Position numbers and translations under genes: made by a program. Under the pieces are notes generated by a model. The model made no database searches. It was not told the DNA's origin and saw only the letters and a program-made list of their open reading frames with translations. Below, one piece after another: positions 1 to 64,000 of a stretch of 64,000 bases of DNA; the stretch's first letter is position 1; the number at the start of each line of letters is the position of its first letter. The DNA lies in assembly GCF_004364935.1 (NCBI RefSeq), contig NZ_SOBT01000008.1:1243534-1307533 (forward strand), in the 5' to 3' direction. Source of the DNA: Panacagrimonas perspica. GTDB taxonomy: Bacteria > Pseudomonadota > Gammaproteobacteria > Nevskiales > Nevskiaceae.

Positions 1-2
1 CC

Positions 3-593
3 GCGAAGCTGGGGCTCAAGATGGCGACGTTCGTCGTCAGCCCGATGGACGTCATGGCGCCACAGCTCCACAAGTACCGCGAGGTCTTCGAGGAAACGCA
101 TGGAACACCGGCGCCGCCGCCGATGGTCTGCGACATGATCACGATCCACGAGGACGAGGAAGAGGCGCTGCGACTGCATCGCGAGGCGGTCGGCGCGTAC
201 TTCTTCTCGCTGATCAAGCATTACGAGCTGGCGGGCAACCACTTCAAGGACATCAAGGGCTACGAGTCCTACGATGCGATGGCCGGCATGTTCAAGGCCG
301 CCGGCATGGACCGCGCCGCCGAGGCCTACGTGCAGTCCAACCTGTACGGCACGCCGAAGACGATCGTCGAGAAGATCCGCGCGAACCTGGAAGTCGCGGG
401 CGACTACGACATGTCGACGATCTTCTCGATCGGTGCGCGTCCCTACCCGCAGGTCGAGTCGATGATGCGCATGTTCGCGGAGCGGGTCACGCCGGAGATC
501 GTGAAGATGCGGACGAAGCGTTTCGCGTCCACGCCGCAGCGGTCGATGCGTGGAGCGAACGCGGGATCTTCGATGCCGGTCACCGCCGCGTAA
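3..593 (+). CDS. LLM-class flavin/F420 oxidoreductase, C-terminal part (5' end outside window)
   Basis: The reading frame is open from the left edge, so this is the C-terminal ~195 residues of a bacterial luciferase-like monooxygenase (full members are 330-400 residues). The visible part has the late TIM-barrel features of the family: a segment starting KLGLKMATFV, an acidic helix typical of the insertion region, and a GTPKTIVEKI segment like the GTP-x-x-V motif that precedes the last helices. The flavin or F420 preference cannot be read because the N-terminal half is missing. It is one of six LLM proteins in this window, and at least one of those (fgd) uses F420. The tail after about residue 170 is low-complexity and probably disordered. 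Confidence 0.8.
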   Translation, partial: AKLGLKMATFVVSPMDVMAPQLHKYREVFEETHGTPAPPPMVCDMITIHEDEEEALRLHREAVGAYFFSLIKHYELAGNHFKDIKGYESYDAMAGMFKAAGMDRAAEAYVQSNLYGTPKTIVEKIRANLEVAGDYDMSTIFSIGARPYPQVESMMRMFAERVTPEIVKMRTKRFASTPQRSMRGANAGSSMPVTAA

Positions 594-608
594 TTTCGCG
601 GCGACGTT

Positions 609-1448
609 TCAGCGGCTCAACGACTGCTGCCATTCGCGCGGCGACAATCGGCACTGCGCCTTGAACGCGCGGGATAGCGCCGCCTCGCTGCCGTAACCCA
701 CCTCCAGCGCGATCAGTTTCAGCGGCCGTCCCTTGCGCAAGGCGGCCTGCGTCAGCCGCACCCGCCAGGCCTGCAGGTAGTCGCCCGGCGTGCTGCCGAC
801 GACATCGTGGAACGCATTGGCGAACGCGCTGCGCGACATGCCGGCGACCTCCGCGAGCGCATCGAGCGACCACTTCCGCTCCGGCTGTTCGTGCACCGCC
901 ACCAGTGCCTTGCGCAGCTTGGGGTGCGACATCCCGCCGAGCATGCCGCCTTGCAGCCCGCATGATTCCATCAGGTGGCGCAGCACCTGGATCAGCACCA
1001 CCTCGAACAGCCGGTCGATCATTTCCCGACGGCCGCAGTTGCTGCTGGCAGCCTCCTCGATCAGCAGTGACAGCGAGCGATCGATGCCGTCGATGTTCGC
1101 CAGCGGAAGGCAGGTCACGTCTGGCAGCGCACTGGCGATCGGATTGCTCGCGCCGCCTTCGAAGCGCAGCTCGGCGCAGGTGGTGACGGCCTCGTCGCGC
1201 ACGTCCGACACGAAGCGGCGGGCCACCGGCCGCGGGTACAGCAGCAGGCTCGGCTCGGCGATCTTCAGCGGCGCCGATCCCGGGTGGATGACCTCGAGCG
1301 TTCCCGAGCGGACCAGGTGCAGCTGGCCGCGCTCGGCCGGTGCGTCGAAGTCGGTGATGCCGCACAGCGTGCCGGAGCGGAACAGCTGGGCCCGCACCGG
1401 GAAATGGGTCAGCAGGGCGTCGAGGCGGTCGGTGCAGGCTTCGGTCAT
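609..1448 (-). CDS. AraC-family transcriptional regulator (cupin N-terminal domain)
   Basis: A 279-residue regulator with an N-terminal AraC-type cupin sensor domain (about residues 1-170) and a C-terminal double helix-turn-helix (about 180-275). The second helix-turn-helix carries the usual [13 protein letters not shown] signature and an SPREW end. I chose the ATG at 1448; a TTG six codons upstream is possible but has no better ribosome site. It is divergent from the ohr-like gene across a 111-bp spacer with repeated GATCTA half-sites. Cupin-type AraC regulators next to an oxidoreductase or peroxide gene usually control that neighbour, so regulation of ohr is a reasonable inference. The ligand is unknown. 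Confidence 0.88.
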
Positions 1449-1456
1449 GAATGTAC

Positions 1457-1498
1457 GATCTATCAAGTAAACGATGTTTTTGATGATCTACCGTACTC
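1457..1498. promoter_or_regulatory. Candidate AraC operator between the araC-type gene and ohr
   Basis: The short spacer between the divergent genes has two GATCTA copies, at 1457-1462 and 1485-1490, 28 bp apart. It also has an imperfect dyad (GTACGATC near 1453 against GATCTACCGTAC near 1485). AraC proteins bind direct repeats, so this is a plausible binding site, but it is inferred only from position and repetition. Confidence 0.35.
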
Positions 1499-1559
1499 CT
1501 GTCTGCGTAAAGTGGCTCCTGCCAAGCGGCACTCATCCACCCAACGAAGGAGTCACACC

Positions 1560-1985
<426 letters not shown>

Positions 1986-2025
1986 GCGCAGACCCGACGA
2001 CGTCGAACGAATCCGGAGAGAACCC

Positions 2026-3039
2026 ATGAAACTCAAAACCACATTGATCGCGGCCGCAACGGCCGCCGTCTTTTCCAACGCGGTGTTCGCTGCCGGCAGC
2101 GCCGGCGTCGAGTACCACACGCAGGCCTTCCTCGAAGCCCTCGCCGCGGGCGGCGGCAAACCGCTGGAGACGCTGCCTGTCACCGACGCCCGCCAGGTAC
2201 TGGTCGACGCGCAGAAAGGCGCCGCCCTGCCCGCGGCCGATGTCAGCGAGAAGTCGATCGTCGTCGACGGCAAGACGCTGAAGCTCACGATCGTGCGGCC
2301 CGCGGGGGCCAAGGGCGTGCTGCCGGCCTTCATGTTCTTCCACGGCGGCGGCTGGATCCTCGGCGACTATCCGACGCACGAACGCCTGGTGCGCGACCTG
2401 GTGTCGGAGTCCGGAGCGACGGCGATCTTCGTGAACTACACGCCCTCGCCGGAAGCGCACTACCCGGTCGCGATCAACCAGGCCTACGCCGCGACGAAGT
2501 GGGTCGCCGGGAACGGCGCGCAGATCCAGGTCGACGGCAAGCGGCTCGCCGTCGTCGGCAACAGCGTCGGCGGCAACATGGCGGCAGTGGTCGCGCTGAT
2601 GGCCAAGGACAAGGGCGGACCGGCGCTTCGTTCGCAGATCCTGTTGTGGCCGGTGACCAACGCCAGCTTCGAGGATGGCTCGTACGATGCCTACGCCGAA
2701 GGGCATTTCCTGACGCGCAACATGATGAAGTGGTTCTGGGACGCGTACACCACCGATCCGCGCGAACGTCAGCATCGCTACGCATCCCCGCTGCTCGCCA
2801 CGCAAGAACAGCTCACCGGCCTGCCGCCGGCCTTGATCCAGACCGCGGAGAAAGACGTGCTGCGCGACGAGGGCGAGGCGTATGGCCGCAAGCTCGACGA
2901 CGCCCGCGTGCCGGTGGTCGTCACGCGCTACAACGGCCTGATCCACGACTACGGTCTGCTCAACGCATTGTCGGAAGTCCCGGCGACACGCGCTGCGCTG
3001 CACCAGGCGACCGAGGAGTTGAAGGCCCGCCTTCGATGA
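2026..3039 (+). CDS. Secreted alpha/beta hydrolase, hormone-sensitive-lipase-type esterase
   Basis: A 337-residue esterase with a Sec signal peptide (residues 1-22, cleavage probably after AVFA). The oxyanion-hole motif FFHGGGWILGDY lies near residue 105, and the nucleophile elbow GNSVGGNM (G-x-S-x-G) near 183. A C-terminal region holds the expected Asp (TAEKDVLRDEG) and His (GLIHDYG). This is the HSL/family IV pattern, active on short acyl esters or acetylated compounds. The substrate is unknown. It follows ohr by 40 bp and has a GGAGAG ribosome site, so the two may be co-transcribed. A periplasmic location is inferred from the signal peptide. Confidence 0.9.
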   Translation: MKLKTTLIAAATAAVFSNAVFAAGSAGVEYHTQAFLEALAAGGGKPLETLPVTDARQVLVDAQKGAALPAADVSEKSIVVDGKTLKLTIVRPAGAKGVLPAFMFFHGGGWILGDYPTHERLVRDLVSESGATAIFVNYTPSPEAHYPVAINQAYAATKWVAGNGAQIQVDGKRLAVVGNSVGGNMAAVVALMAKDKGGPALRSQILLWPVTNASFEDGSYDAYAEGHFLTRNMMKWFWDAYTTDPRERQHRYASPLLATQEQLTGLPPALIQTAEKDVLRDEGEAYGRKLDDARVPVVVTRYNGLIHDYGLLNALSEVPATRAALHQATEELKARLR

Positions 3040-3155
3040 GGACGAAAGGCCGCACCGAAGGCGGCGTGCCCTTCGGTGCGGCACTGGCAGGTTTGCCCTG
3101 ACGACGGGACATCCGGGGCCTCGCTATCCTCCCCTTCCATTTTCCGGAGTTCCGC

Positions 3156-4232
3156 ATGACGTCCCTGTTCGATCCCATCCGCGTCGGCGCCATCGACTGT
3201 CCCAACCGCATCTGGATGGCACCGCTCACCCGCGGACGCGGTACGCGCGAGCACGTTCCTACCGACCTGATGGTCACCTACTACACGCAGCGCGCGTCGG
3301 CCGGCCTGATCATTTCGGAGGCCACCGGCATCAGCGAGGAAGGCAGCGGCTGGCCCTATGCGCCCGGCCTGTGGAGTACGGAGCAGGCGACCCAGTGGAA
3401 GAAGGTGACGGACTCGGTACATGCCGCCGGCGGCCGCATCTTCGCGCAGCTCTGGCACATGGGACGCGTGGTGCACCCGTCGCTGCACGGCGTTCACCCG
3501 GTTTCGTCGAGTGCGACCGTGGCGCCGGGCAAGGCGCACACGTACGAAGGCCGGCAGCCCTATGTCGAGGCGCGTCCCCTCGCCCTCGACGAGATTCCGC
3601 GCCTGCTCGGCGACTACGCGAACGCCGCGCGCCAGGCGCTTGCCGCCGGTTTCGACGGTGTGCAGCTGCACGCCGCCAACGGCTATCTGATCGACCAGTT
3701 CCTGCGGGACGGCGCCAACAAGCGCACCGACGCGTACGGCGGCCCGGTCGAGAACCGCGTGCGCCTGCTGCGCGAGGTGGTGCAGACGCTGATCGACGTC
3801 GTCGGCGCGGATCGCACCGCGGTGCGCCTGTCGCCCAACGGCGATTCGCAGGGCGTCGACGACAGTGACCAGGACACGCTGTTTCCCGCCGCAGCGGTGG
3901 AACTGTCCAAGCTGAAGATCGCGTTTCTCGAACTGCGCGAGCCCGGCCCGAACGGCACGTTCGGAAAATCGGATCGGCCGGCGGTAGCGCCAAAGATCCG
4001 CAAGGCGTTCGACGGGCCGTTGATCCTGAACTCCGACTACGACTTCGACTCGGGCGCCAAGGCACTGGCGAGCGGTGTCGCGGACGCGATCTCCTACGGC
4101 CGGCCATTCCTCGCGAACCCGGATCTGCCGACGCGCTTTGCGAAGGGCCTGCCGCTCAATCAGGACGAGATGGCGACGTGGTATTCGCAGGGAGAGAAGG
4201 GTTACATCGACTATCCGACGGCGTCCGCGTAA
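3156..4232 (+). CDS. Alkene reductase / NADH:flavin oxidoreductase (old yellow enzyme family)
   Basis: A 358-residue FMN-dependent ene-reductase of the NemA/XenB type. It starts with the SLFDPIRVGAI strand typical of the family and contains the substrate-binding HAANGYLIDQFLRDGANKRTD segment in short form (HAAN, His and Asn pair near residue 172). A GRPFLANPDLP phosphate-binding loop lies near 325. Members reduce activated C=C bonds, quinones, nitro compounds or nitrate esters with NAD(P)H. A GGAG-like ribosome site precedes the ATG. It ends beside a broken cupin gene, and no regulator is adjacent apart from the more distant AraC. Confidence 0.93.
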   Translation: MTSLFDPIRVGAIDCPNRIWMAPLTRGRGTREHVPTDLMVTYYTQRASAGLIISEATGISEEGSGWPYAPGLWSTEQATQWKKVTDSVHAAGGRIFAQLWHMGRVVHPSLHGVHPVSSSATVAPGKAHTYEGRQPYVEARPLALDEIPRLLGDYANAARQALAAGFDGVQLHAANGYLIDQFLRDGANKRTDAYGGPVENRVRLLREVVQTLIDVVGADRTAVRLSPNGDSQGVDDSDQDTLFPAAAVELSKLKIAFLELREPGPNGTFGKSDRPAVAPKIRKAFDGPLILNSDYDFDSGAKALASGVADAISYGRPFLANPDLPTRFAKGLPLNQDEMATWYSQGEKGYIDYPTASA

Positions 4233-4239
4233 CCGACAC

Positions 4240-4480
4240 CGGAAGGCGCCGACGACGCTGGCACGTCGCGCCGAGCCGCCAGTTCGTCATCGCGATGCGC
4301 GGCTCGCTGGACGTCGAGAGCACCGACGGGGTGATCAAGCGGTTCTCGCCGGGCGACCTGTTCATGGCCGATGACCGTCAAGGCCAAGGTCACAGGACCC
4401 GCGTCGTCGCAAACCATTCGCTGCTGATGTTCCTGAACGTCGCCGAAGACTTCGATGTGGAGCGCCGGGCGGTCACGTAG
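4240..4480 (+). pseudogene. Remnant of a small cupin-domain gene (C-terminal part only)
   Basis: The frame here translates to the second half of a cupin_2 fold: WHVAPSRQFVIAMRGSL, then DGVIKRFSPGDLFMADD, then QGHRTRVV. This is the usual end of small cupins of 120-140 residues. There is no ATG in this frame; it can only be opened from inside the upstream oxidoreductase gene, at a GTG at 4178. The N-terminal cupin strands are missing. I read it as a gene truncated by a deletion that joined it to the end of the oxidoreductase gene. A short translated product cannot be excluded. Confidence 0.55.
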
Positions 4481-4549
4481 CCGCCTCCCGCGCCCTGCCT
4501 CCCGATGAGCCGCTCGACGAGCGGATGAGCGCAGGCCCCGGACGCAGAC

Positions 4550-4580
4550 AAAAAAAGGGGGCTCCGATGAGCCCCCTTTT
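4550..4580 (-). terminator. Rho-independent terminator of the Ig-repeat lipoprotein gene
   Basis: The 8-bp stem GGGGGCTC / GAGCCCCC has a 4-nt loop (4557-4576) flanked by A4/T4. On the minus strand it is followed by a run of seven T. It lies 20 bp past the stop codon at 4600. The T-run on the plus strand is only four bases, so it mainly serves the minus-strand gene. Confidence 0.85.
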
Positions 4581-4599
4581 CAATACCCGTCCGCTACCG

Positions 4600-7500
4600 C
4601 TACAGCGCCGGCAGCCCCACCGTGCTGCAGGCCTGAAGGACGTTCACCGTCTGCAGCGTGTTTTCCAGCAGTCCCAGCGTCGCCAGGCCCGACACGAAGG
4701 TCAGACGCAGCCCGTCGAACGGCAGGGTCGGCACGATCGAGACCAATCCGCGCTCGCCACCATCGCCCAGGACGGACAAGCCGAGCAGATCGGCACGCAG
4801 CGGAACCAGGGGCTGACCCGAGGTCTGCTGGACCACGCCACCCAGCAACGTCGACACCTGGATCTGCGAGAGCACCGCCGCCTGCAGCAACTGGCCCACC
4901 GGACGCGAGATCAGGAAGCCCGCCGGGGCTCCTGGCGCGAACGGCGCCTGATTGGAGGAGACCGTCACCGACGCCGTCGCATTGAGCAGACCCAGCGGCA
5001 CGTTGATCGTGCCGAAGGTCGAATTCGATGCGTCGATCACGTTGGGCGTGTTGCTGACGCTGCACAGCAGGCACAGCAGGCTCGAACTGTCGGCGACCGT
5101 TGCGGGCGGCGCCTGGATCGGCGAGCTGCACACGTTGGCCACGACCGTCACGGTCGCGCCGGAGCTGCGTCCGGCCACAAGGCCAGGCGCGACACCCGTC
5201 TTCAGCGTTGCGATGATCGACGCGCTACCCGGCGCGACGCCGGTCACCAGGCCGTTGGCATTGACCGTTGCCACACCCGTCGTGCCGGACGTCCAGTCGA
5301 TGTCGGCGTCGGGAATCGGCGCCTCGGTGCCGTTGCTGTACGTGCCGATCAGCACTGCGCCCGTCGTTCCGCCCACCGTCAGGCTGCTGGTTGCCAGCTC
5401 GACGCGGGCAAGCGCGGTCAGCGTGGCCACCGGTGCCGGCGGTTCAGCGGTGGCGCAGGCCTGGAAGATCTGCACCGCCGACAACGCGGAGGCCGTGCCC
5501 GAATTCACCGTGAGCCGGATGGCGTCGTAGTCCACCGTGGTGCCGATGCTCACCAGCGCCGTGTCGAACCCGCCGAGCAGCTGCAAGCCCAGCAGATCGA
5601 GGCGCAGCGGCGTGACACCGGTGGACGAAGTCTCCACCACCACACCATTGCGCAGCGTGCTGACCTGGATCTGCGACAGCACTTCCGCCGTCAACAGGGT
5701 TCCCGCCGGCTTGCCGATGATGAAGCCGGCATTCTTCCCGGCAGGGAACGGCACCGCGTACGGCGGCGTCGGCCCCGGCGCGACGGTGACGCCCACGTTG
5801 GCGCCGAGCAGGCCGACCGTCGTGGTCGCGGTGGCGTAGTTCAGGAGATTCGCGTCGATGATGTTGCCTTCGCTGTCGACCGAGCAGCCGACGCAGAGAT
5901 CCGACGAGAACTCGACGGCGGTGGCGCCCTCGGACTGCAGCAACGGCGTCGTGCAGACCGAGCCGGTAACCGTCAGCGTCGCGGTCGCGGTGTCGGTCGG
6001 ATCCGTCTTGCGCGCGGCCGTGATCGTGACCGCACCCAGGCTCACGCCCGTTGCCTGTCCCGCTGCATTGACCGTGGCGATGGCAGTGTCGCTGCTGGTC
6101 CAGTTGACCTGATCGTCGATCGCGCCTTCGCTGTTGTCGGAGAAGCGGCCGATGGCAGTGAAATCGAAGGAGCGGCCCACCGTCACGCGTTCCGTGGGCG
6201 GCTCGATGCGCAGCAGGTCGGTCAATGTGACGCCGGTCACCGTCAGGACGGCCTGACCGGTGATGACCTGGTTCAGCGCATTGGTCGTGCTCGCCACGAT
6301 GTTGGTCTGGCCCAGAGAGACGCCGGTGGCCATCGTGAAGGCGCCGCTGGCGGGTGCGACCGTGGCGACGGCGGGAGCCGAGGACGACCAGTCCGCGACG
6401 ATCGGGCCCGTCGAGCCGTCGGTGAAGACGGCCGTCACATCGAATCGCCGCGAGGCACCGATGGCCGTCGACCCGGTAGCCGGCGTGACGACCAGCGAGC
6501 TGATCACGGTCGGCGTGACGTTGAACGCGGCAGAGCCGACGACGGTTCCGGACGTGGCGGTGACCTGCGTCGAACCGACGATGAGGCCCCGCGCAACGCC
6601 GGTCGTGGCGTCGATGGTTGCGACAGCGGGCGCCGAGACGGCCCATACGACGCCGGTCGGTGCGCAGGGCGCGGTCGTTGCCGAGAACGGCGCGGTGGTG
6701 CACTCGCCGGACGCGATGAACTGCAGCGGCTGACCCACGGGCGCGGTACCCGGGCTTGGGGTGACCGAGATGGAGACCAGCAGCGGCGCGAAGGGCCCGA
6801 CCGTGAGCTGCGCGGTCCCCTGCACGGCGCCGACTGCGGCCGTGATCGTCGTGGTGCCGGTGGCGACCGACGTGGCGGTGGTCGTCGTGGCGGGACCCGG
6901 CAGAACGGTCGCGACGGCCTGGTTGGAGGACGTCCAGGTCGCGGAGACGGTACCCGTCGTGCCGTCGGCAAACGTGCCGGTGGCGGTGTAGAGCTGGGTT
7001 GCACCCAGCGGGATCGTCGCCGTGGGCGGCGCGATGGAAATCGAAACCAGGGCGGGTCCGGCGGCCGGTCCGACCGTGAGGCTGGCCGTTCCCTGCACCG
7101 ATCCGACCGTGGCCGTGATCGTGGCGGTGCCCTCCGCGACCGATGTGGCGGTCGTCGTCGTGGCGGGGCCCGCGAGTACCGTCGCGGTGGCCTGGTTGGA
7201 GGACGTCCAGGTGGCGGAGACGCTGCCCGTCGTGCCATCGGAGAACGTGCCGGTGGCAGTGAAGACCTGCGTCGCGCCCAGCGCAATCGTCGCCGTCGGC
7301 GGATCGATTGCAATCGAAACCAGCGACGGACCAGAAGGTCCGACCGTGAGCACCGCGGTCGCCTGCAGCGTTCCGACCGTGGCGGTGATCGTGCTGGTGC
7401 CGGTGGCCACCGACGTGGCGGTGGTCGTCGTCGACGGGCCTGCCAGAACGGTCGCGGTGGCCTGGTTCGAGGACGTCCAGGTCGCGGAGACGTTACCCGT

Positions 7501-8229
7501 CGTGCCGTCGGAGAAGGTTCCGGTGGCCGTGAAGACCTGCGTGGTGCCCAGCGGAATCGTCGCCGTGGCCGGGTCGATCGTGATCGAGACCGGGACCGGA
7601 GTCGGCGGCCCGACCGTGAGCTGCGCGGTGGCCTGAGCGGTTCCGACCGTGGCCGTGATCGTGGTGACGCCGGTCGCAACGGAAGTGGCGGTCGTCGAAG
7701 CCGACGGGCCCGGTACCACGGTGGCGACTGCCGTGTCGGAAGACGTCCAGGTCGCGGACACGGGCGTCGTGGTGCCGTCCGAGAACGTGCCGGTGACGCT
7801 GAAGACCTGCACGTCGCCAAGCGGAATCGTGACCGTCAGCGGATTGATCGCGATCGAGTCGAGCGTCGCGGGGCTGATCGTCAACGTTGCAGGAGCGGCG
7901 TCGATGCCGTGCGCGCGGGCGCCGATCTGCGTCGTGCCGGCCACCAGCCCGGTCGCAAGACCGTCGCCGTCGATGCTGGCGTTGGTGTTGTCGACCGTCC
8001 ACTCGACATTGTCGACCACGCGCTCCTGGCTCGTTTCATCCGAACCCGGGGGTGTCGTGTACGTGCCGATGGCCTGGAACTGCACCGTGCCACCGATCGG
8101 GGCCGTCGCAACCAGCGGAACAATCCGCAGCGTCTGCAGAACCGGCGAGAAGTCGGGGCTCGAAATGCCGCCGCAACCCGCCGCGATCAGTGCGAACAAT
8201 CCGATGAGGATCGTCTGGAAAAACTTCAT
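4600..8229 (-). CDS. Large Ig-like (BIG_2) repeat lipoprotein with a duplicated cysteine-containing domain
   Basis: A 1209-residue surface lipoprotein. The signal peptide ends in a lipobox (LIAAGC, Cys19). It then has about eight bacterial Ig-like repeats of 80-95 residues, each with a GTFSDGTTxxVSATWTSS-type core, a VATV strand and a TITATVG strand. Four consecutive repeats are almost identical. Residues ~759-925 and ~1034-1202 are two copies of a domain I cannot name. Each starts with a Cys, has an LCxxCSV pair, a GFxIxxPxG strand and an LSQIQVSTL strand, and ends in a QAC. One Ig repeat separates the copies. Adhesion or cell-surface structure is likely; the partner is unknown. It ends in a strong terminator. 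Confidence 0.85.
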   Translation of the reverse strand: MKFFQTILIGLFALIAAGCGGISSPDFSPVLQTLRIVPLVATAPIGGTVQFQAIGTYTTPPGSDETSQERVVDNVEWTVDNTNASIDGDGLATGLVAGTTQIGARAHGIDAAPATLTISPATLDSIAINPLTVTIPLGDVQVFSVTGTFSDGTTTPVSATWTSSDTAVATVVPGPSASTTATSVATGVTTITATVGTAQATAQLTVGPPTPVPVSITIDPATATIPLGTTQVFTATGTFSDGTTGNVSATWTSSNQATATVLAGPSTTTTATSVATGTSTITATVGTLQATAVLTVGPSGPSLVSIAIDPPTATIALGATQVFTATGTFSDGTTGSVSATWTSSNQATATVLAGPATTTTATSVAEGTATITATVGSVQGTASLTVGPAAGPALVSISIAPPTATIPLGATQLYTATGTFADGTTGTVSATWTSSNQAVATVLPGPATTTTATSVATGTTTITAAVGAVQGTAQLTVGPFAPLLVSISVTPSPGTAPVGQPLQFIASGECTTAPFSATTAPCAPTGVVWAVSAPAVATIDATTGVARGLIVGSTQVTATSGTVVGSAAFNVTPTVISSLVVTPATGSTAIGASRRFDVTAVFTDGSTGPIVADWSSSAPAVATVAPASGAFTMATGVSLGQTNIVASTTNALNQVITGQAVLTVTGVTLTDLLRIEPPTERVTVGRSFDFTAIGRFSDNSEGAIDDQVNWTSSDTAIATVNAAGQATGVSLGAVTITAARKTDPTDTATATLTVTGSVCTTPLLQSEGATAVEFSSDLCVGCSVDSEGNIIDANLLNYATATTTVGLLGANVGVTVAPGPTPPYAVPFPAGKNAGFIIGKPAGTLLTAEVLSQIQVSTLRNGVVVETSSTGVTPLRLDLLGLQLLGGFDTALVSIGTTVDYDAIRLTVNSGTASALSAVQIFQACATAEPPAPVATLTALARVELATSSLTVGGTTGAVLIGTYSNGTEAPIPDADIDWTSGTTGVATVNANGLVTGVAPGSASIIATLKTGVAPGLVAGRSSGATVTVVANVCSSPIQAPPATVADSSSLLCLLCSVSNTPNVIDASNSTFGTINVPLGLLNATASVTVSSNQAPFAPGAPAGFLISRPVGQLLQAAVLSQIQVSTLLGGVVQQTSGQPLVPLRADLLGLSVLGDGGERGLVSIVPTLPFDGLRLTFVSGLATLGLLENTLQTVNVLQACSTVGLPAL
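6799..7881. repeat. Tandem ~270-bp repeats inside the Ig-repeat gene (4 units)
   Basis: Four consecutive units begin with the same GACCGTGAG word at 6799, 7072, 7342 and 7612, so the period is 273, 270 and 270 bp (90-91 codons). Identity between units is high by eye at the DNA level, including synonymous positions, which implies recent duplication or gene conversion. The last boundary is approximate. Confidence 0.85.
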
Positions 8230-8664
8230 GGCCCCTGCTCCCTAGTCCGAGAATATTGCCAACCGCAGATACATATACGCGACGCTTGGGCGTCGACTAC
8301 CCCCATCATAAGCTTCATTCGCTGCAACGTTGAATGGCACTTTGCATGGAGAGGACGACGGAAGGCGTCGAGCAGCCGACGCCGGGCTGATCGTATCGAT
8401 GATCCTCGAAGCATTCGGAACCGCGAGCCAGGACGTCGGGCGCCTGGAATCAGCAGGGGGCCATGCTTGCGTCTGTCGGGAGATGGCGCCGCCGTGCGGA
8501 GCCTCGGCTCGCGGACGGCCCGAGGTGAACGCACCGTCATGAGAAGGGCGCAGGACCGGCCGAATCAAAAAATCGTCCCCTGCTGTCGAAATCACGCTGC
8601 GCCATTCGTCGAACGGAAGACAACGCCGAAGACTGTCCCTGTCGAACGCACTGGACGAACCGCC
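8230..8664. other. 435-bp divergent intergenic region, no gene seen
   Basis: It separates the Ig-repeat lipoprotein gene (minus) from the VOC gene (plus). The part nearest the lipoprotein gene is relatively AT-rich (GAATATTG, ATACATATACG) and holds a candidate promoter. The rest has only overlapping short frames in several phases with no ribosome site or recognisable product. Confidence 0.6.
8305..8334 (-). promoter_or_regulatory. Candidate sigma70-type promoter of the Ig-repeat lipoprotein gene
   Basis: On the minus strand, TTCAAC (8329-8334) and TATGAT (8305-8310) are 18 bp apart, which would give a leader of about 70 nt before the ATG at 8229. It fits by eye, with no experimental support. 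Confidence 0.4.
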
Positions 8665-9084
8665 ATGCCCAAGATGATCTACATCAGCCTGCCCGTCACC
8701 GACCTCAAGGCGTCGATGACCTTCTATGAAGCCCTCGGTTTTTCGAACCAACCTCGCTTCACGGACGCGACCGCCGCCTGCATGGCCTGGAGCGAGGCCA
8801 TCAACGTCATGCTGCTGACCCACGCGAAGTGGCGCACCTTCACGACGCGCCCCATTCCGCCGCCGACCTCGAGCGAGGTGGCGCTCAACCTGTCTTGCGA
8901 CAGCCGCGAGGCGGTCGACGCCATGAGCGATGCGGCGGCCGCGAACGGCGGAACGGCCGACATCAACCCGCCTCAGGAGCACGGCTTCATGTACGGGCGA
9001 GACATGGCGGACCCCGAGGGCCACATCCTGGGTGCGATGTGGATGGACCCCGCAGGAATCCCATCGAACGATCAAGGCCCCTGA
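8665..9084 (+). CDS. VOC-family (glyoxalase/dioxygenase fold) protein
   Basis: A 139-residue single VOC protein. It opens with the characteristic KMIYISLPVTDLKASMTFYE strand-helix unit and ends with DPEGHILGAMWMDP, which contributes the last metal-ligand-type residues. Such small VOC proteins (often named glyoxalase or lactoylglutathione-lyase-like) bind metal and small substrates, but this group has no firmly assigned reaction. The start at 8665 is set by the conserved N-terminus. The same frame is open far upstream only because it runs antisense to the repeat gene. Confidence 0.87.
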   Translation: MPKMIYISLPVTDLKASMTFYEALGFSNQPRFTDATAACMAWSEAINVMLLTHAKWRTFTTRPIPPPTSSEVALNLSCDSREAVDAMSDAAAANGGTADINPPQEHGFMYGRDMADPEGHILGAMWMDPAGIPSNDQGP

Positions 9085-9285
9085 AGGTGATTGCACGGGG
9101 CCGGACGTCCGCTTCCGGATAATTCACACCCGGGCCGGGTCGCGTTCCTGCGGCTGGCCGGGTCGACGAGGCGTCCCGGGCATCAGCCCGGGCGCCGCAA
9201 CGCCCCCGGTTTCGTCAATGACGGATCCGCGACGCGGCGCGGACGGGATTCATCCGCGGCCGGAATCGCTCCGGCGAGAGGACCG

Positions 9286-10539
9286 TCATCCGCGCTTCTC
9301 CGTCATCGAGACCGACGCAACGGACGCCTGCACAACCGGAATCTCGACGTCCGTCAGCGGCTTCATCTTCTTCTTGCGCGCCATCGCCGCGGCGATATAC
9401 GGCGCCAGCTCCGCCGCTTTTCGCTCGACCCTCAGCGCCGCACGCGCGCGGGCGCGCGGCAACACGGTCTTCCCCAGCAGTGCCAGCGACTCGCAGATCT
9501 CGTGGTGCGGATTGCGGCCTGCCTGCTGCAGCAGCACCAACTGGTCGACGCCCGCCTCCTCGAACTGTCCGACGTGCTTCTCGAAATCCTCGGGCGTGCC
9601 GATGCCGGGCGAGTTCAGGAACAGGTCCGCCGTCTCGTTGCTCGCCGCCGCGAGCTGCTTCGAGCCGCGATCGCCACGCTTGAGCTGGTAGTCCTCCCAC
9701 AGCCGGCTGCGGCCCGGCACCGCGTCCTGGGTCACGAGCGCCGAGATGGCGTACGTGAAGAACTCGAAGTTCTCCTGCCCACGACGCACGGCCTCCGCGC
9801 GATCGGGATGGATCGAGAACGGGGACACCATCGCGATGTTGGCGTTCACGCTGTGACCCAGCGGCACGCACTGCTCGCTCCTGATCGTGTCGTAGTAGAT
9901 GCGACTCCAGGTCTTCGCCTCTTCCGGATCGACGAAGGAGAACGCGAGCGCCCCCAGACCATGGCTGGCGGCGACGCGAATGGTGTCGCGGTTGGTGCAG
10001 GCCATCCACATCGGCGGATGGGGCTGCTGCACGGGCTTGGGCAGCACATCGCGGCACGGCATCGAGAAAGACGCGCCCTTGAACCCCGGGTACGGCGACA
10101 TCACCATCATGTTCGCGATCTGCTCGGCGGCCTCGAGCGACATCGCGCGCTTCTGCTTGGCCGGAATGTTGAAGCCCTGAAGCTCCAGCCGCGTGGCGCC
10201 CTCGCCGATCCCGAACTCGACACGCCCGCCCGACACCAGGTCGAGCATCGCGATGCCCTCGGCCGTGCGCGCCGGATGGTTGTAGTTGGCGATGACCTGG
10301 CGGATGCCATGGCCGATGCGGATGCGCTGGGTGCGTGCGGCAGCTGCCGCAAGGAACACCTCCGGCGACGAGCAATGCGAATACTCCTCGAGGAAATGGT
10401 GCTCGACGGCCCACATGTAGTCGATGCCGATGCGATCCGCGAGCACGACCTGGTCGAGTGCGTTGTGCACGAGATTCTGCTCGTCGCCCGGTTTCCACGG
10501 ACGAGGTAGCTGAAGCTCGAAGAAGATGCCGAATCGCAT
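9286..10539 (-). CDS. LLM-class flavin-dependent oxidoreductase (bacterial luciferase-like)
   Basis: A 417-residue luciferase-like monooxygenase. It starts MRFGIFFELQLP, has the WAVEHHFLEEYSHCSSPEV segment of the (beta/alpha)8 barrel near residue 50, and a GRVEFGIGEGATRLEL strand near residue 115. It then has the MACTNRDTIRVAASHG region and a charged C-terminal extension rich in Lys. The ATG at 10539 has a GGAGGAG ribosome site just upstream. FMN or F420 use is not decided by sequence alone. It is divergent from the thiolase gene, which suggests shared control and possibly a shared degradation pathway. Confidence 0.87.
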   Translation of the reverse strand: MRFGIFFELQLPRPWKPGDEQNLVHNALDQVVLADRIGIDYMWAVEHHFLEEYSHCSSPEVFLAAAAARTQRIRIGHGIRQVIANYNHPARTAEGIAMLDLVSGGRVEFGIGEGATRLELQGFNIPAKQKRAMSLEAAEQIANMMVMSPYPGFKGASFSMPCRDVLPKPVQQPHPPMWMACTNRDTIRVAASHGLGALAFSFVDPEEAKTWSRIYYDTIRSEQCVPLGHSVNANIAMVSPFSIHPDRAEAVRRGQENFEFFTYAISALVTQDAVPGRSRLWEDYQLKRGDRGSKQLAAASNETADLFLNSPGIGTPEDFEKHVGQFEEAGVDQLVLLQQAGRNPHHEICESLALLGKTVLPRARARAALRVERKAAELAPYIAAAMARKKKMKPLTDVEIPVVQASVASVSMTEKRG

Positions 10540-10775
10540 GAAGCTCCTCCTGTCGTCGATCTCGCGGCGTTCGCGCCGCAACGCAGCGCCGACCCGCCGG
10601 CTGCGTCACGATGGCATCACCGGGGCGAACTTCCAGCAGCGGGCGCGCCCTTAGGATTCGACCCTGATCGACCCGCGATCCCGGTCCGCGCCAGTTCGTA
10701 CGACGACTCATGGAACGACGTCCATCCGTCCGATACGCTGGACCCGTTTGCGCACAGGCGTCGTGAGGACCTGAA

Positions 10776-12014
10776 ATGAAACCCGTATTCGTCGTAGGCG
10801 TTGGCATGACCCGCTTCGGCCAGCATCTGGATCTGAGCTACAAGGCCCTCGCCCGCCAGGCCCTGGAGCTGGCGCTGGCCGATGCGGGCGCGTCCAGCGG
10901 ACAGCTCGAACAGGCCTACTTCTCGTCCTGCGTCATCGGGCAGTTGCACGGGCAACACATGATTCCGGGTCAGGTCGCGCTGCGCGAAGCGGGTGTGCAA
11001 GGCATTCCGGTCTTCAACGTCGAGAGCGCATGCGCATCGGCCTCGGCCGCGTTTCATCTGGCCGTGCAGGCGGTGCAGGCAGGCGCCTGCGACGTGGCCC
11101 TGGCCATCGGCGTCGAGAAGATGGTGATGACCGACAAGGCGCTGATGTTCGCGGCGTTCGACTCGGCTTGGAATGTCGAAACGGCGGACGCGAACCGGGC
11201 GCGGCTGGTCGCCATGGGCGCGGGCGTGGAGCCGCCGCCGGGGTCGCAGTCGCCGAAGCCCTACAGCCTGTTCATGGACGTGTACGCCGGCTTCTGCCGA
11301 CAGCACATGAGAACGTTCGGGACGACGCAGCGCCAGATCGCGGCGGTCGCGGCGAAGAATCATCAGCACAGCGTGCACAACCCTCTGGCCCAGTATCAGA
11401 AGCCGTTCACGATCGACGAGGTGCTGGCGGCGGCACCGATCACCTACCCGCTGACGCTCCCGATGTGTTCACCGATCTCGGACGGCGCCGCTGCCGCGGT
11501 GGTGTGCTCGGCCGCGGGCCTGGAGCGTCTGCAGGGCGCGAAGAGCCGGGCGATCCGCGTGCTCGCCAGTGTCGTACGCTCGGGTAGCAACCGCGCCGAC
11601 GGCGACCACGCGAATCACCTGACGGCCCTCGCCGCGCGCCAGCTCTATGAGCGGGCCGGCATCGGGCCCGACGCCGTCGACGTCGCCGAAGTCCACGACG
11701 CAACGGCCATGGGCGAGATCATCCAGGTCGAGAACCTTCAGCTCGCGCCCTTCGGCGAAGGCGGACCGCGCGCGGAACGCGGCGAATTCACGATCGGCGG
11801 ACGGATCCCGGTCAACCCGTCCGGCGGACTGGAATCCAAGGGACATCCCATCGGCGCGACCGGGCTGGGCCAGGTCCACGAACTCGTCACCCAGTTGCGC
11901 GGTGAAGCCGGACTTCGGCAAGTGGCGGGCGCGAGGATCGCGCTGCAGGAAAACGGCGGCGGCATCATCGGCTGCGAAGAGGCCGCGGCCGTTCTGAATC
12001 TCTTCGGCCGGTAG
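10776..12014 (+). CDS. Thiolase-family protein (acetyl-CoA acetyltransferase / SCP2-thiolase type)
   Basis: A 412-residue thiolase-fold enzyme. The active-site cysteine lies in NVESACASASAAFH (about residue 89), the glycine-rich His motif in GGLESKGHPIGATG near 350, and a second Cys-containing ENGGGIIGCEE near the C-terminus replaces the usual CxGGG. The HDAT motif near residue 310 is typical of SCP2-like thiolases, which often lack degradative thiolase activity or act on branched or sterol side-chain acyl-CoAs. It is followed by an SDR gene on the same strand, which fits a beta-oxidation or side-chain degradation step. The exact substrate is unknown. Confidence 0.88.
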   Translation: MKPVFVVGVGMTRFGQHLDLSYKALARQALELALADAGASSGQLEQAYFSSCVIGQLHGQHMIPGQVALREAGVQGIPVFNVESACASASAAFHLAVQAVQAGACDVALAIGVEKMVMTDKALMFAAFDSAWNVETADANRARLVAMGAGVEPPPGSQSPKPYSLFMDVYAGFCRQHMRTFGTTQRQIAAVAAKNHQHSVHNPLAQYQKPFTIDEVLAAAPITYPLTLPMCSPISDGAAAAVVCSAAGLERLQGAKSRAIRVLASVVRSGSNRADGDHANHLTALAARQLYERAGIGPDAVDVAEVHDATAMGEIIQVENLQLAPFGEGGPRAERGEFTIGGRIPVNPSGGLESKGHPIGATGLGQVHELVTQLRGEAGLRQVAGARIALQENGGGIIGCEEAAAVLNLFGR

Positions 12015-12248
12015 TTCGCATGCGCCGAAGCGCCAGCGCACGGCGCTGTCGCCTGCTGCTACGGCCTCGGACTTGATGGCGCGGAATTCCACCACCTGAT
12101 CATTTGGCGACTCCGCGCCACGCGTCACGGGTGGACGCCGGGGCGCCATCGGCCCCTCTTCTTCGGGCAAACTTGTTCCGAGGCCTGATTTCGCTCGTGT
12201 GCATCCAAGCCGTCGCGCGCATGTGGGTCATTCAACCGAGGAAAGCGC

Positions 12249-13004
12249 ATGTCGACAGCAACCCAAGTCGCGATCGTCACCGGGGGCTCGGCCGGCATCG
12301 GCCGTGCAACGGCGCTCGCATTTGCCGACAGCGGCGTGGCGGTCTCGCTGGGCGACCTCAACGAAGAGCGCGGATCGCTCGTCGTGAAGGAGATCCGCGA
12401 ACGAGGTGGGCGCGCGATTTTCACGAAGACCGACGTCGCCCAGGCCGCGGACTGCTCACGCCTGGTCGACGAGACGGTGCGGCAGCTCGGACGCCTCGAC
12501 ATCGCGTTCAACAACGCCGGCATTCCTGGCGATCCGCGCTTGACCGCCGATTACGGCCTGGCCAACTGGCAGCGCGTGATCGACGTCAATCTCACGGGCG
12601 TATTCAACTGCATGACCTATCAGCTGCCGGCGATGATCGCGCGCGGCGGCGCGATCGTGAACACCGCTTCCATCTTCGGATTGGTGGGAGCGCCGGGAAA
12701 CTCGGCGTATTGCGCCGCGAAGCACGGCGTCATCGGCCTGACCAAGGCGGCAGCGCTCGAATACGGCCGTTATCGCATCCGCGTCAACGCGGTCTGTCCG
12801 GGCTACATCTCGACGGACATGACGGTGGGCCCCGACACCCGCTTCACCGAGGAAAAGATCAACAAGTGCCTGTCGACCAACGCGCTGCGACGCATGGCGG
12901 CTCCTGAGGAGGTCGCGAATCTCGTGATCTGGCTTGCGTCGGACAAGGCTTCGTACGTGTCCGGCGCGCACTACACCGTCGACGGCGGCATCACGGCGTC
13001 GTAG
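12249..13004 (+). CDS. SDR-family oxidoreductase
   Basis: A 251-residue classical short-chain dehydrogenase. The cofactor loop is TGGSAGIG (residues 11-18), the structural motif NNAG lies near 88, and the catalytic YCAAK near 154. The C-terminal DGGITAS ending is common to the family. An Asp after beta-2 (GDLNEE) favours NAD over NADP. A GAGGAAAG ribosome site precedes the ATG. It follows the thiolase by 234 bp and ends by overlapping the 3' end of a convergent hydrolase gene by 14 bp. A hydroxyacyl-CoA or alcohol dehydrogenase role is plausible. Confidence 0.92.
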   Translation: MSTATQVAIVTGGSAGIGRATALAFADSGVAVSLGDLNEERGSLVVKEIRERGGRAIFTKTDVAQAADCSRLVDETVRQLGRLDIAFNNAGIPGDPRLTADYGLANWQRVIDVNLTGVFNCMTYQLPAMIARGGAIVNTASIFGLVGAPGNSAYCAAKHGVIGLTKAAALEYGRYRIRVNAVCPGYISTDMTVGPDTRFTEEKINKCLSTNALRRMAAPEEVANLVIWLASDKASYVSGAHYTVDGGITAS

Positions 13005-14115
13005 GCAATCGGGATCCGGACAATTCGCCGTCGGCGGCGACGAGGTATCCGGCGATCAGCCGGTTCGCCCACGACCGCGCCACCCAGCCTTCGAAGAACG
13101 CGCAGTGACTGCCGCGTGCCGCGCGCACCAGCAGCGCGTCCGGAACGGCCTTGATCGCCTCCAGGTGATCCAGCGCGTTTTCGATGACGCAGACCGGATC
13201 GTCGTCGGCATTCAGGATCATCATCGGAACGGTGATCCGGTCGAACACGCCCATCGGGTTGGATCGTTGCAGGTAGTCGCCGACGCTCGCGCATCCCGCC
13301 ATCTCGTAAAGATTCTCGTGAAACTCGCTCAGATCGCGCGCGGCCAGGCAGGCGTCGTAGCTCGCCAGGTGCGCGAACGCCTGCGGATGCGGCTCCAGGA
13401 AATGCCGGACCAGGCGCCTGGCCATCGCGCGGCTGTAGAACGGTTGCGTGCGCGTCCACGCGACGCCGATGTCGTAACCCGGGCAGTACGCGACGCTGGC
13501 GCTGATCAGTGAGCGCGGACCTTCTTCTCCGAGATAGCGCACCAGCAGACCCGAACCGGCCGAGACGCCGACGGCATACAGCGGCGACTGCGGGAATTCG
13601 TCATGGATGCGGCTCAACTGCTCGCGCAGATCGTCGGTGGAGCCCATCGTGTCGACCAGCGGCGCCGTCAGCGGCAAGCCGCCATGACCGCGGCGCGTGC
13701 ACAGCACGACCCGCCAGCCGGTGGCCTTGCGCAGGTCGCTCGCGGTGACGCGCATGGTCTGCGCATCGCCGGTGACGGTGTGCAGCAGCACGAGCGTCGG
13801 CGCGTTCGGCGCCGCGTCGAGGCCGAGCCAGTCCAGCGCCGTCGTGCCGCCGTCGCGCATCGTCAGGATGTCGCGGCGCTCGTAGCGCAGCCACGGTGCG
13901 ACGGCTTCGCTCGACAGAAGCCAGAGCAGTTGCAGATGCGGGTTGTAGAGCCAGGGTGTGGGGCGATAGGGCTGACGCAGCTGATCGAGCCGATCGACGA
14001 TGGCGCGATTGAAGTCCGAGGGATGGAAGTCGAGCCGTGGCCGGCGCACGGCACTCAGCCGGTAATGCGCGAACCACAGGATCAGCAGCAGGCCGACGAC
14101 GATCAGGATGCTCAT
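12991..14115 (-). CDS. YheT-like alpha/beta hydrolase with N-terminal membrane anchor
   Basis: A 374-residue hydrolase of the YheT/ABHD1-3 group. An N-terminal hydrophobic helix (residues 2-16) anchors it. The conserved NPHLQ segment near residue 58 marks the family. The nucleophile is in GVSAGSG (about residue 195), the acid in NADDDPV near 300, and the His in GSHCAFFEG near 336. Relatives are membrane-linked esterases or phospholipases of unclear substrate. The 3' end overlaps the convergent SDR gene by 14 bp, so the two transcripts could interfere. Confidence 0.9.
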   Translation of the reverse strand: MSILIVVGLLLILWFAHYRLSAVRRPRLDFHPSDFNRAIVDRLDQLRQPYRPTPWLYNPHLQLLWLLSSEAVAPWLRYERRDILTMRDGGTTALDWLGLDAAPNAPTLVLLHTVTGDAQTMRVTASDLRKATGWRVVLCTRRGHGGLPLTAPLVDTMGSTDDLREQLSRIHDEFPQSPLYAVGVSAGSGLLVRYLGEEGPRSLISASVAYCPGYDIGVAWTRTQPFYSRAMARRLVRHFLEPHPQAFAHLASYDACLAARDLSEFHENLYEMAGCASVGDYLQRSNPMGVFDRITVPMMILNADDDPVCVIENALDHLEAIKAVPDALLVRAARGSHCAFFEGWVARSWANRLIAGYLVAADGELSGSRLPTTP

Positions 14116-14208
14116 CGGCCGGGTTTCACGAGTTCCACATCGTTCGCGCGTCGCACATGCCGATCAGCCTAGCGAAGCGCATCGCGCCTGGGCGAATCTC
14201 GCCAGCGC

Positions 14209-15477
14209 CTAGAACCGGCGCCCGAGCGAGAAGCCTCCCGAAAAGAATTCGTTCTTGACGATGGCCTCTCCTCCGCCGAACGCCGCCGGAATCGAGTTTT
14301 CACCATCGACCTCCTGACGTGGGCAGTAGGTCAGAGCGCCCGTGAGCTCCCATTGCCTCCAGATATAGGTGACGCCGCCGGTGTAGTGCGTGGTCATGGT
14401 CGCAGGAGCCATCTTCGAGAACAGCGTGTCGGATTCCTGGATGATCTGATCCGCGTGCACATACCCGGCCCTGAGAGCGAGATCGGGGCGAACGTCCCAG
14501 GTCACGCCGATCTTGAACGCGTTCTGGTTTTCCCATCCGAAACCCGGACCACTGGAAGAGCCCAGCAGGTGTCCTGCCGACAGTTCGGTGATCGAGTTGC
14601 GGAATGCTCTTTCCGATTCGTACTGGTAGCGCTGCCACTCGACGGCGACGGTCCAGGGCGCCGCGACCTTCCACGAAAGGCCGGCGCCGTAGGCGGCGGG
14701 CAACTCCAGCGATCCATTGTCGGGAAGCAGGCCACGATAGTCGTCGAGCTTCTGCGTCCACGATTTCGAGCGATACCCGATGCCCGCGGAGACGCTCGGA
14801 GAAAGCTCGCCGGTCCAGCCCAGCGTGTAGCCGATACTGAACGCACCGTCCTTGCCCTGGTTCGTCACCTTGTCCGGATGCCGGGAGACCCGCGACTGCG
14901 GATCGGTCGACGTCAGGAACTGCAGGCCCTTCACGTCGAGAAACTGGTAGCCGAGGACCAGGCCCGCGCCAAAGCTCTGCGTCGGTGTCGCGCGCCACGC
15001 CAGCGCCGGCACGATGCTTCCGGATCCCAGCGACAGCGATGCACGCTGCGCGCCTCCGAAGCGCACGTACGGGCTCTGCGGATAATCAGGACCCAGGCCG
15101 GCCTGGAGCATCGTGATGCCGAACGTCCACCGATCGTTCAGCGGCAGGGACAGTCCTGCCTGCGGAATGAAATACCACCGCCGCCCGTCCGACGGCGAGC
15201 GGGAATCAGGTCCGGCGGCGTTGCCCTCGATGCGCGAATCCGGGTGCAGCATCAGGACATCGAGACCCACGTCGTAGCGCCGTCCGAGCCCCGACATCAG
15301 CGCCGGATTCGCCGACAGTGCCGTCGTCTCCTGTGCACCGACGTAGGAGACACCGCCCGCCCCCATCGACTTGATTCCCGCGCCGTGTTCGAAGGGGCCG
15401 AGCGATGCGTTCGCGCCGGTCGCCAGTGACAGGACAGCGGTTGAGAAAATCAGAACGCGTGGGCAAACGTGGAGCAT
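14209..15477 (-). CDS. FadL/OmpP1-family outer-membrane transporter
   Basis: A 422-residue outer-membrane beta-barrel for hydrophobic compounds such as long-chain fatty acids or aromatics. A signal peptide covers residues 1-24 (ends GANA). The N-terminal hatch region has the family pattern GAGIKSMGAGGVSYVGAQET followed by SANPALM. It ends in Phe (LGRRF), as expected for BAM-dependent insertion. The ATG at 15477 has a GAAGGA ribosome site. It lies 145 bp downstream of tal and an acyl-CoA synthetase on the same strand, so uptake and activation of an acyl substrate could be linked. Confidence 0.87.
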   Translation of the reverse strand: MLHVCPRVLIFSTAVLSLATGANASLGPFEHGAGIKSMGAGGVSYVGAQETTALSANPALMSGLGRRYDVGLDVLMLHPDSRIEGNAAGPDSRSPSDGRRWYFIPQAGLSLPLNDRWTFGITMLQAGLGPDYPQSPYVRFGGAQRASLSLGSGSIVPALAWRATPTQSFGAGLVLGYQFLDVKGLQFLTSTDPQSRVSRHPDKVTNQGKDGAFSIGYTLGWTGELSPSVSAGIGYRSKSWTQKLDDYRGLLPDNGSLELPAAYGAGLSWKVAAPWTVAVEWQRYQYESERAFRNSITELSAGHLLGSSSGPGFGWENQNAFKIGVTWDVRPDLALRAGYVHADQIIQESDTLFSKMAPATMTTHYTGGVTYIWRQWELTGALTYCPRQEVDGENSIPAAFGGGEAIVKNEFFSGGFSLGRRF

Positions 15478-15622
15478 TGTTTTTCCTTCTTCTTCTTGGG
15501 AATGAGAGAGGCGTCGCGAACCGACAGGCACCGCCCCGCGAGGAGTCCGGCGGGCCCGCGGCTCGACGTTCCGGTGCGACAGGCTCCCCGCCGGTCGCAC
15601 CCGGATGCGACGACGGCGATGA

Positions 15623-16759
15623 CTACCCGGCGAGAAACGCGTCGCGCTTCTTCGATACCGCCGAAAGCAGCATGTCCGCCGCGTCGGTGAACTGCTTGGC
15701 GCCTTCGGTCACCAGCTCCGTCGTCACCCCGTCGAGATCGAGGTTCAGGCGCTGTGCCTCGGACAGCACCGTCCGCGCACCCTCCACGTCGTCGCGGATC
15801 GTGTCGGGCTTGACGGTGCCGTGGTCCCGCGCCGCGTCCATCGTCTTGGGCGGCATCGTGTTGACCGTATCGCGGCCGATCAGCGTGTCGACGTACAGCG
15901 TGTCGGGGTACGCCGGGTTCTTGGTGCCGGTCGAGGCCCACAGCAGACGCTGCACGCGCGCGCCCTTCGCGGCCAGCGCTTTCCAGCGCGCGCCGGCAAT
16001 GAGCTGTTCGTAGTCTTGATACGCGAGCTTGGCGTTGGCGATCGCCACCTTTCCGAGCAGCCCGCGCAACGCGGCCTCGTCGGCGCCGGCGCCTGCCTTG
16101 AGCCGCGCTTCGATCTTCGCGTCGATCTTCGAGTCGATGCGGCTGACGAAGAAGCTGGCGACGCTGGCGAGGCGGCTCACGTCCTGCCCCGCCTTCACGC
16201 GCTGCTCGAGTCCGGCGAGGTAGGCCTCGGCGACGGCGAGATAAGCCTGGCGCGAGAACAGCAGCGTGATGTTGACGTTGATGCCTTCGGCGATCAGCTG
16301 GCGGATCGCCGGGGTCCCGGCGTCGGTGCCGGGAATCTTGATCATCAGGTTGGGGCGGTCGACCATCGCCCACAGCCGTCGCGCCTCGGCCAGCGAACCC
16401 TCGGTATCGAACGCCAGGTACGGAGACACTTCGAGGCTGACATAGCCGTCGCGCGCGTCGAGGCGGTCGTACACCGGTCGCAGGACGTCGCAGGCGTTGC
16501 GGATGTCCTCGACGGCCAGATGCTCGTAGAGATCCACCGTCTCGGTGTGTCCTTCGGCGAGCAGGCGACGCAGGCTCCCGTCGTAATCGGAGCCGTAACC
16601 CATGGCCTTCTCGAAGATCGAGGGATTCGACGTGACGCCGGTCAGGCCGTCCGCCGTGACCAGTTCCTGCAATTCCTTCCGGTTCAGAAAATCCCGGCTC
16701 ACGAAATCGAGCCACACGGCCTGCCCGGCGTTGCCGAGCTGCTTCAAACGATCCGACAT
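15623..16759 (-). CDS. tal: Transaldolase
   Basis: A 378-residue transaldolase of the long TalB-like/actinobacterial type, which moves dihydroxyacetone units between sugar phosphates in the pentose phosphate pathway. Visible motifs are GVTSNPSIFEKAM near residue 40, the Schiff-base lysine in NLMIKIPGTDAG (about residue 140), GINVNITLLFS near 165, and WASTGTKNPAYPD near 285. The ATG at 16759 has an AGGAGAAG site upstream. It sits between fadL and an acyl-CoA synthetase gene, which is unusual. The same window holds fgd and gnd, so three pentose-phosphate enzymes are present. Confidence 0.93.
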   Translation of the reverse strand: MSDRLKQLGNAGQAVWLDFVSRDFLNRKELQELVTADGLTGVTSNPSIFEKAMGYGSDYDGSLRRLLAEGHTETVDLYEHLAVEDIRNACDVLRPVYDRLDARDGYVSLEVSPYLAFDTEGSLAEARRLWAMVDRPNLMIKIPGTDAGTPAIRQLIAEGINVNITLLFSRQAYLAVAEAYLAGLEQRVKAGQDVSRLASVASFFVSRIDSKIDAKIEARLKAGAGADEAALRGLLGKVAIANAKLAYQDYEQLIAGARWKALAAKGARVQRLLWASTGTKNPAYPDTLYVDTLIGRDTVNTMPPKTMDAARDHGTVKPDTIRDDVEGARTVLSEAQRLNLDLDGVTTELVTEGAKQFTDAADMLLSAVSKKRDAFLAG

Positions 16760-16852
16760 CCACTTCTCCTGTGCGCGCGGTGCACCGCCTGGCGCCGCCG
16801 TTCCCGCATTGTCCCCGGAGCGCACGCCGACGGCCAATCGGCCGGCTCGATG

Positions 16853-18505
16853 TCACGCACGATCCGCGCGCCGCTTGATCTCCATTTCCCGCAGATCGCG
16901 TCGCCTGATCTTGCCGGTGACCGTCGTCGGCATCTCGTCGACGTACTCGATCTCGCGCGGATATTCGTGAACCGCCAGCACCGAGCGGACGTGTTCCTGG
17001 ATGCGCGCGGTCAGGTCCGGCGAGGGAAGAATGTCCGGCATGACCTTGATGAAGGCCTTGATCGACTCTCCCACCCGGTCATCCGGGACGCCGATGACGG
17101 CACACGAGGACACGCCCGGCACCGCGATGATGGCCGCCTCGATCTCGCCGGGTCCGACGCGATAGCCCGAGGTCTTGATGACATCGTCGATGCGGCCCTT
17201 GAAGTACAGGTAGCCCTGCTCGTCCGCCCATCCGGTGTCGCCGGTGAGATACCAGTCACCGGCGAAGCGCTCGGCGAAAGCCTGGGGATTGTTGAAATAT
17301 CCCGCCATCAACACCGGGTCGGACTTGTGCAGCGCGATGTTTCCGGTGGCGCCGACCGGAAGCGGAACGCCGTCTTCGTCGACGATCCTGACGTCGTGAC
17401 CGGGAATGGCCTTGCCGAGCGCTTCCGCCGGCGCCGGCTCCAGGGCGCGGCAGGTTCCGATCAGGTAATTCGCTTCGGTCTGGCCGTAGCCGACGTTGAG
17501 TTCGCTTCCCAACTCTTCCTGCGCCCATCGGCGCAGCTCGGGGCTCACGGATTCACCGCCCGAGAAGACACACCGCAGGCGAAGGTCGCGGAAACGCTCC
17601 CTGACCTCGGGAAGCTCCCGAAGTCGTTTGAGCGCGGTCGGCGCGTACAGACCGCAGGTCGCGCTGTGGCGTTCGACCATTCTCAAGGTTCGTTCCGGAT
17701 CGAAGCGCGCGTTGCTCGCGAGGATCGGGACGCCGAACGGCCAGATCGCGAGCAGCCCATCGGCCAGACCGCCGACCCACGCCCAGTCCGCCGAACTGAA
17801 GTAGAGATCGCCCGGCCGGAAGAAGTTGAGGATGTAGTCGCCGCCGTTGTGTGCGATCAGCGCACGCGCGTGATGGACGACGGCCTTGGGGTCTCCGGTC
17901 GTGCCCGACGTGAACATCAGCAGAAACGGGTCTTCGGACATCGGCGGCCGGTCGGCAGCGAACGACGACGAACCCTTGGCCATCAGGCCGTCGAACGAGG
18001 TGCGCGGATCCTCGCCGTCGACGACGACGAACGCGGCGAGGTCCGGCAAGCCCTTGAGAACGTCGGCGAATCGCTCGGCGACTTCGGCTTCCGCGACGAA
18101 CACCTTGGCTTTGACGTGCGAGAGGCGGTATCGCACGGCGTCGGGGGCGAAGAGCTTGGAGATCGGCAGCGACAGCGCGCCGAGCCGGTACGCAGCGAAG
18201 TGCGCGATCGCGTTCTCGGGCCGCTGCGGAAGATAGATCGCGACGATGTCGCCACGGCGTACGCCCAGAGCCCGCAGCGCGTTGGCGAAACGATTCACGG
18301 CCTCGAGCATCTGTCCCCAGCTCCAGCGCTGAACGCGCTCCTGCTCGTCTTCGAATATCAGGCAGGGGTCGTCGGCGCGCTCCTGGTGCCGCAGCAGGCA
18401 ATCGGCGACGACGCTGTAGTCGTGCGGAATGTTCCAGCGGTGCCGTGCGCGCGCATCGTTCAGATCGATGGCATCCCGCACGCTCTGGTCGCGTAGTCCG
18501 ATCAT
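16853..18505 (-). CDS. Acyl-CoA synthetase (AMP-forming, ANL superfamily)
   Basis: A 550-residue ligase that activates a carboxylic acid as acyl-AMP and then the CoA thioester. The P-loop MFTSGTTGDPKAVVHH is near residue 197, the acyl pocket and A5 motif YGQTEANYLIG near 340, the YLTGDTGW hinge near 415, and the catalytic lysine in TVTGKIRRRD near 535. The profile is closest to acetyl/medium-chain acyl-CoA synthetases. A GAGAGG ribosome site precedes the ATG. It has an SDR gene 69 bp upstream and tal 93 bp downstream on the same strand. Confidence 0.93.
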   Translation of the reverse strand: MIGLRDQSVRDAIDLNDARARHRWNIPHDYSVVADCLLRHQERADDPCLIFEDEQERVQRWSWGQMLEAVNRFANALRALGVRRGDIVAIYLPQRPENAIAHFAAYRLGALSLPISKLFAPDAVRYRLSHVKAKVFVAEAEVAERFADVLKGLPDLAAFVVVDGEDPRTSFDGLMAKGSSSFAADRPPMSEDPFLLMFTSGTTGDPKAVVHHARALIAHNGGDYILNFFRPGDLYFSSADWAWVGGLADGLLAIWPFGVPILASNARFDPERTLRMVERHSATCGLYAPTALKRLRELPEVRERFRDLRLRCVFSGGESVSPELRRWAQEELGSELNVGYGQTEANYLIGTCRALEPAPAEALGKAIPGHDVRIVDEDGVPLPVGATGNIALHKSDPVLMAGYFNNPQAFAERFAGDWYLTGDTGWADEQGYLYFKGRIDDVIKTSGYRVGPGEIEAAIIAVPGVSSCAVIGVPDDRVGESIKAFIKVMPDILPSPDLTARIQEHVRSVLAVHEYPREIEYVDEMPTTVTGKIRRRDLREMEIKRRADRA

Positions 18506-18574
18506 GCTGCTACCTCTCTGAGATTGGTGCGGCCTTGCCGGGACACCGAAGCCGCCGTCGTGCCCGATCGCGCC

Positions 18575-19342
18575 TTAGAAGATGGAGTACGCCCCGTCGA
18601 CGACGATCTCGTCGCCGGTCTGGAAACCGCCGACACCACAGGCGAGGTAGACCGCCAGCCGCGCGAAATCCCCGGGCTCGCCCCAGCGGCGCTGCGGCAT
18701 CCGCTTCATCACGTTGCGGCCGAACGCCTCTGTGTGGAAAAGAGCCGATGTCATCGGCGTCTCCACCCAGCCCGGGATGATCGCGTGCGCGTTGATCCGG
18801 TATCGCGCGAGTTCCACGGCACATCCCCGGATCATCGCGGCGAGTCCGGCCTTGCTGGCACCGTAGGACTGCTGCGTCGGCGCGCCATGGATAGACGAGA
18901 CACTCGAGGTACCGACGAGGACGCCGCCGCCACCGCGCTCGACCATGTGTCGCGCGGCCCCTCGAAGCGTCAGGAACGCGCCTTCCAGGTTGACCCGCGT
19001 GACCTTTCGAAAATCCTCGAGCGACGATTCCAGGAACGAGGTACCTGCGCCGAAGACGCCCGCGTTCGCGAAGCAGCTGTCGATTCGACCGAAGCGCTTC
19101 AGTGTCTCGGCAAACGCACGCTCGACGGAAGCTTCGTCGCCAACGTCGCAATGCACGGCGTCGACCTTGCCTCCATGAGCCTTCAAGGATTCAACCGCCG
19201 CCGCGTTGCGCTCGGCATGCGTGCCCCAGATGCAGACAGCCGCACCGGCCTGCGCCAGGCCCTTCGCCATGCCGAGGCCGATTCCCGAGTTGCCGCCCGT
19301 GATCAGCGCGACATGACCTTCGAGATCGAACAGTCCTTTCAT
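18575..19342 (-). CDS. SDR-family oxidoreductase
   Basis: A 255-residue short-chain dehydrogenase. The cofactor loop is TGGNSGIG (residues 13-20), ANAG lies near 90, and the catalytic YGASK near 157. It ends DGAYSIF. The ATG at 19342 has an AAAGGAG ribosome site. It is the first gene of a likely minus-strand operon with the acyl-CoA synthetase, tal and fadL. A hydroxyacyl or keto-acid step is possible; the substrate is unknown. Confidence 0.92.
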   Translation of the reverse strand: MKGLFDLEGHVALITGGNSGIGLGMAKGLAQAGAAVCIWGTHAERNAAAVESLKAHGGKVDAVHCDVGDEASVERAFAETLKRFGRIDSCFANAGVFGAGTSFLESSLEDFRKVTRVNLEGAFLTLRGAARHMVERGGGGVLVGTSSVSSIHGAPTQQSYGASKAGLAAMIRGCAVELARYRINAHAIIPGWVETPMTSALFHTEAFGRNVMKRMPQRRWGEPGDFARLAVYLACGVGGFQTGDEIVVDGAYSIF

Positions 19343-19551
19343 GGGGCTCCTTTCGGATCGAGTCGGTGGACCAGCGATCCGAATCATGCGCATCGCCGCC
19401 GGACCGCAGAAGGCGGGCCTGCCCTATGTCTGCGGGAACGAATCCGCTGCGGGATCCGATGAGTTCCGACGGATTGAAAATCACGCATCGCGAATTGCAG
19501 TGACAGCGCCACGCTGCGCGATAATTCGTATTCCCCTGGCGAGACCCCGAG

Positions 19552-20466
19552 ATGATCGTCCGACCGCGTCTGCACTGGTTTCGCATGCTGCTGGTATGGC
19601 GAGGGTCGGTCCTCGGCAGGATTCTTCCGCAGTTGCTGACCATGACCGGCGTCGCGCTGGTCGTCGTCGTCGTTCACAAGCAGCACCCCACGCTGCTGCC
19701 GGATCTCACGCCCATCCCCTTCACGCTGCTGGGCATCGCCCTCGCCATCTTCCTGGGCTTCCGCAACTCGGTCAGCTACGACCGGTTCTGGGAGGCGCGC
19801 AGGCTGTGGGGTGCCGTGCTCAACGACACCCGCTCATTGGCGCGCCAGGTGGTGACCTTGACCGACGCCGACGCGGATTCGCAAAGGACGTTCGTTCACG
19901 GCCTGATCGCCTTCGCGCATGCCCTGAAGGCGCAACTGCGCGGAGCGGATGCGACGCCCGCCCTTCGCGGTCTGCTGCCGGATGACGTTCGTGCCGACGT
20001 CGCTCGCGCCCGGTTCAAGCCCGCGCTGTTGCTTCGACGATCAGGCGATCAGCTGCTGGCGCTGCGCCGGCGAGGACAATTGGAGCCCGTCCTTCATGCG
20101 GCGATGGATCGTCATCTCGGATCGCTGACGGATTCGCTGGGCGGATGCGAACGCATTGCCAGCACGCCGATCCCGTTCGCGTACTCGGTCCTGCTGCACC
20201 GGACCGCGTACCTGTACAGCTTCATGCTGCCGCTCGGCCTCGTGGCGACCGTGGGCGCCGCGACCCCTGTCGTCGTCGCGCTGGCGTCGTACACGTTCTT
20301 CGCGCTGGAGGCGCTGGCAGAAGAGCTGCAGGATCCCTTCGGCATCGAGCCCAACGATCTTCCGCTCGATTCCATCACCTGGATGATCGAGGCCACGCTG
20401 CGGGAGACGATCGGCGAGCCGGTCTTGTCCGACGAACCTGTCGCGGTTCAGCACGTGTTGAGATAA
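19552..20466 (+). CDS. Bestrophin-family anion channel (YneE type)
   Basis: A 304-residue inner-membrane protein of the bacterial bestrophin family. It has the family start (RLHWFRMLLVWRGSVL), hydrophobic segments at about 25-45, 50-70, 215-235 and 240-260, and the FRNSVSYDRFWEARRLWG motif after the second one (residues 70-87). The EDPFG-like motif near residue 262 is QDPFGIEPNDLPLD, the calcium-clasp region in eukaryotic relatives. Members form pentameric chloride or cation channels. It stands alone, with SDR divergent upstream and an MFS gene convergent downstream. Confidence 0.9.
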   Translation: MIVRPRLHWFRMLLVWRGSVLGRILPQLLTMTGVALVVVVVHKQHPTLLPDLTPIPFTLLGIALAIFLGFRNSVSYDRFWEARRLWGAVLNDTRSLARQVVTLTDADADSQRTFVHGLIAFAHALKAQLRGADATPALRGLLPDDVRADVARARFKPALLLRRSGDQLLALRRRGQLEPVLHAAMDRHLGSLTDSLGGCERIASTPIPFAYSVLLHRTAYLYSFMLPLGLVATVGAATPVVVALASYTFFALEALAEELQDPFGIEPNDLPLDSITWMIEATLRETIGEPVLSDEPVAVQHVLR

Positions 20467-20535
20467 ACCCGATTCCCGAAGCAAGCCGAAGCTGACGAAG
20501 CTCGATCTTCGAAACAGCCAAGAGCGATCGCACCC

Positions 20536-20604
20536 CGTAGCCCGGGTGAAACCCGGGGCTCCCCTCGCATACGGAGCGCAACCCCGGGTTTCACCCGGGC
20601 TACG
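20536..20604. repeat. Large palindromic repeat (type A) between convergent genes
   Basis: Two perfectly complementary 23-nt arms, at 20536-20558 (starts CGTAGCCCGGGTGAAACCC) and 20582-20604, are separated by a 23-nt spacer. It lies between the 3' ends of the bestrophin and MFS genes, and its right arm covers the last five bases of the MFS gene. The arms look like dispersed REP-type elements, and the hairpin could also end transcription from both sides. No T-tract is present. Confidence 0.8.
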
Positions 20605-21889
20605 GTCGCGTCGAACTCGCCCGTACGCCGCCTTCTTGCCTGCCGGAGGCCGAAGCGCGAACCTTCCGCGGCAACAGGATGGCGACCAGCCCCAGCAGCG
20701 GCAGGTACGCGATGGCCTGGTACACGAACGCAATGCTCGTGCGATCTGCGAACAGGCCGAGAACCGCGGCGCCCAGTCCGCCCATGCCGAAGGCAAAGCC
20801 GAAGAACAGGCCCGACACCATCCCGACTTTTCCGGGAATGAGTTCCTGCGCGTACACCAGGATGGCCGAGAACGCCGACGACAACACGAGCCCGATGACG
20901 ATCGTCAGCGTCGTCGTCCAGAACAGATCGGCGTGCGGCAACAGCATCGTGAACGGCGCCACGCCCAGGATCGACACCCAGATCACCGGCTTGCGGCCGA
21001 TGCGATCGCCGATCGGACCACCGACGACCGTGCCCACCGCCGAAGCGAACAGAAAATAGAACAGGTGCAGCTGCGCGTTCTGCACCGTCATCCCGAAACG
21101 TTCGATCAGATAGAAGGTGTAGAAGCTGCTGAGCCCCGCCATGTAGAAATACTTGGAGAAGATCAGCGCGAGCAGCACGGCGACGGCGCCGATCACGACC
21201 TTGCGCGGATACGGAGCCGCCACGAGCGCCTTCGTGCGGCCTGCTCCCACGATGGGATGGGTCGCATACCAGCGGCCCACCTGCAGCAGGACGACAATCC
21301 CGAGCAGCGCGGCCAGGCCGAACCACGCCACGCTGCGCTGACCGAACGGCACGATCACGGCCGCTGCCAGCAGAGGCCCCAACGCCGTTCCCGCATTGCC
21401 ACCCACCTGGAACACCGACTGCGCGTATCCATGCTGTCCGCCCGAGGCCAGGCGCGCGATGCGCGACGACTCCGGGTGAAAGATCGACGAGCCGATCCCC
21501 ACGAACGCTGCCGCCAACAGCACGACGGCGAAGCTCGGCGCGAAGGCCAGCAGCATCAGTCCGGTCAACGTGCACGTCATCCCGAATGGAAGCGAGTAGC
21601 GCTGTGGCCGGCTGTCGGTGAACAGGCCCACCAGCGGCTGGAGCAAGGAGGCGGTGAGCTGGTAGGTCAGCGTGATCAGGCCGATCTGCACGAAGCTCAG
21701 CGAGAACTCGCCTTTCAGGATCGGGTACATCGCCAGGATCAGCGACTGCATCATGTCGTTGACCATGTGCATGCTGCTGATGGCGCCCAGGACGCGGAAT
21801 GCCGGCTTCGTCGACGGAACGGTCGTGGCGTCGACGTCGACGGCGGACACTCCGTCGGCATCGAGGGCTGCTGTTGCGGAAGGACTCAT
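20600..21889 (-). CDS. MFS efflux transporter, fosmidomycin-resistance (Fsr) type
   Basis: A 429-residue major facilitator with twelve predicted membrane segments. Fsr-like marks are the MVNDMMQSLILAMYPILK segment in helix 1 (about residues 42-59), TDSRPQRYSLPFG between helices 2 and 3, GSSIFHPESSR in helix 4, and GDRIGRKP in the second half (motif A repeat). Fsr members export small toxic compounds. It is divergent from an AraC-type regulator 110 bp away. The gene's last bases lie inside a large palindrome. Confidence 0.9.
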   Translation of the reverse strand: MSPSATAALDADGVSAVDVDATTVPSTKPAFRVLGAISSMHMVNDMMQSLILAMYPILKGEFSLSFVQIGLITLTYQLTASLLQPLVGLFTDSRPQRYSLPFGMTCTLTGLMLLAFAPSFAVVLLAAAFVGIGSSIFHPESSRIARLASGGQHGYAQSVFQVGGNAGTALGPLLAAAVIVPFGQRSVAWFGLAALLGIVVLLQVGRWYATHPIVGAGRTKALVAAPYPRKVVIGAVAVLLALIFSKYFYMAGLSSFYTFYLIERFGMTVQNAQLHLFYFLFASAVGTVVGGPIGDRIGRKPVIWVSILGVAPFTMLLPHADLFWTTTLTIVIGLVLSSAFSAILVYAQELIPGKVGMVSGLFFGFAFGMGGLGAAVLGLFADRTSIAFVYQAIAYLPLLGLVAILLPRKVRASASGRQEGGVRASSTRP

Positions 21890-21999
21890 ACAAGGACTTT
21901 CAATCGGAAGAAGCGGTGCGGTGTCGGGCGCGACTCGCCCGGCTACCGGTGGCGCGGGTCAGGCGTGCCACAATTATCGAAATTGACTCGACGCCTGTC

Positions 22000-22830
22000 G
22001 TGCGCCAATCCACCAGGAACCCTCGCAAAAAGGACACAGGCTCCTCGCGCAAGCCGCAGGACCTGTCGCTCGTCCTCAAGGAAATCGACGCAGCCTCGTC
22101 ACCGGTGACGGCACGGGCCACGGATTTTCCGGCCGGTTGGTACATCGAGCCGCACAACCCTGCCAAGCATCAGCTCATCTACGCCGTGCAGGGCGTGATG
22201 GTGGTGCAGGCCGAGGCCGGACGCTGGGTCGTCCCTCCCACGCGCGGTATCTGGATGCGGGCCGGCATGACGCACGAAATTCGCTGCGTCGGTGAAGTCC
22301 ACATGCGCAGCCTGACGGTGACGCCCGACGCCGCCCCGAACCTGCTGGACCGCACGCGGGCCGTGGGGATATCGCCGTTGTTGCGCGAACTCATCCGCGC
22401 CGCCATGGATGTGCCGCAATCCTATGTGCCCGGCACCCGCGACGGCCGGGTCATGCGCCTGATCCTCGACGAGCTACGCGCGCTGCCGGTGTTGCCGCTG
22501 CACCTGCAGATGCCGAAGGACCCGCGACTCGTCCGGATCTGCGGCTTGCTGCAACTGCATCTGCACGACGCCTCGACGATGAGCGACTGGGCGAAGCGCC
22601 TGAAGGTGGATGTGAAGACCATCCAGCGCCTGTTCGTGAAGGAAACCGGCATGACCTTCGGCCAGTGGCGACAGCAGGCCCGCCTGCTGCGCGCGCTGGA
22701 GCTGCTGGCCACCGGTGAGCGGGTCATCGATGTTGCGATGGCGCTGGGATACGAGAGTCCGAGCGCCTTCGCCACGATGTTCCGCAAGCAGTTCGACCAA
22801 ACCCCCAGCCAGTTCTTCGCCGAAGCCTGA
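22000..22830 (+). CDS. AraC-family regulator of the adjacent MFS gene (inferred)
   Basis: About 276 residues. The N-terminal cupin (AGWYIEPHNPAKHQLIYAVQGVM, then WVVPPTRGIWMRAG) is followed by a C-terminal AraC helix-turn-helix pair, including VAMALGYESPSAFATMFRKQF and the ending TPSQFF. There is no ATG in frame near the expected start, so the GTG at 22000 is my choice; an ATT at 21982 or 21973 is less likely. The frame extends further upstream into the divergent MFS gene but has no family resemblance there. Cupin-AraC and Fsr-type MFS gene pairs are common, so it probably controls that pump. Confidence 0.85.
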   Translation: MRQSTRNPRKKDTGSSRKPQDLSLVLKEIDAASSPVTARATDFPAGWYIEPHNPAKHQLIYAVQGVMVVQAEAGRWVVPPTRGIWMRAGMTHEIRCVGEVHMRSLTVTPDAAPNLLDRTRAVGISPLLRELIRAAMDVPQSYVPGTRDGRVMRLILDELRALPVLPLHLQMPKDPRLVRICGLLQLHLHDASTMSDWAKRLKVDVKTIQRLFVKETGMTFGQWRQQARLLRALELLATGERVIDVAMALGYESPSAFATMFRKQFDQTPSQFFAEA

Positions 22831-22855
22831 GGCGCCTGCAGCCCACGCCGGCCAC

Positions 22856-22886
22856 AAAAAAAAGCCGACGGCACGAAGCCGTCGGC
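22856..22886 (-). terminator. Rho-independent terminator of the 125-residue stress-type gene
   Basis: The 9-bp stem GCCGACGGC / GCCGTCGGC (22864-22872 and 22878-22886) is followed on the minus strand by eight T. It lies 23 bp after the stop at 22909. The AraC gene on the other strand ends 25 bp away and could use the same hairpin, but it lacks the T-tract on that side. Confidence 0.85.
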
Positions 22887-22908
22887 GCTCACACCTTGTC
22901 AGTCAGGT

Positions 22909-23280
22909 TCAGGCAACAGGCGGATAGTCGTACCCGCGGCGCACGTAGTCGCGGTCGCGAGCGTAGTCACCGGGATAGTCACGCTGCACACGCGTCTCCA
23001 CATCGTTGCTCCACGTTGCGCCGAATTGGCTTCGTGCGCCGTGGCCATAGCGAAATGCGGGTTCCATCTCGTCATAGGACGGACGCGTGATGACGCCGGC
23101 AGCCTGCTGTTTGCCCCCCGCCTGCTTCACCGTGTCCGCAGCGCTCTGCTGCAGATCGCGCGCCTTGTCGGATCCGAGATCGTGCTTGGTCTGCTCCCAG
23201 TCGCGACGGAACGCGGCCTTCACCAGATCCCAGCGGCTGTCGTGTTCCTGCGTCCACCAGGTTGGATTCTTCGAGGCCAT
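22909..23280 (-). CDS. Small conserved-type protein of unknown function
   Basis: About 123 residues, acidic and basic mixed, with no membrane segment or signal peptide. It starts ASKNPTWWTQEHDSRWDLV, contains a helical region with repeated Lys/Asp/Gln, and ends with Arg/Asp/Tyr-rich turns (DYARDRDYVRRGYDYPP). I cannot name a family; the make-up resembles small stress-induced hydrophilic proteins. Two ATGs are six bases apart. The AAGGAG site at 23288-23293 is only 1 nt from the first (23286) and 7 nt from the second (23280), so the second is preferred. It has its own terminator and an unusual structured leader. Confidence 0.75.
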   Translation of the reverse strand: MASKNPTWWTQEHDSRWDLVKAAFRRDWEQTKHDLGSDKARDLQQSAADTVKQAGGKQQAAGVITRPSYDEMEPAFRYGHGARSQFGATWSNDVETRVQRDYPGDYARDRDYVRRGYDYPPVA

Positions 23281-23287
23281 TGTCATG

Positions 23288-23336
23288 CTCCTTGCTCAAG
23301 TACGGCAGATGCCGCGGACTTGAGAGTCAGCATCTG
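23288..23336 (-). promoter_or_regulatory. Pseudoknot-like 5' leader next to the ribosome site
   Basis: Two perfect 7-bp inverted repeats are interleaved. CAGATGC/GCATCTG is at 23306-23312 with 23330-23336, and CTCAAGT/ACTTGAG is at 23295-23301 with 23318-23324. On the minus strand the order is stem 1, 5-nt loop, stem 2, 5-nt loop, stem 1', 4-5 nt loop, stem 2', then AAGGAG within 2 nt. This is the layout of an H-type pseudoknot able to affect ribosome access. It matches no riboswitch class I recognise. Confidence 0.45.
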
Positions 23337-23428
23337 GCGTACCCGCGATCGGAACTACCGCTCGACCCGGCGGCGACACCGCGCCCACACGCTATCCTCG
23401 GCCGGCCATCGGTACGGGAGATTCGGGG

Positions 23429-24403
23429 ATGTCGATACTGCTGAACGTGCTGCTCTACCTGCTGCTGGCGTCGCTCGTGGGCCTGATCGCGACGTTCATG
23501 AAAACGCCCCGATTCGGCCCCGAAGGCCCCGTCGGCGTATGGCTGGTGTTCGTGCCGAGCCTTGCACTGGCGCTTCTTTTTCTCGCCATCGGGAGCCTGT
23601 CCGGGCACTTCGCCTGGATCCTGGACAACCGCTTCGTCTGGCTGATGCTGTCGGTCGGCATCCTGGTCTGCCTGGGCATGGCGCTGTTCTCGCTGCTCGA
23701 TCGTGGCGCGTCACGCGCGCTGGGCATCGCCATGTCGGGGGTCGTCGGCGCGGCGTGCCTGCTTTCGCTTCATCCGGATGGGGGCGCGACCCGTCGCATC
23801 GCCGCCCTTGTGCTGTTCGGCCTGCCTGCCCTCGCCGGCCTTGCCTTGCTGCTGAAAGCCCTCGTCGACACCGCGCTGCGTCGCAAAAGGCGATTCGAGG
23901 CGGACGAGCGCGCGTTCGAGGAAGCCCGTAAGCAGCGCGCCCAGTGGGACATCGACAACTTCGCGACCCTTCCGGTGGACGCGCCGTTCTTCGCCGTGAG
24001 CCAGTACCTGTGGTCGCCCACCGAATCGGTGCAGGCCGAAGCACGCGCACGTCTCGCGGCGCGGCCCGATCTCGAAGCGCAGATGATCGAGTGCCTCGGC
24101 GTGGACGGCGCCGACGCAGCGGTGGCCGGCTACATCGCGTACGTCGAGCCGCGGCCCTCGCCGACGCTGGCGCCCGCCTACGCCGCGTTTCTGGACCGCC
24201 AGCTCGCATCGTGGAAAAGCACGCGCCTGATCGGCTCCAATCCTGCGCAATGGGAGCCGAATCTCTCCTCATGGTTCGATGCAGCCGAGCGCCTTCAGGC
24301 AGCGGGCGGGGACCTGCGGCCGTCGCTGACGGCCTGGCGCGAGGCGCTCGCCGTCATTCCGGGGTTCGAGGGATTGACGCAGAGAATCGGCCAGATCCGC
24401 TGA
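23429..24403 (+). CDS. Membrane protein of unknown function with cytoplasmic C-terminal domain
   Basis: A 324-residue protein. Four hydrophobic segments, at about residues 3-23, 35-55, 68-86 and 95-145 (the last possibly two helices), are followed by a basic stretch (RRKRRFEADERAFEEARKQ). A soluble domain of ~160 residues, rich in Ala, Trp and Pro, comes next. I recognise no family. The ATG at 23429 has a GGGAGA site. It stands alone between two minus-strand genes. Confidence 0.7.
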   Translation: MSILLNVLLYLLLASLVGLIATFMKTPRFGPEGPVGVWLVFVPSLALALLFLAIGSLSGHFAWILDNRFVWLMLSVGILVCLGMALFSLLDRGASRALGIAMSGVVGAACLLSLHPDGGATRRIAALVLFGLPALAGLALLLKALVDTALRRKRRFEADERAFEEARKQRAQWDIDNFATLPVDAPFFAVSQYLWSPTESVQAEARARLAARPDLEAQMIECLGVDGADAAVAGYIAYVEPRPSPTLAPAYAAFLDRQLASWKSTRLIGSNPAQWEPNLSSWFDAAERLQAAGGDLRPSLTAWREALAVIPGFEGLTQRIGQIR

Positions 24404-24491
24404 AGCACTGGCCAACGCTGGGGCGGATCGGCTGCCGCTGCTCCGGGGACCGCCGGTCTGCGGCGGTGTCGTTCCGGGTTCGCGGCCTGTC

Positions 24492-24959
24492 CTAGGCGGA
24501 GCGCGCCTGCTGGTAGTTCTCGAGCCCCATCAAGCGGATCAGGCCCAACTGCTGCTCGAGCCAGTGCGCGTGATCTTCCTCCGTATCGACGAGCTGCGGC
24601 AGCAGCAGGTCCCTGGAGACGAAGTCGCGCTCTTGCTCGCACAGCGCAACGGCAGCCTGCAGCCGGCCCCGCACTTCGTATTCGGTGGCCAGATCCTTGG
24701 CCAGCATTTCCTCGACGTCCTTGCCGGCCACGAAGGGCAAGGGATGCATGTCCGGCTCGCCGCCGAGAAACAGGATGCGCCGCAGCAGAACATCGGCGTG
24801 CTGGGTCTCCTCCTGCATCTCGTGATCGATGCGCCGGTACAGCGCCATCAGCCCGACGTGCGCGTAGCGTCTGGAGTGGACGAAGTACTGGTCGCGCGCG
24901 CTCAGTTCGCCACGCAGAAGTTCCTTGAGACATTCAACAACCGCGACCTTGCCTTGCAT
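24492..24959 (-). CDS. bfr: Bacterioferritin, subtype lacking the heme methionine
   Basis: A 155-residue ferritin-like protein that stores iron after ferroxidase oxidation. Ferroxidase ligands are present: Glu18 (ELSARDQYF), Glu51 and His54 (EETQHAD), Glu near 94 (ATEYEVRG), and Glu/His near 127-130 (TEEDHAHW). The residue at position 52, Met in heme-binding Bfr, is Thr here, so this looks like the heme-free Bfr-alpha type that pairs with a heme-binding subunit elsewhere. The ATG at 24959 matches the family start; the frame is open further upstream without similarity. It is divergent from katE, 283 bp away. Confidence 0.9.
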   Translation of the reverse strand: MQGKVAVVECLKELLRGELSARDQYFVHSRRYAHVGLMALYRRIDHEMQEETQHADVLLRRILFLGGEPDMHPLPFVAGKDVEEMLAKDLATEYEVRGRLQAAVALCEQERDFVSRDLLLPQLVDTEEDHAHWLEQQLGLIRLMGLENYQQARSA

Positions 24960-25242
24960 CCCGCGTACTCGGACGAATGAGCCACCAGTATGGCGGGTCG
25001 CGGAAGGCGGCGGAGAAACGACAAACGCAGCGAGGCGTGTTCGCGGGGGTGTTGCAGGTTCCCGCCGCTCGCCACGGTCCGTGAGCACAACGATGCCCGG
25101 CACGCCGGAGCAGGGACACAAGCTTTCCGGGTAGAAGGGCGCGCCGAGTTCCGGCGCCTTCAACTCCTTTTCGTCATGGCCGCCGTCCCGGGCGTGAGAC
25201 TTGCGACGACGCCGGCCCTCGTTCCGCCGCGCAGAGAGCCTC

Positions 25243-27363
25243 ATGCCCAACAAGAAGCCCAGCAAGCCCAAGCCCCGATCCCAGGATTTCGACGTCGCCA
25301 CCGGAGCCGGTGGCGAGACGCACCAGCACGTTCCGCATGAGGGCCCTCATCATGCCGACGGCCACCTGTCGACCAACCAGGGCATCCGCGTCTCGGACAA
25401 TCAGAACAGCCTGAAGTCCGGCAGCCGGGGGCCGGCCCTGCTCGAGGACTTCGTCCTTCGGGAAAAGATCTTTCACTTCGATCACGAACGGATTCCCGAG
25501 CGCATCGTGCACGCCCGTGGCTCCGGCGCGCACGGCTACTTCGAGGTGACGCGCAGCCTGTCCGACGTCTCGAAGGCCAACCTCTTCCAGAAGAAAGGAC
25601 AGAAGACCCCGGTATTCGTGCGCTTCTCGACCGTCGCCGGAGGCGCGGGCTCGGTCGATACGCCACGCGACGTGCGCGGATTCGCCGTCAAGTTCTACAC
25701 GCAGGAAGGCAACTGGGACCTCGTCGGCAACAACATCCCGGTCTTCTTCATCCAGGACGCCATGAAGTTTCCAGACCTCGTGCATGCCGTGAAGATGGAG
25801 GCCGACCGCGCGTTCCCGCAGGCCGGCAGCGCCCACGACACGTTCTGGGATTTCGCCTCGCTGATGCCGGAGACCACGCACATGCTGATGTGGGCGATGT
25901 CGGATCGGACCATCCCGCGGTCGCTGCGGATGATCGAAGGATTCGGCGTCCACACTTTCAAGCTCGTCGACGCGAAGGGCAAGGTCACGTTCTGCAAATT
26001 CCACTGGAAGCCGCGTCTGGGTCTGCAGTCCACGGTGTGGGAGGAGGCGGTCAAGCTCCAATCCGCGGACAACGACTATCACCGCCGTGATCTCTGGGAA
26101 TCCATCGTCAACGGCAACTTCCCCGAGTGGGATCTGGGCGTCCAGCTCTTCGACCAGGCCTTTGCCGACGCCCAAACCTACGACGTACTGGATGCGACGA
26201 AGATCGTTCCGGAAGACGACATCCCGGTGCGCATCGTCGGCCGCATGGTGCTGGACCGGAATCCGGACAACTTCTTCGCCGAGACCGAACAGGTTGCGTT
26301 CTGTCCCGCGAACATCGTTCCGGGCATCGACTTCACCGACGACCCGCTGCTGCAGGGACGCCTGTTCTCCTACCTCGATACGCAGAAGTCGCGTCTGGGG
26401 ACCGCCAACTTCCACCAGCTGCCGATCAACGCGCCGAAGTGTCCGTACCTGAACTTCCAGCGCGACGGCCAGATGCAGATGAACGTCCCCAAGGGGCGCG
26501 CCAACTACGAACCGAACTCGCTGAAGGAGCACGGCGAGATCGGCGGTCCGCGCGAATGTCCGGTCACCGGTTTTGCGAGCACGTCCGACCTGGGCAAGAA
26601 CGTGTCGGGCGACAAGCTGCGCGTGCGCGCGGAGCTGTTCGCGGATCATTACAGCCAGGCCCGCCTGTTCTTCCTGTCGCAGACCGAAAACGAACAGGCA
26701 CACATCGCGTCGTCGTTCGTGTTCGAACTCTCGAAAGTGCAACTGGAAGGCATTCCGGCCCGCATGGTGGCGAACCTGCGCAACGTGGACGAAGGGTTGG
26801 CGAAGCGCGTCGCCGCCGGTATCGGGATCGATCTGCCGGCCAAGGCCAAGGCAGCTCGCCGTTCCGTCGAAATGACGCCGAGCGATGCGCTATCGATCCA
26901 GAAGAACATGAAGAAGACGCTGGAAGGCCGCACCGTGGGCGTGCTGGTGGCGGATGGCACCGACGGTGCGGAACTGAAGAAACTGCGCGCTGGCATCGAG
27001 GCGGCGGGCGGCGCGGTGAAAGTGGTCGCGCCCAAGGTCGCGAAGGTGGCATTGGCCGACGGCTCGACGATCAGCGCCGATGGACAGCTCGCCGGCACAC
27101 CCTCGCAGCTGTTCGACGCCATCGCGGTCGTGATCTCCGCAGACGGTTGCGCCGCCCTGCTGAAGGAGTCGGCCGCGGTGCAGTTCGTGATGGATGCCTA
27201 CGGCCATCTCAAGGCGGTGGGTTCGAGCGATGCGGCCGCGCCCTTGCTGAAGAAGGCGGGTGTCGAACCGGGAAGTGGTGTCACGAAGCTGGGCAACGCG
27301 TTCGTCGAGGCGGCCAAGTCGCGATACTTCGAACGCGAACCGGCGGTGAGAACGCTGGCCTGA
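25243..27363 (+). CDS. katE: Large-subunit catalase (clade 2, KatE/HPII type)
   Basis: A 706-residue monofunctional heme catalase. The core has the distal His in [12 protein letters not shown] (about residue 96), the FVRFSTVAG segment with its Ser, the distal Asn in [12 protein letters not shown], and the proximal heme Tyr in [14 protein letters not shown] (about 382). An extra C-terminal ~150 residues ([16 protein letters not shown]) form the DJ-1/class I glutamine-amidotransferase-like domain of clade 2 enzymes. The basic, Gly/His-rich N-terminus is the usual extension. Divergent bfr suggests joint protection against iron and peroxide stress. Confidence 0.96.
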
Positions 27364-27386
27364 TCAGGTGCCGGTGACGCCACCCT

Positions 27387-27415
27387 CGCCCGCCGAAGCG
27401 TCGCTTCGGCGGGCG
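27387..27415. terminator. Terminator-like hairpin between katE and the DUF4142 gene
   Basis: A 14-bp perfect stem (CGCCCGCCGAAGCG with its complement) lies 24 bp after the katE stop and 15 bp before the end of the convergent gene. The central base gives a nominal 1-nt loop, so the innermost pairs would open. There is no T-tract, so termination would be weak or structural only. Confidence 0.55.
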
Positions 27416-27429
27416 CATGACGAGTCGCG

Positions 27430-27987
27430 TTACTTGATCTTCTGATCCAGATCCTTGGCCATCGCACCGTGATGCTGGAGCGTCGGCAGCGTCTTGGCGG
27501 CCCAGGCCTTCACCTCGGGATTCTTGCTGTCGGTCGAGGCCTTGCTGAAGAGCGTCACCGCCTCCTTGTGGGCGACCACCTGCGTGTTCTGGTACGCGCT
27601 GTCGAAATCCTTGCCCGGCTTTTCGTCCTTCAGATGGTCGTACATCATCTGGTGATGCTTCGACATCGCCGTCGGCAGCGCGACGCTTCGGCTGGCGGCC
27701 AGGGCCTTCAATTCTGCGTCGGCCTTGGTGTGATCCTCGACCATCTGCTTGGCGAAGGCTTTGACGTCCGCGTTCTGCGAGGTCTGGAGCGCGAGCTTGG
27801 ACGTCTCGATTTCCAGCATGCCGGCCGAGGCGGCAGCCGGGAAGAAGTCCTTGTCGTCAGCCGACATCACCATCTTGCCGACGGCGGAGGGTTTCATTGG
27901 TTCCGCCGGCGCGTCGGCCGCGACGGCGACAAACGGAGTGGCACTGCACAGGGCAGCAGAGAGATAGAGCGAGATCAGGGGGCGCAT
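27430..27987 (-). CDS. DUF4142 family periplasmic protein
   Basis: A 185-residue secreted protein. The signal peptide covers residues 1-23 (ends FVAVAA), followed by an all-helical DUF4142 domain with the ferritin-like pattern SADDKDFFPAAASAGMLEIETSKLAL. The conserved FAKQMVEDHTKADAELKALA is near residue 80, and a HHQMMYDHLK region near 112 is rich in His and Met. The biochemical role of the family is unknown; it is often linked to stress or outer-membrane homeostasis. It is convergent with katE. Confidence 0.88.
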   Translation of the reverse strand: MRPLISLYLSAALCSATPFVAVAADAPAEPMKPSAVGKMVMSADDKDFFPAAASAGMLEIETSKLALQTSQNADVKAFAKQMVEDHTKADAELKALAASRSVALPTAMSKHHQMMYDHLKDEKPGKDFDSAYQNTQVVAHKEAVTLFSKASTDSKNPEVKAWAAKTLPTLQHHGAMAKDLDQKIK

Positions 27988-28282
27988 GTTGTCTTGTCCT
28001 TTCAGAGGTGGGGCAGCGACGCGGCATCAGCACGGGGCGTTCCCATCTCTTCCGAAATTCCGAACTCGTTGGCATCGCTCGAAATAAACTTCCAGCACGA
28101 GAGCCGCAGGCGGTCGGTTGCAACGGATGGCGGCGTCGGCCCGTCCGTTCTTGGTCCTCGTGCGTTGTCGCCAACGACGTAGAAGCTCCTATCGACGGAC
28201 GACTGTGTGAGCGCGGAAACCCGGGGCACGATAATCGCGGAGGGCTGTGCACACGATCGTGTCCATCACTCAGGAGCCAGCC

Positions 28283-28654
28283 ATGAAATCCACCCCTACC
28301 CCCACACGTCGCCGCTCACCCTCGCAGGGTCGCCGCCGGACGACGGCCAAGACAACCGCGACAAAAGGACGCTCACGCGCCGTCGCGCCGCTGATCGAGG
28401 AAGGCGCAGCAATCGCCGAGGCCGCGCTGCAGCACAGCCGCTTCGCAGCGCTCGCCCGCTTCGCGCCATCGGTCGTCGTGGCTGTCGGCGGTTATGCGCG
28501 CCGCAAGCCGGTCAAGGCCGCCGGCCTCGCGCTGGGACTCGGCGGACTGCTGTATCTGACCCGGACGTTGTGGGCAAAAGACCCTGCCGCTTCCGCGTCT
28601 CGCACGGCGCGAAAAGCATCGCGAACGGCCACGCCTGCAAGCGCGGCTGCGTGA
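28283..28654 (+). CDS. Small basic protein with one hydrophobic segment
   Basis: A 123-residue protein. The first 45 residues are very basic and Ser/Thr-rich (TPTRRRSPSQGRRRTTAK), which would suit nucleic-acid or membrane-surface binding. Then come a helical Ala-rich stretch and a hydrophobic Gly/Leu-rich segment (about 85-103), followed by a Ser/Ala tail. The architecture is reminiscent of ElaB/YqjD-type ribosome- or membrane-associated stress proteins, but I cannot assign the family. The ATG at 28283 has a CAGGAGCC site. Confidence 0.6.
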   Translation: MKSTPTPTRRRSPSQGRRRTTAKTTATKGRSRAVAPLIEEGAAIAEAALQHSRFAALARFAPSVVVAVGGYARRKPVKAAGLALGLGGLLYLTRTLWAKDPAASASRTARKASRTATPASAAA

Positions 28655-28780
28655 TTCGGCGAGGGAGCGGTCGGGAGCCGGCATTACGTCCTGAGTAATT
28701 GCTGGCACCCCTTCGTCTGAATACGGTGCGCTCGGCGGAAGAGTCCTGTTCCAAGGCCGAGATCACGCACCGAGTCCCTC

Positions 28781-29659
28781 ATGACACCCCAGCAATTCAG
28801 GAAGGCCCAGCAACGCGTCGACACCCGTTCCGGAACCATCGCCTGCTTCGAACAGGGAAGCGGTCCGGAGACACTTTTCCTGCACGGCCTGCCGCTGTGC
28901 AGCTACCAGTGGCGTGACGTCATCGAGCGCCTCGCGCCGCATCGGCGATGCATCGCCCCGGACCTGATGGGCCTCGGCTATTCCGATGTGCCGGCCGGCC
29001 AGGACATTTCGTTCGCGTCGCAGGCCAGCATGGTGGCGGCGCTGCTGGACGCGCTCGACATCCAGACCGTCGATCTGGTGGGCAGCGACACCGGTGGCGG
29101 CATCGCCCAGATCTTCGCCGCGACGCATCCGTCGCGTGTGCGCAGCCTGACGCTGGCCAATTGCGAGGTGCTCGATCTCTGGCCGAACGCGCTCCTGACC
29201 GGGTTCTACAAAGCCGTCGTCGCCGGCGACATCACGGCGGCGATGCGCGTGATGCTGACCGACACCGCCTTCGGGCAGCAGCAGCTCGGAGCGCTGGTCT
29301 ACGAGAACGTCGCGACGTTCAGTACCGGGAACATCCAGCTTTATCTCGAACCTCTGCTGGCCTCGGAGAAACGGATCGAGCAGTTCAAGAAGCTCGCCGA
29401 CTGGGCGACCAACCGATCGCAGCTGATGGCCGCGGCACCGCAACTGAAGGCGTCGAAGATTCCCTCGCAGGTCATCTGGGGCGACGGCGACGTGGTGTTC
29501 GACACCGCACCGTCGCTTGCATGGCTGCGCGAAAATCTCGGTGGGCTGCAGCAGATCAGCGTGATCCCGGGAGGAAAGCTGTTCTTCCCCGAGGAACATC
29601 CCGAGCGGGTGGCCTCGATCCTCGCGCAGTTCTGGACGATGGCCGCCGGCCCGGATTGA
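28781..29659 (+). CDS. Alpha/beta hydrolase, haloalkane-dehalogenase-like
   Basis: A 292-residue hydrolase. The first oxyanion motif is HGLPLCSYQWRD near residue 33. The nucleophile elbow is GSDTGGG (Asp near residue 104), so the nucleophile is Asp rather than Ser, as in haloalkane dehalogenases and related enzymes. The usual second halide ligand (Asn after HG) is Leu here. The expected catalytic His in GGHF is replaced, giving PGGKLFFPEEHPE near 260, with a His six residues on. Dehalogenase activity is therefore doubtful. It is followed by the PPOX gene 58 bp downstream. Confidence 0.85.
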   Translation: MTPQQFRKAQQRVDTRSGTIACFEQGSGPETLFLHGLPLCSYQWRDVIERLAPHRRCIAPDLMGLGYSDVPAGQDISFASQASMVAALLDALDIQTVDLVGSDTGGGIAQIFAATHPSRVRSLTLANCEVLDLWPNALLTGFYKAVVAGDITAAMRVMLTDTAFGQQQLGALVYENVATFSTGNIQLYLEPLLASEKRIEQFKKLADWATNRSQLMAAAPQLKASKIPSQVIWGDGDVVFDTAPSLAWLRENLGGLQQISVIPGGKLFFPEEHPERVASILAQFWTMAAGPD

Positions 29660-29717
29660 GCGTCAGCCCCAACGAAGGTGCTGACGAGGCAGCCGCGCGA
29701 CGGGCAGAATCCGCTCC

Positions 29718-30335
29718 ATGGACGAGTTCTCCAGCGACGTCGCCTTCACGCCCGCGGTCAAGAGGATCCAGGAAGAACGCGGCTCGCGGCGAGGCTTTCG
29801 CGAGATGGAGGACGACGGCGGGTGGCGCACGACGATCACCCCCGGCCTCGCGGACTACCTGGCGGCGCGAGACAGTTTCTACCTGGGCAGCGCCAGCCGC
29901 GACGGCCAGCCGTACATCCAGCATCGCGGCGGACCGCCCGGCTTCATCCGCGTCCTCAAACCTTCGCTGCTCGGCTTCATCGACTTTGCGGGAAACCGGC
30001 AATACATCAGCACCGGCAATTTCTCGGAGAACCCGCGGGCGATCCTGTTCCTGATGGACTACGCGAACCGGCGCCGCGTGAAGATCTGGGGCCGTGCCCG
30101 GGTCATCGCGCTCAACGATCGCGTCCGCGAGCGGTTCATGCCGCCCGATTACCGCGCACGCCCGGAGCAGGCCATCCTGTTTCGCGTGAAGGCCTGGGAC
30201 ACCAACTGCCAGCAGCACATCCCGCGCAAGTACGACGCGAAGACGGTCGACACCACGGTCCAGGCCTTGCGCGAACGGATCGAGGCGCTGGAAGCGGAGA
30301 ACCGCGAACTTCGCGAACGTCCCGGACCGGCTTAG
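29718..30335 (+). CDS. Pyridoxamine 5'-phosphate oxidase-fold flavoprotein
   Basis: A 205-residue split-barrel protein. The core contains ARDSFYLGSASRDGQPYIQHRGGPPGF near residue 53, RQYISTGNFSENPRAILFLMDY near 95, and RRRVKIWGRARV near 120. It ends in a short Glu/Arg-rich coiled coil. The motifs fit FMN-binding members of the PPOX family, not true pyridoxine oxidases. F420-binding members exist in the same fold, so an F420 role next to the F420 island is possible but not shown by sequence. Confidence 0.88.
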   Translation: MDEFSSDVAFTPAVKRIQEERGSRRGFREMEDDGGWRTTITPGLADYLAARDSFYLGSASRDGQPYIQHRGGPPGFIRVLKPSLLGFIDFAGNRQYISTGNFSENPRAILFLMDYANRRRVKIWGRARVIALNDRVRERFMPPDYRARPEQAILFRVKAWDTNCQQHIPRKYDAKTVDTTVQALRERIEALEAENRELRERPGPA

Positions 30336-30354
30336 GACCCTCTGCGCAGATCCT

Positions 30355-30414
30355 GTCGGGCTGACGCCCCTGCTACATGCATCTCGACCCTGTCGGAGGG
30401 GCGTCAGCCTCGAC
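30355..30414. repeat. REP-like palindrome, type B copy 1
   Basis: Imperfect inverted arms at 30355-30374 (GTCGGGCTGACGCCCC...) and 30395-30414 flank a ~20-nt spacer. It lies between the PPOX and dodecin genes. The same arms and part of the spacer (AGGGTCGAGA) recur in inverted orientation at 40500-40560. Confidence 0.8.
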
Positions 30415-30516
30415 TGCCCGTCCGGAGATGCCCGTCGTGAGGACGCCATTCAGGCACCCGTCATGCTGGCTCCCGAGCATCGATCCTTCCTCACTCCGAA
30501 CAGAAGGAAGCATCTC

Positions 30517-30729
30517 GTGGAAGACCATCACGTCTACAAAACGCTGGAACTGACCGGCTCTTCGCCGAAGAGCATCGAGGACGCGATCGAGACGGCGATC
30601 GGCCGTGCTTCGAAGACCATTCGCAACATCAAGTGGGTCGAGGTGCTGCAGCAGCGTGCCCATGTCGAGAACGGCAAGATCGCGCACTGGCAGGTGACGA
30701 TGAAGGTGGGCTTCACGCTCGATGCGTGA
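30517..30729 (+). CDS. Dodecin (flavin-binding storage protein)
   Basis: A 70-residue dodecin, a dodecameric protein that binds and stores riboflavin or FMN. The start is the GTG at 30517, behind AGAAGGAAG. It has the family start VYKTLELTGSSPKSIEDAI, the flavin-stacking Trp in IKWVEV, and the Gln of WQVTMKVGF. It is small and complete. It lies at the edge of a region dense in flavin and deazaflavin enzymes, and could buffer flavins, though that link is only positional. Confidence 0.92.
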   Translation: MEDHHVYKTLELTGSSPKSIEDAIETAIGRASKTIRNIKWVEVLQQRAHVENGKIAHWQVTMKVGFTLDA

Positions 30730-30781
30730 TGCAGCGGCGTCCGGCACCTGACCGGGTGCCGGACGTCGACGACTCGCAGGC

Positions 30782-31798
30782 TCAGGCCGTCATCGCCCGC
30801 CTGATCGCCATGACCGGACGATGCGCGTCGCAGAGATTCGCGGCGCCGGCGCCACCGACGTTGAGATAGATCACTTCGTCGATCAGCCCCTCGTAGGCCT
30901 TCAGGCGCTGCGCGCACTGCGCCGATGTGCCGACGAAGGCCAGGCGGTCCGCCACCGCGTCGTCCATCTGATCCACCGCGGCCTGGATCTTTCCCTGTGG
31001 ACCGAAGCGCGCGCAGGCATCGGCGGCTTTCGAGAACCCCTGCTCGCGCAGCAGGAAGTCGTAGTAAGGGTGCGGAATCGGATCGAAGAAACTGCAGATC
31101 GTCGCCTTGATGGTGGCGCGCGCACGATCGAGATTCTCATCCACCGCGATCAGGCCGCCCATCGGCACCTGCAGCTTCGTCGCCTCACGTCCTGCTGCGC
31201 TCGCCGCCTCGACGATCGAAGGCCGGATCTTGTCGCGCACGTACTCGGGCGACATCAGCACGCCCAGCGCGACGCCGTCGGCCACGGATGCGGCCACGCG
31301 GATCATCTTGGGACCGATGGCCGCCAGCCACACCGGGATGCTGGCGCGCACCGGCGCCACCCGTGGCTCCCACTGCATCTGGTGGATCTGCCCTTCATAA
31401 CGAACGGCGCGCCCTAGCGGCGCCCGCACGATCTGCTGCAGCAGCTCGACGTATTCGCGCATCTTCGTCAGCGGACGCCCGGTCTCCAGGCCCTGGAAGC
31501 GTCGATTGATGTGCACGTTGCCAGGCCCGACGCCCAGGATCAGGCGTCCGCCCGAGAGCTCGTCGAGATCGACGGCGCTCAGGCCCGCGATGTACGGCGT
31601 GCGGGCGTAGGCGTTGAGGATGTAGGGCCCGAGGGCGATCCGCGTGGTGGCGGCGGCGATGGCCGCGAGTGGCACGAAGCCGCTGCGATAGGCCTCGACG
31701 CAATACACCGCGTCCATGCCCTCGGCCTCCGCCACGCGAGCCGTCTCGACGATCTGGCTCAGCGGCGCTCCGCCGGTGAACAGCAATCCCTGGCGCAT
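30782..31798 (-). CDS. LLM-class (F420-dependent-type) oxidoreductase
   Basis: A 338-residue luciferase-like protein. It starts MRQGLLFTGGAPLSQIV and has the GMDAVYCVEAYRSG barrel region, TTRIALGPYILNAYARTPY near residue 57, and the GGRLILGVGPGNVH strand near 90. The segment with IGPKMIRVAASVADG near 170 is typical of the F420-binding MER-like subfamily. The ATG at 31798 gives a family-length protein; the frame extends upstream without similarity. It borders the F420 genes, so F420 is the likely cofactor. Confidence 0.87.
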   Translation of the reverse strand: MRQGLLFTGGAPLSQIVETARVAEAEGMDAVYCVEAYRSGFVPLAAIAAATTRIALGPYILNAYARTPYIAGLSAVDLDELSGGRLILGVGPGNVHINRRFQGLETGRPLTKMREYVELLQQIVRAPLGRAVRYEGQIHQMQWEPRVAPVRASIPVWLAAIGPKMIRVAASVADGVALGVLMSPEYVRDKIRPSIVEAASAAGREATKLQVPMGGLIAVDENLDRARATIKATICSFFDPIPHPYYDFLLREQGFSKAADACARFGPQGKIQAAVDQMDDAVADRLAFVGTSAQCAQRLKAYEGLIDEVIYLNVGGAGAANLCDAHRPVMAIRRAMTA

Positions 31799-31973
31799 CG
31801 CGATCTCCCTGGACCTGCGCGGCGCCGCCCCTGCTGCGCCCCGGCCCCAGAGGCTGGGGTCATCGAAGGGCGGCGGAAATCGGGGCAAACCCTCAACAGG
31901 TCCGATCGATCCGGGCTCGCCGTAAACTCGGGGCCACGCGATCCCCCTTTCCGTGCATCCCGAGGAGCAGCTC

Positions 31974-32468
31974 ATGAGCGACGAGCGCAAGCCAGAACCC
32001 CCGATCCTGACGGAGTTCCATGAAAAGGCGAAGCAACACGTGGTGCCGGACTGGATCGTCCAGCACCTCGAGGAATACGACCGTGATCCCGAGGCTGCGC
32101 ACTACTGGGACGGCAGCGCTTTCGGCGGTCACCAGAAGACGCCGACCCTGCTGCTGACCACGCGCGGCCGCAAGACCGGCCGCCTGATCACGATGCCGCT
32201 GATCTACGGAGAGGACGGCGCGAACTACGTCATCGTCGGTTCCAAGGGCGGCGCCCCGCAGAACCCGGCGTGGGTCTTCAACCTCGAGGCCGATCCGAAG
32301 GTCCAGGTGCAGGTCGTCCGCGATCGCTTCGACGCGGTCGCGCGCATCGCTGGCGGCGAAGAGCGCAAGCGCTTGTGGGAAATGATGGTCGGCGTCTATC
32401 CGCCGTATCGCGATTACCAGAAGCGCACCGAACGCGAGATCCCGGTCGTCGTCCTGACGCGGGCCTGA
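31974..32468 (+). CDS. Deazaflavin (F420)-dependent nitroreductase-family protein (Ddn-like)
   Basis: A 164-residue split-barrel FDOR. The family core is visible: TLLLTTRGRKTGRLITMPLIYGEDG (about residues 58-82), VIVGSKGGAPQNPAWVFNLEADPKVQVQV (about 88-115), then an acidic/Arg helix and PVVVLTRA at the end. This is the F420-binding pattern of Ddn/Rv3547-type proteins, which reduce nitroimidazoles, quinones or other activated compounds with F420H2. It starts at the ATG 31974 (GAGGAG site). It is convergent with cofD, with 11 bp between the stop codons. Confidence 0.93.
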   Translation: MSDERKPEPPILTEFHEKAKQHVVPDWIVQHLEEYDRDPEAAHYWDGSAFGGHQKTPTLLLTTRGRKTGRLITMPLIYGEDGANYVIVGSKGGAPQNPAWVFNLEADPKVQVQVVRDRFDAVARIAGGEERKRLWEMMVGVYPPYRDYQKRTEREIPVVVLTRA

Positions 32469-32479
32469 GGCTCGCCGCG

Positions 32480-33427
32480 CTAACCCTTCCGTTGTCGCGC
32501 CAGGTCCAGGCAGGCCTGGGCCAGCGCGAAGCGGTCGTCGTCGTTGCGCATCCACGTCGGCGCAACGGCGAATCGCGGATCACCGGCCACGCGTGATGCG
32601 TCGCAGGTGTCGACCACCACGCAATCGACGAAGTCCGCGTAGAGCTCGGCGATCACGGTCGCCGTCGGCTCCACGCCGAGCTCGCGCATGATCTTCGCCG
32701 TGGGTCCCTTCACCGCTTCGCCGCCGATGATCGGCGACACCGCGATCACCGGCGCGTGCGTGACGCGCAATGCCGTACGCAGCGCCGGGATGGCCAGCAT
32801 CGGCGCCACGCTCAGGTAGGGATTCGACGGACACACGATGATGGCCGAGAGCGCGGGATCGGCCAGCACCTCGGCAAGGCCCGGTGACAGCGTCGCCTCC
32901 TCGGCGCCCTCGAACGTCAGCGCGCGCACGGCCGGCTGGCAACGCCGGCGCACGAAGTAATCCTGAAAGCCGAGTTCGCCGTCGGCGACGGTGTGAACAC
33001 GGGTGCGCAGGCGCGCGTCCGTCACCGGCACGATGCGATGTGACACGTCCAGGCGACGCGAAAGATCCTGCGTCACCTCGCTCAGCGACCGACCCTGCGC
33101 CAGAAGCTGTCGACGCACGAGGTGCAGCGCGAGGTCGCGATCGCCCAGCAGGAACCAGTCCTCGCCACCCAGGCTGCGCATCGCATCGAGCGTGTGCCAG
33201 GTCTCCTGGTCGCGTCCCCATCCCTGCCCGCGATGCACGACACCGCCCAGCGTGTACAGGACGGTGTCCAGGTCCGGACAGATCGTCAGGCCCAGGTGCT
33301 CGAAATCGTCGCCGACATTCACGGCGATGGTCAGGGCTTCGGGCGCCAGCACGCGCGCAAGTCCTGCTGCGAGTCGCGCGCCGCCGACGCCGCCGGACAA
33401 CGCGAGCACGCGCGGACTCGACGTCAT
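32480..33427 (-). CDS. cofD: 2-phospho-L-lactate transferase (F420 biosynthesis)
   Basis: A 315-residue CofD/FbiA protein that joins the phospholactyl (or related) nucleotide diphosphate product of CofC to the deazaflavin Fo, giving F420-0 or an analogue. Visible motifs are ALSGGVGGARLAAGL (residues 9-23), NVGDDFEHLGLTICPDLDTVLYTL (about 37-60), DWFLLGDRDLALH (about 89-101), and SNPYLSV near 206. A second glycine-rich region, SPIIGGEAVKGPTAKIM, lies near 233. It overlaps cofE by 4 bp (ATGA), indicating coupled translation. It is the last gene of the core operon. Confidence 0.96.
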   Translation of the reverse strand: MTSSPRVLALSGGVGGARLAAGLARVLAPEALTIAVNVGDDFEHLGLTICPDLDTVLYTLGGVVHRGQGWGRDQETWHTLDAMRSLGGEDWFLLGDRDLALHLVRRQLLAQGRSLSEVTQDLSRRLDVSHRIVPVTDARLRTRVHTVADGELGFQDYFVRRRCQPAVRALTFEGAEEATLSPGLAEVLADPALSAIIVCPSNPYLSVAPMLAIPALRTALRVTHAPVIAVSPIIGGEAVKGPTAKIMRELGVEPTATVIAELYADFVDCVVVDTCDASRVAGDPRFAVAPTWMRNDDDRFALAQACLDLARQRKG

Positions 33428-34206
33428 CGAAACAGGTCTTCGGCGGACGATCGGACGAGCACGCGCGCGGCGCGCGGGTTCTGCAGGTAACGCTGAGGCA
33501 CGCCGCGCACACGCACCACCGGCCGGCCTTCAGCTGCTTCGCCGAGCACCATCGACGCTGCGGCGCACAGCTGATCGGCGATCGCCAGCTGCGTGACCTG
33601 AAGTGACCGGCCCTGCCGGTCCAACTGGCCGCGCAGATCCACCAGGGCTTCGAGGCCTGCGCAACCGATGCACACGCCGCAGACGCCCAGGCGCCACGGA
33701 CGACCGAAACTGTCCGCGATCAGCACCGCGATCTTCACGCCGAAGCGCGCATGAACCGCGTCGACCAGGCGCTGCGCACTCAGGTCAGGGTCGACCGGAA
33801 GGAGCAGCACGCGCTCGTCGCCGTCGGGAACGTTGGACTGGTCGATGGCGGCGTTGGCCACGACGAAGCCGAGCCGGTGACGGGCGATCAGCACGTTCGG
33901 CGCCACGCGCACGATCTCGCTGGACTCGCGCAGCACCAGTTCCACCAGCCGCGGATCCTTGCCGCATCGTGCTGCCAGCGACAGCGCCTCGGCGCGCGGC
34001 TCGACGGTGTCGAGCGACACGAACCGGTTTTCCGACTTGGAGACGATCTTCTGCGCCAGCACCAGCACGTCGCCGTCGGCCAGAGGAGCCGGCGCGGCAG
34101 GCCGATCCAGCGCCTCGGCGAGCAAGGCCGCGAGGTCGTCGCCGGCGCGCACCTCGGGCAGACCATCGACGGCCTCGAACGTCAGCGCATGCGAAGGAAC
34201 GCTCAC
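33424..34206 (-). CDS. cofE: Coenzyme F420-0:L-glutamate ligase, single-domain
   Basis: A 260-residue GTP-dependent ligase that adds gamma-linked glutamates to F420-0. Motifs are DVLVLAQKIVSKSENRFV (about residues 46-63), VRVAPNVLIARHRLGFVVANAAIDQSN near 97, and the ADSFGRPWRLG metal/GTP region near 162. The actinobacterial homologue FbiB carries an extra C-terminal FMN nitroreductase-fold domain. This protein ends before it, so it is the short archaeal-type CofE. The GTG start overlaps the end of fbiC by 4 bp, and its own end overlaps cofD by 4 bp. Confidence 0.95.
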   Translation of the reverse strand: MSVPSHALTFEAVDGLPEVRAGDDLAALLAEALDRPAAPAPLADGDVLVLAQKIVSKSENRFVSLDTVEPRAEALSLAARCGKDPRLVELVLRESSEIVRVAPNVLIARHRLGFVVANAAIDQSNVPDGDERVLLLPVDPDLSAQRLVDAVHARFGVKIAVLIADSFGRPWRLGVCGVCIGCAGLEALVDLRGQLDRQGRSLQVTQLAIADQLCAAASMVLGEAAEGRPVVRVRGVPQRYLQNPRAARVLVRSSAEDLFR

Positions 34207-36629
34207 GCCGAAATCGATGATCGTCCGGTGACCGGGGCGTTGTGTACGGCCAGCAGCGGAAGTGCCGATCGCCCCGCCTGCATGCGCGCTTCGTCGACGG
34301 TCCCGTACAGGGTCGTGCGTTGTCGCGAAGGGCGGCCGATGTCGCCTGCGAGCGCTTCCATCTGCTCCGGCGAGAACTCCTGGCCGTGTGCGGCGCCCGC
34401 GGCGCGGCTGATGGATTCGTTCATCAGCGTGCCGCCCAGATCATTCGCACCCGACTGCAGGCAGCGCTGCGCCCACTGCGGGCCGAGCTTGACCCACGAG
34501 GCCTGGATGTTGGGGATCAGCGGATGCAGCGCCAGGCGCGCCACCGCGTGCATCAGCAGCGCTTCGCGCAGGGTCGGGCCCTTGCGAGCGCGGCCGCGCA
34601 GGTACATCGGCGCCTCCATGTGCACGAACGGCAGCGGTACGAATTCGGTGAGCCCGCCGGTCTCCGCCTGCAGCGCACGCAGGCGCAACAGGTGTCGAGC
34701 CCAGTGCCGATAGCCTTCGATGTGCCCGTACATGATCGTCGAGGTCGTGCGCAGGCCCACGCGATGCGCCTGGCGGATCACGTCGAGCCAGCCGTCGGTA
34801 TCCAGCTTGTCCGGCGCGATCTGGCGCCGGATCTCGTCGTCGAGAATCTCGGCGGCGGTTCCGGGCAGTGACCCGAGACCAGCGGCACGCAAGGCCTGCA
34901 GGAATTCGGTGACCGACACGCCGAGCGTGCGCGCGCCGTGGCTGACTTCGAGCGGAGAAAAAGCATGCACGTGCATCTGGGGCACGGCGGCTTTCGCGGT
35001 GCGGCAGATATCCAGGTAGGTCTGGCCGGTGAAAGCGGGATGGATGCCGCCCTGCATGCAGACCTCGGTTGCGCCGCGGTCCCAGGCCTCGCGCACGCGG
35101 CGCGCAATCTCGTCGTGATCGATCAGGTACGGACGGCCGCGCAGCGCCTCGTGGGCGCGGCCTTTCGAGAAGGCGCAGAAGCCGCATTTGTAGAGGCACA
35201 CGTTGGTGTAGTTGATGTTGCGCACCACCGCGTACGTCACCACGTCTCCGACCGTCTCGGCGCGCAAGGCATCGGCCGCCGTGCAGACGCGCGTGAAGTC
35301 TTCTCCGCGAGCCGAGAACAGGGCTTCGATCTGCGTCTCGTCGAGCGTGTCGCCCCGGCGTGCCGCGGACAGGATCGGTTCGAGGGCGGAACTACGGCGC
35401 GGCGGCATCAATGCCACATCACGCAGATCGTCGACGTTGCCGTCGCCCGGAACGCCGGCGGCCCACTGCCCCACTCTGGCCAGGCCGGTTCCATCCGACC
35501 AGCGCAGAACCGGCCCGTGCAGCGATTCCGCGATCCACGTGTCACGGTCCTGCACGTAGGACGGATATGCCGTGAGCCGCTCGACCAGGTTCGCGCCCGC
35601 CCGTGCCGTGTCGTCGGCCAGTCGATCCAGATGCGGCCACGGCGCCTCGGGGTTCACGTGATCGGGCGTCACCGGCGAGACGCCACCCCAGTCGTTGATG
35701 CCGGCTTGCACCAAGTCGACGAGATCGCCCGGATACAGATTCGGCGGCGCCTGCAGACTCATCTGCGGACCGAAGATCAGGCGCGCCGCAGCCACCGTCC
35801 AGCACAGCTCGTCCGCGCTGGGTTCCGGCGCGTCGTGCATCGCGGTGCCGGGCTTGGCGCGGAAGTTCTGGACGATCACTTCCTGCAGGTGCCCGTATCG
35901 CTGGGCCAGCTCGCGCAGCGCCAGCAGCGAGGCGATGCGCTCTTCACGCGTCTCGCCGATGCCGATCAGGATGCCGCTGGTCATCGGCACCTTCGCCTCG
36001 CCCGCCCAGCGCAAGGTCTCCAGGCGTCGTGCCGGCACCTTGTCCGGCGATCCGAAGTGCGGCCCGCCGCGTTCACACAGGCGCTCGGACACCGATTCGA
36101 GCATCAGCCCCATCGACGGCGCGACCTTGCGCAACTGCGCGATGTCGTCGGCCGAGAGCACGCCCGCGTTGATGTGCGGCAGCAGCCCGGTCTCTTTCAG
36201 CACGAGCCCCGCGACGTGAGCGAGGTAATCCACGGTCCGCGTGAAGCCGAGTTCGGCCAGCGCCTCACGCGCCCGCGCGTATCGCAGCTCCGGCTGGTCG
36301 CCGAGCGTGAACAGCACTTCCTTGCAGCCCATCGCCGCACCGGCACGCGCGATGCGCAGCACGTCATCCGGCAGCAGGTACGGCTTCTCCAGCCGACGCG
36401 GTGTCTTGGCGAACGTGCAGTAGTGGCAGACGTCGCGGCAGAGCTGCGTCAGCGGCACGAACACCTTTCGCGAATATGTGACCGTCGAACCGAAGCCAGC
36501 GTCGCGAAGCGCAGCGGCACGCGGTGCGAGCTCGCGCCAGTCGGCGATCTTCGCCAGCGCATAGGCGTCGGCGTCCGTGAGCAAGGCGGTAGGACTCTGC
36601 GGAGGCGTCGGCAGCATCGGAGCGTTCAT
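34203..36629 (-). CDS. fbiC: Fo synthase, fused CofG-CofH (FbiC type)
   Basis: An 808-residue fusion of two radical-SAM enzymes that make the F420 chromophore Fo from tyrosine and the flavin-pathway diaminouracil. The N-terminal half is CofG, with its iron-sulfur cysteines at 64, 68 and 71 (CRDVCHYC). The C-terminal half is CofH, with cysteines at 478, 482 and 485 (CLYKCGFC). Archaea use two proteins; actinobacteria use this fusion. The ATG at 36629 overlaps the end of cofC by 4 bp. The single-polypeptide form in a proteobacterium suggests transfer from, or shared origin with, an actinobacterial-type cluster. Confidence 0.96.
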   Translation of the reverse strand: MNAPMLPTPPQSPTALLTDADAYALAKIADWRELAPRAAALRDAGFGSTVTYSRKVFVPLTQLCRDVCHYCTFAKTPRRLEKPYLLPDDVLRIARAGAAMGCKEVLFTLGDQPELRYARAREALAELGFTRTVDYLAHVAGLVLKETGLLPHINAGVLSADDIAQLRKVAPSMGLMLESVSERLCERGGPHFGSPDKVPARRLETLRWAGEAKVPMTSGILIGIGETREERIASLLALRELAQRYGHLQEVIVQNFRAKPGTAMHDAPEPSADELCWTVAAARLIFGPQMSLQAPPNLYPGDLVDLVQAGINDWGGVSPVTPDHVNPEAPWPHLDRLADDTARAGANLVERLTAYPSYVQDRDTWIAESLHGPVLRWSDGTGLARVGQWAAGVPGDGNVDDLRDVALMPPRRSSALEPILSAARRGDTLDETQIEALFSARGEDFTRVCTAADALRAETVGDVVTYAVVRNINYTNVCLYKCGFCAFSKGRAHEALRGRPYLIDHDEIARRVREAWDRGATEVCMQGGIHPAFTGQTYLDICRTAKAAVPQMHVHAFSPLEVSHGARTLGVSVTEFLQALRAAGLGSLPGTAAEILDDEIRRQIAPDKLDTDGWLDVIRQAHRVGLRTTSTIMYGHIEGYRHWARHLLRLRALQAETGGLTEFVPLPFVHMEAPMYLRGRARKGPTLREALLMHAVARLALHPLIPNIQASWVKLGPQWAQRCLQSGANDLGGTLMNESISRAAGAAHGQEFSPEQMEALAGDIGRPSRQRTTLYGTVDEARMQAGRSALPLLAVHNAPVTGRSSISA

Positions 36630-37276
36630 GCGGCCGTTGTCGCCGGTTCGAGTCGCGCGCGCAGAACCGGCAGACCCTCGACGGCAACACGCGACTGCAG
36701 CCGCAGATGTTCGAGATCGGCAGGCACGTCGATGTCGAACGCGAGTTCGTCCAGCGACAGCGTGCAGTGCGTGCGCTTCGCAGCCCGCGCGGCGGCGAGA
36801 TGACGTGAATAGCTGTCGGGACCGAAGCACGGCGCGATGGCGTCCGGCGGCGAACAGGCCAGCACATTGGTCCCGGCCCGGAATCGATCCGGCACGATGA
36901 CGACGTCGTGCCGCGTCGACGCATCGACGACGACCTCGAGCGCGCGCGACGACACCAGCGGCAGATCGCCCGCCACCATCAGCACGCGGCGCAATGCGTG
37001 GGGACGCAGTTGTTCGATGGCCGACGCGAAGGCCTGTGCGGTTCCCGCTTCGACCGCCTCCTGCAGCACCCGCGCGCCGAGGCGTCGCGCAAAGGCCGCG
37101 ACCTCCTCATCCGCCGTGATCACGGCTACGCGCTCGACGCCGCGCGTGGCCTTCAGTGCATTGATGGCCCGCTGTGCCAGTTCGAAGAAGTACGCCCTGC
37201 GATCGTCCGGCGACAGCACCGCAGCGAGGCGGGACTTCGCGAGATGCGGCGACTTCAGTGGCACGATGGCCCACAT
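36626..37276 (-). CDS. cofC: 2-phospho-L-lactate guanylyltransferase-type enzyme (CofC/FbiD)
   Basis: A 216-residue nucleotidyltransferase that activates 2-phospholactate, phosphoenolpyruvate or 3-phosphoglycerate with GTP for CofD. Motifs: start WAIVPLKSPHLAKSRLA, MVAGDLPLV near residue 95, PDRFRAGTNVLA near 130, FGPDSYSRHLAAA near 150, and FDIDVPADLEHL near 182. Which C3 acid it uses cannot be read directly and decides which F420 variant is made. It begins 4 nt after gnd and overlaps fbiC by 4 bp. Confidence 0.94.
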   Translation of the reverse strand: MWAIVPLKSPHLAKSRLAAVLSPDDRRAYFFELAQRAINALKATRGVERVAVITADEEVAAFARRLGARVLQEAVEAGTAQAFASAIEQLRPHALRRVLMVAGDLPLVSSRALEVVVDASTRHDVVIVPDRFRAGTNVLACSPPDAIAPCFGPDSYSRHLAAARAAKRTHCTLSLDELAFDIDVPADLEHLRLQSRVAVEGLPVLRARLEPATTAA

Positions 37277-37280
37277 GGGA

Positions 37281-38258
37281 TCAGGCCGGCTTCTCGACGT
37301 GACCGCCAAACTTGTAGCGCATCGCCGACAGCAGCTTCTCGGCGAACGTGTGGTCCTGCCGCGAGCGAAACCGGGCGAACAGCGCGGCGGTGAGCACTTC
37401 GGCCGGCACGGCCTCGTCGATGGCGGCCTGAACCGTCCAGCGGCCTTCACCCGAATCCTCGACCACGCCCGAGAAGCGGGACAGGGTCGGATTCTCGGCC
37501 AGCGCCTCGGCGGTGAGATCCAGCAACCAGGACGACACCACGCTGCCGCGGCGCCAGAGTTCGGCGACATCGGCGAGCGGGAAATCGTAGCGATGCCCTT
37601 CCGGCAGGCTGGATTTTCCAGCGTTGCGCAGGATGTCGAAGCCTTCCGCCATCGCCTGCATCATTCCGTACTCGATCCCGTTATGGATCATCTTGACGAA
37701 GTGACCCGCGCCCGCCGGTCCGCAGTACAGGTAACCCTGCTCCGCTCGCCGGTCGAAACCTTCGCGAGAGCCAGTGGCGGGAATGTCGCCGCGGCCGGGA
37801 GCCAGCGTCGAGAAGATCGGGTCCAGCCTCTCGAACGCGGAGGCATCTCCGCCCACCATCAGGCAGTAGCCGCGCTCGAGTCCGTGCACGCCGCCACTGG
37901 TGCCCACGTCGAGATAGCGGATGCCGCGCTCGGCCAACTGCGCGGCGCGGCGCACGTCGTCGTGAAAATGGCTGTTGCCGCCGTCGATCAGGATGTCGTC
38001 GCGCTGCAGTCGCTGCGCAATGAACTGCAGGCTGTTCTCGGTATTGTCGCCGTGCGGCAGCATCAGCCAGATGGCGCGCGGCGGCGCCAGGCGGGCAATC
38101 AGTTCATCCAGGCTCGTCACACCCACCGCGCCGTCCTGCGCCAGCGCGTTCACGGCACCGGTGTTGATGTCAAACGCCACGACCTCATGCCCCGCGCGCA
38201 TCAGGCGTCGCGAAAGATTCGCGCCCATGCGTCCGAGACCCACCATGCCGATCTGCAT
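37281..38258 (-). CDS. gnd: 6-phosphogluconate dehydrogenase, decarboxylating, short form
   Basis: A 325-residue short-type enzyme converting 6-phosphogluconate to ribulose 5-phosphate. The dinucleotide loop is [12 protein letters not shown] (residues 4-15). An Asp at the end of beta-2 (VVAFDINTG) favours NAD over [15 protein letters not shown] lies near 100, the GTSGGVHG motif near 123, and the catalytic Lys in [16 protein letters not shown] near 180. It is 4 nt upstream of cofC and 114 nt downstream of fgd on the same strand, so two oxidative pentose-phosphate enzymes are built into the F420 operon. Confidence 0.93.
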
Positions 38259-38372
38259 CACCGTCTCCCTGCCGATTGCCTGATCGTCATACCTTCCCAC
38301 GACGAGGCACGCAGCAACAGGTGCCCGGACGAGCAGTCTTGCCGAGAACCGCGTCGTGGCGGTCCATGAGCG

Positions 38373-39383
38373 TCAACCGAAGGCCCGGCGCAGAGGCTCG
38401 GCGAGGCGTTCGCCGAACAGCTTGAGAAAGCGCGCCTGGTCCGGACCCGGCGCGTGAAACACCAGGTGGTTGAAGCCCAGATCGACATACGGCCGCACCT
38501 TCTCGATCACCTCGTCGACGTCGTCGCTGACGATCCAGCGCGAGGCCGCGCGCTCGATGGGCAGCGCATCCGCCAGCCGCTCCATCTCGCAAGGATCCTC
38601 GACGTTCATCTTCTCTTCCGGCGACAGCGACAGCGGCGCCCAGAAGCGCGTGTCGTCGCGCGCCCGGTTGCGATCGGTGTCGAACGAAAGCTTCATCTCG
38701 ATCAGGCGATCGATGCCATCGGATGGCTTGCCGGCCTTGGCCAGCCCGGCCTCGACGTTCGGCAGCAGCGTCTCCGAGTACAAAGGCCAGGGCTTGCCGC
38801 TGGTGCAGATGAAGCCGTCCGCCTGCTCGCCGGCCAGCTTGGCCATGTACGGGCCCGCGCCGGCGACGTAGATCGGCACCGGCTCGGCCGGCCGGTCGTA
38901 GATCGTCGCGTTGTGCGTCTTGTAGAACTTGCCCTCGTAGCTCAGCCGCTCTTCGCGCCACAGGCGGCGGATGAGATCGAGCGCTTCCTTGAAGCGCGCG
39001 GTCCGCTCGGATTGCTCGGGCCAGGCCAGGCCGCTCGAAGGGACTTCGTTGAGCGATTCACCGGTGCCGATGCCCAGCGCCACGCGGCCCGGGAACAGCG
39101 CGCCCAGCGTGCCGAAGGCCTGCGCGACGATCGACGGGTGATAGCGGAACGTCGGCGTCAGCACGCTGGTGCCGAGCAGCACGCGATCGGTTCGCGCACC
39201 GAGCGCACCGAGCCACGCCAGCGAGAACGGTGCATGGCCGCCGACATGCCGCCAGGGCTGGAAATGATCGCTGATCCAGACCGAATCGAACCCGCTGTTC
39301 TCGGCGAGCACCGAGAATTCGAGCAGTTCGCGAGGGCCGAACTGCTCGGCCGACGCCTTGTAACCCAGCTTGAGTGCCGTCAT
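38373..39383 (-). CDS. fgd: F420-dependent glucose-6-phosphate dehydrogenase
   Basis: A 336-residue orthologue of mycobacterial FGD1, which reduces F420 with glucose 6-phosphate. The match is near-continuous: KLGYKASAEQF at the start, SDHFQPWRHVGGHAPFS near residue 38, and GTSVLTPTFRYHP near 71. Key residues are at the expected places: Glu13, His40, Trp44 and Glu109 around F420, and Lys197, Lys258 and Arg282 for the sugar phosphate (offset by one from FGD1). This is the strongest evidence that the organism reduces F420. It stands upstream of gnd and the F420 biosynthesis genes. Confidence 0.95.
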   Translation of the reverse strand: MTALKLGYKASAEQFGPRELLEFSVLAENSGFDSVWISDHFQPWRHVGGHAPFSLAWLGALGARTDRVLLGTSVLTPTFRYHPSIVAQAFGTLGALFPGRVALGIGTGESLNEVPSSGLAWPEQSERTARFKEALDLIRRLWREERLSYEGKFYKTHNATIYDRPAEPVPIYVAGAGPYMAKLAGEQADGFICTSGKPWPLYSETLLPNVEAGLAKAGKPSDGIDRLIEMKLSFDTDRNRARDDTRFWAPLSLSPEEKMNVEDPCEMERLADALPIERAASRWIVSDDVDEVIEKVRPYVDLGFNHLVFHAPGPDQARFLKLFGERLAEPLRRAFG

Positions 39384-39405
39384 GGCGCGAAGGATCGCAT
39401 CGTGG

Positions 39406-40377
39406 TCAGCCCTGCATCATCTTGGCGAAGGCCTCGAGCTCGCGCGGAATGTCCGGACCCGCGGGCTGGAAGGCGACCTCCGTCGCGCCCTTGGCCTCCA
39501 GCGCGGCCAGACGCTCGCGCCAGGCGTCGCGGCTCATCGACATGTTGTTGCGCGCCAGCAGGTCACCGGTGATGTACGGCGCGTCCTGCGCGTTGACGCC
39601 GACGAGATGGCCATCGTGCATGGCGAGGTGACGCTTGTTGGCTGGCACGTTGTCGTACGCGTGCGCCCAGACTTCGCCGCCGGGAATCTGGTCGAGCATG
39701 TGGTGTTCGAGGAAGTAATGCAGCAGCACGCTGCCGCCGTGTCCTGCCGCGGCCATCGCGCGCGCGGAATCGGGCGATTCGCCCTTGTCCAGCACGGTGC
39801 CGAACAGCAGCACGACGCTCCAGTCGAATCCGGCCTGCGGTTCGAAGACGCCGAAGACGCCCTGCCCGAGTTCCTTGGCGATAGCGGCACCCTTGGGCCC
39901 GCCGGCGGCCACGACGAACGGCACGTCGATCGGCCGCTTCGCGCCGTAGCCGTCCCACTGCAGCATGCGCGTCATCGCGCCTTCCCACTCGACGTCCTCG
40001 CCTCGCAGCAGCCCGCGCAACGCGACCATGTATTCCGCGACGAAGCGCCACGTCAGCGGTCGCTGGCCCATGCTGACGCGCGCCGTGAATCCGGATCCGA
40101 TGCCGACGACGACGCGATCCTGGCCCGCCGCCGACACCAGCGTGGCGATCGCTGCCGCCGTGACCATCGGGTGACGCAGATGGGGCACCAGCACGCCGGT
40201 CCCCAGCGAGATCCGCTTCGTGCGGTCGGCGGCGCGGCAAAGCTGCACCCAGACGTCCGGATACAGCGCGGGGGAATCGTAGAACCACGCCCGCTCGTAG
40301 CCGAGTTCTTCGGCGATACGAGCGTGTTCGTGGCTGGATTCCGACGTTGCGAATGCACAGGCCAGCTTGAGCGCCAT
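39406..40377 (-). CDS. LLM-class F420-dependent-type oxidoreductase
   Basis: A 323-residue luciferase-like protein. It starts MALKLACAFATSESSHEH, with GYERAWFYDSPALYPDVWVQL near residue 27, TKRISLGTGVLVPHLRHPM near 54, and DRVVVGIGSGFTARVSMGQRP near 87. The GIGSGFTA loop and the overall length match F420-using MER-like members. The ATG at 40377 follows CAGGAGGAC. It ends 22 bp before fgd, so the two are probably co-transcribed and this enzyme is a likely F420H2 consumer. Substrate unknown. Confidence 0.88.
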   Translation of the reverse strand: MALKLACAFATSESSHEHARIAEELGYERAWFYDSPALYPDVWVQLCRAADRTKRISLGTGVLVPHLRHPMVTAAAIATLVSAAGQDRVVVGIGSGFTARVSMGQRPLTWRFVAEYMVALRGLLRGEDVEWEGAMTRMLQWDGYGAKRPIDVPFVVAAGGPKGAAIAKELGQGVFGVFEPQAGFDWSVVLLFGTVLDKGESPDSARAMAAAGHGGSVLLHYFLEHHMLDQIPGGEVWAHAYDNVPANKRHLAMHDGHLVGVNAQDAPYITGDLLARNNMSMSRDAWRERLAALEAKGATEVAFQPAGPDIPRELEAFAKMMQG

Positions 40378-40499
40378 GGCGAGCGTCCTCCTGAGTCACA
40401 AGGGAGCCGGCCGTGGCCGGCGGCGGTGGGGTCGAGTGTCGCGCCAGCGTGGAGCGCGGCCCATCCGGGTGCGTCCTAGGGACGACCTGCGTGGGTCCT

Positions 40500-40560
40500 G
40501 TCGGGGCTGACGCCCCTCCTCCAGGGTCGAGACATCTATAGGAGGGGCGTCAGCCCCGAC
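40500..40560. repeat. REP-like palindrome, type B copy 2
   Basis: Two perfectly complementary 21-nt arms at 40500-40520 and 40540-40560 (GTCGGGGCTGACGCCCC...) flank a 19-nt spacer containing AGGGTCGAGA. It lies in the 223-bp gap between two LLM genes on the minus strand. Copy 1 is at 30355-30414 in the opposite orientation, so the two copies bracket the F420 island. Confidence 0.85.
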
Positions 40561-40600
40561 CGCTTGGCTGGACGCGCCCGTCTTTACGTGAACCTGATGC

Positions 40601-41623
40601 CTATTTCGTCTGGAAACTCGGCATCACTTCCTTGGCGAACAGTTCCAGCGCGCGCGTCGCCTTGACCGGATCGGCGCCGGGCATCTGCGTTCCCATGACG
40701 AAGTGCGAGCAGTCGTATTCCTTGCGGAACTTCTCCATCTTGCGCGCCACCTCGTCCGGCGTGCCGATCATCATGCCCTCGGCGTACGGCGAGTAACGCA
40801 GCTTCTCCGGCGACGGGATCTCGCTCATCGCGCTGTCGCCTTCGGCGTCGTTGGCTTCCGACAACCAGTCGCCGTACAGCTTCAGCATGTGGTGCAGGTG
40901 CGGGGCGGTTTCTTCCCAGGCCTGGTCGGTCGTCTTCGCCGTGTAGACCATGCGCAGCTGCGCGATGTTGAAGGCGCTCGGGTCGCGGCCGGCTTCCTTG
41001 AGCGCGGCGCGGTACGACGGCGCCGGGTCCGGGCCGATCGTGGCCATCATGTGGAAGCCCATTCGGGCTGCGCGTGCCGTCGCCTTCTCGGTGCGGCAAC
41101 CGATCCAGATCGGCGGCGACGGCTGCTGCACCGGGCGCGGATAGATCGTCATGTTCTCGACCTGCGTGAAGCGGCCGTCGAACGTGACGTTCTCTTCGGT
41201 GAACAGGCGCTGGACCAGCTCGATGCCCTCGGCCATGCGCGGCGCACGTTCGCGGCGTGGAATCTTCAGCGCCGAGAACTCGCCAGCGCGGTAACCCTGA
41301 CCGACGCCGAGGTCGAACCGGCCGTTCGACAGGATGTCGATGCTCGTGACGTCCTCGGCGAGTCGCACCGGGTTGTGGAACGGCATCAGCAGCACGAAGG
41401 TGCCGATGCGAATGCGGCTGGTGCGAGCGGCGATCGCGGCGGCGACCGGCAAGGTCGCGGGGTTGTAGCCGTCCTCGACGAAGTGGTGCTCGGTGAGCCA
41501 GCAGTTGTCGAAACCGAGCTCTTCCATCCGCACGATCTCGTCGAGCTGCGATTTATAGAACTCCGGGTTGGGCTTGCGCCAGGGCTTCGGGTTCCGGAAA
41601 TCGAACATCACGCCCATCTTCAT
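40601..41623 (-). CDS. LLM-class flavin/F420 oxidoreductase
   Basis: A 340-residue luciferase-like monooxygenase. It starts MKMGVMFDFRNPKPWRK and has ELGFDNCWLTEHHFVEDGYNPATLP near residue 40, SRIRIGTFVLLMPFHNPVRLAEDV near 70, NGRFDLGVGQGYRAGEF near 100, and RPVQQPSPPIWIGC near 168. It resembles the alkanal-monooxygenase-like branch, where both FMN and F420 users occur. The ATG at 41623 fits the conserved start. A REP-like palindrome lies downstream, separating it from the rest of the operon. Confidence 0.87.
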   Translation of the reverse strand: MKMGVMFDFRNPKPWRKPNPEFYKSQLDEIVRMEELGFDNCWLTEHHFVEDGYNPATLPVAAAIAARTSRIRIGTFVLLMPFHNPVRLAEDVTSIDILSNGRFDLGVGQGYRAGEFSALKIPRRERAPRMAEGIELVQRLFTEENVTFDGRFTQVENMTIYPRPVQQPSPPIWIGCRTEKATARAARMGFHMMATIGPDPAPSYRAALKEAGRDPSAFNIAQLRMVYTAKTTDQAWEETAPHLHHMLKLYGDWLSEANDAEGDSAMSEIPSPEKLRYSPYAEGMMIGTPDEVARKMEKFRKEYDCSHFVMGTQMPGADPVKATRALELFAKEVMPSFQTK

Positions 41624-41765
41624 GGTGCAGTCTCTCCCCTGGTCGGTGGCGAACGACAGCTGTGCGTCGTTCACCACCTTGGTTCGCAGACCTGCACCCA
41701 GCAATTAGGGCGACACCGGATGGGGGCTTGCCCAAGCGCCCCCGCTCACCCGGGTACCGCTGCCC

Positions 41766-42020
41766 TCACTTCTTGCAGGGAGAGAAGCTCACGCCGCCAT
41801 CGGCACAGCGATAGACCGGGCTGGTGGTGTGGCTCTTGGCCTGGACATGCACGGCCGCTTTTTTTGCCGAGGCATCGGAAGCCGAGCTGACGATGTGCGC
41901 GGCAGCGAGCGAACCGATGAGCAGAAATCCGACACCCAGGCTGATCCAGAGCGTCGAGTCGGAACTCGAACCAAAAGGCTTGTCCATTGCGGCGCTCTGT
42001 GCCGACTGCTCCTGCGACAT
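41766..42020 (-). CDS. Small single-pass membrane protein
   Basis: An 84-residue protein with a polar N-terminus and one hydrophobic helix (about residues 25-46, WISLGVGFLLIGSLAAAHIV). A Ser/Ala/Lys linker and a tail with two cysteines (YRCADGGVSFSPCKK) follow. The ending resembles small periplasmic proteins that form one disulfide. A GGAG site lies upstream of the ATG. I recognise no family. Confidence 0.6.
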   Translation of the reverse strand: MSQEQSAQSAAMDKPFGSSSDSTLWISLGVGFLLIGSLAAAHIVSSASDASAKKAAVHVQAKSHTTSPVYRCADGGVSFSPCKK

Positions 42021-42230
42021 GAAATGACTCCATCGGGTGGGGGTCCGCGAATCGTCGCGGCAGCTCGTGCCAATGGTGCACGGAGTCCGACGTAAGGACC
42101 GTCACGGCAGCCGAACGTGACGCACGAATCGCCGGGCACGCCGTCGTGCCCACCCTCCACGCCAACGGCGTCGCATTCCGTTCACGTGCCCGCAACCGGA
42201 ACTTCATGTCCGTCGACCTAGACTCGTTCG

Positions 42231-43568
42231 ATGGACGACGCCCCACCTCGACGGCTGACGTCGCCGTCGACAACGGCGGAGGGCGACATCCGTCCTCTGA
42301 TGCGCGCCGTCGGCCCCGTCGGGCCCCGCGCCACGATCGAACAGGCCGCGGATCTGTTCCTTGCTCCCGAGTTGTCCGGACTGCTGTGCCTGCCCGTCGT
42401 CGAAGGCGACCAGCTGGTCGGGACCATCAGCCGGCACCAGCTCAACGGGATCTTCCTTCGCCGTTTCGGCCGCGAACTCTACGGACCGCGCCCGGTCGAG
42501 CGGGTCACGAACCGCGCGCCGCTGGTGGTCGACATCGGGGTGAGCCTGGAGCAGGCGGCGGACTACGTCACCGGCCGCATGGGCAGCCCGATCACGGAGG
42601 ACTTCGTCATCGTCGAGGGCGGTCGCTACCTCGGCATGGGCCTGGTGATGGACCTGCTCGGCGCGCTGCGCAGCCGCGTCAAGGCGGACACGCGCAAGCT
42701 GTCGGCGGCCTATCGGGAACTGAAGGCCTCGCAGGCGCAGCTCGTGCAGTCGGAGAAGATGGCGTCGCTCGGCCAGATGGTCGCGGGCGTGGCGCACGAG
42801 ATCAACACACCGCTCGGCTATGTCCGCAACAACGTCGAGATGATGCGCGAGACCTTCGTGCAGTTGGGCGAAGTGGCGGCAGACGCCGACGGCATCGTCG
42901 AGGCCGCGCAGGTCGAGGGCGCAAGCCGGGTCGTCGATCGTTCCGCCCATGAACACCTGCGGGACCGGATCGAGATGCTGCGCGAATCCGGCGTGCTCGA
43001 AGATGCGGCAACGCTGTTCGACGACACGCTGCACGGCCTGGATTCGATCAAGGAGCTGGTGCTGGGCCTGCGCAACTTCTCGCGGCTGGATCAGGTGCAC
43101 CAGGACGAAGTCTCGCTCAACGATTGCGTCGACCAGACGCTGGTCATCGCCCACAACCTCCTCAAGTCCAAGGTCGAGATCGTCCGGCGTTACGGCGAGA
43201 TCCCGAAGGTCCGGTGCAGCCCGTCGCAGATCAACCAGATCCTGCTCAACCTGGTGACCAACGCGGCGCAGTCGATCGAGCACTCGAACGGCAAGCTGCT
43301 GCTGCGCACCGACAGCAACGAGCGCTGGGTGCGCGTGCACGTGCAGGACAACGGCAAGGGCATCGATCCGGACGTCCTGCCGCGCATCTTCGATCCGTTC
43401 TTCACCACCAAACCCGTCGGCCAGGGCACCGGGCTGGGGCTGTCGATCAGCTACCAGATCGCGCAGGCCCACGGCGGGCGCATCGACGTGGTGTCCGAAA
43501 AGGGACGCGGCACGAAGTTCGTGCTGAGCCTGCCGCTCCAGCCCACCACTCCAGCCGAGGCTTCGTGA
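42231..43568 (+). CDS. Sensor histidine kinase with N-terminal CBS pair
   Basis: A 445-residue cytoplasmic kinase. The N-terminal ~150 residues look like two CBS motifs (LCLPVVEGDQLVGTISR; VIVEGGRYLGMG). A coiled-coil linker (KLSAAYRELKASQAQLVQSEKMASLGQM) leads to the phospho-accepting His189 in VAHEINTPLGYVRNN. The ATPase part has the N-box (LNLVTNAAQS), the G1 box DNGKGIDP, F-box FDPFFTTK and G2 box GTGLGLS. There is no membrane segment, so it senses an internal signal, perhaps a nucleotide via the CBS pair. It overlaps the receiver gene by 4 bp (GTGA). Confidence 0.9.
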   Translation: MDDAPPRRLTSPSTTAEGDIRPLMRAVGPVGPRATIEQAADLFLAPELSGLLCLPVVEGDQLVGTISRHQLNGIFLRRFGRELYGPRPVERVTNRAPLVVDIGVSLEQAADYVTGRMGSPITEDFVIVEGGRYLGMGLVMDLLGALRSRVKADTRKLSAAYRELKASQAQLVQSEKMASLGQMVAGVAHEINTPLGYVRNNVEMMRETFVQLGEVAADADGIVEAAQVEGASRVVDRSAHEHLRDRIEMLRESGVLEDAATLFDDTLHGLDSIKELVLGLRNFSRLDQVHQDEVSLNDCVDQTLVIAHNLLKSKVEIVRRYGEIPKVRCSPSQINQILLNLVTNAAQSIEHSNGKLLLRTDSNERWVRVHVQDNGKGIDPDVLPRIFDPFFTTKPVGQGTGLGLSISYQIAQAHGGRIDVVSEKGRGTKFVLSLPLQPTTPAEAS

Positions 43569-44503
43569 CGACCGCCGCTGCCAAGCCGACCCTGCTGCTG
43601 GTCGACGACGAGGAGCGCATCCTGCGTTCGCTCGCGATGATGTTCCGGCCCCACTTCCGCGTCCTGGCAACCACCGAACCCCGGCTCGCCATCGACTGCG
43701 TGCGGCGCGAGCGCGTCGACGTGATCGTTTCGGACCAGCGCATGCCCCAGATGTTGGGCGCCGAACTGCTGCGGGAAATCCGCGCGATCTCGCCCAACAC
43801 GATGCGCATCCTGCTGACCGGCTATTCGGAACTCGATGCGGTCGTGGCCAGCGTCAACGAAGGCGAGATCTTCCGCTTCGTCAACAAGCCCTGGGACGTC
43901 CAGGACCTGCGCACGTCGGTGCAGCAGGCCTCCTTGATCGCCGAGGGCCTGTTCGCCGCGCATCTGAATCCTCACGTGCCGGAGACCAGCGCAGCGGCCA
44001 TCCTGGTGATCGACGCCGATCCCTCGGTGACGCTCGCCGTGCGCGAACTGGCGCCGCCGTCTCGACGCATCATCGGCACGACGTCGATCGAGGCGGCGCT
44101 CGAGGAACTCGCCCGGCAGGAGATCGGCGTGATCGTCTCGGAGCTGCAGGTCGGCTCGCAGTCGGTCGTGCCCTTGCTCAAGTTGCTCAAGGCGCAACAC
44201 CCGCAGGTCGTCACGCTGGTGATGACGCCGTTTCGAGATATCAACGTCCTGGTCGGCCTGATCAACCAGGGCCAGGTGTTCCGCTTCCTGCCCAAGCCGC
44301 TGCGGCGGAATCTGCTGTCGACGAGCCTGGTCGCCGCGATGGCACGTCATTCCGCGATGGTGGCGACACCTGCCTTGCGCGCTGCGCACCAGGTCGAATC
44401 CATCAAGGAGGCCTCGGAGGTTTCGATGGCGTCCCGCATCAGCGCTTTCATGGCGCGCCTCCGGGGTCGGATCAGCCCTGGGCTCGAGCCGGGACGGGCC
44501 TGA
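43565..44503 (+). CDS. Tandem-receiver response regulator without an output domain
   Basis: A 312-residue protein starting at the GTG at 43565, overlapping the kinase gene by 4 bp. The first receiver is intact: DDEE near residue 14, phospho-Asp in VIVSDQRMP (about 57), LLTGY, and FVNKPWD with its Lys near 107. The second (about 142-255) follows the same fold but has VIVSELQ where the phospho-Asp should be, so it is probably inactive. No DNA-binding, GGDEF, EAL or HD-GYP domain follows. It may act by protein contact or pass phosphate on. Confidence 0.88.
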   Translation: MTTAAAKPTLLLVDDEERILRSLAMMFRPHFRVLATTEPRLAIDCVRRERVDVIVSDQRMPQMLGAELLREIRAISPNTMRILLTGYSELDAVVASVNEGEIFRFVNKPWDVQDLRTSVQQASLIAEGLFAAHLNPHVPETSAAAILVIDADPSVTLAVRELAPPSRRIIGTTSIEAALEELARQEIGVIVSELQVGSQSVVPLLKLLKAQHPQVVTLVMTPFRDINVLVGLINQGQVFRFLPKPLRRNLLSTSLVAAMARHSAMVATPALRAAHQVESIKEASEVSMASRISAFMARLRGRISPGLEPGRA

Positions 44504-44678
44504 GACTGGAGCGGGAAAGTCCCGCGAAAACGAGACGTCTGGCAGCTTGCATGGCAACGTCCGCCCGCTCGCCGCGCCTTGCAAGCGTGGCTCGATCGAA
44601 CGTTCATACGTTTCAATATCTTGGCGACGGTACGGTCGATGCAATGCTCGAGCGATCCCTACTCGTGCCGAGCATCAC

Positions 44679-44981
44679 ATGCGCATTCCTTCCCATTGGC
44701 CGCTGCTGTTGATGCAGGTGCCGCTGGCCTTCCTGTTCTGCCATGAGGTGCTGGGTTACGACCTCTGGCTGTCGGCCTTCCTGACCGCTCTCACGCTCAA
44801 TCCGCTGACCCTGATGATTCCGGCGCTGATCACGCTTCACGCGATGGTCAACGCGCCGAGCACGATGGACAGCGTCACGCTGCTGATTCCGGTCGCCGCC
44901 ATCGGCACGATCGCCTGGTTGGCGCGGACACCGCTTCCGCCACGGGCCGTCGATGGCCCGACCTTGCCGATCGCCTCCTGA
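44679..44981 (+). CDS. Small inner-membrane protein
   Basis: A 100-residue protein starting MRIPSHWPLLLMQV. It has three hydrophobic segments at about 7-22, 28-60 and 70-85, and ends in a short polar tail. I recognise no family. It ends 2 bp before the GGDEF gene on the same strand, so the two are probably translated from one mRNA, and the small protein may accompany the cyclase. Confidence 0.6.
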   Translation: MRIPSHWPLLLMQVPLAFLFCHEVLGYDLWLSAFLTALTLNPLTLMIPALITLHAMVNAPSTMDSVTLLIPVAAIGTIAWLARTPLPPRAVDGPTLPIAS

Positions 44982-44983
44982 CA

Positions 44984-46039
44984 ATGGCGTTCGACAGCAA
45001 AGCAGCGGTGGTCCCCCGCCCTGTTACCGGATATCGCGCCGCGCCGCACCGCTCCAACCTGCTGCCACCGCTGCGCAAAGCGGCCGGCGGCATCGTGATC
45101 GACGAGCATCTCGACAGCGTCGTACGCCTGCTCGCCACGGCGTCCGGCATCCCGCTCGCCGCCTACTTCGCGCTCGACGAAGGAAAGCTGGTCTGCAGGG
45201 CGTCCTCCGGGGCGGTCGGCCCGGACTTCGTGCTGTTGGCAGGACTTTGGCACCACGCGCTGGACACCGATGGCCTGGTGAAGATCGAGGACGTGCTCGA
45301 GCAGGAATGTCTTGCCGAGCAGGTGCGATTTCTTCCCGAGACCCGTCTGCGTTCGTACGCCGCTTTGCGCGTGAAAGCTCCCGATGGCGCGCCGATTGGC
45401 GTGCTCTGCCTGCTGGGGGCGACGCCGCAGCAGTTCTCGTCCCGCGCCTGCACCGCACTGGATGACGCACGCCGCCTGCTCGAGCGGGATCTTGCGCTCC
45501 GCCACCAGGCCGAGCGTGATCCGCTGACCGGCCTGTCGAACCGCCGGCGCATCGACGACGTGCTGACGCGCGAATGGAAACTCGCGGTCCGTGACCGGAC
45601 CTGCCTGAGCGTTCTGGCGATCGACATCGACCACTTCAAGCTCATCAACGATCGCCATGGGCACGCCGCCGGCGACCAGGCGCTGCACGCGCTCGCACAG
45701 ATCCTTCCCGCCGTTTTCCGGCGGCCCGGCGATTGCGCGAGCCGCATCGGAGGCGATGAATTCATCGTCTGCCTGCCGCGCACCGATTCCGCTGCGGCCG
45801 TCACGCTCGCGCAGCGCCTGCGACAGGCGCTCGCCGACATCTGCTTGACCCCGACCGGGACCGAGCCCGTCCGTCTGACGCTGAGCATCGGCGTCGCCAC
45901 GGCCGAACCCCAGGCCGGGATGCCTCGCACGCTGGGCGGACTGCTCGCCGCAGCGGACGCTGCGCTGTATGCGGCCAAGGAAGCCGGGCGCGACTGCGTC
46001 AGCGTCGACGACTGCAGCAGGTCCTGGCGCAACCCATAG
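44984..46039 (+). CDS. Diguanylate cyclase (GAF-like sensor + GGDEF)
   Basis: A 351-residue cytoplasmic enzyme making cyclic-di-GMP from GTP. The first ~165 residues form a GAF-like sensory domain (EHLDSVVRLLATASGIPLAAYFALDEGKL). The GGDEF domain begins with DPLTGLSNRRRIDD (about 183), and the active-site GGDEF is at residues 256-260. The RPGD inhibitory site lies five residues upstream, so product feedback is likely. It directly follows a small membrane-protein gene. Confidence 0.93.
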   Translation: MAFDSKAAVVPRPVTGYRAAPHRSNLLPPLRKAAGGIVIDEHLDSVVRLLATASGIPLAAYFALDEGKLVCRASSGAVGPDFVLLAGLWHHALDTDGLVKIEDVLEQECLAEQVRFLPETRLRSYAALRVKAPDGAPIGVLCLLGATPQQFSSRACTALDDARRLLERDLALRHQAERDPLTGLSNRRRIDDVLTREWKLAVRDRTCLSVLAIDIDHFKLINDRHGHAAGDQALHALAQILPAVFRRPGDCASRIGGDEFIVCLPRTDSAAAVTLAQRLRQALADICLTPTGTEPVRLTLSIGVATAEPQAGMPRTLGGLLAAADAALYAAKEAGRDCVSVDDCSRSWRNP

Positions 46040-46100
46040 CGTCGAGTCGCTCCGGTTTGCGCCGGCACGGAAAATCCGCGCCAGACGGCAGCGGCCGTGC

Positions 46101-46991
46101 TCAGTGCGATGCCTGGATGGCGAACAACGTCGCCTGCGCGTAGTCCGTGCTGTCGCCCGTGTTGTTCTGGTTGTAGACGCCGGCCTTGAAATACAGGTCC
46201 AGGCCTTCGTACAGCGGATCGATGGTCTGGTTGAACACGGCGACTTCCCCCCGCGGACGCCGGATCGTGACCTTGAGCTGCAAACCATGAAGGTCGATCT
46301 CGTACCCAAAGGGCTCGCCCAGACCGATCCCGTTTCCGTCCTTGTTGGAGACGATGTCCGCCGACAACGTGCTGTCGCCCGACCGGACCCGATCGGTTCC
46401 GACGTAGAGGCGGCCGGTTCGCTCGTGCGGCTCCTTGTCGAAATAGAGCCTGACGACCTCGGTATCCGGTCCGTGTATCTGACCGATGACCACCCGACCC
46501 CGCTTTCCGGAATCCCCGGTCGCGGATACGGCGTCCACCTGCAACGCCACCTTGAGCCGTCCACCGGTGGAGGTCGTCCAGTTGTTCGCGGAATCCGATG
46601 CCGAGCCGTCGGGCTTTCGCATCTCCCGGAATTCGCAGCGCGGATACTTGCTGCCGCGGGTGTGTCCCGCGATATTCGGACTGCGCATGACCAGTCCGCC
46701 GTTGTACGGGTCGGTGTAGAAGACGTTGGCCAACTGGTAGCCCTGCTGCAGCTGCCGGCTCGAGATCTCGTCGCCGCTGGGCAACGTGAGTTTCCAATGC
46801 GTCAGATCGAAGTTTTCGTGCGGCGCCTTGACCGTCGATCCTCCGTAGGCGGGCTCCGGAAGCTCGGGTTGCGATCCCTGGGCGACCTCGCCCGGATCGC
46901 TGGAAGCGTCTTCCTGGCAGCTCGCGGCGAAGACGATCATCGTGATTCCCGCGAAGATCAGGACAAGCCGCACTGCTGGATTCGCCGTCAT
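46101..46991 (-). CDS. Polysaccharide lyase family 7 (alginate lyase), lipoprotein
   Basis: A 296-residue PL7 enzyme that cleaves alginate or a related uronate polymer. The signal peptide ends in a lipobox (FAASC, Cys25), so it is membrane-attached. All three PL7 signatures are present: R118-C-E-F-R (the R-x-E-x-R motif), Q171-I-H, and YFKAGVYNQN near 270. The ATG at 46991 has a GAGGA site. It sits between two diguanylate cyclase genes and a Na+/H+ antiporter, suggesting biofilm or matrix remodelling. Confidence 0.93.
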   Translation of the reverse strand: MTANPAVRLVLIFAGITMIVFAASCQEDASSDPGEVAQGSQPELPEPAYGGSTVKAPHENFDLTHWKLTLPSGDEISSRQLQQGYQLANVFYTDPYNGGLVMRSPNIAGHTRGSKYPRCEFREMRKPDGSASDSANNWTTSTGGRLKVALQVDAVSATGDSGKRGRVVIGQIHGPDTEVVRLYFDKEPHERTGRLYVGTDRVRSGDSTLSADIVSNKDGNGIGLGEPFGYEIDLHGLQLKVTIRRPRGEVAVFNQTIDPLYEGLDLYFKAGVYNQNNTGDSTDYAQATLFAIQASH

Positions 46992-47740
46992 ACGATTCCT
47001 CTGCCGTCCGGATGACGGCGTGCCGGTGGCGCTGGCGGTCGGCGACTCAGGGTCACGAACCGTCTTCGCTTGGATGAGCACGTCGGGAGCGAGCGTGATC
47101 ACCTGAAATGAACGGACAGCATCGGGTCCCGCTCAGCGGGGCCGGTCGATGTCCTTGCGTAGCGCGAGCTTCCTGCTTCCTGACAGCAGGCTGTCGCGCA
47201 CTGTCAGGAAATTGAAAGCCAGGCCAAGCTCGTGGCAGAGATCGTGCCGGGCGGACAAATCTCCGGCCAACCGGGAGATTCCGGTTGATTTCGATCGGGC
47301 CGTCGACCGTGCGATCGCGTGGAAACCGGCATTTGTCGCCGCAAACTGCATGGAATCCGGAACGCGAAACCGGATATCGCACGTTCGCGATGGCCGTCAG
47401 TCCCGCCCGCAGATTCGTCCGGAATCCTCTCCTTCGCCGGTGCGCGGTGTCGATCCGAGGCCGCTACGAGACCCGGTGCCTGACGATGATCCCGTCCGTG
47501 CGCGATAATTTCTCCAAGCCGAAAGGTCGATCACCTGCTCCTGAGCGCAAGTGCTCGTCCGCTTTCCGCCGGATCTGCCGGGCAGCGCCAGCGCCCAGCT
47601 CGCATCGGCACCACCCGCTCGCAGATGCATCAAGGAATGGACGAGATCGTCCTTCTCCCGCCCGTCGGCGCCGCCAGCGTCCCCGCAACGATCAGAACAA
47701 TGTCTTCCCGAATCACCGTGACCTTCAGGAGCGCCCCGCG
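46992..47740. other. 750-bp intergenic region with inverted repeats, no gene seen
   Basis: No supported gene. Two inverted repeats stand out: TTCCTGACAG (47177-47186) with CTGTCAGGAA (47201-47210), 14 nt apart, and AATCTCC (47258-47264) with GGAGATT (47274-47280). They sit between the divergent PL7 and antiporter genes and may be regulatory sites or RNA hairpins. Short overlapping frames in both strands lack ribosome sites and similarity. Confidence 0.5.
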
Positions 47741-49414
47741 ATGAGCGCCGTCATGGTCGTGCTCGCGCTGTTGCTCTGCGTCGCGGCCTCGGCCGTCGTC
47801 GTGCGCGTGTCGCGGCTGCCGCTTCCGCTCACGCAGATCGTGCTCGGGGCGGCCGTGAGCGTTCCGGATTTCGGTTTGCACGTGGAGCTGGAGCCGCACC
47901 TGTTCATGTTGCTGTTCGTGCCGCCGCTGCTGTTTGCCGACGGCTGGCGGATGCCCAAGCGCGAATTCTTCCAGCTGCGCGAGCGCATCCTGGCGCTGGC
48001 GTTCGGCCTGGTGCTGGTCACCGTCGTCGTCGTGGGTTACCTGCTGCACTGGATGATCCCCGCGATGCCGCTGGCGGTGGCGTTCGCCCTCGCGGCCGTG
48101 TTGTCACCGACCGACGCAGTGGCGGTCACGGCGCTTGCCGGCGGGATCGGCGTTCCCAAACGGCTGATGTACATTCTCGAAGGCGAGGCGCTGATGAACG
48201 ACGCCTCGGGCCTGACCGCGTTCAAGTTCGCGATCGCCGCAGCCGCCACCGGCGCGTTTTCGCTGACCCAGGCCTCCGTGGCCTTCCTGCTCGTTTCGAT
48301 CGGCGGCCTGCTGGTCGGCATCGCGATGGGCTGGGGAATGGCGGTGTTTCAGCGCTGGCTCGGCGGCTGGACGCGCATCCAGGCGCAGGGCGCGGTCGTG
48401 CTCACGCTGCTGTTGCCTTTTGCGGCCTACCTGCTCGCCGAACGCATCGGCACCTCGGGCATCCTAGCGGCGGTGGCCGCCGGCATGACGCTGAATCTGC
48501 GCAGCGCCGCACTCGAAACGGATCCCGAAACGCGCATCGCCACCACGCATATCTGGGCGATGCTGCAGTACGTGCTGACCGGCCTGATCTTCGTGCTGCT
48601 CGGGCTGCAGTTGCCGGACATCATCGGCAAGGCGCTGCACGAGGAATTCCACGACGACGGCCTCGCCGGTGCCAGCCGCCTGCTCGGCTATGCGGCGGCC
48701 ACGTCCGCGGCGTTGATCGCGGTCCGCCTGATCTGGGTGTGGGCCCTGTTCCGCATCACCCATATCTATGCCCGCTGGCGCGATGGCGTGCATCGACGGA
48801 TGCCGCACCTGCGTCTGTTGCTGGCGACCGCACTGGCCGGCGTGCGTGGCGCCATCACCCTGGCGGCGGTTCTGTCGGTCCCGCTGCTGCTGGGCGACGG
48901 CACGCCGTTTCCCGCGCGCAACCTGATGATCTTCATCGCCACGGCCGTGATCCTGCTGTCGCTGATCGTTGCGGCCGTCGGACTGCCACCGCTGTTGCGC
49001 GGCATCGCGCTCGGCGAGGACCGCGAGGTGCAGGAAGAGCAGCTCGCAAGAGTGCGTGCCTGCGAAGCGGGCATGGCGGCCGTTGCCGACGAGGCACGCC
49101 GCTTGAGCGGCACCGTCGGCAACAGCAGCGCAGTGACGCCGCAACTCGCGGCCGCCTCGCAGATCATCGACACCTACCAGCAACGACTCTCGGGCCTGAA
49201 CGGAGACGAGAGCACGCGTCAGACGGCCACCGAGCAGGCCGCTCTGTTGCTGACGCTGCGGCTGCGCGCGCTGCGTGCGGAGCGGGCCGAGATCCTGCGC
49301 ATGCACCGCCGCGACGAGATCAACGACATCGTGTTCAACCAGCTGATCTACGAGATCGACGTACGCGAAGCGGCATTCAAGCCCCGCGCGGGTCGAACCG
49401 AAGCGCACGGCTGA
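47741..49414 (+). CDS. CPA1-family Na+/H+ (cation/proton) antiporter
   Basis: A 557-residue inner-membrane exchanger with about 12 hydrophobic segments in the first ~420 residues. The SPTDAVAVTALAGG motif near residue 125 and EGEALMNDASGL near 148 (with the transport Asp) are CPA1 hallmarks. GVRGAITLAAVLSVPLLL lies near 367. A helical cytoplasmic tail (~120 residues, DREVQEEQLARVRACE onward) is regulatory in relatives. The ATG at 47741 follows CAGGAGCG. The frame is open far upstream but has no similarity there. Confidence 0.92.
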   Translation: MSAVMVVLALLLCVAASAVVVRVSRLPLPLTQIVLGAAVSVPDFGLHVELEPHLFMLLFVPPLLFADGWRMPKREFFQLRERILALAFGLVLVTVVVVGYLLHWMIPAMPLAVAFALAAVLSPTDAVAVTALAGGIGVPKRLMYILEGEALMNDASGLTAFKFAIAAAATGAFSLTQASVAFLLVSIGGLLVGIAMGWGMAVFQRWLGGWTRIQAQGAVVLTLLLPFAAYLLAERIGTSGILAAVAAGMTLNLRSAALETDPETRIATTHIWAMLQYVLTGLIFVLLGLQLPDIIGKALHEEFHDDGLAGASRLLGYAAATSAALIAVRLIWVWALFRITHIYARWRDGVHRRMPHLRLLLATALAGVRGAITLAAVLSVPLLLGDGTPFPARNLMIFIATAVILLSLIVAAVGLPPLLRGIALGEDREVQEEQLARVRACEAGMAAVADEARRLSGTVGNSSAVTPQLAAASQIIDTYQQRLSGLNGDESTRQTATEQAALLLTLRLRALRAERAEILRMHRRDEINDIVFNQLIYEIDVREAAFKPRAGRTEAHG

Positions 49415-49586
49415 TGCGGGACCGCGACTCCCTTCACGTGACCTCCCTCTGGAACGCCCCAAGCGCCCGGCGCGCGGGCGTGAACCGGTTCAACCCGGGA
49501 GGCTCGGATCGCCGTTCGGCGAGCGTTCGTACCACGGCTCGCATCCGCGCGGGCACGCCTGCCCCGCGTCCGGCCGGGGAGCGTCC

Positions 49587-50774
49587 GTGCCGCTAGATCC
49601 GCCGAGCGTGCTGGTTGCGCTGCTCGCCATGCATTCGCTGTACATGGTGCTGGAGCTCGGCATGTGGCTGCGCCGCCGGGATGACGATGCCCTCGCCTTC
49701 TGGGCGTTCGCGAATGCACTGGCCGCCACCTCCGCGTTGTGCTTCGGCATGCGCTACGCCTGGCCCTACGTCGTCACCGTGAGTCTCGGAAACGCCGTGC
49801 TGCTCGGCGCGTGGATGGCGATCTGGGCCGGCATGCGCCGCTTCTCGCAGCGCCGCGTCCCGCTGTTCGCGGTCATCGCGCTCCCCTTGTTGCTGGGCGC
49901 CGTGCTGCAGTTCACACCGGGGCTCCATGACAACTATGTGGCGCGCGTGGTCATCGTCACGGTGGCCTGGGTGGCCGGACTGCTATTGATCGTCTTCGAA
50001 TGTGCCCGTGCCGAGCGGGTCGAGCGCCTGGTGATGCGCCGCGCGTTGATGGTTGCGTTCCTGGTGCTCGCCTGCTTCGTCCTCGTCCGTGCCGGCCTGA
50101 CGTTGCGGGGTCCTCCGGCCGAAGACCGGATGCTGGTCGGTCAACTGGCCCTCGTGACCTTCTTCGTCAACATGCTCATCGGCATGACCTGGAATCTGGG
50201 CCTCCTGATGATGGTCAACGAGCAGCTCGAAGCGCGCCTGCGATGGACGGCGGATCGCGATGGCCTGACGAACCTGCTCAATCGTCGCGGCTTCCAGGAA
50301 TGGAGCCAGCGCGTACTGCAACGCGCCCGGCGTGATGGCGCGCCGGTGTCGCTGCTGGTGATGGATCTGGACCACTTCAAGACCATCAACGACCAGTACG
50401 GCCACGACATCGGCGACGATGTGCTGTGCGTGTTCTCGAACATCGCGCAACAGGCCCTCCGCCCCACCGACATTCTGGCGCGCCACGGTGGCGAGGAATT
50501 CTGCGCACTGCTCCCGAACGCCTCCGAGGACGAAGCCCTGGCGGTGGCCGAGCGTCTGCGGTGCGACTTCGCGAAGACGCCGATCCCGTTCGAGGGACAG
50601 GTCTTCAGTGCCACCGTCAGCATCGGGGCCGTCGAGATCGGCGCGGATGAAGACATCGGCCAGGCGCTCCGGCGAGCAGATGCGGCGCTGTATCAGGCCA
50701 AGACCAACGGGCGGGATCGCGTCGAGACGCAGGCGATCACATCCCGCATCACGATGCCCGCCGTCGCCGGCTAG
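49587..50774 (+). CDS. Membrane-bound diguanylate cyclase (GGDEF)
   Basis: A 395-residue protein. Six or seven membrane segments (about residues 5-205) form the sensor part. The GGDEF domain starts DRDGLTNLLNRRGFQ (about 229), with active site GGEEF at 301-305 and the I-site RPTD five residues before it. The enzyme is therefore expected to be active and feedback-inhibited. It starts with GTG at 49587, behind GGGGAG. It is the second intact cyclase within 5 kb. Confidence 0.92.
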   Translation: MPLDPPSVLVALLAMHSLYMVLELGMWLRRRDDDALAFWAFANALAATSALCFGMRYAWPYVVTVSLGNAVLLGAWMAIWAGMRRFSQRRVPLFAVIALPLLLGAVLQFTPGLHDNYVARVVIVTVAWVAGLLLIVFECARAERVERLVMRRALMVAFLVLACFVLVRAGLTLRGPPAEDRMLVGQLALVTFFVNMLIGMTWNLGLLMMVNEQLEARLRWTADRDGLTNLLNRRGFQEWSQRVLQRARRDGAPVSLLVMDLDHFKTINDQYGHDIGDDVLCVFSNIAQQALRPTDILARHGGEEFCALLPNASEDEALAVAERLRCDFAKTPIPFEGQVFSATVSIGAVEIGADEDIGQALRRADAALYQAKTNGRDRVETQAITSRITMPAVAG

Positions 50775-50915
50775 CCGGGCCGGCGACGCGCTCACGCTGC
50801 CTTCGCGGCGGCGTCCCTCACGGCCGATCGCAGTGACATCGTCGGCGCTGCGCCCACGCAACGCAGGTCCGTCGTGGATTCGCCGGCTCCCGGCGACCGC
50901 TTCGACGTGCTCCGG

Positions 50916-52019
50916 CTACAGCACGTAGTCGAGCTTCGGCGACTCGAGCGGCCCGACGCCGGCCGCCAGGTAGACCTCGTTCATGCGTCGATGCGCCGGC
51001 GTCGCGACCGGAGCCAGGCTTCGCGCACGCACGTTCGCGCCGAGCTTGACCAGCGAGATCATTGCGGTCGTCAGGCTGCCGACGACGTCCACGTCTTCGA
51101 GGAACGGCGCGAGGATCTCGACCGGAATGCGATGCGGAATCTCGGCGCAGCCGGCCAGCTCGCGCGGCAGCGGTGTTCCGTTCGAGCGCGGGTGCCGCTT
51201 CACCGCGACCGCGTGGCCTGCGTCGAGATGGCGGCGCACGGTCCCCTTGAGCGCCTCGAACAGCTCGGGATGCGCACGCAGGAAAGCGTCGTGAGGCAGC
51301 AGGAGCAGCATCCGCAACGTGCCGATGTGCGTGGCGTCCACGCCCGCCATTTCCATCGCACGCGCGTAGACCGCGCGTGCAGGCGGCGAGCGAAACCAGG
51401 CCGGCTCCAGCCGCTGCACATGCTTGCCCGCCAGTCCTTCATGAACCTGGTACGGCAGCATCACCCAGGCATCGCGGACGGCATCCGATCCGCCGACATG
51501 GCGCGGCTGCTCGGCGTCCACGCCGTAGATGAGCCGGCGCGCGCGCTCGGACAGCCACGTCAGCCAGGCTCCGCGCGACGGCAGGGGCATCGGCACGTAA
51601 CTGAACAGGCCATCGTCGACATAGGCACCGACCCCGGCGCCGAGATCATGCAGCGCAGCGTAGAACTCGGCACGGCGATCGTTGCCCGCGACGACCACGG
51701 CAGGTTCGATGCGAGCCGACAGCGCGCGCACCTGCTCCATCACGCGGCGGGCGCCGCGCAGCTTGTCGATGGGACGCTTTCCGATGCGGCCGAAGCGATG
51801 GAACTCGGCGATCGACTCGAAGCCGATCGCCCTGGCCGCTTCGACGATGTAATCCACCTCGCCCGGCCGTTGATCGATCAAGGCCAGTACGTTTCGCGAG
51901 CCGGCGAACGGCCCCGCGGCCAGGCCGATGGACCAGAAACTGTGCAGCGGCGTCGACGGCAGGAACAGGGCGCCGGCCGCCGCACCGGAGCGCGACGCCG
52001 AATCCGTCGTCGATGTCAC
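50916..52019 (-). CDS. Putative glycosyltransferase (sialyl/polysialyltransferase-like, GT-B)
   Basis: A 367-residue protein starting at GTG 52019. It resembles GT52/polysialyltransferase-type enzymes: an N-terminal STPLHSFWSIGLAA strand-helix typical of these families, a VKRHPRSNG motif near residue 285 (the His-Pro-type nucleotide-sugar site), and DVDVVGSLTTAMISLVKLGA near 325, the conserved Ser-Ser/Thr region near the C-terminus. The donor (CMP-sialic acid or similar) is inferred only. Translation is coupled to the upstream hydrolase gene by a 4-bp GTGA overlap. No capsule locus is visible around it. Confidence 0.65.
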   Translation of the reverse strand: MTSTTDSASRSGAAAGALFLPSTPLHSFWSIGLAAGPFAGSRNVLALIDQRPGEVDYIVEAARAIGFESIAEFHRFGRIGKRPIDKLRGARRVMEQVRALSARIEPAVVVAGNDRRAEFYAALHDLGAGVGAYVDDGLFSYVPMPLPSRGAWLTWLSERARRLIYGVDAEQPRHVGGSDAVRDAWVMLPYQVHEGLAGKHVQRLEPAWFRSPPARAVYARAMEMAGVDATHIGTLRMLLLLPHDAFLRAHPELFEALKGTVRRHLDAGHAVAVKRHPRSNGTPLPRELAGCAEIPHRIPVEILAPFLEDVDVVGSLTTAMISLVKLGANVRARSLAPVATPAHRRMNEVYLAAGVGPLESPKLDYVL

Positions 52020-52642
52020 GAGCGTGCGGCCTGTTGCGGGCCTGCTGTCGACGAACGGGTGGGATGACGAAGGACATCGGCATGCGTCGAGTCGACGAGG
52101 TCGCTCAACAACGCGAGGCCTTCGGACCAGGGGCCGTATCCACTCTCCGCGTTGACGTGACCGGCAAGCCCGAGGTCGTGCAGGCGGCTGGACCAGCGCT
52201 GCGCCAACTCGCCGGCATCTCCAAAGCCCAGCCAGGGATCGTTGCGGCTTGCGACCAGCAGCGAAGGAACGTCGATCGGGCCCAGGCCATCGAAGCGGAT
52301 ATCGAATTTCGCCGGGCTGGCCGGTGCAACCAGCATCACGGCACGCAGATGGGTCAGCAGCCGCGGCGCCGCGTGGACGGCCGCCAGGCAACCGAAGCTG
52401 TGCGCAACGAGCACGAGGTCGCGCGGACCGCGCAGGGCGACCTCGACGATCCGCTCACTCCACGACGCCAGGTCCGCACGGTGGCAATCGTGCTGCACGA
52501 CCCGTCCGGCGCCCAGAGACTGTTCCCAATGACTCTGCCAATGGCTCGGACCGCTGTCGTGCAGACCCGGAACGAGCAGCAGCTCCGGCGAGCCGGCGGC
52601 CCGGAACGAGTTCTTCAACGACTGTTTTGCCGCGTTTCCCAT
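52016..52642 (-). CDS. RBBP9/YdeN-family serine hydrolase
   Basis: A 208-residue alpha/beta hydrolase. It starts with ELLLVPGLHDSGPSHWQSHWEQ (about residues 20-41), the family hallmark. The nucleophile is in AHSFGCLA (Ser near 82), the Asp in ASRNDPWLGF near 138, and the His in GLAGHVNAESGYGPW near 161. The physiological substrate is unknown. It overlaps the start of the glycosyltransferase gene, so the two proteins are made together. Confidence 0.92.
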   Translation of the reverse strand: MGNAAKQSLKNSFRAAGSPELLLVPGLHDSGPSHWQSHWEQSLGAGRVVQHDCHRADLASWSERIVEVALRGPRDLVLVAHSFGCLAAVHAAPRLLTHLRAVMLVAPASPAKFDIRFDGLGPIDVPSLLVASRNDPWLGFGDAGELAQRWSSRLHDLGLAGHVNAESGYGPWSEGLALLSDLVDSTHADVLRHPTRSSTAGPQQAARS

Positions 52643-52777
52643 GAACGTGCTTCTGCTGACCTGATGACTTCAGCCTAAGCGACGATCGAGCGTCGTCAAA
52701 AGAACAACTGTCTATCCTGTTATGAATTCATCGCGCAGTGATTCCGCACTCGTTAGATGAGTTTCAGCGAACGCGGC

Positions 52778-54172
52778 TCAGGATTGCCCCAGCCCACCCA
52801 GGGCCTTGTAGATCGCCGTCACGCTCACATTCACGGCGGCCTCGGCCTGGGCCACGGCGTCCTCGGCTTCGAGCTGAGTGCGCTGCGCGTCGAGCAGAAC
52901 CAGGAAGTCGGTGACGCCCTCGCGATACTGGATCGCGGCCAGTTCCGCCGCGATGCGTGAAGCGGCCGCCTGCTCGCTCAGGCTTTTGAGCCGCGCCTGC
53001 TGGCTGGCGTAGGCGACGAAGCGGTTCTCGGTATCTTCGAGCGCGCTCAGCACCGCCTTCTCATAGTTGGTGGCGGCCACATCGGACAACGCCTCGCTGG
53101 CACGCAGACGCGCCCGTACCGATCCCATGTCCAGGGCAGCCCAGCGCACCGTTGGCGCCACCGACCACGCTCTTGCGTCGTTGCCACCCGTGTCGAAGAG
53201 CTGGCCAATGTCGCCGGACAGGAAGCCGACGAAGCCGGTGATGCTCACTTTCGGGAACAGGTCGGCCGTGGCGACGCCCACTCTGGCCGTCGCCGCCGCG
53301 AGTTCACGCTCCGCGGCACGGACGTCCGGCCGGCGACGCAACACGTCCGACAGATCGCCGACGGCGACGGCCTTCGCGTAGGCGGGCGCAGCGACCGCGG
53401 CGAGTTCGGCGTCGAGCGCTCCGGGCCGTTCACCGAGCAGCACGGCGAGCCGGTAGTAGCCCTGCTTCTGCGCGGCATCGAGCAAGGGGATGCTGGCCTC
53501 GACCGATTTGAGGCGCGCTCGGCTGCGCTGAACGTCGAGTGCGGTGACTCTTCCAGCATCGAAGCGCAGCTGCGTGAGTTCGAGCGTCTTGGCTTCGCTG
53601 TCCAGATCACGACGTGCGATGGCCACGCGTTTCTGGACGCCGCGAAGTTCGAAGTAGTTGCGTGCGACTTCTGCCGCAACGGTGATCTGGACATCGCGCA
53701 GCAAGGCTTCCTGCACGCCGACGTCTGCCTGTGCAGCTTCGATCGAGCGCCGCACGTGGCCGAACAGATCCAGCTCCCAGCTGGCGTCGAATCCGAGGCG
53801 CGCACTTTCCGAATCGACACGCGTGGAGCCCAGGCCCGGCTGCTGCTGATCGCTGCGCGAGTAACCCGCCTCGATCGGCACGTGCGGTCCCAGGTCGTAC
53901 TGACGTTCGCCGAAGACGGCACGCGCCGCGCGAACACGATCCAGCGCGATACGCAGATCCAGGTTCGCGCTCAACGCCGTGGTGACGAGCCGGTTCAGCG
54001 TGGCGTCGTCGAACTGGCTCCACCAGGCCGCTTCCGGGCTCTGCGTGACGAACGCCGGGTATGACGCGTTGAGCATCACGGCCGGCGCGGTATCGGGCTC
54101 ACGGTAATCAGGCCCCACCGCGCAGGCGGAGAGAAGAAGAGCGGTCCATCCGTAGAGAAGGATATTTTTCAT
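52778..54172 (-). CDS. RND efflux outer-membrane channel (NodT/OprM type)
   Basis: A 464-residue TolC-like outer-membrane lipoprotein. The lipobox is LLLSAC (Cys17), followed by the VGPDYREP segment seen in OprM-type proteins. Two OEP repeats of long helices cover about residues 55-250 and 265-455, with PDVRAAERELAAATARVGVATADLFP between them. It closes the tripartite pump encoded just upstream (24 bp gap) and would form the outer-membrane exit duct. Confidence 0.95.
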   Translation of the reverse strand: MKNILLYGWTALLLSACAVGPDYREPDTAPAVMLNASYPAFVTQSPEAAWWSQFDDATLNRLVTTALSANLDLRIALDRVRAARAVFGERQYDLGPHVPIEAGYSRSDQQQPGLGSTRVDSESARLGFDASWELDLFGHVRRSIEAAQADVGVQEALLRDVQITVAAEVARNYFELRGVQKRVAIARRDLDSEAKTLELTQLRFDAGRVTALDVQRSRARLKSVEASIPLLDAAQKQGYYRLAVLLGERPGALDAELAAVAAPAYAKAVAVGDLSDVLRRRPDVRAAERELAAATARVGVATADLFPKVSITGFVGFLSGDIGQLFDTGGNDARAWSVAPTVRWAALDMGSVRARLRASEALSDVAATNYEKAVLSALEDTENRFVAYASQQARLKSLSEQAAASRIAAELAAIQYREGVTDFLVLLDAQRTQLEAEDAVAQAEAAVNVSVTAIYKALGGLGQS

Positions 54173-54196
54173 GACGTGGAATTCCTTGGAACGCGC

Positions 54197-57100
54197 TCAG
54201 TGCGCAGCCGCGATGGGCTGGTCGCCAGGGGCCGCCTCGATCGCCTTGCGGGCGCGTCGCGCGCCCGTCGCCTTGCGCACCAGCAGATAGAACAGCGGCG
54301 TCAGCAGCAGGCCGAAGAAGGTCACGCCGAGCATTCCGGAGAACACCGCGACGCCCATCGCGTGACGCATCTCGGCACCTGCACCGCTGGCGAACACCAG
54401 CGGCACGACACCCATGATGAACGCCAGCGACGTCATCAGGATCGGACGAAGGCGCAGCTTCGCCGCGTCGAGAACGGCGCGCAGCGGACGTTCGCCCTGG
54501 ATCTCGCGCTCGCGTGCGAACTCCACGATCAGGATCGCGTTCTTGCTGGCCAGACCCACCAGGACGATCAGGCCGATCTGCGTGAAGATGTTGTTGTCGC
54601 CGCCGGAGATCTTCACGCCGAGGATCGCGGACAGCAGCACCATCGGCATGATCAGGATCACAGCCAACGGCAACCCGAGACTCTCGTACTGCGCGGCGAG
54701 CACCAGGAACACCAGCAATACGACCAGCGGGAACACCAGCACCGCGGTGTTGCCGGCGAGGATCTGCTGGTAGGTCAGCTCGGTCCACTCGAAGCTCATC
54801 CCGTTCGGCAGTTCCTGCTGCGCCAGGCGCTCCATCGCCGCTTGTGCCTGGCCCGAGCTGTAGCCGTTCGCGGGGCCGCCGTTGATCTCGGCGGTCGGAT
54901 AGCCGTTGTAGTGCATCACGCGATCCGGCCCCGACGTGCTCTTCACGGTCACGAAGGAACCCAGCGGAATCATGTCGCCAGAGGCATTGCGCGTCTTGAG
55001 CTTCACGATGTCCTCGGGCTGCAGACGGAACGCCGGCTCGGCTTGGGCGTTGACCTGATAGGTGCGGCCGAACAGGTTGAAGTCGTTGACGTACAGCGAG
55101 CCCAGGTACACCTGCAACGTGTCGAAGAGATCCTGCAGCGCCACGCCCTGCGACTGCGCCTTCTCGCGATCCACGTCGGCGTCGACCTGCGGCACGTTCA
55201 CCTGGTAGCCCGAGAACAGGTGCTGCAGTTCCGGGCTCGCGTTGCCCTTCGCGATCAGGTTCTGCGTCTGCTTGAACAGCTCTTCGAAACCGACGCCGCC
55301 GCGATCCTCGATCTGCATGCGAAAGCCGCCGATCGTGCCCAGCCCGATCACCGGGGGCGGTGGGAACACCGCGACGAAGGCTTCCTGGATCTTGCCGTAC
55401 TGCTGGCCGAGCGCACTCGCGATGGCCTGCGCCGACAGCGACGGATCCTTGCGCTGCTCGAACGGATCGAGCGTGACGAAGACGATGCCCGAGCTGGAAC
55501 TGTTGGTGAACCCGTTGATGTTCAGACCGGGGAACGCCACCGCGCTCTCGGTGCCAGGCTGCGCGAGAGCCAGTTCGCTCATGCGACGGATCACCGCCTC
55601 GGTGCGGTCCAAGGTCGCGGCATCCGGCAACTGCGCGAAGGCCACCAGGTATTGCTTGTCCTGCGGCGGCACGAACCCCGTCGGCGTCTTCGCAAATCCG
55701 AACGCCGTCAGCGCGATCAGGCCGCCGTAGACGAACAGCGCGATGCCGCCTGCGCGCAGCACGCGCCCCACACCTTTCACGTAACCCTTGGATGCACGCT
55801 CGAAGAAGCGGTTGAACGGACGGAAGAACCAGCCAAACGTCGCGTTGATGCCGCGCGTGAGTCGATCCGGCGCCGCGCCGTGTTCCTTGAGCAGCAGCGC
55901 GGACAGCGCCGGCGACAGCGTCAGCGAATTGATCGCCGAGATCACCGTGCTGATGGCGATCGTCAGCGCGAACTGCTTGTAGAACTGGCCGGTCAGTCCG
56001 CTGATGAACGCTGTCGGGATGAACACCGCCGACAGCACCAGCGCGGTGGCGACGATCGGGCCGGTGACCTCGCGCATGGCTTGCCGCGTGGCCTCCACCG
56101 GCTTCAGGCCCTTGCTGATATTCCGCTCGACGTTCTCCACGACGACGATCGCGTCGTCCACGACGATGCCGATGGCGAGCACAAGGCCGAACAGTGACAG
56201 CGCGTTGAGCGAGAAGCCCAGCAGATACATCACGGCGAAGGTGCCGACCAGCGACACCGGCACCGCGATCAGCGGAATGATCGAGGCGCGCCAGGTCTGC
56301 AGGAACACGATGACGACCAGCACCACGAGCAGGATCGCCTCGATCAGCGTGTGCACGACCGCCTCGATGGAGCCGCGCACGAACACGGTCGGGTCATAGA
56401 CGATGCGATAGTCCACGCCCTGCGGGAAATCCTTCTTCAACTCCGTCATGCGCGCACGCACGCGCTCGGAAATCTCGATGGCGTTGCTGCCCGGCCGCTG
56501 GAAGATCGGGATGGCGGCAGCAGCCTGGTTGTCGAGAAGAGCGCGCAGCGCGTAGGTATCCGCGCCCAGTTCCAGGCGCGCCACGTCGCCGAGCCGCGTC
56601 ACCTGCCCGAGTTCGCCGGTCTTCAGGATGATGTTGCGAAAATCATCCTCGCTGACAAGGCGACCCTTGGTGTTGATCGAGAGCTGGAACGAGGTGCCGC
56701 TCGCCTTGGGCGGCGCGCCGAGCTGGCCGGCCGCCACCTGCACGTTCTGCGCGCGGATGGCGCGCACCACGTCGCTCGCCGTCATGCCGCGGCTGGCGAT
56801 CTTTTCAGGGTCCAGCCACACACGCATCGAGTAGTTGCCGGCGCCGAACACCTGGACGTCGCCCACGCCATCCAGACGCGCGAGTTCGTCCTTCACGCGC
56901 AGCAGCGCGTAGTTGGCGAGATACAGCGTGTCGTAGCGATCGTCGGGCGACACGAGGTGCACGACCATCGTCAGATCGGGCGATGCCTTGTTGGTGGTCA
57001 CGCCCAGGCGCTGGACGACTTCCGGCAATTTGGGCAGCGTCTGCGCCACGCGGTTCTGCACCTGGACCTGCGCCTGGTCGATGTTCGTGCCCAGCGCGAA

Positions 57101-57385
57101 CGTCACGGTGAGCGTCATCACGCCGTCGGCCGTCGCCTGAGAGGACTGGTAGAGCATGTCCTCCACGCCATTGATGGCCTGCTCCAGCGGACTCGCGACG
57201 GTCTCGCCGATGACCTTGGGATTGGCGCCCGGAAAGACCGCGCGAACGACAACGGTCGGTGGCACCACTTCCGGGTATTCGCTGATCGGCAGCTGCGGCA
57301 GCGCGAGCAGACCCGCGAGAAAGATCAAGGCTGAAAGCACGCCCGCGAAGATCGGCCGGCTGATGAAGAACTGCGAGAGTTTCAT
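54197..57385 (-). CDS. RND (HAE1) multidrug efflux permease, MexF-like
   Basis: A 1062-residue proton-driven inner-membrane pump. It has the HAE1 start (FFISRPIFAGVLSALIFLAG), twelve membrane segments in two halves, and two large periplasmic loops. GVGDVQVFGAGNYSMRVWLDPEK lies near residue 170, and the Asp-Asp pair IVVDDAIVVVENVER near 410 is the proton relay in helix 4. It lies between the adaptor and channel genes. The substrate cannot be read; the MexF-like group often exports chloramphenicol, quinolones or quorum signals. Confidence 0.96.
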   Translation of the reverse strand: MKLSQFFISRPIFAGVLSALIFLAGLLALPQLPISEYPEVVPPTVVVRAVFPGANPKVIGETVASPLEQAINGVEDMLYQSSQATADGVMTLTVTFALGTNIDQAQVQVQNRVAQTLPKLPEVVQRLGVTTNKASPDLTMVVHLVSPDDRYDTLYLANYALLRVKDELARLDGVGDVQVFGAGNYSMRVWLDPEKIASRGMTASDVVRAIRAQNVQVAAGQLGAPPKASGTSFQLSINTKGRLVSEDDFRNIILKTGELGQVTRLGDVARLELGADTYALRALLDNQAAAAIPIFQRPGSNAIEISERVRARMTELKKDFPQGVDYRIVYDPTVFVRGSIEAVVHTLIEAILLVVLVVIVFLQTWRASIIPLIAVPVSLVGTFAVMYLLGFSLNALSLFGLVLAIGIVVDDAIVVVENVERNISKGLKPVEATRQAMREVTGPIVATALVLSAVFIPTAFISGLTGQFYKQFALTIAISTVISAINSLTLSPALSALLLKEHGAAPDRLTRGINATFGWFFRPFNRFFERASKGYVKGVGRVLRAGGIALFVYGGLIALTAFGFAKTPTGFVPPQDKQYLVAFAQLPDAATLDRTEAVIRRMSELALAQPGTESAVAFPGLNINGFTNSSSSGIVFVTLDPFEQRKDPSLSAQAIASALGQQYGKIQEAFVAVFPPPPVIGLGTIGGFRMQIEDRGGVGFEELFKQTQNLIAKGNASPELQHLFSGYQVNVPQVDADVDREKAQSQGVALQDLFDTLQVYLGSLYVNDFNLFGRTYQVNAQAEPAFRLQPEDIVKLKTRNASGDMIPLGSFVTVKSTSGPDRVMHYNGYPTAEINGGPANGYSSGQAQAAMERLAQQELPNGMSFEWTELTYQQILAGNTAVLVFPLVVLLVFLVLAAQYESLGLPLAVILIMPMVLLSAILGVKISGGDNNIFTQIGLIVLVGLASKNAILIVEFAREREIQGERPLRAVLDAAKLRLRPILMTSLAFIMGVVPLVFASGAGAEMRHAMGVAVFSGMLGVTFFGLLLTPLFYLLVRKATGARRARKAIEAAPGDQPIAAAH

Positions 57386-57431
57386 GGTGCGTGCTTCCTG
57401 TAATGCGGCAGCGAACGGATACCGGCGTTAC

Positions 57432-58682
57432 TTAGCGCTGCGAGCGCAACGTGGCGCCTTCGACGCTGCTGGCGGCGATCCGGGTGGACGGCGAGACGCT
57501 GGCGACCTGGCGCAGGCCCGCTGCCTGCTCGTTCATCGCGACGCGCGTCGGCGCCACGACATCGCCCGGCTTCACGTGTTGCAGACCGTTGACGACGACC
57601 ACGTCATCGGCACCAAGGCCTTCGCGCACGACCCGCAGGCCGTCGATCTGAGGACCGAGTTCGATGAAACGCGACGCCAGCCGGTTGTCGGGGCCGAGCA
57701 CGAGCACGAACTTGCGGCCCAGGTCGGTGCCCACCGCGCGGTCTTCGATCAGCACCGTGTCGCGGTTCTCTCCACCCACCAGGCGAATGCGCGCGAACAG
57801 TCCCGGCGTGTAGCGGCCGTCCGGATTGGCGAACACTGCGCGGGCGCGGATCGTGCCCGTCGTCGGGTCGACCTGGTTGTCGACGAAGTCCAGCCGTCCT
57901 TCGTGCGGATAGCCGGTCTCGTCGACCAGGCCCATGAACACGCCGCGCGCCGCGTCGCCCTCACCGGAACGTGCGAGCTGCGCGTACCGCAGGTAAGTGC
58001 GTTCGTCGGCGTCGAAGTACGCATGGACGGCGTCGTCGGAGACCAGCGTGGTCAGCAGGCTCTGGCTGGTGACGAGGTTGCCGGCGGTGATCAGTGCACG
58101 GGACACGCGGCCGTCGAGCGGCGCGCGCACCTCGGTGAACTCGCGGTTGAGTCGGGCCGACTCCAGCGCGGCGGTCGTTGCGTCGAGTTGCCCTCGCGCC
58201 GACGACACCCCGGCACCGAGACGGTCGTACTCCTCGCGCGAGATGGCGTTGGCGACGATCAGGCGCTCGGCGCGTGCCTGGTTCGCGCGGGCCAGATCGA
58301 GATCGGATTCCGCCCGGGCCAGTTCGCCCTTCAGGCGATCGGTCTCGGCCTGGAACGGCCGCGGGTCGATGACGAACAGAAGCTGGCCCTTCTTGACGCG
58401 CGCTCCGTCCGGAAACGCGACGCGGTCGACGTAGCCGGCCACGCGCGGACGGACTTCCACTGTGTTCACGGCCTGCAGGCGGCCGGTGAACTCCTGCCAT
58501 TCGTGCAGCGGGCGATGAATCACCGGCGCGACGGTGACTTCGGTCGGTGCCGGCGCCGCGGTCTCCGGCTGCGCCTGGCTCTGGTGGATCGTGGCGGCGG
58601 CCGCGATGGCGGCCAGGACCGGGAGCGCCGACAGCAGGGCGCGGCGGGTGAATGTGCGGGCTTCAATCTTTGCGATGGACAT
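57432..58682 (-). CDS. RND periplasmic adaptor (membrane fusion protein)
   Basis: A 416-residue adaptor. It has a signal region with a twin-Arg-like RR followed by LLSALPVLAAIAAAATI (about residues 14-32), the lipoyl half-motif RPRVAGYVDRVAFPDGARVKKGQLLFVIDPRPF near 75, and a coiled-coil hairpin (about 108-175). The second lipoyl half EFTEVRAPLDGRVSRA is near 180, with a beta-barrel domain beyond. The ATG at 58682 is the first gene of the pump operon, 46 bp ahead of the permease, and divergent from tetR. Confidence 0.95.
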   Translation of the reverse strand: MSIAKIEARTFTRRALLSALPVLAAIAAAATIHQSQAQPETAAPAPTEVTVAPVIHRPLHEWQEFTGRLQAVNTVEVRPRVAGYVDRVAFPDGARVKKGQLLFVIDPRPFQAETDRLKGELARAESDLDLARANQARAERLIVANAISREEYDRLGAGVSSARGQLDATTAALESARLNREFTEVRAPLDGRVSRALITAGNLVTSQSLLTTLVSDDAVHAYFDADERTYLRYAQLARSGEGDAARGVFMGLVDETGYPHEGRLDFVDNQVDPTTGTIRARAVFANPDGRYTPGLFARIRLVGGENRDTVLIEDRAVGTDLGRKFVLVLGPDNRLASRFIELGPQIDGLRVVREGLGADDVVVVNGLQHVKPGDVVAPTRVAMNEQAAGLRQVASVSPSTRIAASSVEGATLRSQR

Positions 58683-58811
58683 CTGACGACTCCTGGACTC
58701 GTTGCGACCCGGCGTCGCGAGTTGCGGCGCCACCGACTTCCCTTTCCGCTGCCGAGGCCCCTGATCAGCGGCCTTGACAGCGGTTGGCAACGAACCGACT
58801 CTAGGCGTCGG

Positions 58812-58864
58812 GTGTTACCGGTCAGTCACTCTTGAATGACAAGTTAGTGACCGGTCAGTAACAC
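58812..58864. promoter_or_regulatory. Symmetric TetR operator between the efflux operon and tetR
   Basis: Two 19-bp arms, at 58812-58830 (GTGTTACCGGTCAGTCACT) and 58846-58864 (AGTGACCGGTCAGTAACAC), are 15 bp apart. Their outer parts are inverted repeats (GTGTTAC / GTAACAC and GTCACT / AGTGAC). The core ACCGGTCAGT is a direct repeat 33 bp apart, and each core holds an ACCGGT palindrome. This is a strong candidate site for one or two TetR dimers controlling both promoters. Confidence 0.75.
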
Positions 58865-58881
58865 GTCAAGCGGAGATTCTC

Positions 58882-59505
58882 ATGAATCCAGGTAAAAGCA
58901 GGCAAGCTGAGGCGGCAGAACGAGTTATTCCCGGATCGCCGAAGCCGCGAGTGCGGGATCGCATCTTTCAGACGGCGCGCGAGCTGTTCTACCGGCAGGG
59001 CATCCGGGCGGTCGGGGTCGACACGATCGCCAACGAAGCCGGCACCAACAAGATGAGCTTCTACCGCAGCTTCACGTCGAAGGACGAGCTCGTGGCGGAA
59101 TATCTGCGCGACCAGGAAAAGCAGGGCTGGGAGTGGTGGGACGAGGTCATCGCGGTGCACGCCGGCAACCCGCGCGCACAGGTCGAAGCCCTGTTCGACG
59201 CCCATGTCAGCCGCACCTGTGAATGCGATTCGCGCGGCTGCGCGCTGGCCAACGCCGCAGTCGAGATTCCGGAAGAAGGTCATCCCGCCCGCGAGGTGGT
59301 CGAGCAGTACAAGGCCGAGATGCGGCGTCGCTTTCGCAGCCTTGCCCACCAGATGGGCGTGCGCGAACCCGACGAGCTCGGCGATTCGCTGATGCTGCTG
59401 TGGGAAGGCAGCTATCTCACACGACTGACCTTCTCGGCCACGAACGGACCGGCGCAGGGCGCGGCCAATGCGGCCAGGATGCTGATCCGGGCCCACTCGG
59501 CCTGA
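58882..59505 (+). CDS. TetR-family repressor of the RND pump (inferred)
   Basis: A 207-residue regulator. The helix-turn-helix is at residues ~25-70 (DRIFQTARELFYRQGIRAVGVDTIANEAGTNKMSFYRSF). The C-terminal ligand domain holds a CECDSRGCALANAA cysteine cluster near residue 112, a pattern common in this TetR subgroup. A CGGAG ribosome site lies 8 nt before the ATG. It is divergent from the efflux operon across a near-perfect operator. The ligand is unknown; the cysteines could sense oxidants or electrophiles. Confidence 0.93.
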   Translation: MNPGKSRQAEAAERVIPGSPKPRVRDRIFQTARELFYRQGIRAVGVDTIANEAGTNKMSFYRSFTSKDELVAEYLRDQEKQGWEWWDEVIAVHAGNPRAQVEALFDAHVSRTCECDSRGCALANAAVEIPEEGHPAREVVEQYKAEMRRRFRSLAHQMGVREPDELGDSLMLLWEGSYLTRLTFSATNGPAQGAANAARMLIRAHSA

Positions 59506-59606
59506 GACGACTGCAACGCGGGCCGCTAGCCGGCCCGCCATACGTCACCTGCAATGGAGTGGCGTGCGTCTTTGAAGAGAGCGCCGTCATGCGCCCTCCC
59601 CCATCC

Positions 59607-60497
59607 TCAAACCAGCTTCAACTCCGCGAGCACGCTCCCGAGATGTACGCGCGCGGCGCCGTCCAGCGATCGGATCGGCAACGGCAGGCTCGGACGATCC
59701 GCCAACCCCAGAAGCTCCGCCGCCGTCGCGATCACGCGAAGTCCGCCGTACTGACGAAACAAGGCCCAGAGCGGCTGCAGGCGCTCGGATCGCCGCACAG
59801 CCTCTTGCGCCTCGCCCGCTTGCGCCGCGCGAACGATGTGCAGCGCGGCTTGCGGAAACAGGCCACCGACAACCGAGTACCAGTTGTCGCATCCCGCGTT
59901 GAGCCCGTCCGCGCCCGCCCAGTCACCGCTGACGCCGATCGCGACCCGGGAAGGAACCAAGGCGCGCAGCCGTTCGACGCGAGCCCTGGCTGCATCGCGA
60001 TCCGCGGACACGGGAGGAATCTTGATGGCGCGGACCTGCGGAAGCTGGGCGATCCGGCCATGCAGCTCGTCACTGAATTCGAAATGGGTCGTGCCCGGGT
60101 TGTCGTAGATGCAAAGCGGCACCGACAGCGTCCGGGTCACGGCCTCGTAGAGACCGAAGACCTCCTCGGCCGTGAGCTTCTGGTACGACACGGGCGCGAG
60201 CAGCACCGCGCTCGCCCCGGCTTTCTGGGCGTCCTGCGCAAGATCGATCACATCGCGCAGGCGCAGCGCGCCGATCCCGACCATCACCGGCACATTGCCG
60301 GCGTTCTCCACGGCGAGCTGCGCGACGCGCAAGCGCTCGGCCCGCGCGAGATAGGGATAGCTGCCCGTCGATCCCAGCGCGCCGATCGAATCGACGCCGG
60401 CCGACGCCAGGCGTTCGATCAGCCGAACGAACGCGGGCTCGTCGACGCCGGCCTCGTTCATCGGCGTCAGCGGGAAAGCGCTCAGCCCGGAGAACAT
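59607..60497 (-). CDS. DapA/DHDPS-family aldolase
   Basis: A 296-residue TIM-barrel lyase. It starts MFSGLSAFPLTPMNEAGVDEP, with the GSTGSYPYLARAER phosphate/substrate loop near residue 43. The catalytic Tyr is in CIYDNPGTT near 133, and the Schiff-base Lys in AIKIPPVS near 161. The genome's true DapA is unlikely to be this one, as the region has no lysine genes and the GSTGE motif is altered to GSTGS. Substrate unknown; a pyruvate-type aldolase or hydratase role is likely. Confidence 0.92.
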   Translation of the reverse strand: MFSGLSAFPLTPMNEAGVDEPAFVRLIERLASAGVDSIGALGSTGSYPYLARAERLRVAQLAVENAGNVPVMVGIGALRLRDVIDLAQDAQKAGASAVLLAPVSYQKLTAEEVFGLYEAVTRTLSVPLCIYDNPGTTHFEFSDELHGRIAQLPQVRAIKIPPVSADRDAARARVERLRALVPSRVAIGVSGDWAGADGLNAGCDNWYSVVGGLFPQAALHIVRAAQAGEAQEAVRRSERLQPLWALFRQYGGLRVIATAAELLGLADRPSLPLPIRSLDGAARVHLGSVLAELKLV

Positions 60498-60769
60498 GGC
60501 GCATCGCTCCCGATGGAATTCGCCGCCGCAGGTTTCGGCCCCGCTGGCGACGGCTCGCCGTAGCGCAGTTGCGGCGTGCAGCCCGCGATCCCCGGCGCGA
60601 CCCATACCCACCGCCACTGCGTCGTTCGAGTCGTCGGGTTCACGGTTGCCATCAGCAGATTCTTCCATTCCGGCGCCTTGGGTGCATCTGACCGGCGACG
60701 GCGCTGCGCCAACGAATCATCCGGCCGCCACTTGAAAAGCCCCGCGCGCCATTCATTGATAGAACTCAT
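60482..60769 (-). CDS. Possible small protein of unknown function (low support)
   Basis: A 95-residue frame starting MSSINEWRAGLFKW, rich in Trp, Arg and Pro. Its ATG (60767-60769) overlaps the start codon of the divergent metallophosphoesterase gene, and its end overlaps the DapA-family start by 16 bp. No family or ribosome site is clear. Compact packing is the only support; it may not be a gene. Confidence 0.3.
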   Translation of the reverse strand: MSSINEWRAGLFKWRPDDSLAQRRRRSDAPKAPEWKNLLMATVNPTTRTTQWRWVWVAPGIAGCTPQLRYGEPSPAGPKPAAANSIGSDAPCSPG

Positions 60770-61916
60770 GCGCCGTCGGCCCATTCCCACTCTGCTGGTC
60801 GTCAGCTTGCTGCTGCATGCTCTGATCGCCTGGCGCCTGCTGCCCGCTCTCGATGGCGGTGCCTGGGTCGTCGCGATCGGAAGTGTGGCTTTCGGGCTGT
60901 CCGCGGTCCTCGTGCCGGCGCCCTTGCTGGTCCGCCTTGCGGGCCTGCCGCGAAAGGCGGGCGACGTGCTCGCCTGGGCCGGCTATCTGGCGATGGGCCT
61001 GTTCTCGACGTTGTTCGTCGCCACCCTGCTGCGCGAACTGGTGCTGGCGGCCGTGCTGATCGGAAGTGTCGTTGCGTCGGCGCCGGTCGACTTCGACGTC
61101 TGGCGCACGATGACAGCACGCTTCGTCGTCGCACTGGCCGCCACCGTCAGCCTGCTCGGCCTGTTCAACGCGCGTCGCACGGCGCGCGTCGTGCGCATCG
61201 ACATCCCGCTCGCCGATCTTCCGTCGGCGCTGCAGGGCTTCACGATCGCGCAACTCTCCGACGTGCACGTGGGGCCGACGATCAAGCGTGGTTTTCTCGA
61301 AGCGATCGTGCGACGCGTCAACGCGCTGGATGCCGACGCCGTGGCCATCACCGGCGATCTGGTGGACGGCACGGTGGCGCGGCTGCGCGATCATGTCGCT
61401 CCGCTGGCCGATCTTCGTTCGCGTCACGGCACGTTCGCGGTGACCGGCAATCACGAGCACTACCACGGTGCGGAGGCCTGGGTGACCGAGTGGCGCCGTC
61501 TGGGACTGCAGGTGCTCGACGATCGCAACGTGGTGCTCGAGCACGCCGGCGCCCGCTTGCTGATCGGCGGTGTCACCGACTATTCGATGCATCGCGGCGA
61601 AGATCATCGACGCGCCGCGGTCCAGGCTGCGCAATCCGCGAATGCGGTCTCCGCCAAGGTGCTGCTCGCACACCAGCCGCGTTCCGCCGACGCCGCGTCG
61701 GCGGCGGGTTTCGATCTGCAGCTGTCCGGTCACACGCACGGTGGGCAGTTCTGGCCATGGAACCTGTTCGTGCCGCTGCAACAGCCGTTCGTGGCGGGAC
61801 GGCATCGGCTGAAGCAACTCTGGGTCTATGTCAGTCGCGGGACCGGCTACTGGGGACCGCCGTTGCGATTCGGCGCGCCGTCCGAGATCACCTTCATCCG
61901 CCTGCTTGCCGCCTGA
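60768..61916 (+). CDS. Membrane-anchored metallophosphoesterase (YaeI-like)
   Basis: A 382-residue protein. Four hydrophobic segments in the first ~145 residues anchor it. The calcineurin-like domain carries all metal motifs: SDVHVGP (about 165), GDLVDG (about 198), GNHEHY (about 227), AHQPRS near 300, and GHTHGGQFWPWN near 324. YaeI-like members act on lipid-linked or nucleotide phosphates. The ATG at 60768 is chosen from the membrane-segment start. It ends 28 bp before an SOS box. Confidence 0.92.
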   Translation: MRRRPIPTLLVVSLLLHALIAWRLLPALDGGAWVVAIGSVAFGLSAVLVPAPLLVRLAGLPRKAGDVLAWAGYLAMGLFSTLFVATLLRELVLAAVLIGSVVASAPVDFDVWRTMTARFVVALAATVSLLGLFNARRTARVVRIDIPLADLPSALQGFTIAQLSDVHVGPTIKRGFLEAIVRRVNALDADAVAITGDLVDGTVARLRDHVAPLADLRSRHGTFAVTGNHEHYHGAEAWVTEWRRLGLQVLDDRNVVLEHAGARLLIGGVTDYSMHRGEDHRRAAVQAAQSANAVSAKVLLAHQPRSADAASAAGFDLQLSGHTHGGQFWPWNLFVPLQQPFVAGRHRLKQLWVYVSRGTGYWGPPLRFGAPSEITFIRLLAA

Positions 61917-61944
61917 AGGCTCGCCAACGCCGCTTTCTCTCTGG

Positions 61945-61964
61945 TACTGTATATCCATACAGTG
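61945..61964 (+). promoter_or_regulatory. LexA (SOS) box
   Basis: TACTGTATATCCATACAGTG matches the E. coli consensus CTGT-N8-ACAG exactly in the half-sites, and 17 of 20 positions overall. It ends 18 bp before the ATG of the small membrane-protein gene at 61983, which it should repress until DNA damage. Confidence 0.85.
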
Positions 61965-61982
61965 TCCGTCTGGAGCAGCGAA

Positions 61983-62396
61983 ATGACCTCGACAACCGCA
62001 GCAACAAGCCGATCCTTCATCCGGTATGGCATCGCCACCGCCTTGATCCTGGCCGCCGCCGCTTGGCCGGCGCATGCCGATGCCTTCCTGGTGGGCGCCG
62101 GCATTCTGCTGGGCTTGTCGATGGCGGTCCGGCTGAGTTCGCGCGACCGCAGACGATCGATGACGATGCAGGATTGCCCGCTCGATGCGCTGCCGCCCCA
62201 CTTCGCGACCGACAGCACGGCCTCGACTTCTGCATACCGCCATCACGCGTGGCGCAACGAGCTCACCGGCGAGCTGCTCGAACGATCACGACGGCGACTC
62301 ACGTCCTCCGCCGGTCGCAGGCACGGCGCACGCCCTTCGGCTCCACGGACCTCGATGACGTATGTCCGCATCGGAGCGGCCGACGGCATCCGCTGA
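61983..62396 (+). CDS. Small SOS-controlled membrane protein (inferred), unknown function
   Basis: A 137-residue protein starting at the ATG 61983 (CTGGAG site 7-8 nt upstream). A hydrophobic segment (about 15-31, ending AWPAHADA like a signal-peptide cleavage site) and a second (34-50) are followed by a basic Ser/Arg/Thr-rich cytoplasmic or periplasmic region of ~85 residues. No family is recognised. A near-consensus LexA box directly upstream implies induction by DNA damage. Small SOS membrane proteins in other bacteria (SidA, YneA) block division, which makes that a testable role here, though no similarity is visible. Confidence 0.7.
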   Translation: MTSTTAATSRSFIRYGIATALILAAAAWPAHADAFLVGAGILLGLSMAVRLSSRDRRRSMTMQDCPLDALPPHFATDSTASTSAYRHHAWRNELTGELLERSRRRLTSSAGRRHGARPSAPRTSMTYVRIGAADGIR

Positions 62397-62476
62397 GACT
62401 TCGCCTGGTGCAGCGCGTCGTAGGCCTCTGACGACGCGAGCCCATCCCGCTTCGAATCGGGGAAGGGCCGTGCCGG

Positions 62477-64000
62477 TCACGCATCCAGCAACGCGCAATT
62501 CCTGACCGCGCCCCTGTCGGCGCTGGTGGTCAAAGCGGCGTAAGCCTTGAGCGCCATGCTGACCTTGCGCTGGCGCGCGCTCTGCGGCTTCCAGCCTCTG
62601 GCGATCTGCGAAGACCGACGCTGCGCCAGCACCGCGTCGTCGACCTCCACGTGGATGATCCGACGCGGAATGTCGATCACGATCACGTCTCCGGTCTCGA
62701 TCAGCGCGATGTTGCCGCCCTCGGCTGCCTCGGGCGACACGTGGCCGATCGAGAGTCCGGAGGATCCGCCGGAGAAGCGGCCGTCCGTGATCAGCGCGCA
62801 GTGCTCAGCCAGGGCCTTGGACTTCAGGTAGCTCGTCGGATAGAGCATCTCCTGCATGCCGGGACCTCCGCGCGGTCCCTCGTAGCGGATGATCAGCGCG
62901 TCGCCACGATTCACGTTGCCGGCCAGGATCGCTTCCACGGCCGCGTCCTGACTCTCGAAGATCACCGCGGCGCCCCGGAACACCCGTAGCCGATCCGCGA
63001 CGCCGGCCGTCTTCACGATGCATCCGCGCTCGGCCAGATTTCCGAAGAGCACGGCGAGCCCGCCATCGGCGCTGAACGCCGCATGTTGCGCACGCACGCA
63101 GCCCTTCGTCCGATCGAGATCCAGAGCCGGATAACGGCAGGCCTGCGAGAACGCACGCTGGCTCGGCACCCCCGCGGGGCCGGCACGATAGAACGCATGC
63201 ACCGCCGCATCCTCGGTGCGCATCACGTCCCAGTTATCCAATGCTTCGGCCAGCGTCGCCGAATGAACCGTCGGCGTCGACGTGTCGAGCAGCCCGGCCC
63301 GGTCCAGTTCGCCGAGGATGGCCATCACGCCGCCGGCGCGATGCACGTCTTCCAGATGATGAGGCCCCGACGGCGCGACCTTGCACAGCGTCGGCACGCG
63401 TCGTGACAGCCGGTCGATGTCCCGCATCTCGAACGCGATGTCGCCTTCCTGCGCCGCGGCCAGCAGGTGCAGCACGGTGTTGCTCGAACCGCCCATCGCG
63501 ATATCCAGCGACATCGCATTCTCGAAGGCGGCCTTGCAGGCGATGTTGCGGGGCAACGCTCGCGCGTCGTCATCGCGGTAGTACCGAAGGGCGAGTTCGA
63601 CGATCCGGCGACCGGCTTCGCGGAACAGCGTCTCGCGATCGGCGTGCGTCGCCAGAAGTGACCCGTTGCCGGGCAAGGCAAGGCCCAGCGCCTCGGTCAG
63701 GCAATTCATCGAATTGGCGGTGAACATGCCGGAGCACGACCCGCAGGTCGGGCATGCCGAGCGCTCGATGGCATTCACGTCCGCGTCCGACACGCGTTCG
63801 TCCGCCGCCGCCACCATCGCGTCGATCAGGTCCAGCGCCACCGGCTTTCCCGCGAGCTGCGTGCGTCCCGCTTCCATCGGGCCGCCGGACACGAAGATCA
63901 CCGGGATGTTCAAGCGCAGCGCGGCCATCAGCATGCCCGGTGTGATCTTGTCGCAGTTCGAGATGCACACCAGCGCATCGGCGGTGTGCGCATTGCACAT
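62477..64000 (-). CDS. ilvD: Dihydroxy-acid dehydratase (N-terminal part outside window)
   Basis: The C-terminal 507 residues of the branched-chain amino acid enzyme IlvD, which dehydrates dihydroxy-acids to keto-acids. The frame runs off the right edge; about 100 residues are missing. Motifs are [12 protein letters not shown] near the start, [20 protein letters not shown] (an iron-sulfur ligand region), [12 protein letters not shown], and [23 protein letters not shown] near the end. The length and GRFSGG ending fit the E. coli-type [4Fe-4S] form. Confidence 0.96.

Follow-up and report, generated by a model that had tools for sequence, protein, structure and literature searches.

Small membrane proteins that are induced in the SOS response and inhibit cell division form a real and widespread class, whose members are often lineage-specific and share little sequence (PMC13396833, PMC6851548), and the Gram-positive division inhibitors that have been compared (PMC6851548) have only one membrane segment, their C-terminus being extracellular. 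The SOS control, small size, membrane anchoring and lineage-specific sequences of YneA, SosA, ChiZ, DivS and SidA resemble the predicted features of an open reading frame (ORF) from Panacagrimonas perspica, which differs from them, however, by two hydrophobic segments instead of one, a predicted cytoplasmic tail and no LysM domain. Such a domain is found in YneA and ChiZ and is absent from SosA and DivS, and the ORF gave no match to Pfam LysM. TisB is another SOS-induced small membrane protein (PMC11575346). The TisB-type SOS toxins have LexA control and a hydrophobic segment in common with the predicted features of the ORF, but the latter is much longer (137 aa), carries a large hydrophilic tail and lies in a region where no antitoxin RNA family was matched in Rfam, so that the short peptide with an antisense antitoxin RNA, characteristic of the type, was not found. 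TisB and similar SOS-induced small membrane proteins act on the membrane, not on division. The cytosolic inhibitor SulA is preceded elsewhere by the same operator at a near-equal distance from the start codon (14-19 nt against 18 nt at the ORF); however, SulA gives strong model matches, while the ORF has hydrophobic segments and matches neither PF03846 nor TIGR00623; for lack of a match, a diverged SulA was rejected as its identity. Compared with the beta- and gammaproteobacterial LexA operators (CTGT-N8-ACAG), the site in front of the ORF is identical in half-sites, spacing and flanks and itself no different, and what is new is the gene behind it.

The window, that is, the whole stretch of 64 kb analysed, was considered together with the complete 5.4-Mb genome, which was examined by pattern, family and protein searches. 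The 20-mer TACTGTATATCCATACAGTG, read on the plus strand at 61945-61964, has both half-sites (CTGT...ACAG) perfect and is the single occurrence of CTGT-N8-ACAG in the window, and the ATG (61983) begins 18 nt past its end, in agreement with the initial annotation of a near-consensus SOS box at this distance from the start. The expected number of sites in the window for the box 16-mer, with up to 3 mismatches allowed, is 0.02. By a weight matrix derived from the lexA, recA and radical-SAM boxes of the same family, 32.9 bits are reached by the site and 2.5 bits by the runner-up in the window. With up to 3 mismatches, ACTGTATATNNATACAGT occurs at 7 places in the genome, 6 of which are intact near-consensus boxes, including the present one, and the reversed control pattern scanned genome-wide gave 0 matches. 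A literature search for the SOS box sequence returned no match, and a strict scan for a sigma-70 consensus promoter found none.

The genome encodes one LexA protein above the family cut-off, carrying PF01726 and PF00717, and its gene has its own box of the same kind, TACTGTATATACGTACAGTG, 16 nt 5' of the ATG. This box is identical to TACTGTATATCCATACAGTG at 18 of the 20 bases, and the boxes of recA and of a radical-SAM gene (359 aa, PF04055) at 17 of the 20 each; the site in front of the ORF thus combines CTGT-N8-ACAG and an AT-rich centre with likeness to the lexA and recA boxes of its own genome. The 16-mer core CTGTATATCCATACAG is letter-for-letter that of the lexA box in both sister species compared (G001, G002) and also stands 5' of the radical-SAM gene in one of them (G001). 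The 20-mer is, on these sequence grounds, almost certainly a true LexA operator, and the regulatory half of the finding can be regarded as solid. As regards the control of the ORF, what was observed directly is the sequence of the operator and its agreement with genuine LexA boxes, and from these we infer binding and induction.

Several further loci with such boxes were noted. The lexA gene heads a cluster reading as lexA-imuA-imuB-dnaE2 (L005:1-4404). In the family member G021, CTGTATATCCATACAG lies about 150 bp 5' of a gene whose reading is that of an SLC13-type transporter rather than of a repair gene (L032:1499-1518). Two more near-consensus boxes were seen in the P. perspica genome: TACTGTACACATTTACAGTA (L003:2808-2827; G000:C1:2446307-2446326) is directly 5' of an ORF of 165-175 aa, followed by an ORF of more than 1,000 aa that carries a P-loop-like GSGKT motif, with an HNH endonuclease gene (PF01844) divergent, which possibly represents an SOS-controlled defence locus, PADLOC giving a weak mads_8-type match only; TACTGTACGTTCATACAGTA (L002:3585-3604; G000:C1:761584-761603), with a second ACAGTG-type half-site upstream, is near a prophage-like region that contains a gene for a prohead protease (PF04586), and stands immediately 5' of a small uncharacterised ORF.

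When a collection covering about 85,000 species was searched, the exact TACTGTATATCCATACAGTG was present in 30 contigs, and by their titles all of them belong to beta- or gammaproteobacteria. The HMM-confirmed neighbours were SulA (n=4, with the start codon 14-19 nt away), ImuA (n=2), UmuD, a UdgX/TIGR03915 protein and an SRAP protein, and some of the contigs have no obvious SOS gene nearby. The 20-mer precedes sulA in Erwinia, Pantoea and Rosenbergiella, and its distance to the start is 19 nt in Erwinia sulA, 18 nt at the ORF and 16 nt at lexA of the same genome. At five Caballeronia and Burkholderia loci (L108, L117, L119, L120, L124), it stands 21-30 nt 5' of genes that read as fusions of TIGR03915 with a UdgX-type uracil-DNA-glycosylase, a reading HMM-tested for L108 only; since the same 20-mer precedes the gene in these genera, LexA control of this repair gene across both of them is suggested.

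The features of the locus are collected in Table 1. The upstream gene, encoding a calcineurin-like phosphoesterase on the plus strand, ends before the box, and the downstream neighbour, which by eye encodes a dihydroxy-acid dehydratase of the ilvD type, is oriented convergently; this leaves the ORF as the sole candidate for a protein target of the box. The gap between the flanking genes is 560 bp and would otherwise be empty. A GTG at 61962, within the box and in the same frame, is a poorer start than the ATG. The minus-strand ORF 61847-62218 was rejected as the real gene, since it overlaps both the box and the last part of the phosphoesterase gene, and its coding score is lower. No LexA box was found near the relatives of the flanking genes checked within the family, and the gene that follows the phosphoesterase gene in the sister species G001 is a different one.

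Table 1. Positions of the operator, the ORF and the predicted segments of its product in the 64-kb window.
Feature	Position	Strand	Basis
LexA (SOS) operator TACTGTATATCCATACAGTG	61945..61964	.	likeness to the lexA, recA and radical-SAM boxes
Shine-Dalgarno-like GGAG, 7 nt 5' of ATG	61972..61975	+	direct reading of the sequence
Putative orphan ORF of 137 aa, product probably a small inner-membrane protein	61983..62396 (including stop)	+	
First hydrophobic segment, signal-like, residues ~12-29, with an AHA-DA motif near its end	62016..62069	+	hydropathy
Second hydrophobic segment, residues ~34-52	62082..62138	+	hydropathy peak 1.83
Hydrophilic, net-basic tail, predicted cytoplasmic	62139..62393	+	charge, positive-inside rule (inference)

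The product begins with MTSTTAATSRSFIRYGIATALILAAAAWPAHADAFLVGAGILLGLSMAVRLSSRDRRR, in which the signal-like segment is followed by the second segment and then by the basic tail, an 85-residue hydrophilic stretch with a net charge of +7 from residue 55 onward; hydropathy and charge thus bear out the anatomy proposed in the initial annotation. Whether or not the first segment is cleaved as a signal, which it could be, the tail would probably be cytoplasmic by the positive-inside rule. A single-sequence AlphaFold model, of low confidence (pLDDT 59.7), places helices at residues 4-27 and 29-59.

The coding statistics of the ORF, obtained with a codon model for which 207 putative genes from the same genome served as the training set, are ambiguous. 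Its score corresponds to the 92nd percentile of false (shadow) ORFs, 8% of which reach it, and to the 5th percentile of genes, 5% of gene pieces scoring lower. Codons 1-55 score best, at about the 25th percentile of gene starts, and the tail is weakest. In shuffled DNA of the same composition, a plus-strand ORF as long appeared in 6.5% of cases. Translation of the ORF is considered somewhat more likely than not, and the protein half of the finding is much weaker than the LexA-box half.

Homologues of the 137-aa ORF were absent from the genus (3 genomes), the family (58), the order (85) and 369 sampled genomes of the class, as well as from the GTDB species collection (about 85,000 species, a search sensitive to close relatives only), plasmids, phages and IMG/VR. 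Neither Pfam, NCBIfam, PHROGs, PADLOC nor the PDB sequences gave a match, and the product belongs to no known family, as had been supposed from the first reading of the sequence. A likeness to ribosomal protein L32 (L015, E about 0.004 per genome), the matched frame of which reads as an rpmF gene, was rejected because it is at the level of other chance matches and the ORF has no Pfam L32 match. The weak matches L012-L014, L016, L017 and L038 were dismissed as shadow frames or unrelated proteins, and L020 of the same genome (53% over 32 residues) as sharing only the signal-like N-terminus with a repeat-rich exported protein.

The best explanation, favoured by a modest degree, is that the locus is a species-specific unit of a LexA-controlled, translated orphan small membrane protein, and the likelihoods attached to the alternatives below overlap with or compete against that of this reading. 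LexA would sit on the operator just 5' of the ribosome-binding site, and its RecA-triggered cleavage would free the operator and lead to induction upon damage. The 137-residue product would then be made and would enter the membrane by both hydrophobic segments, leaving the basic tail on the cytoplasmic side. As a single role, the most likely may be that of a damage-induced membrane effector slowing growth or division, in a genome that has no SulA above the cut-off. The small membrane protein is probably made from the ORF during DNA damage. Against this explanation stand the coding score, the frequency of equally long ORFs in the shuffles, the lack of homologues at every depth searched, the absence of a box beside the relatives of the flanking genes and the negative result of the strict sigma-70 scan.

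Another explanation, less likely but the strongest of the rivals, is that a true LexA site, which arose or was left behind through a rearrangement, stands before a non-functional nascent or decaying frame. It is consistent with the ambiguous coding score, lowest in the tail, with the orphan status, with the frequency of equally long ORFs in the shuffles and with the different gene downstream of the phosphoesterase in G001, whereas the correctly spaced ribosome-binding site, the score of the first 55 codons among gene starts and the otherwise empty intergenic gap argue against it.

That the ORF product is an SOS checkpoint protein blocking septation like SidA, YneA or SosA and replacing SulA, a narrower form of the reading as a LexA-controlled orphan membrane protein, appears unlikely, somewhat more so than the non-functional frame, and a role as a division inhibitor is accordingly put forward here as a tentative suggestion. 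The idea, which is that of the initial annotation, is an analogy, but a reasonable one because small SOS membrane proteins blocking late division are widespread with little shared sequence, and small lineage-specific membrane proteins often fill the division-block role (PMC13396833, PMC6851548). It gains a little from the genome having no SulA above the cut-off, and it accords with the use of the same 20-mer for sulA in the three genera named above. The one sub-threshold SulA match falls inside the gene that follows lexA and has the reading of imuA, which accords with the known relationship of ImuA and SulA (PMC9578287). However, the idea is weakened slightly by the predicted cytoplasmic position of the tail, which is unlike that in YneA, SosA and ChiZ, and the two hydrophobic segments together with such a tail contrast with the one segment and outside C-terminus of the described inhibitors (PMC6851548); the ORF is also without a homologue.

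A damage-induced membrane-active peptide, depolarising and dormancy-promoting in the manner of TisB, is quite improbable: the LexA box, the hydrophobic segments and the TisB precedent (PMC11575346) agree with it, but the ORF with its 85-residue hydrophilic tail is far longer than such peptides, and the Rfam search of the region revealed no antisense antitoxin RNA family. Least credible is that LexA controls a non-coding RNA, or a transcript running antisense into the dehydratase gene at its 3' end. The convergent orientation of that gene and the lack of a detected intrinsic terminator between it and the ORF would speak for this, but the ribosome-binding site is present, and the Rfam search (no match) and the folding test (no better than shuffles, z 0.9) give no support to an RNA gene, which was rejected as the identity of the locus.

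Returning to the LexA-controlled orphan membrane protein, the site can be described, as far as its sequence and comparisons go, as a well-supported species-specific member of the LexA regulon, behind which an orphan membrane protein is probably encoded. If the protein is not made, the locus would remain a clear-cut case of a species-specific LexA box and would illustrate the gain or loss of SOS regulon members. Should it be made and act on division, the locus would represent another independent solution of the SOS checkpoint, in an SOS system of the gammaproteobacterium type where SulA was not found, and an instance of LexA control over a very young gene. A more speculative and rather unlikely version of the latter is a lineage-specific SOS division inhibitor of new architecture, a membrane hairpin with a cytoplasmic basic tail, doing the job of SulA in P. 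perspica; if this were true, it would mean that SOS checkpoint proteins arise anew behind a LexA box.
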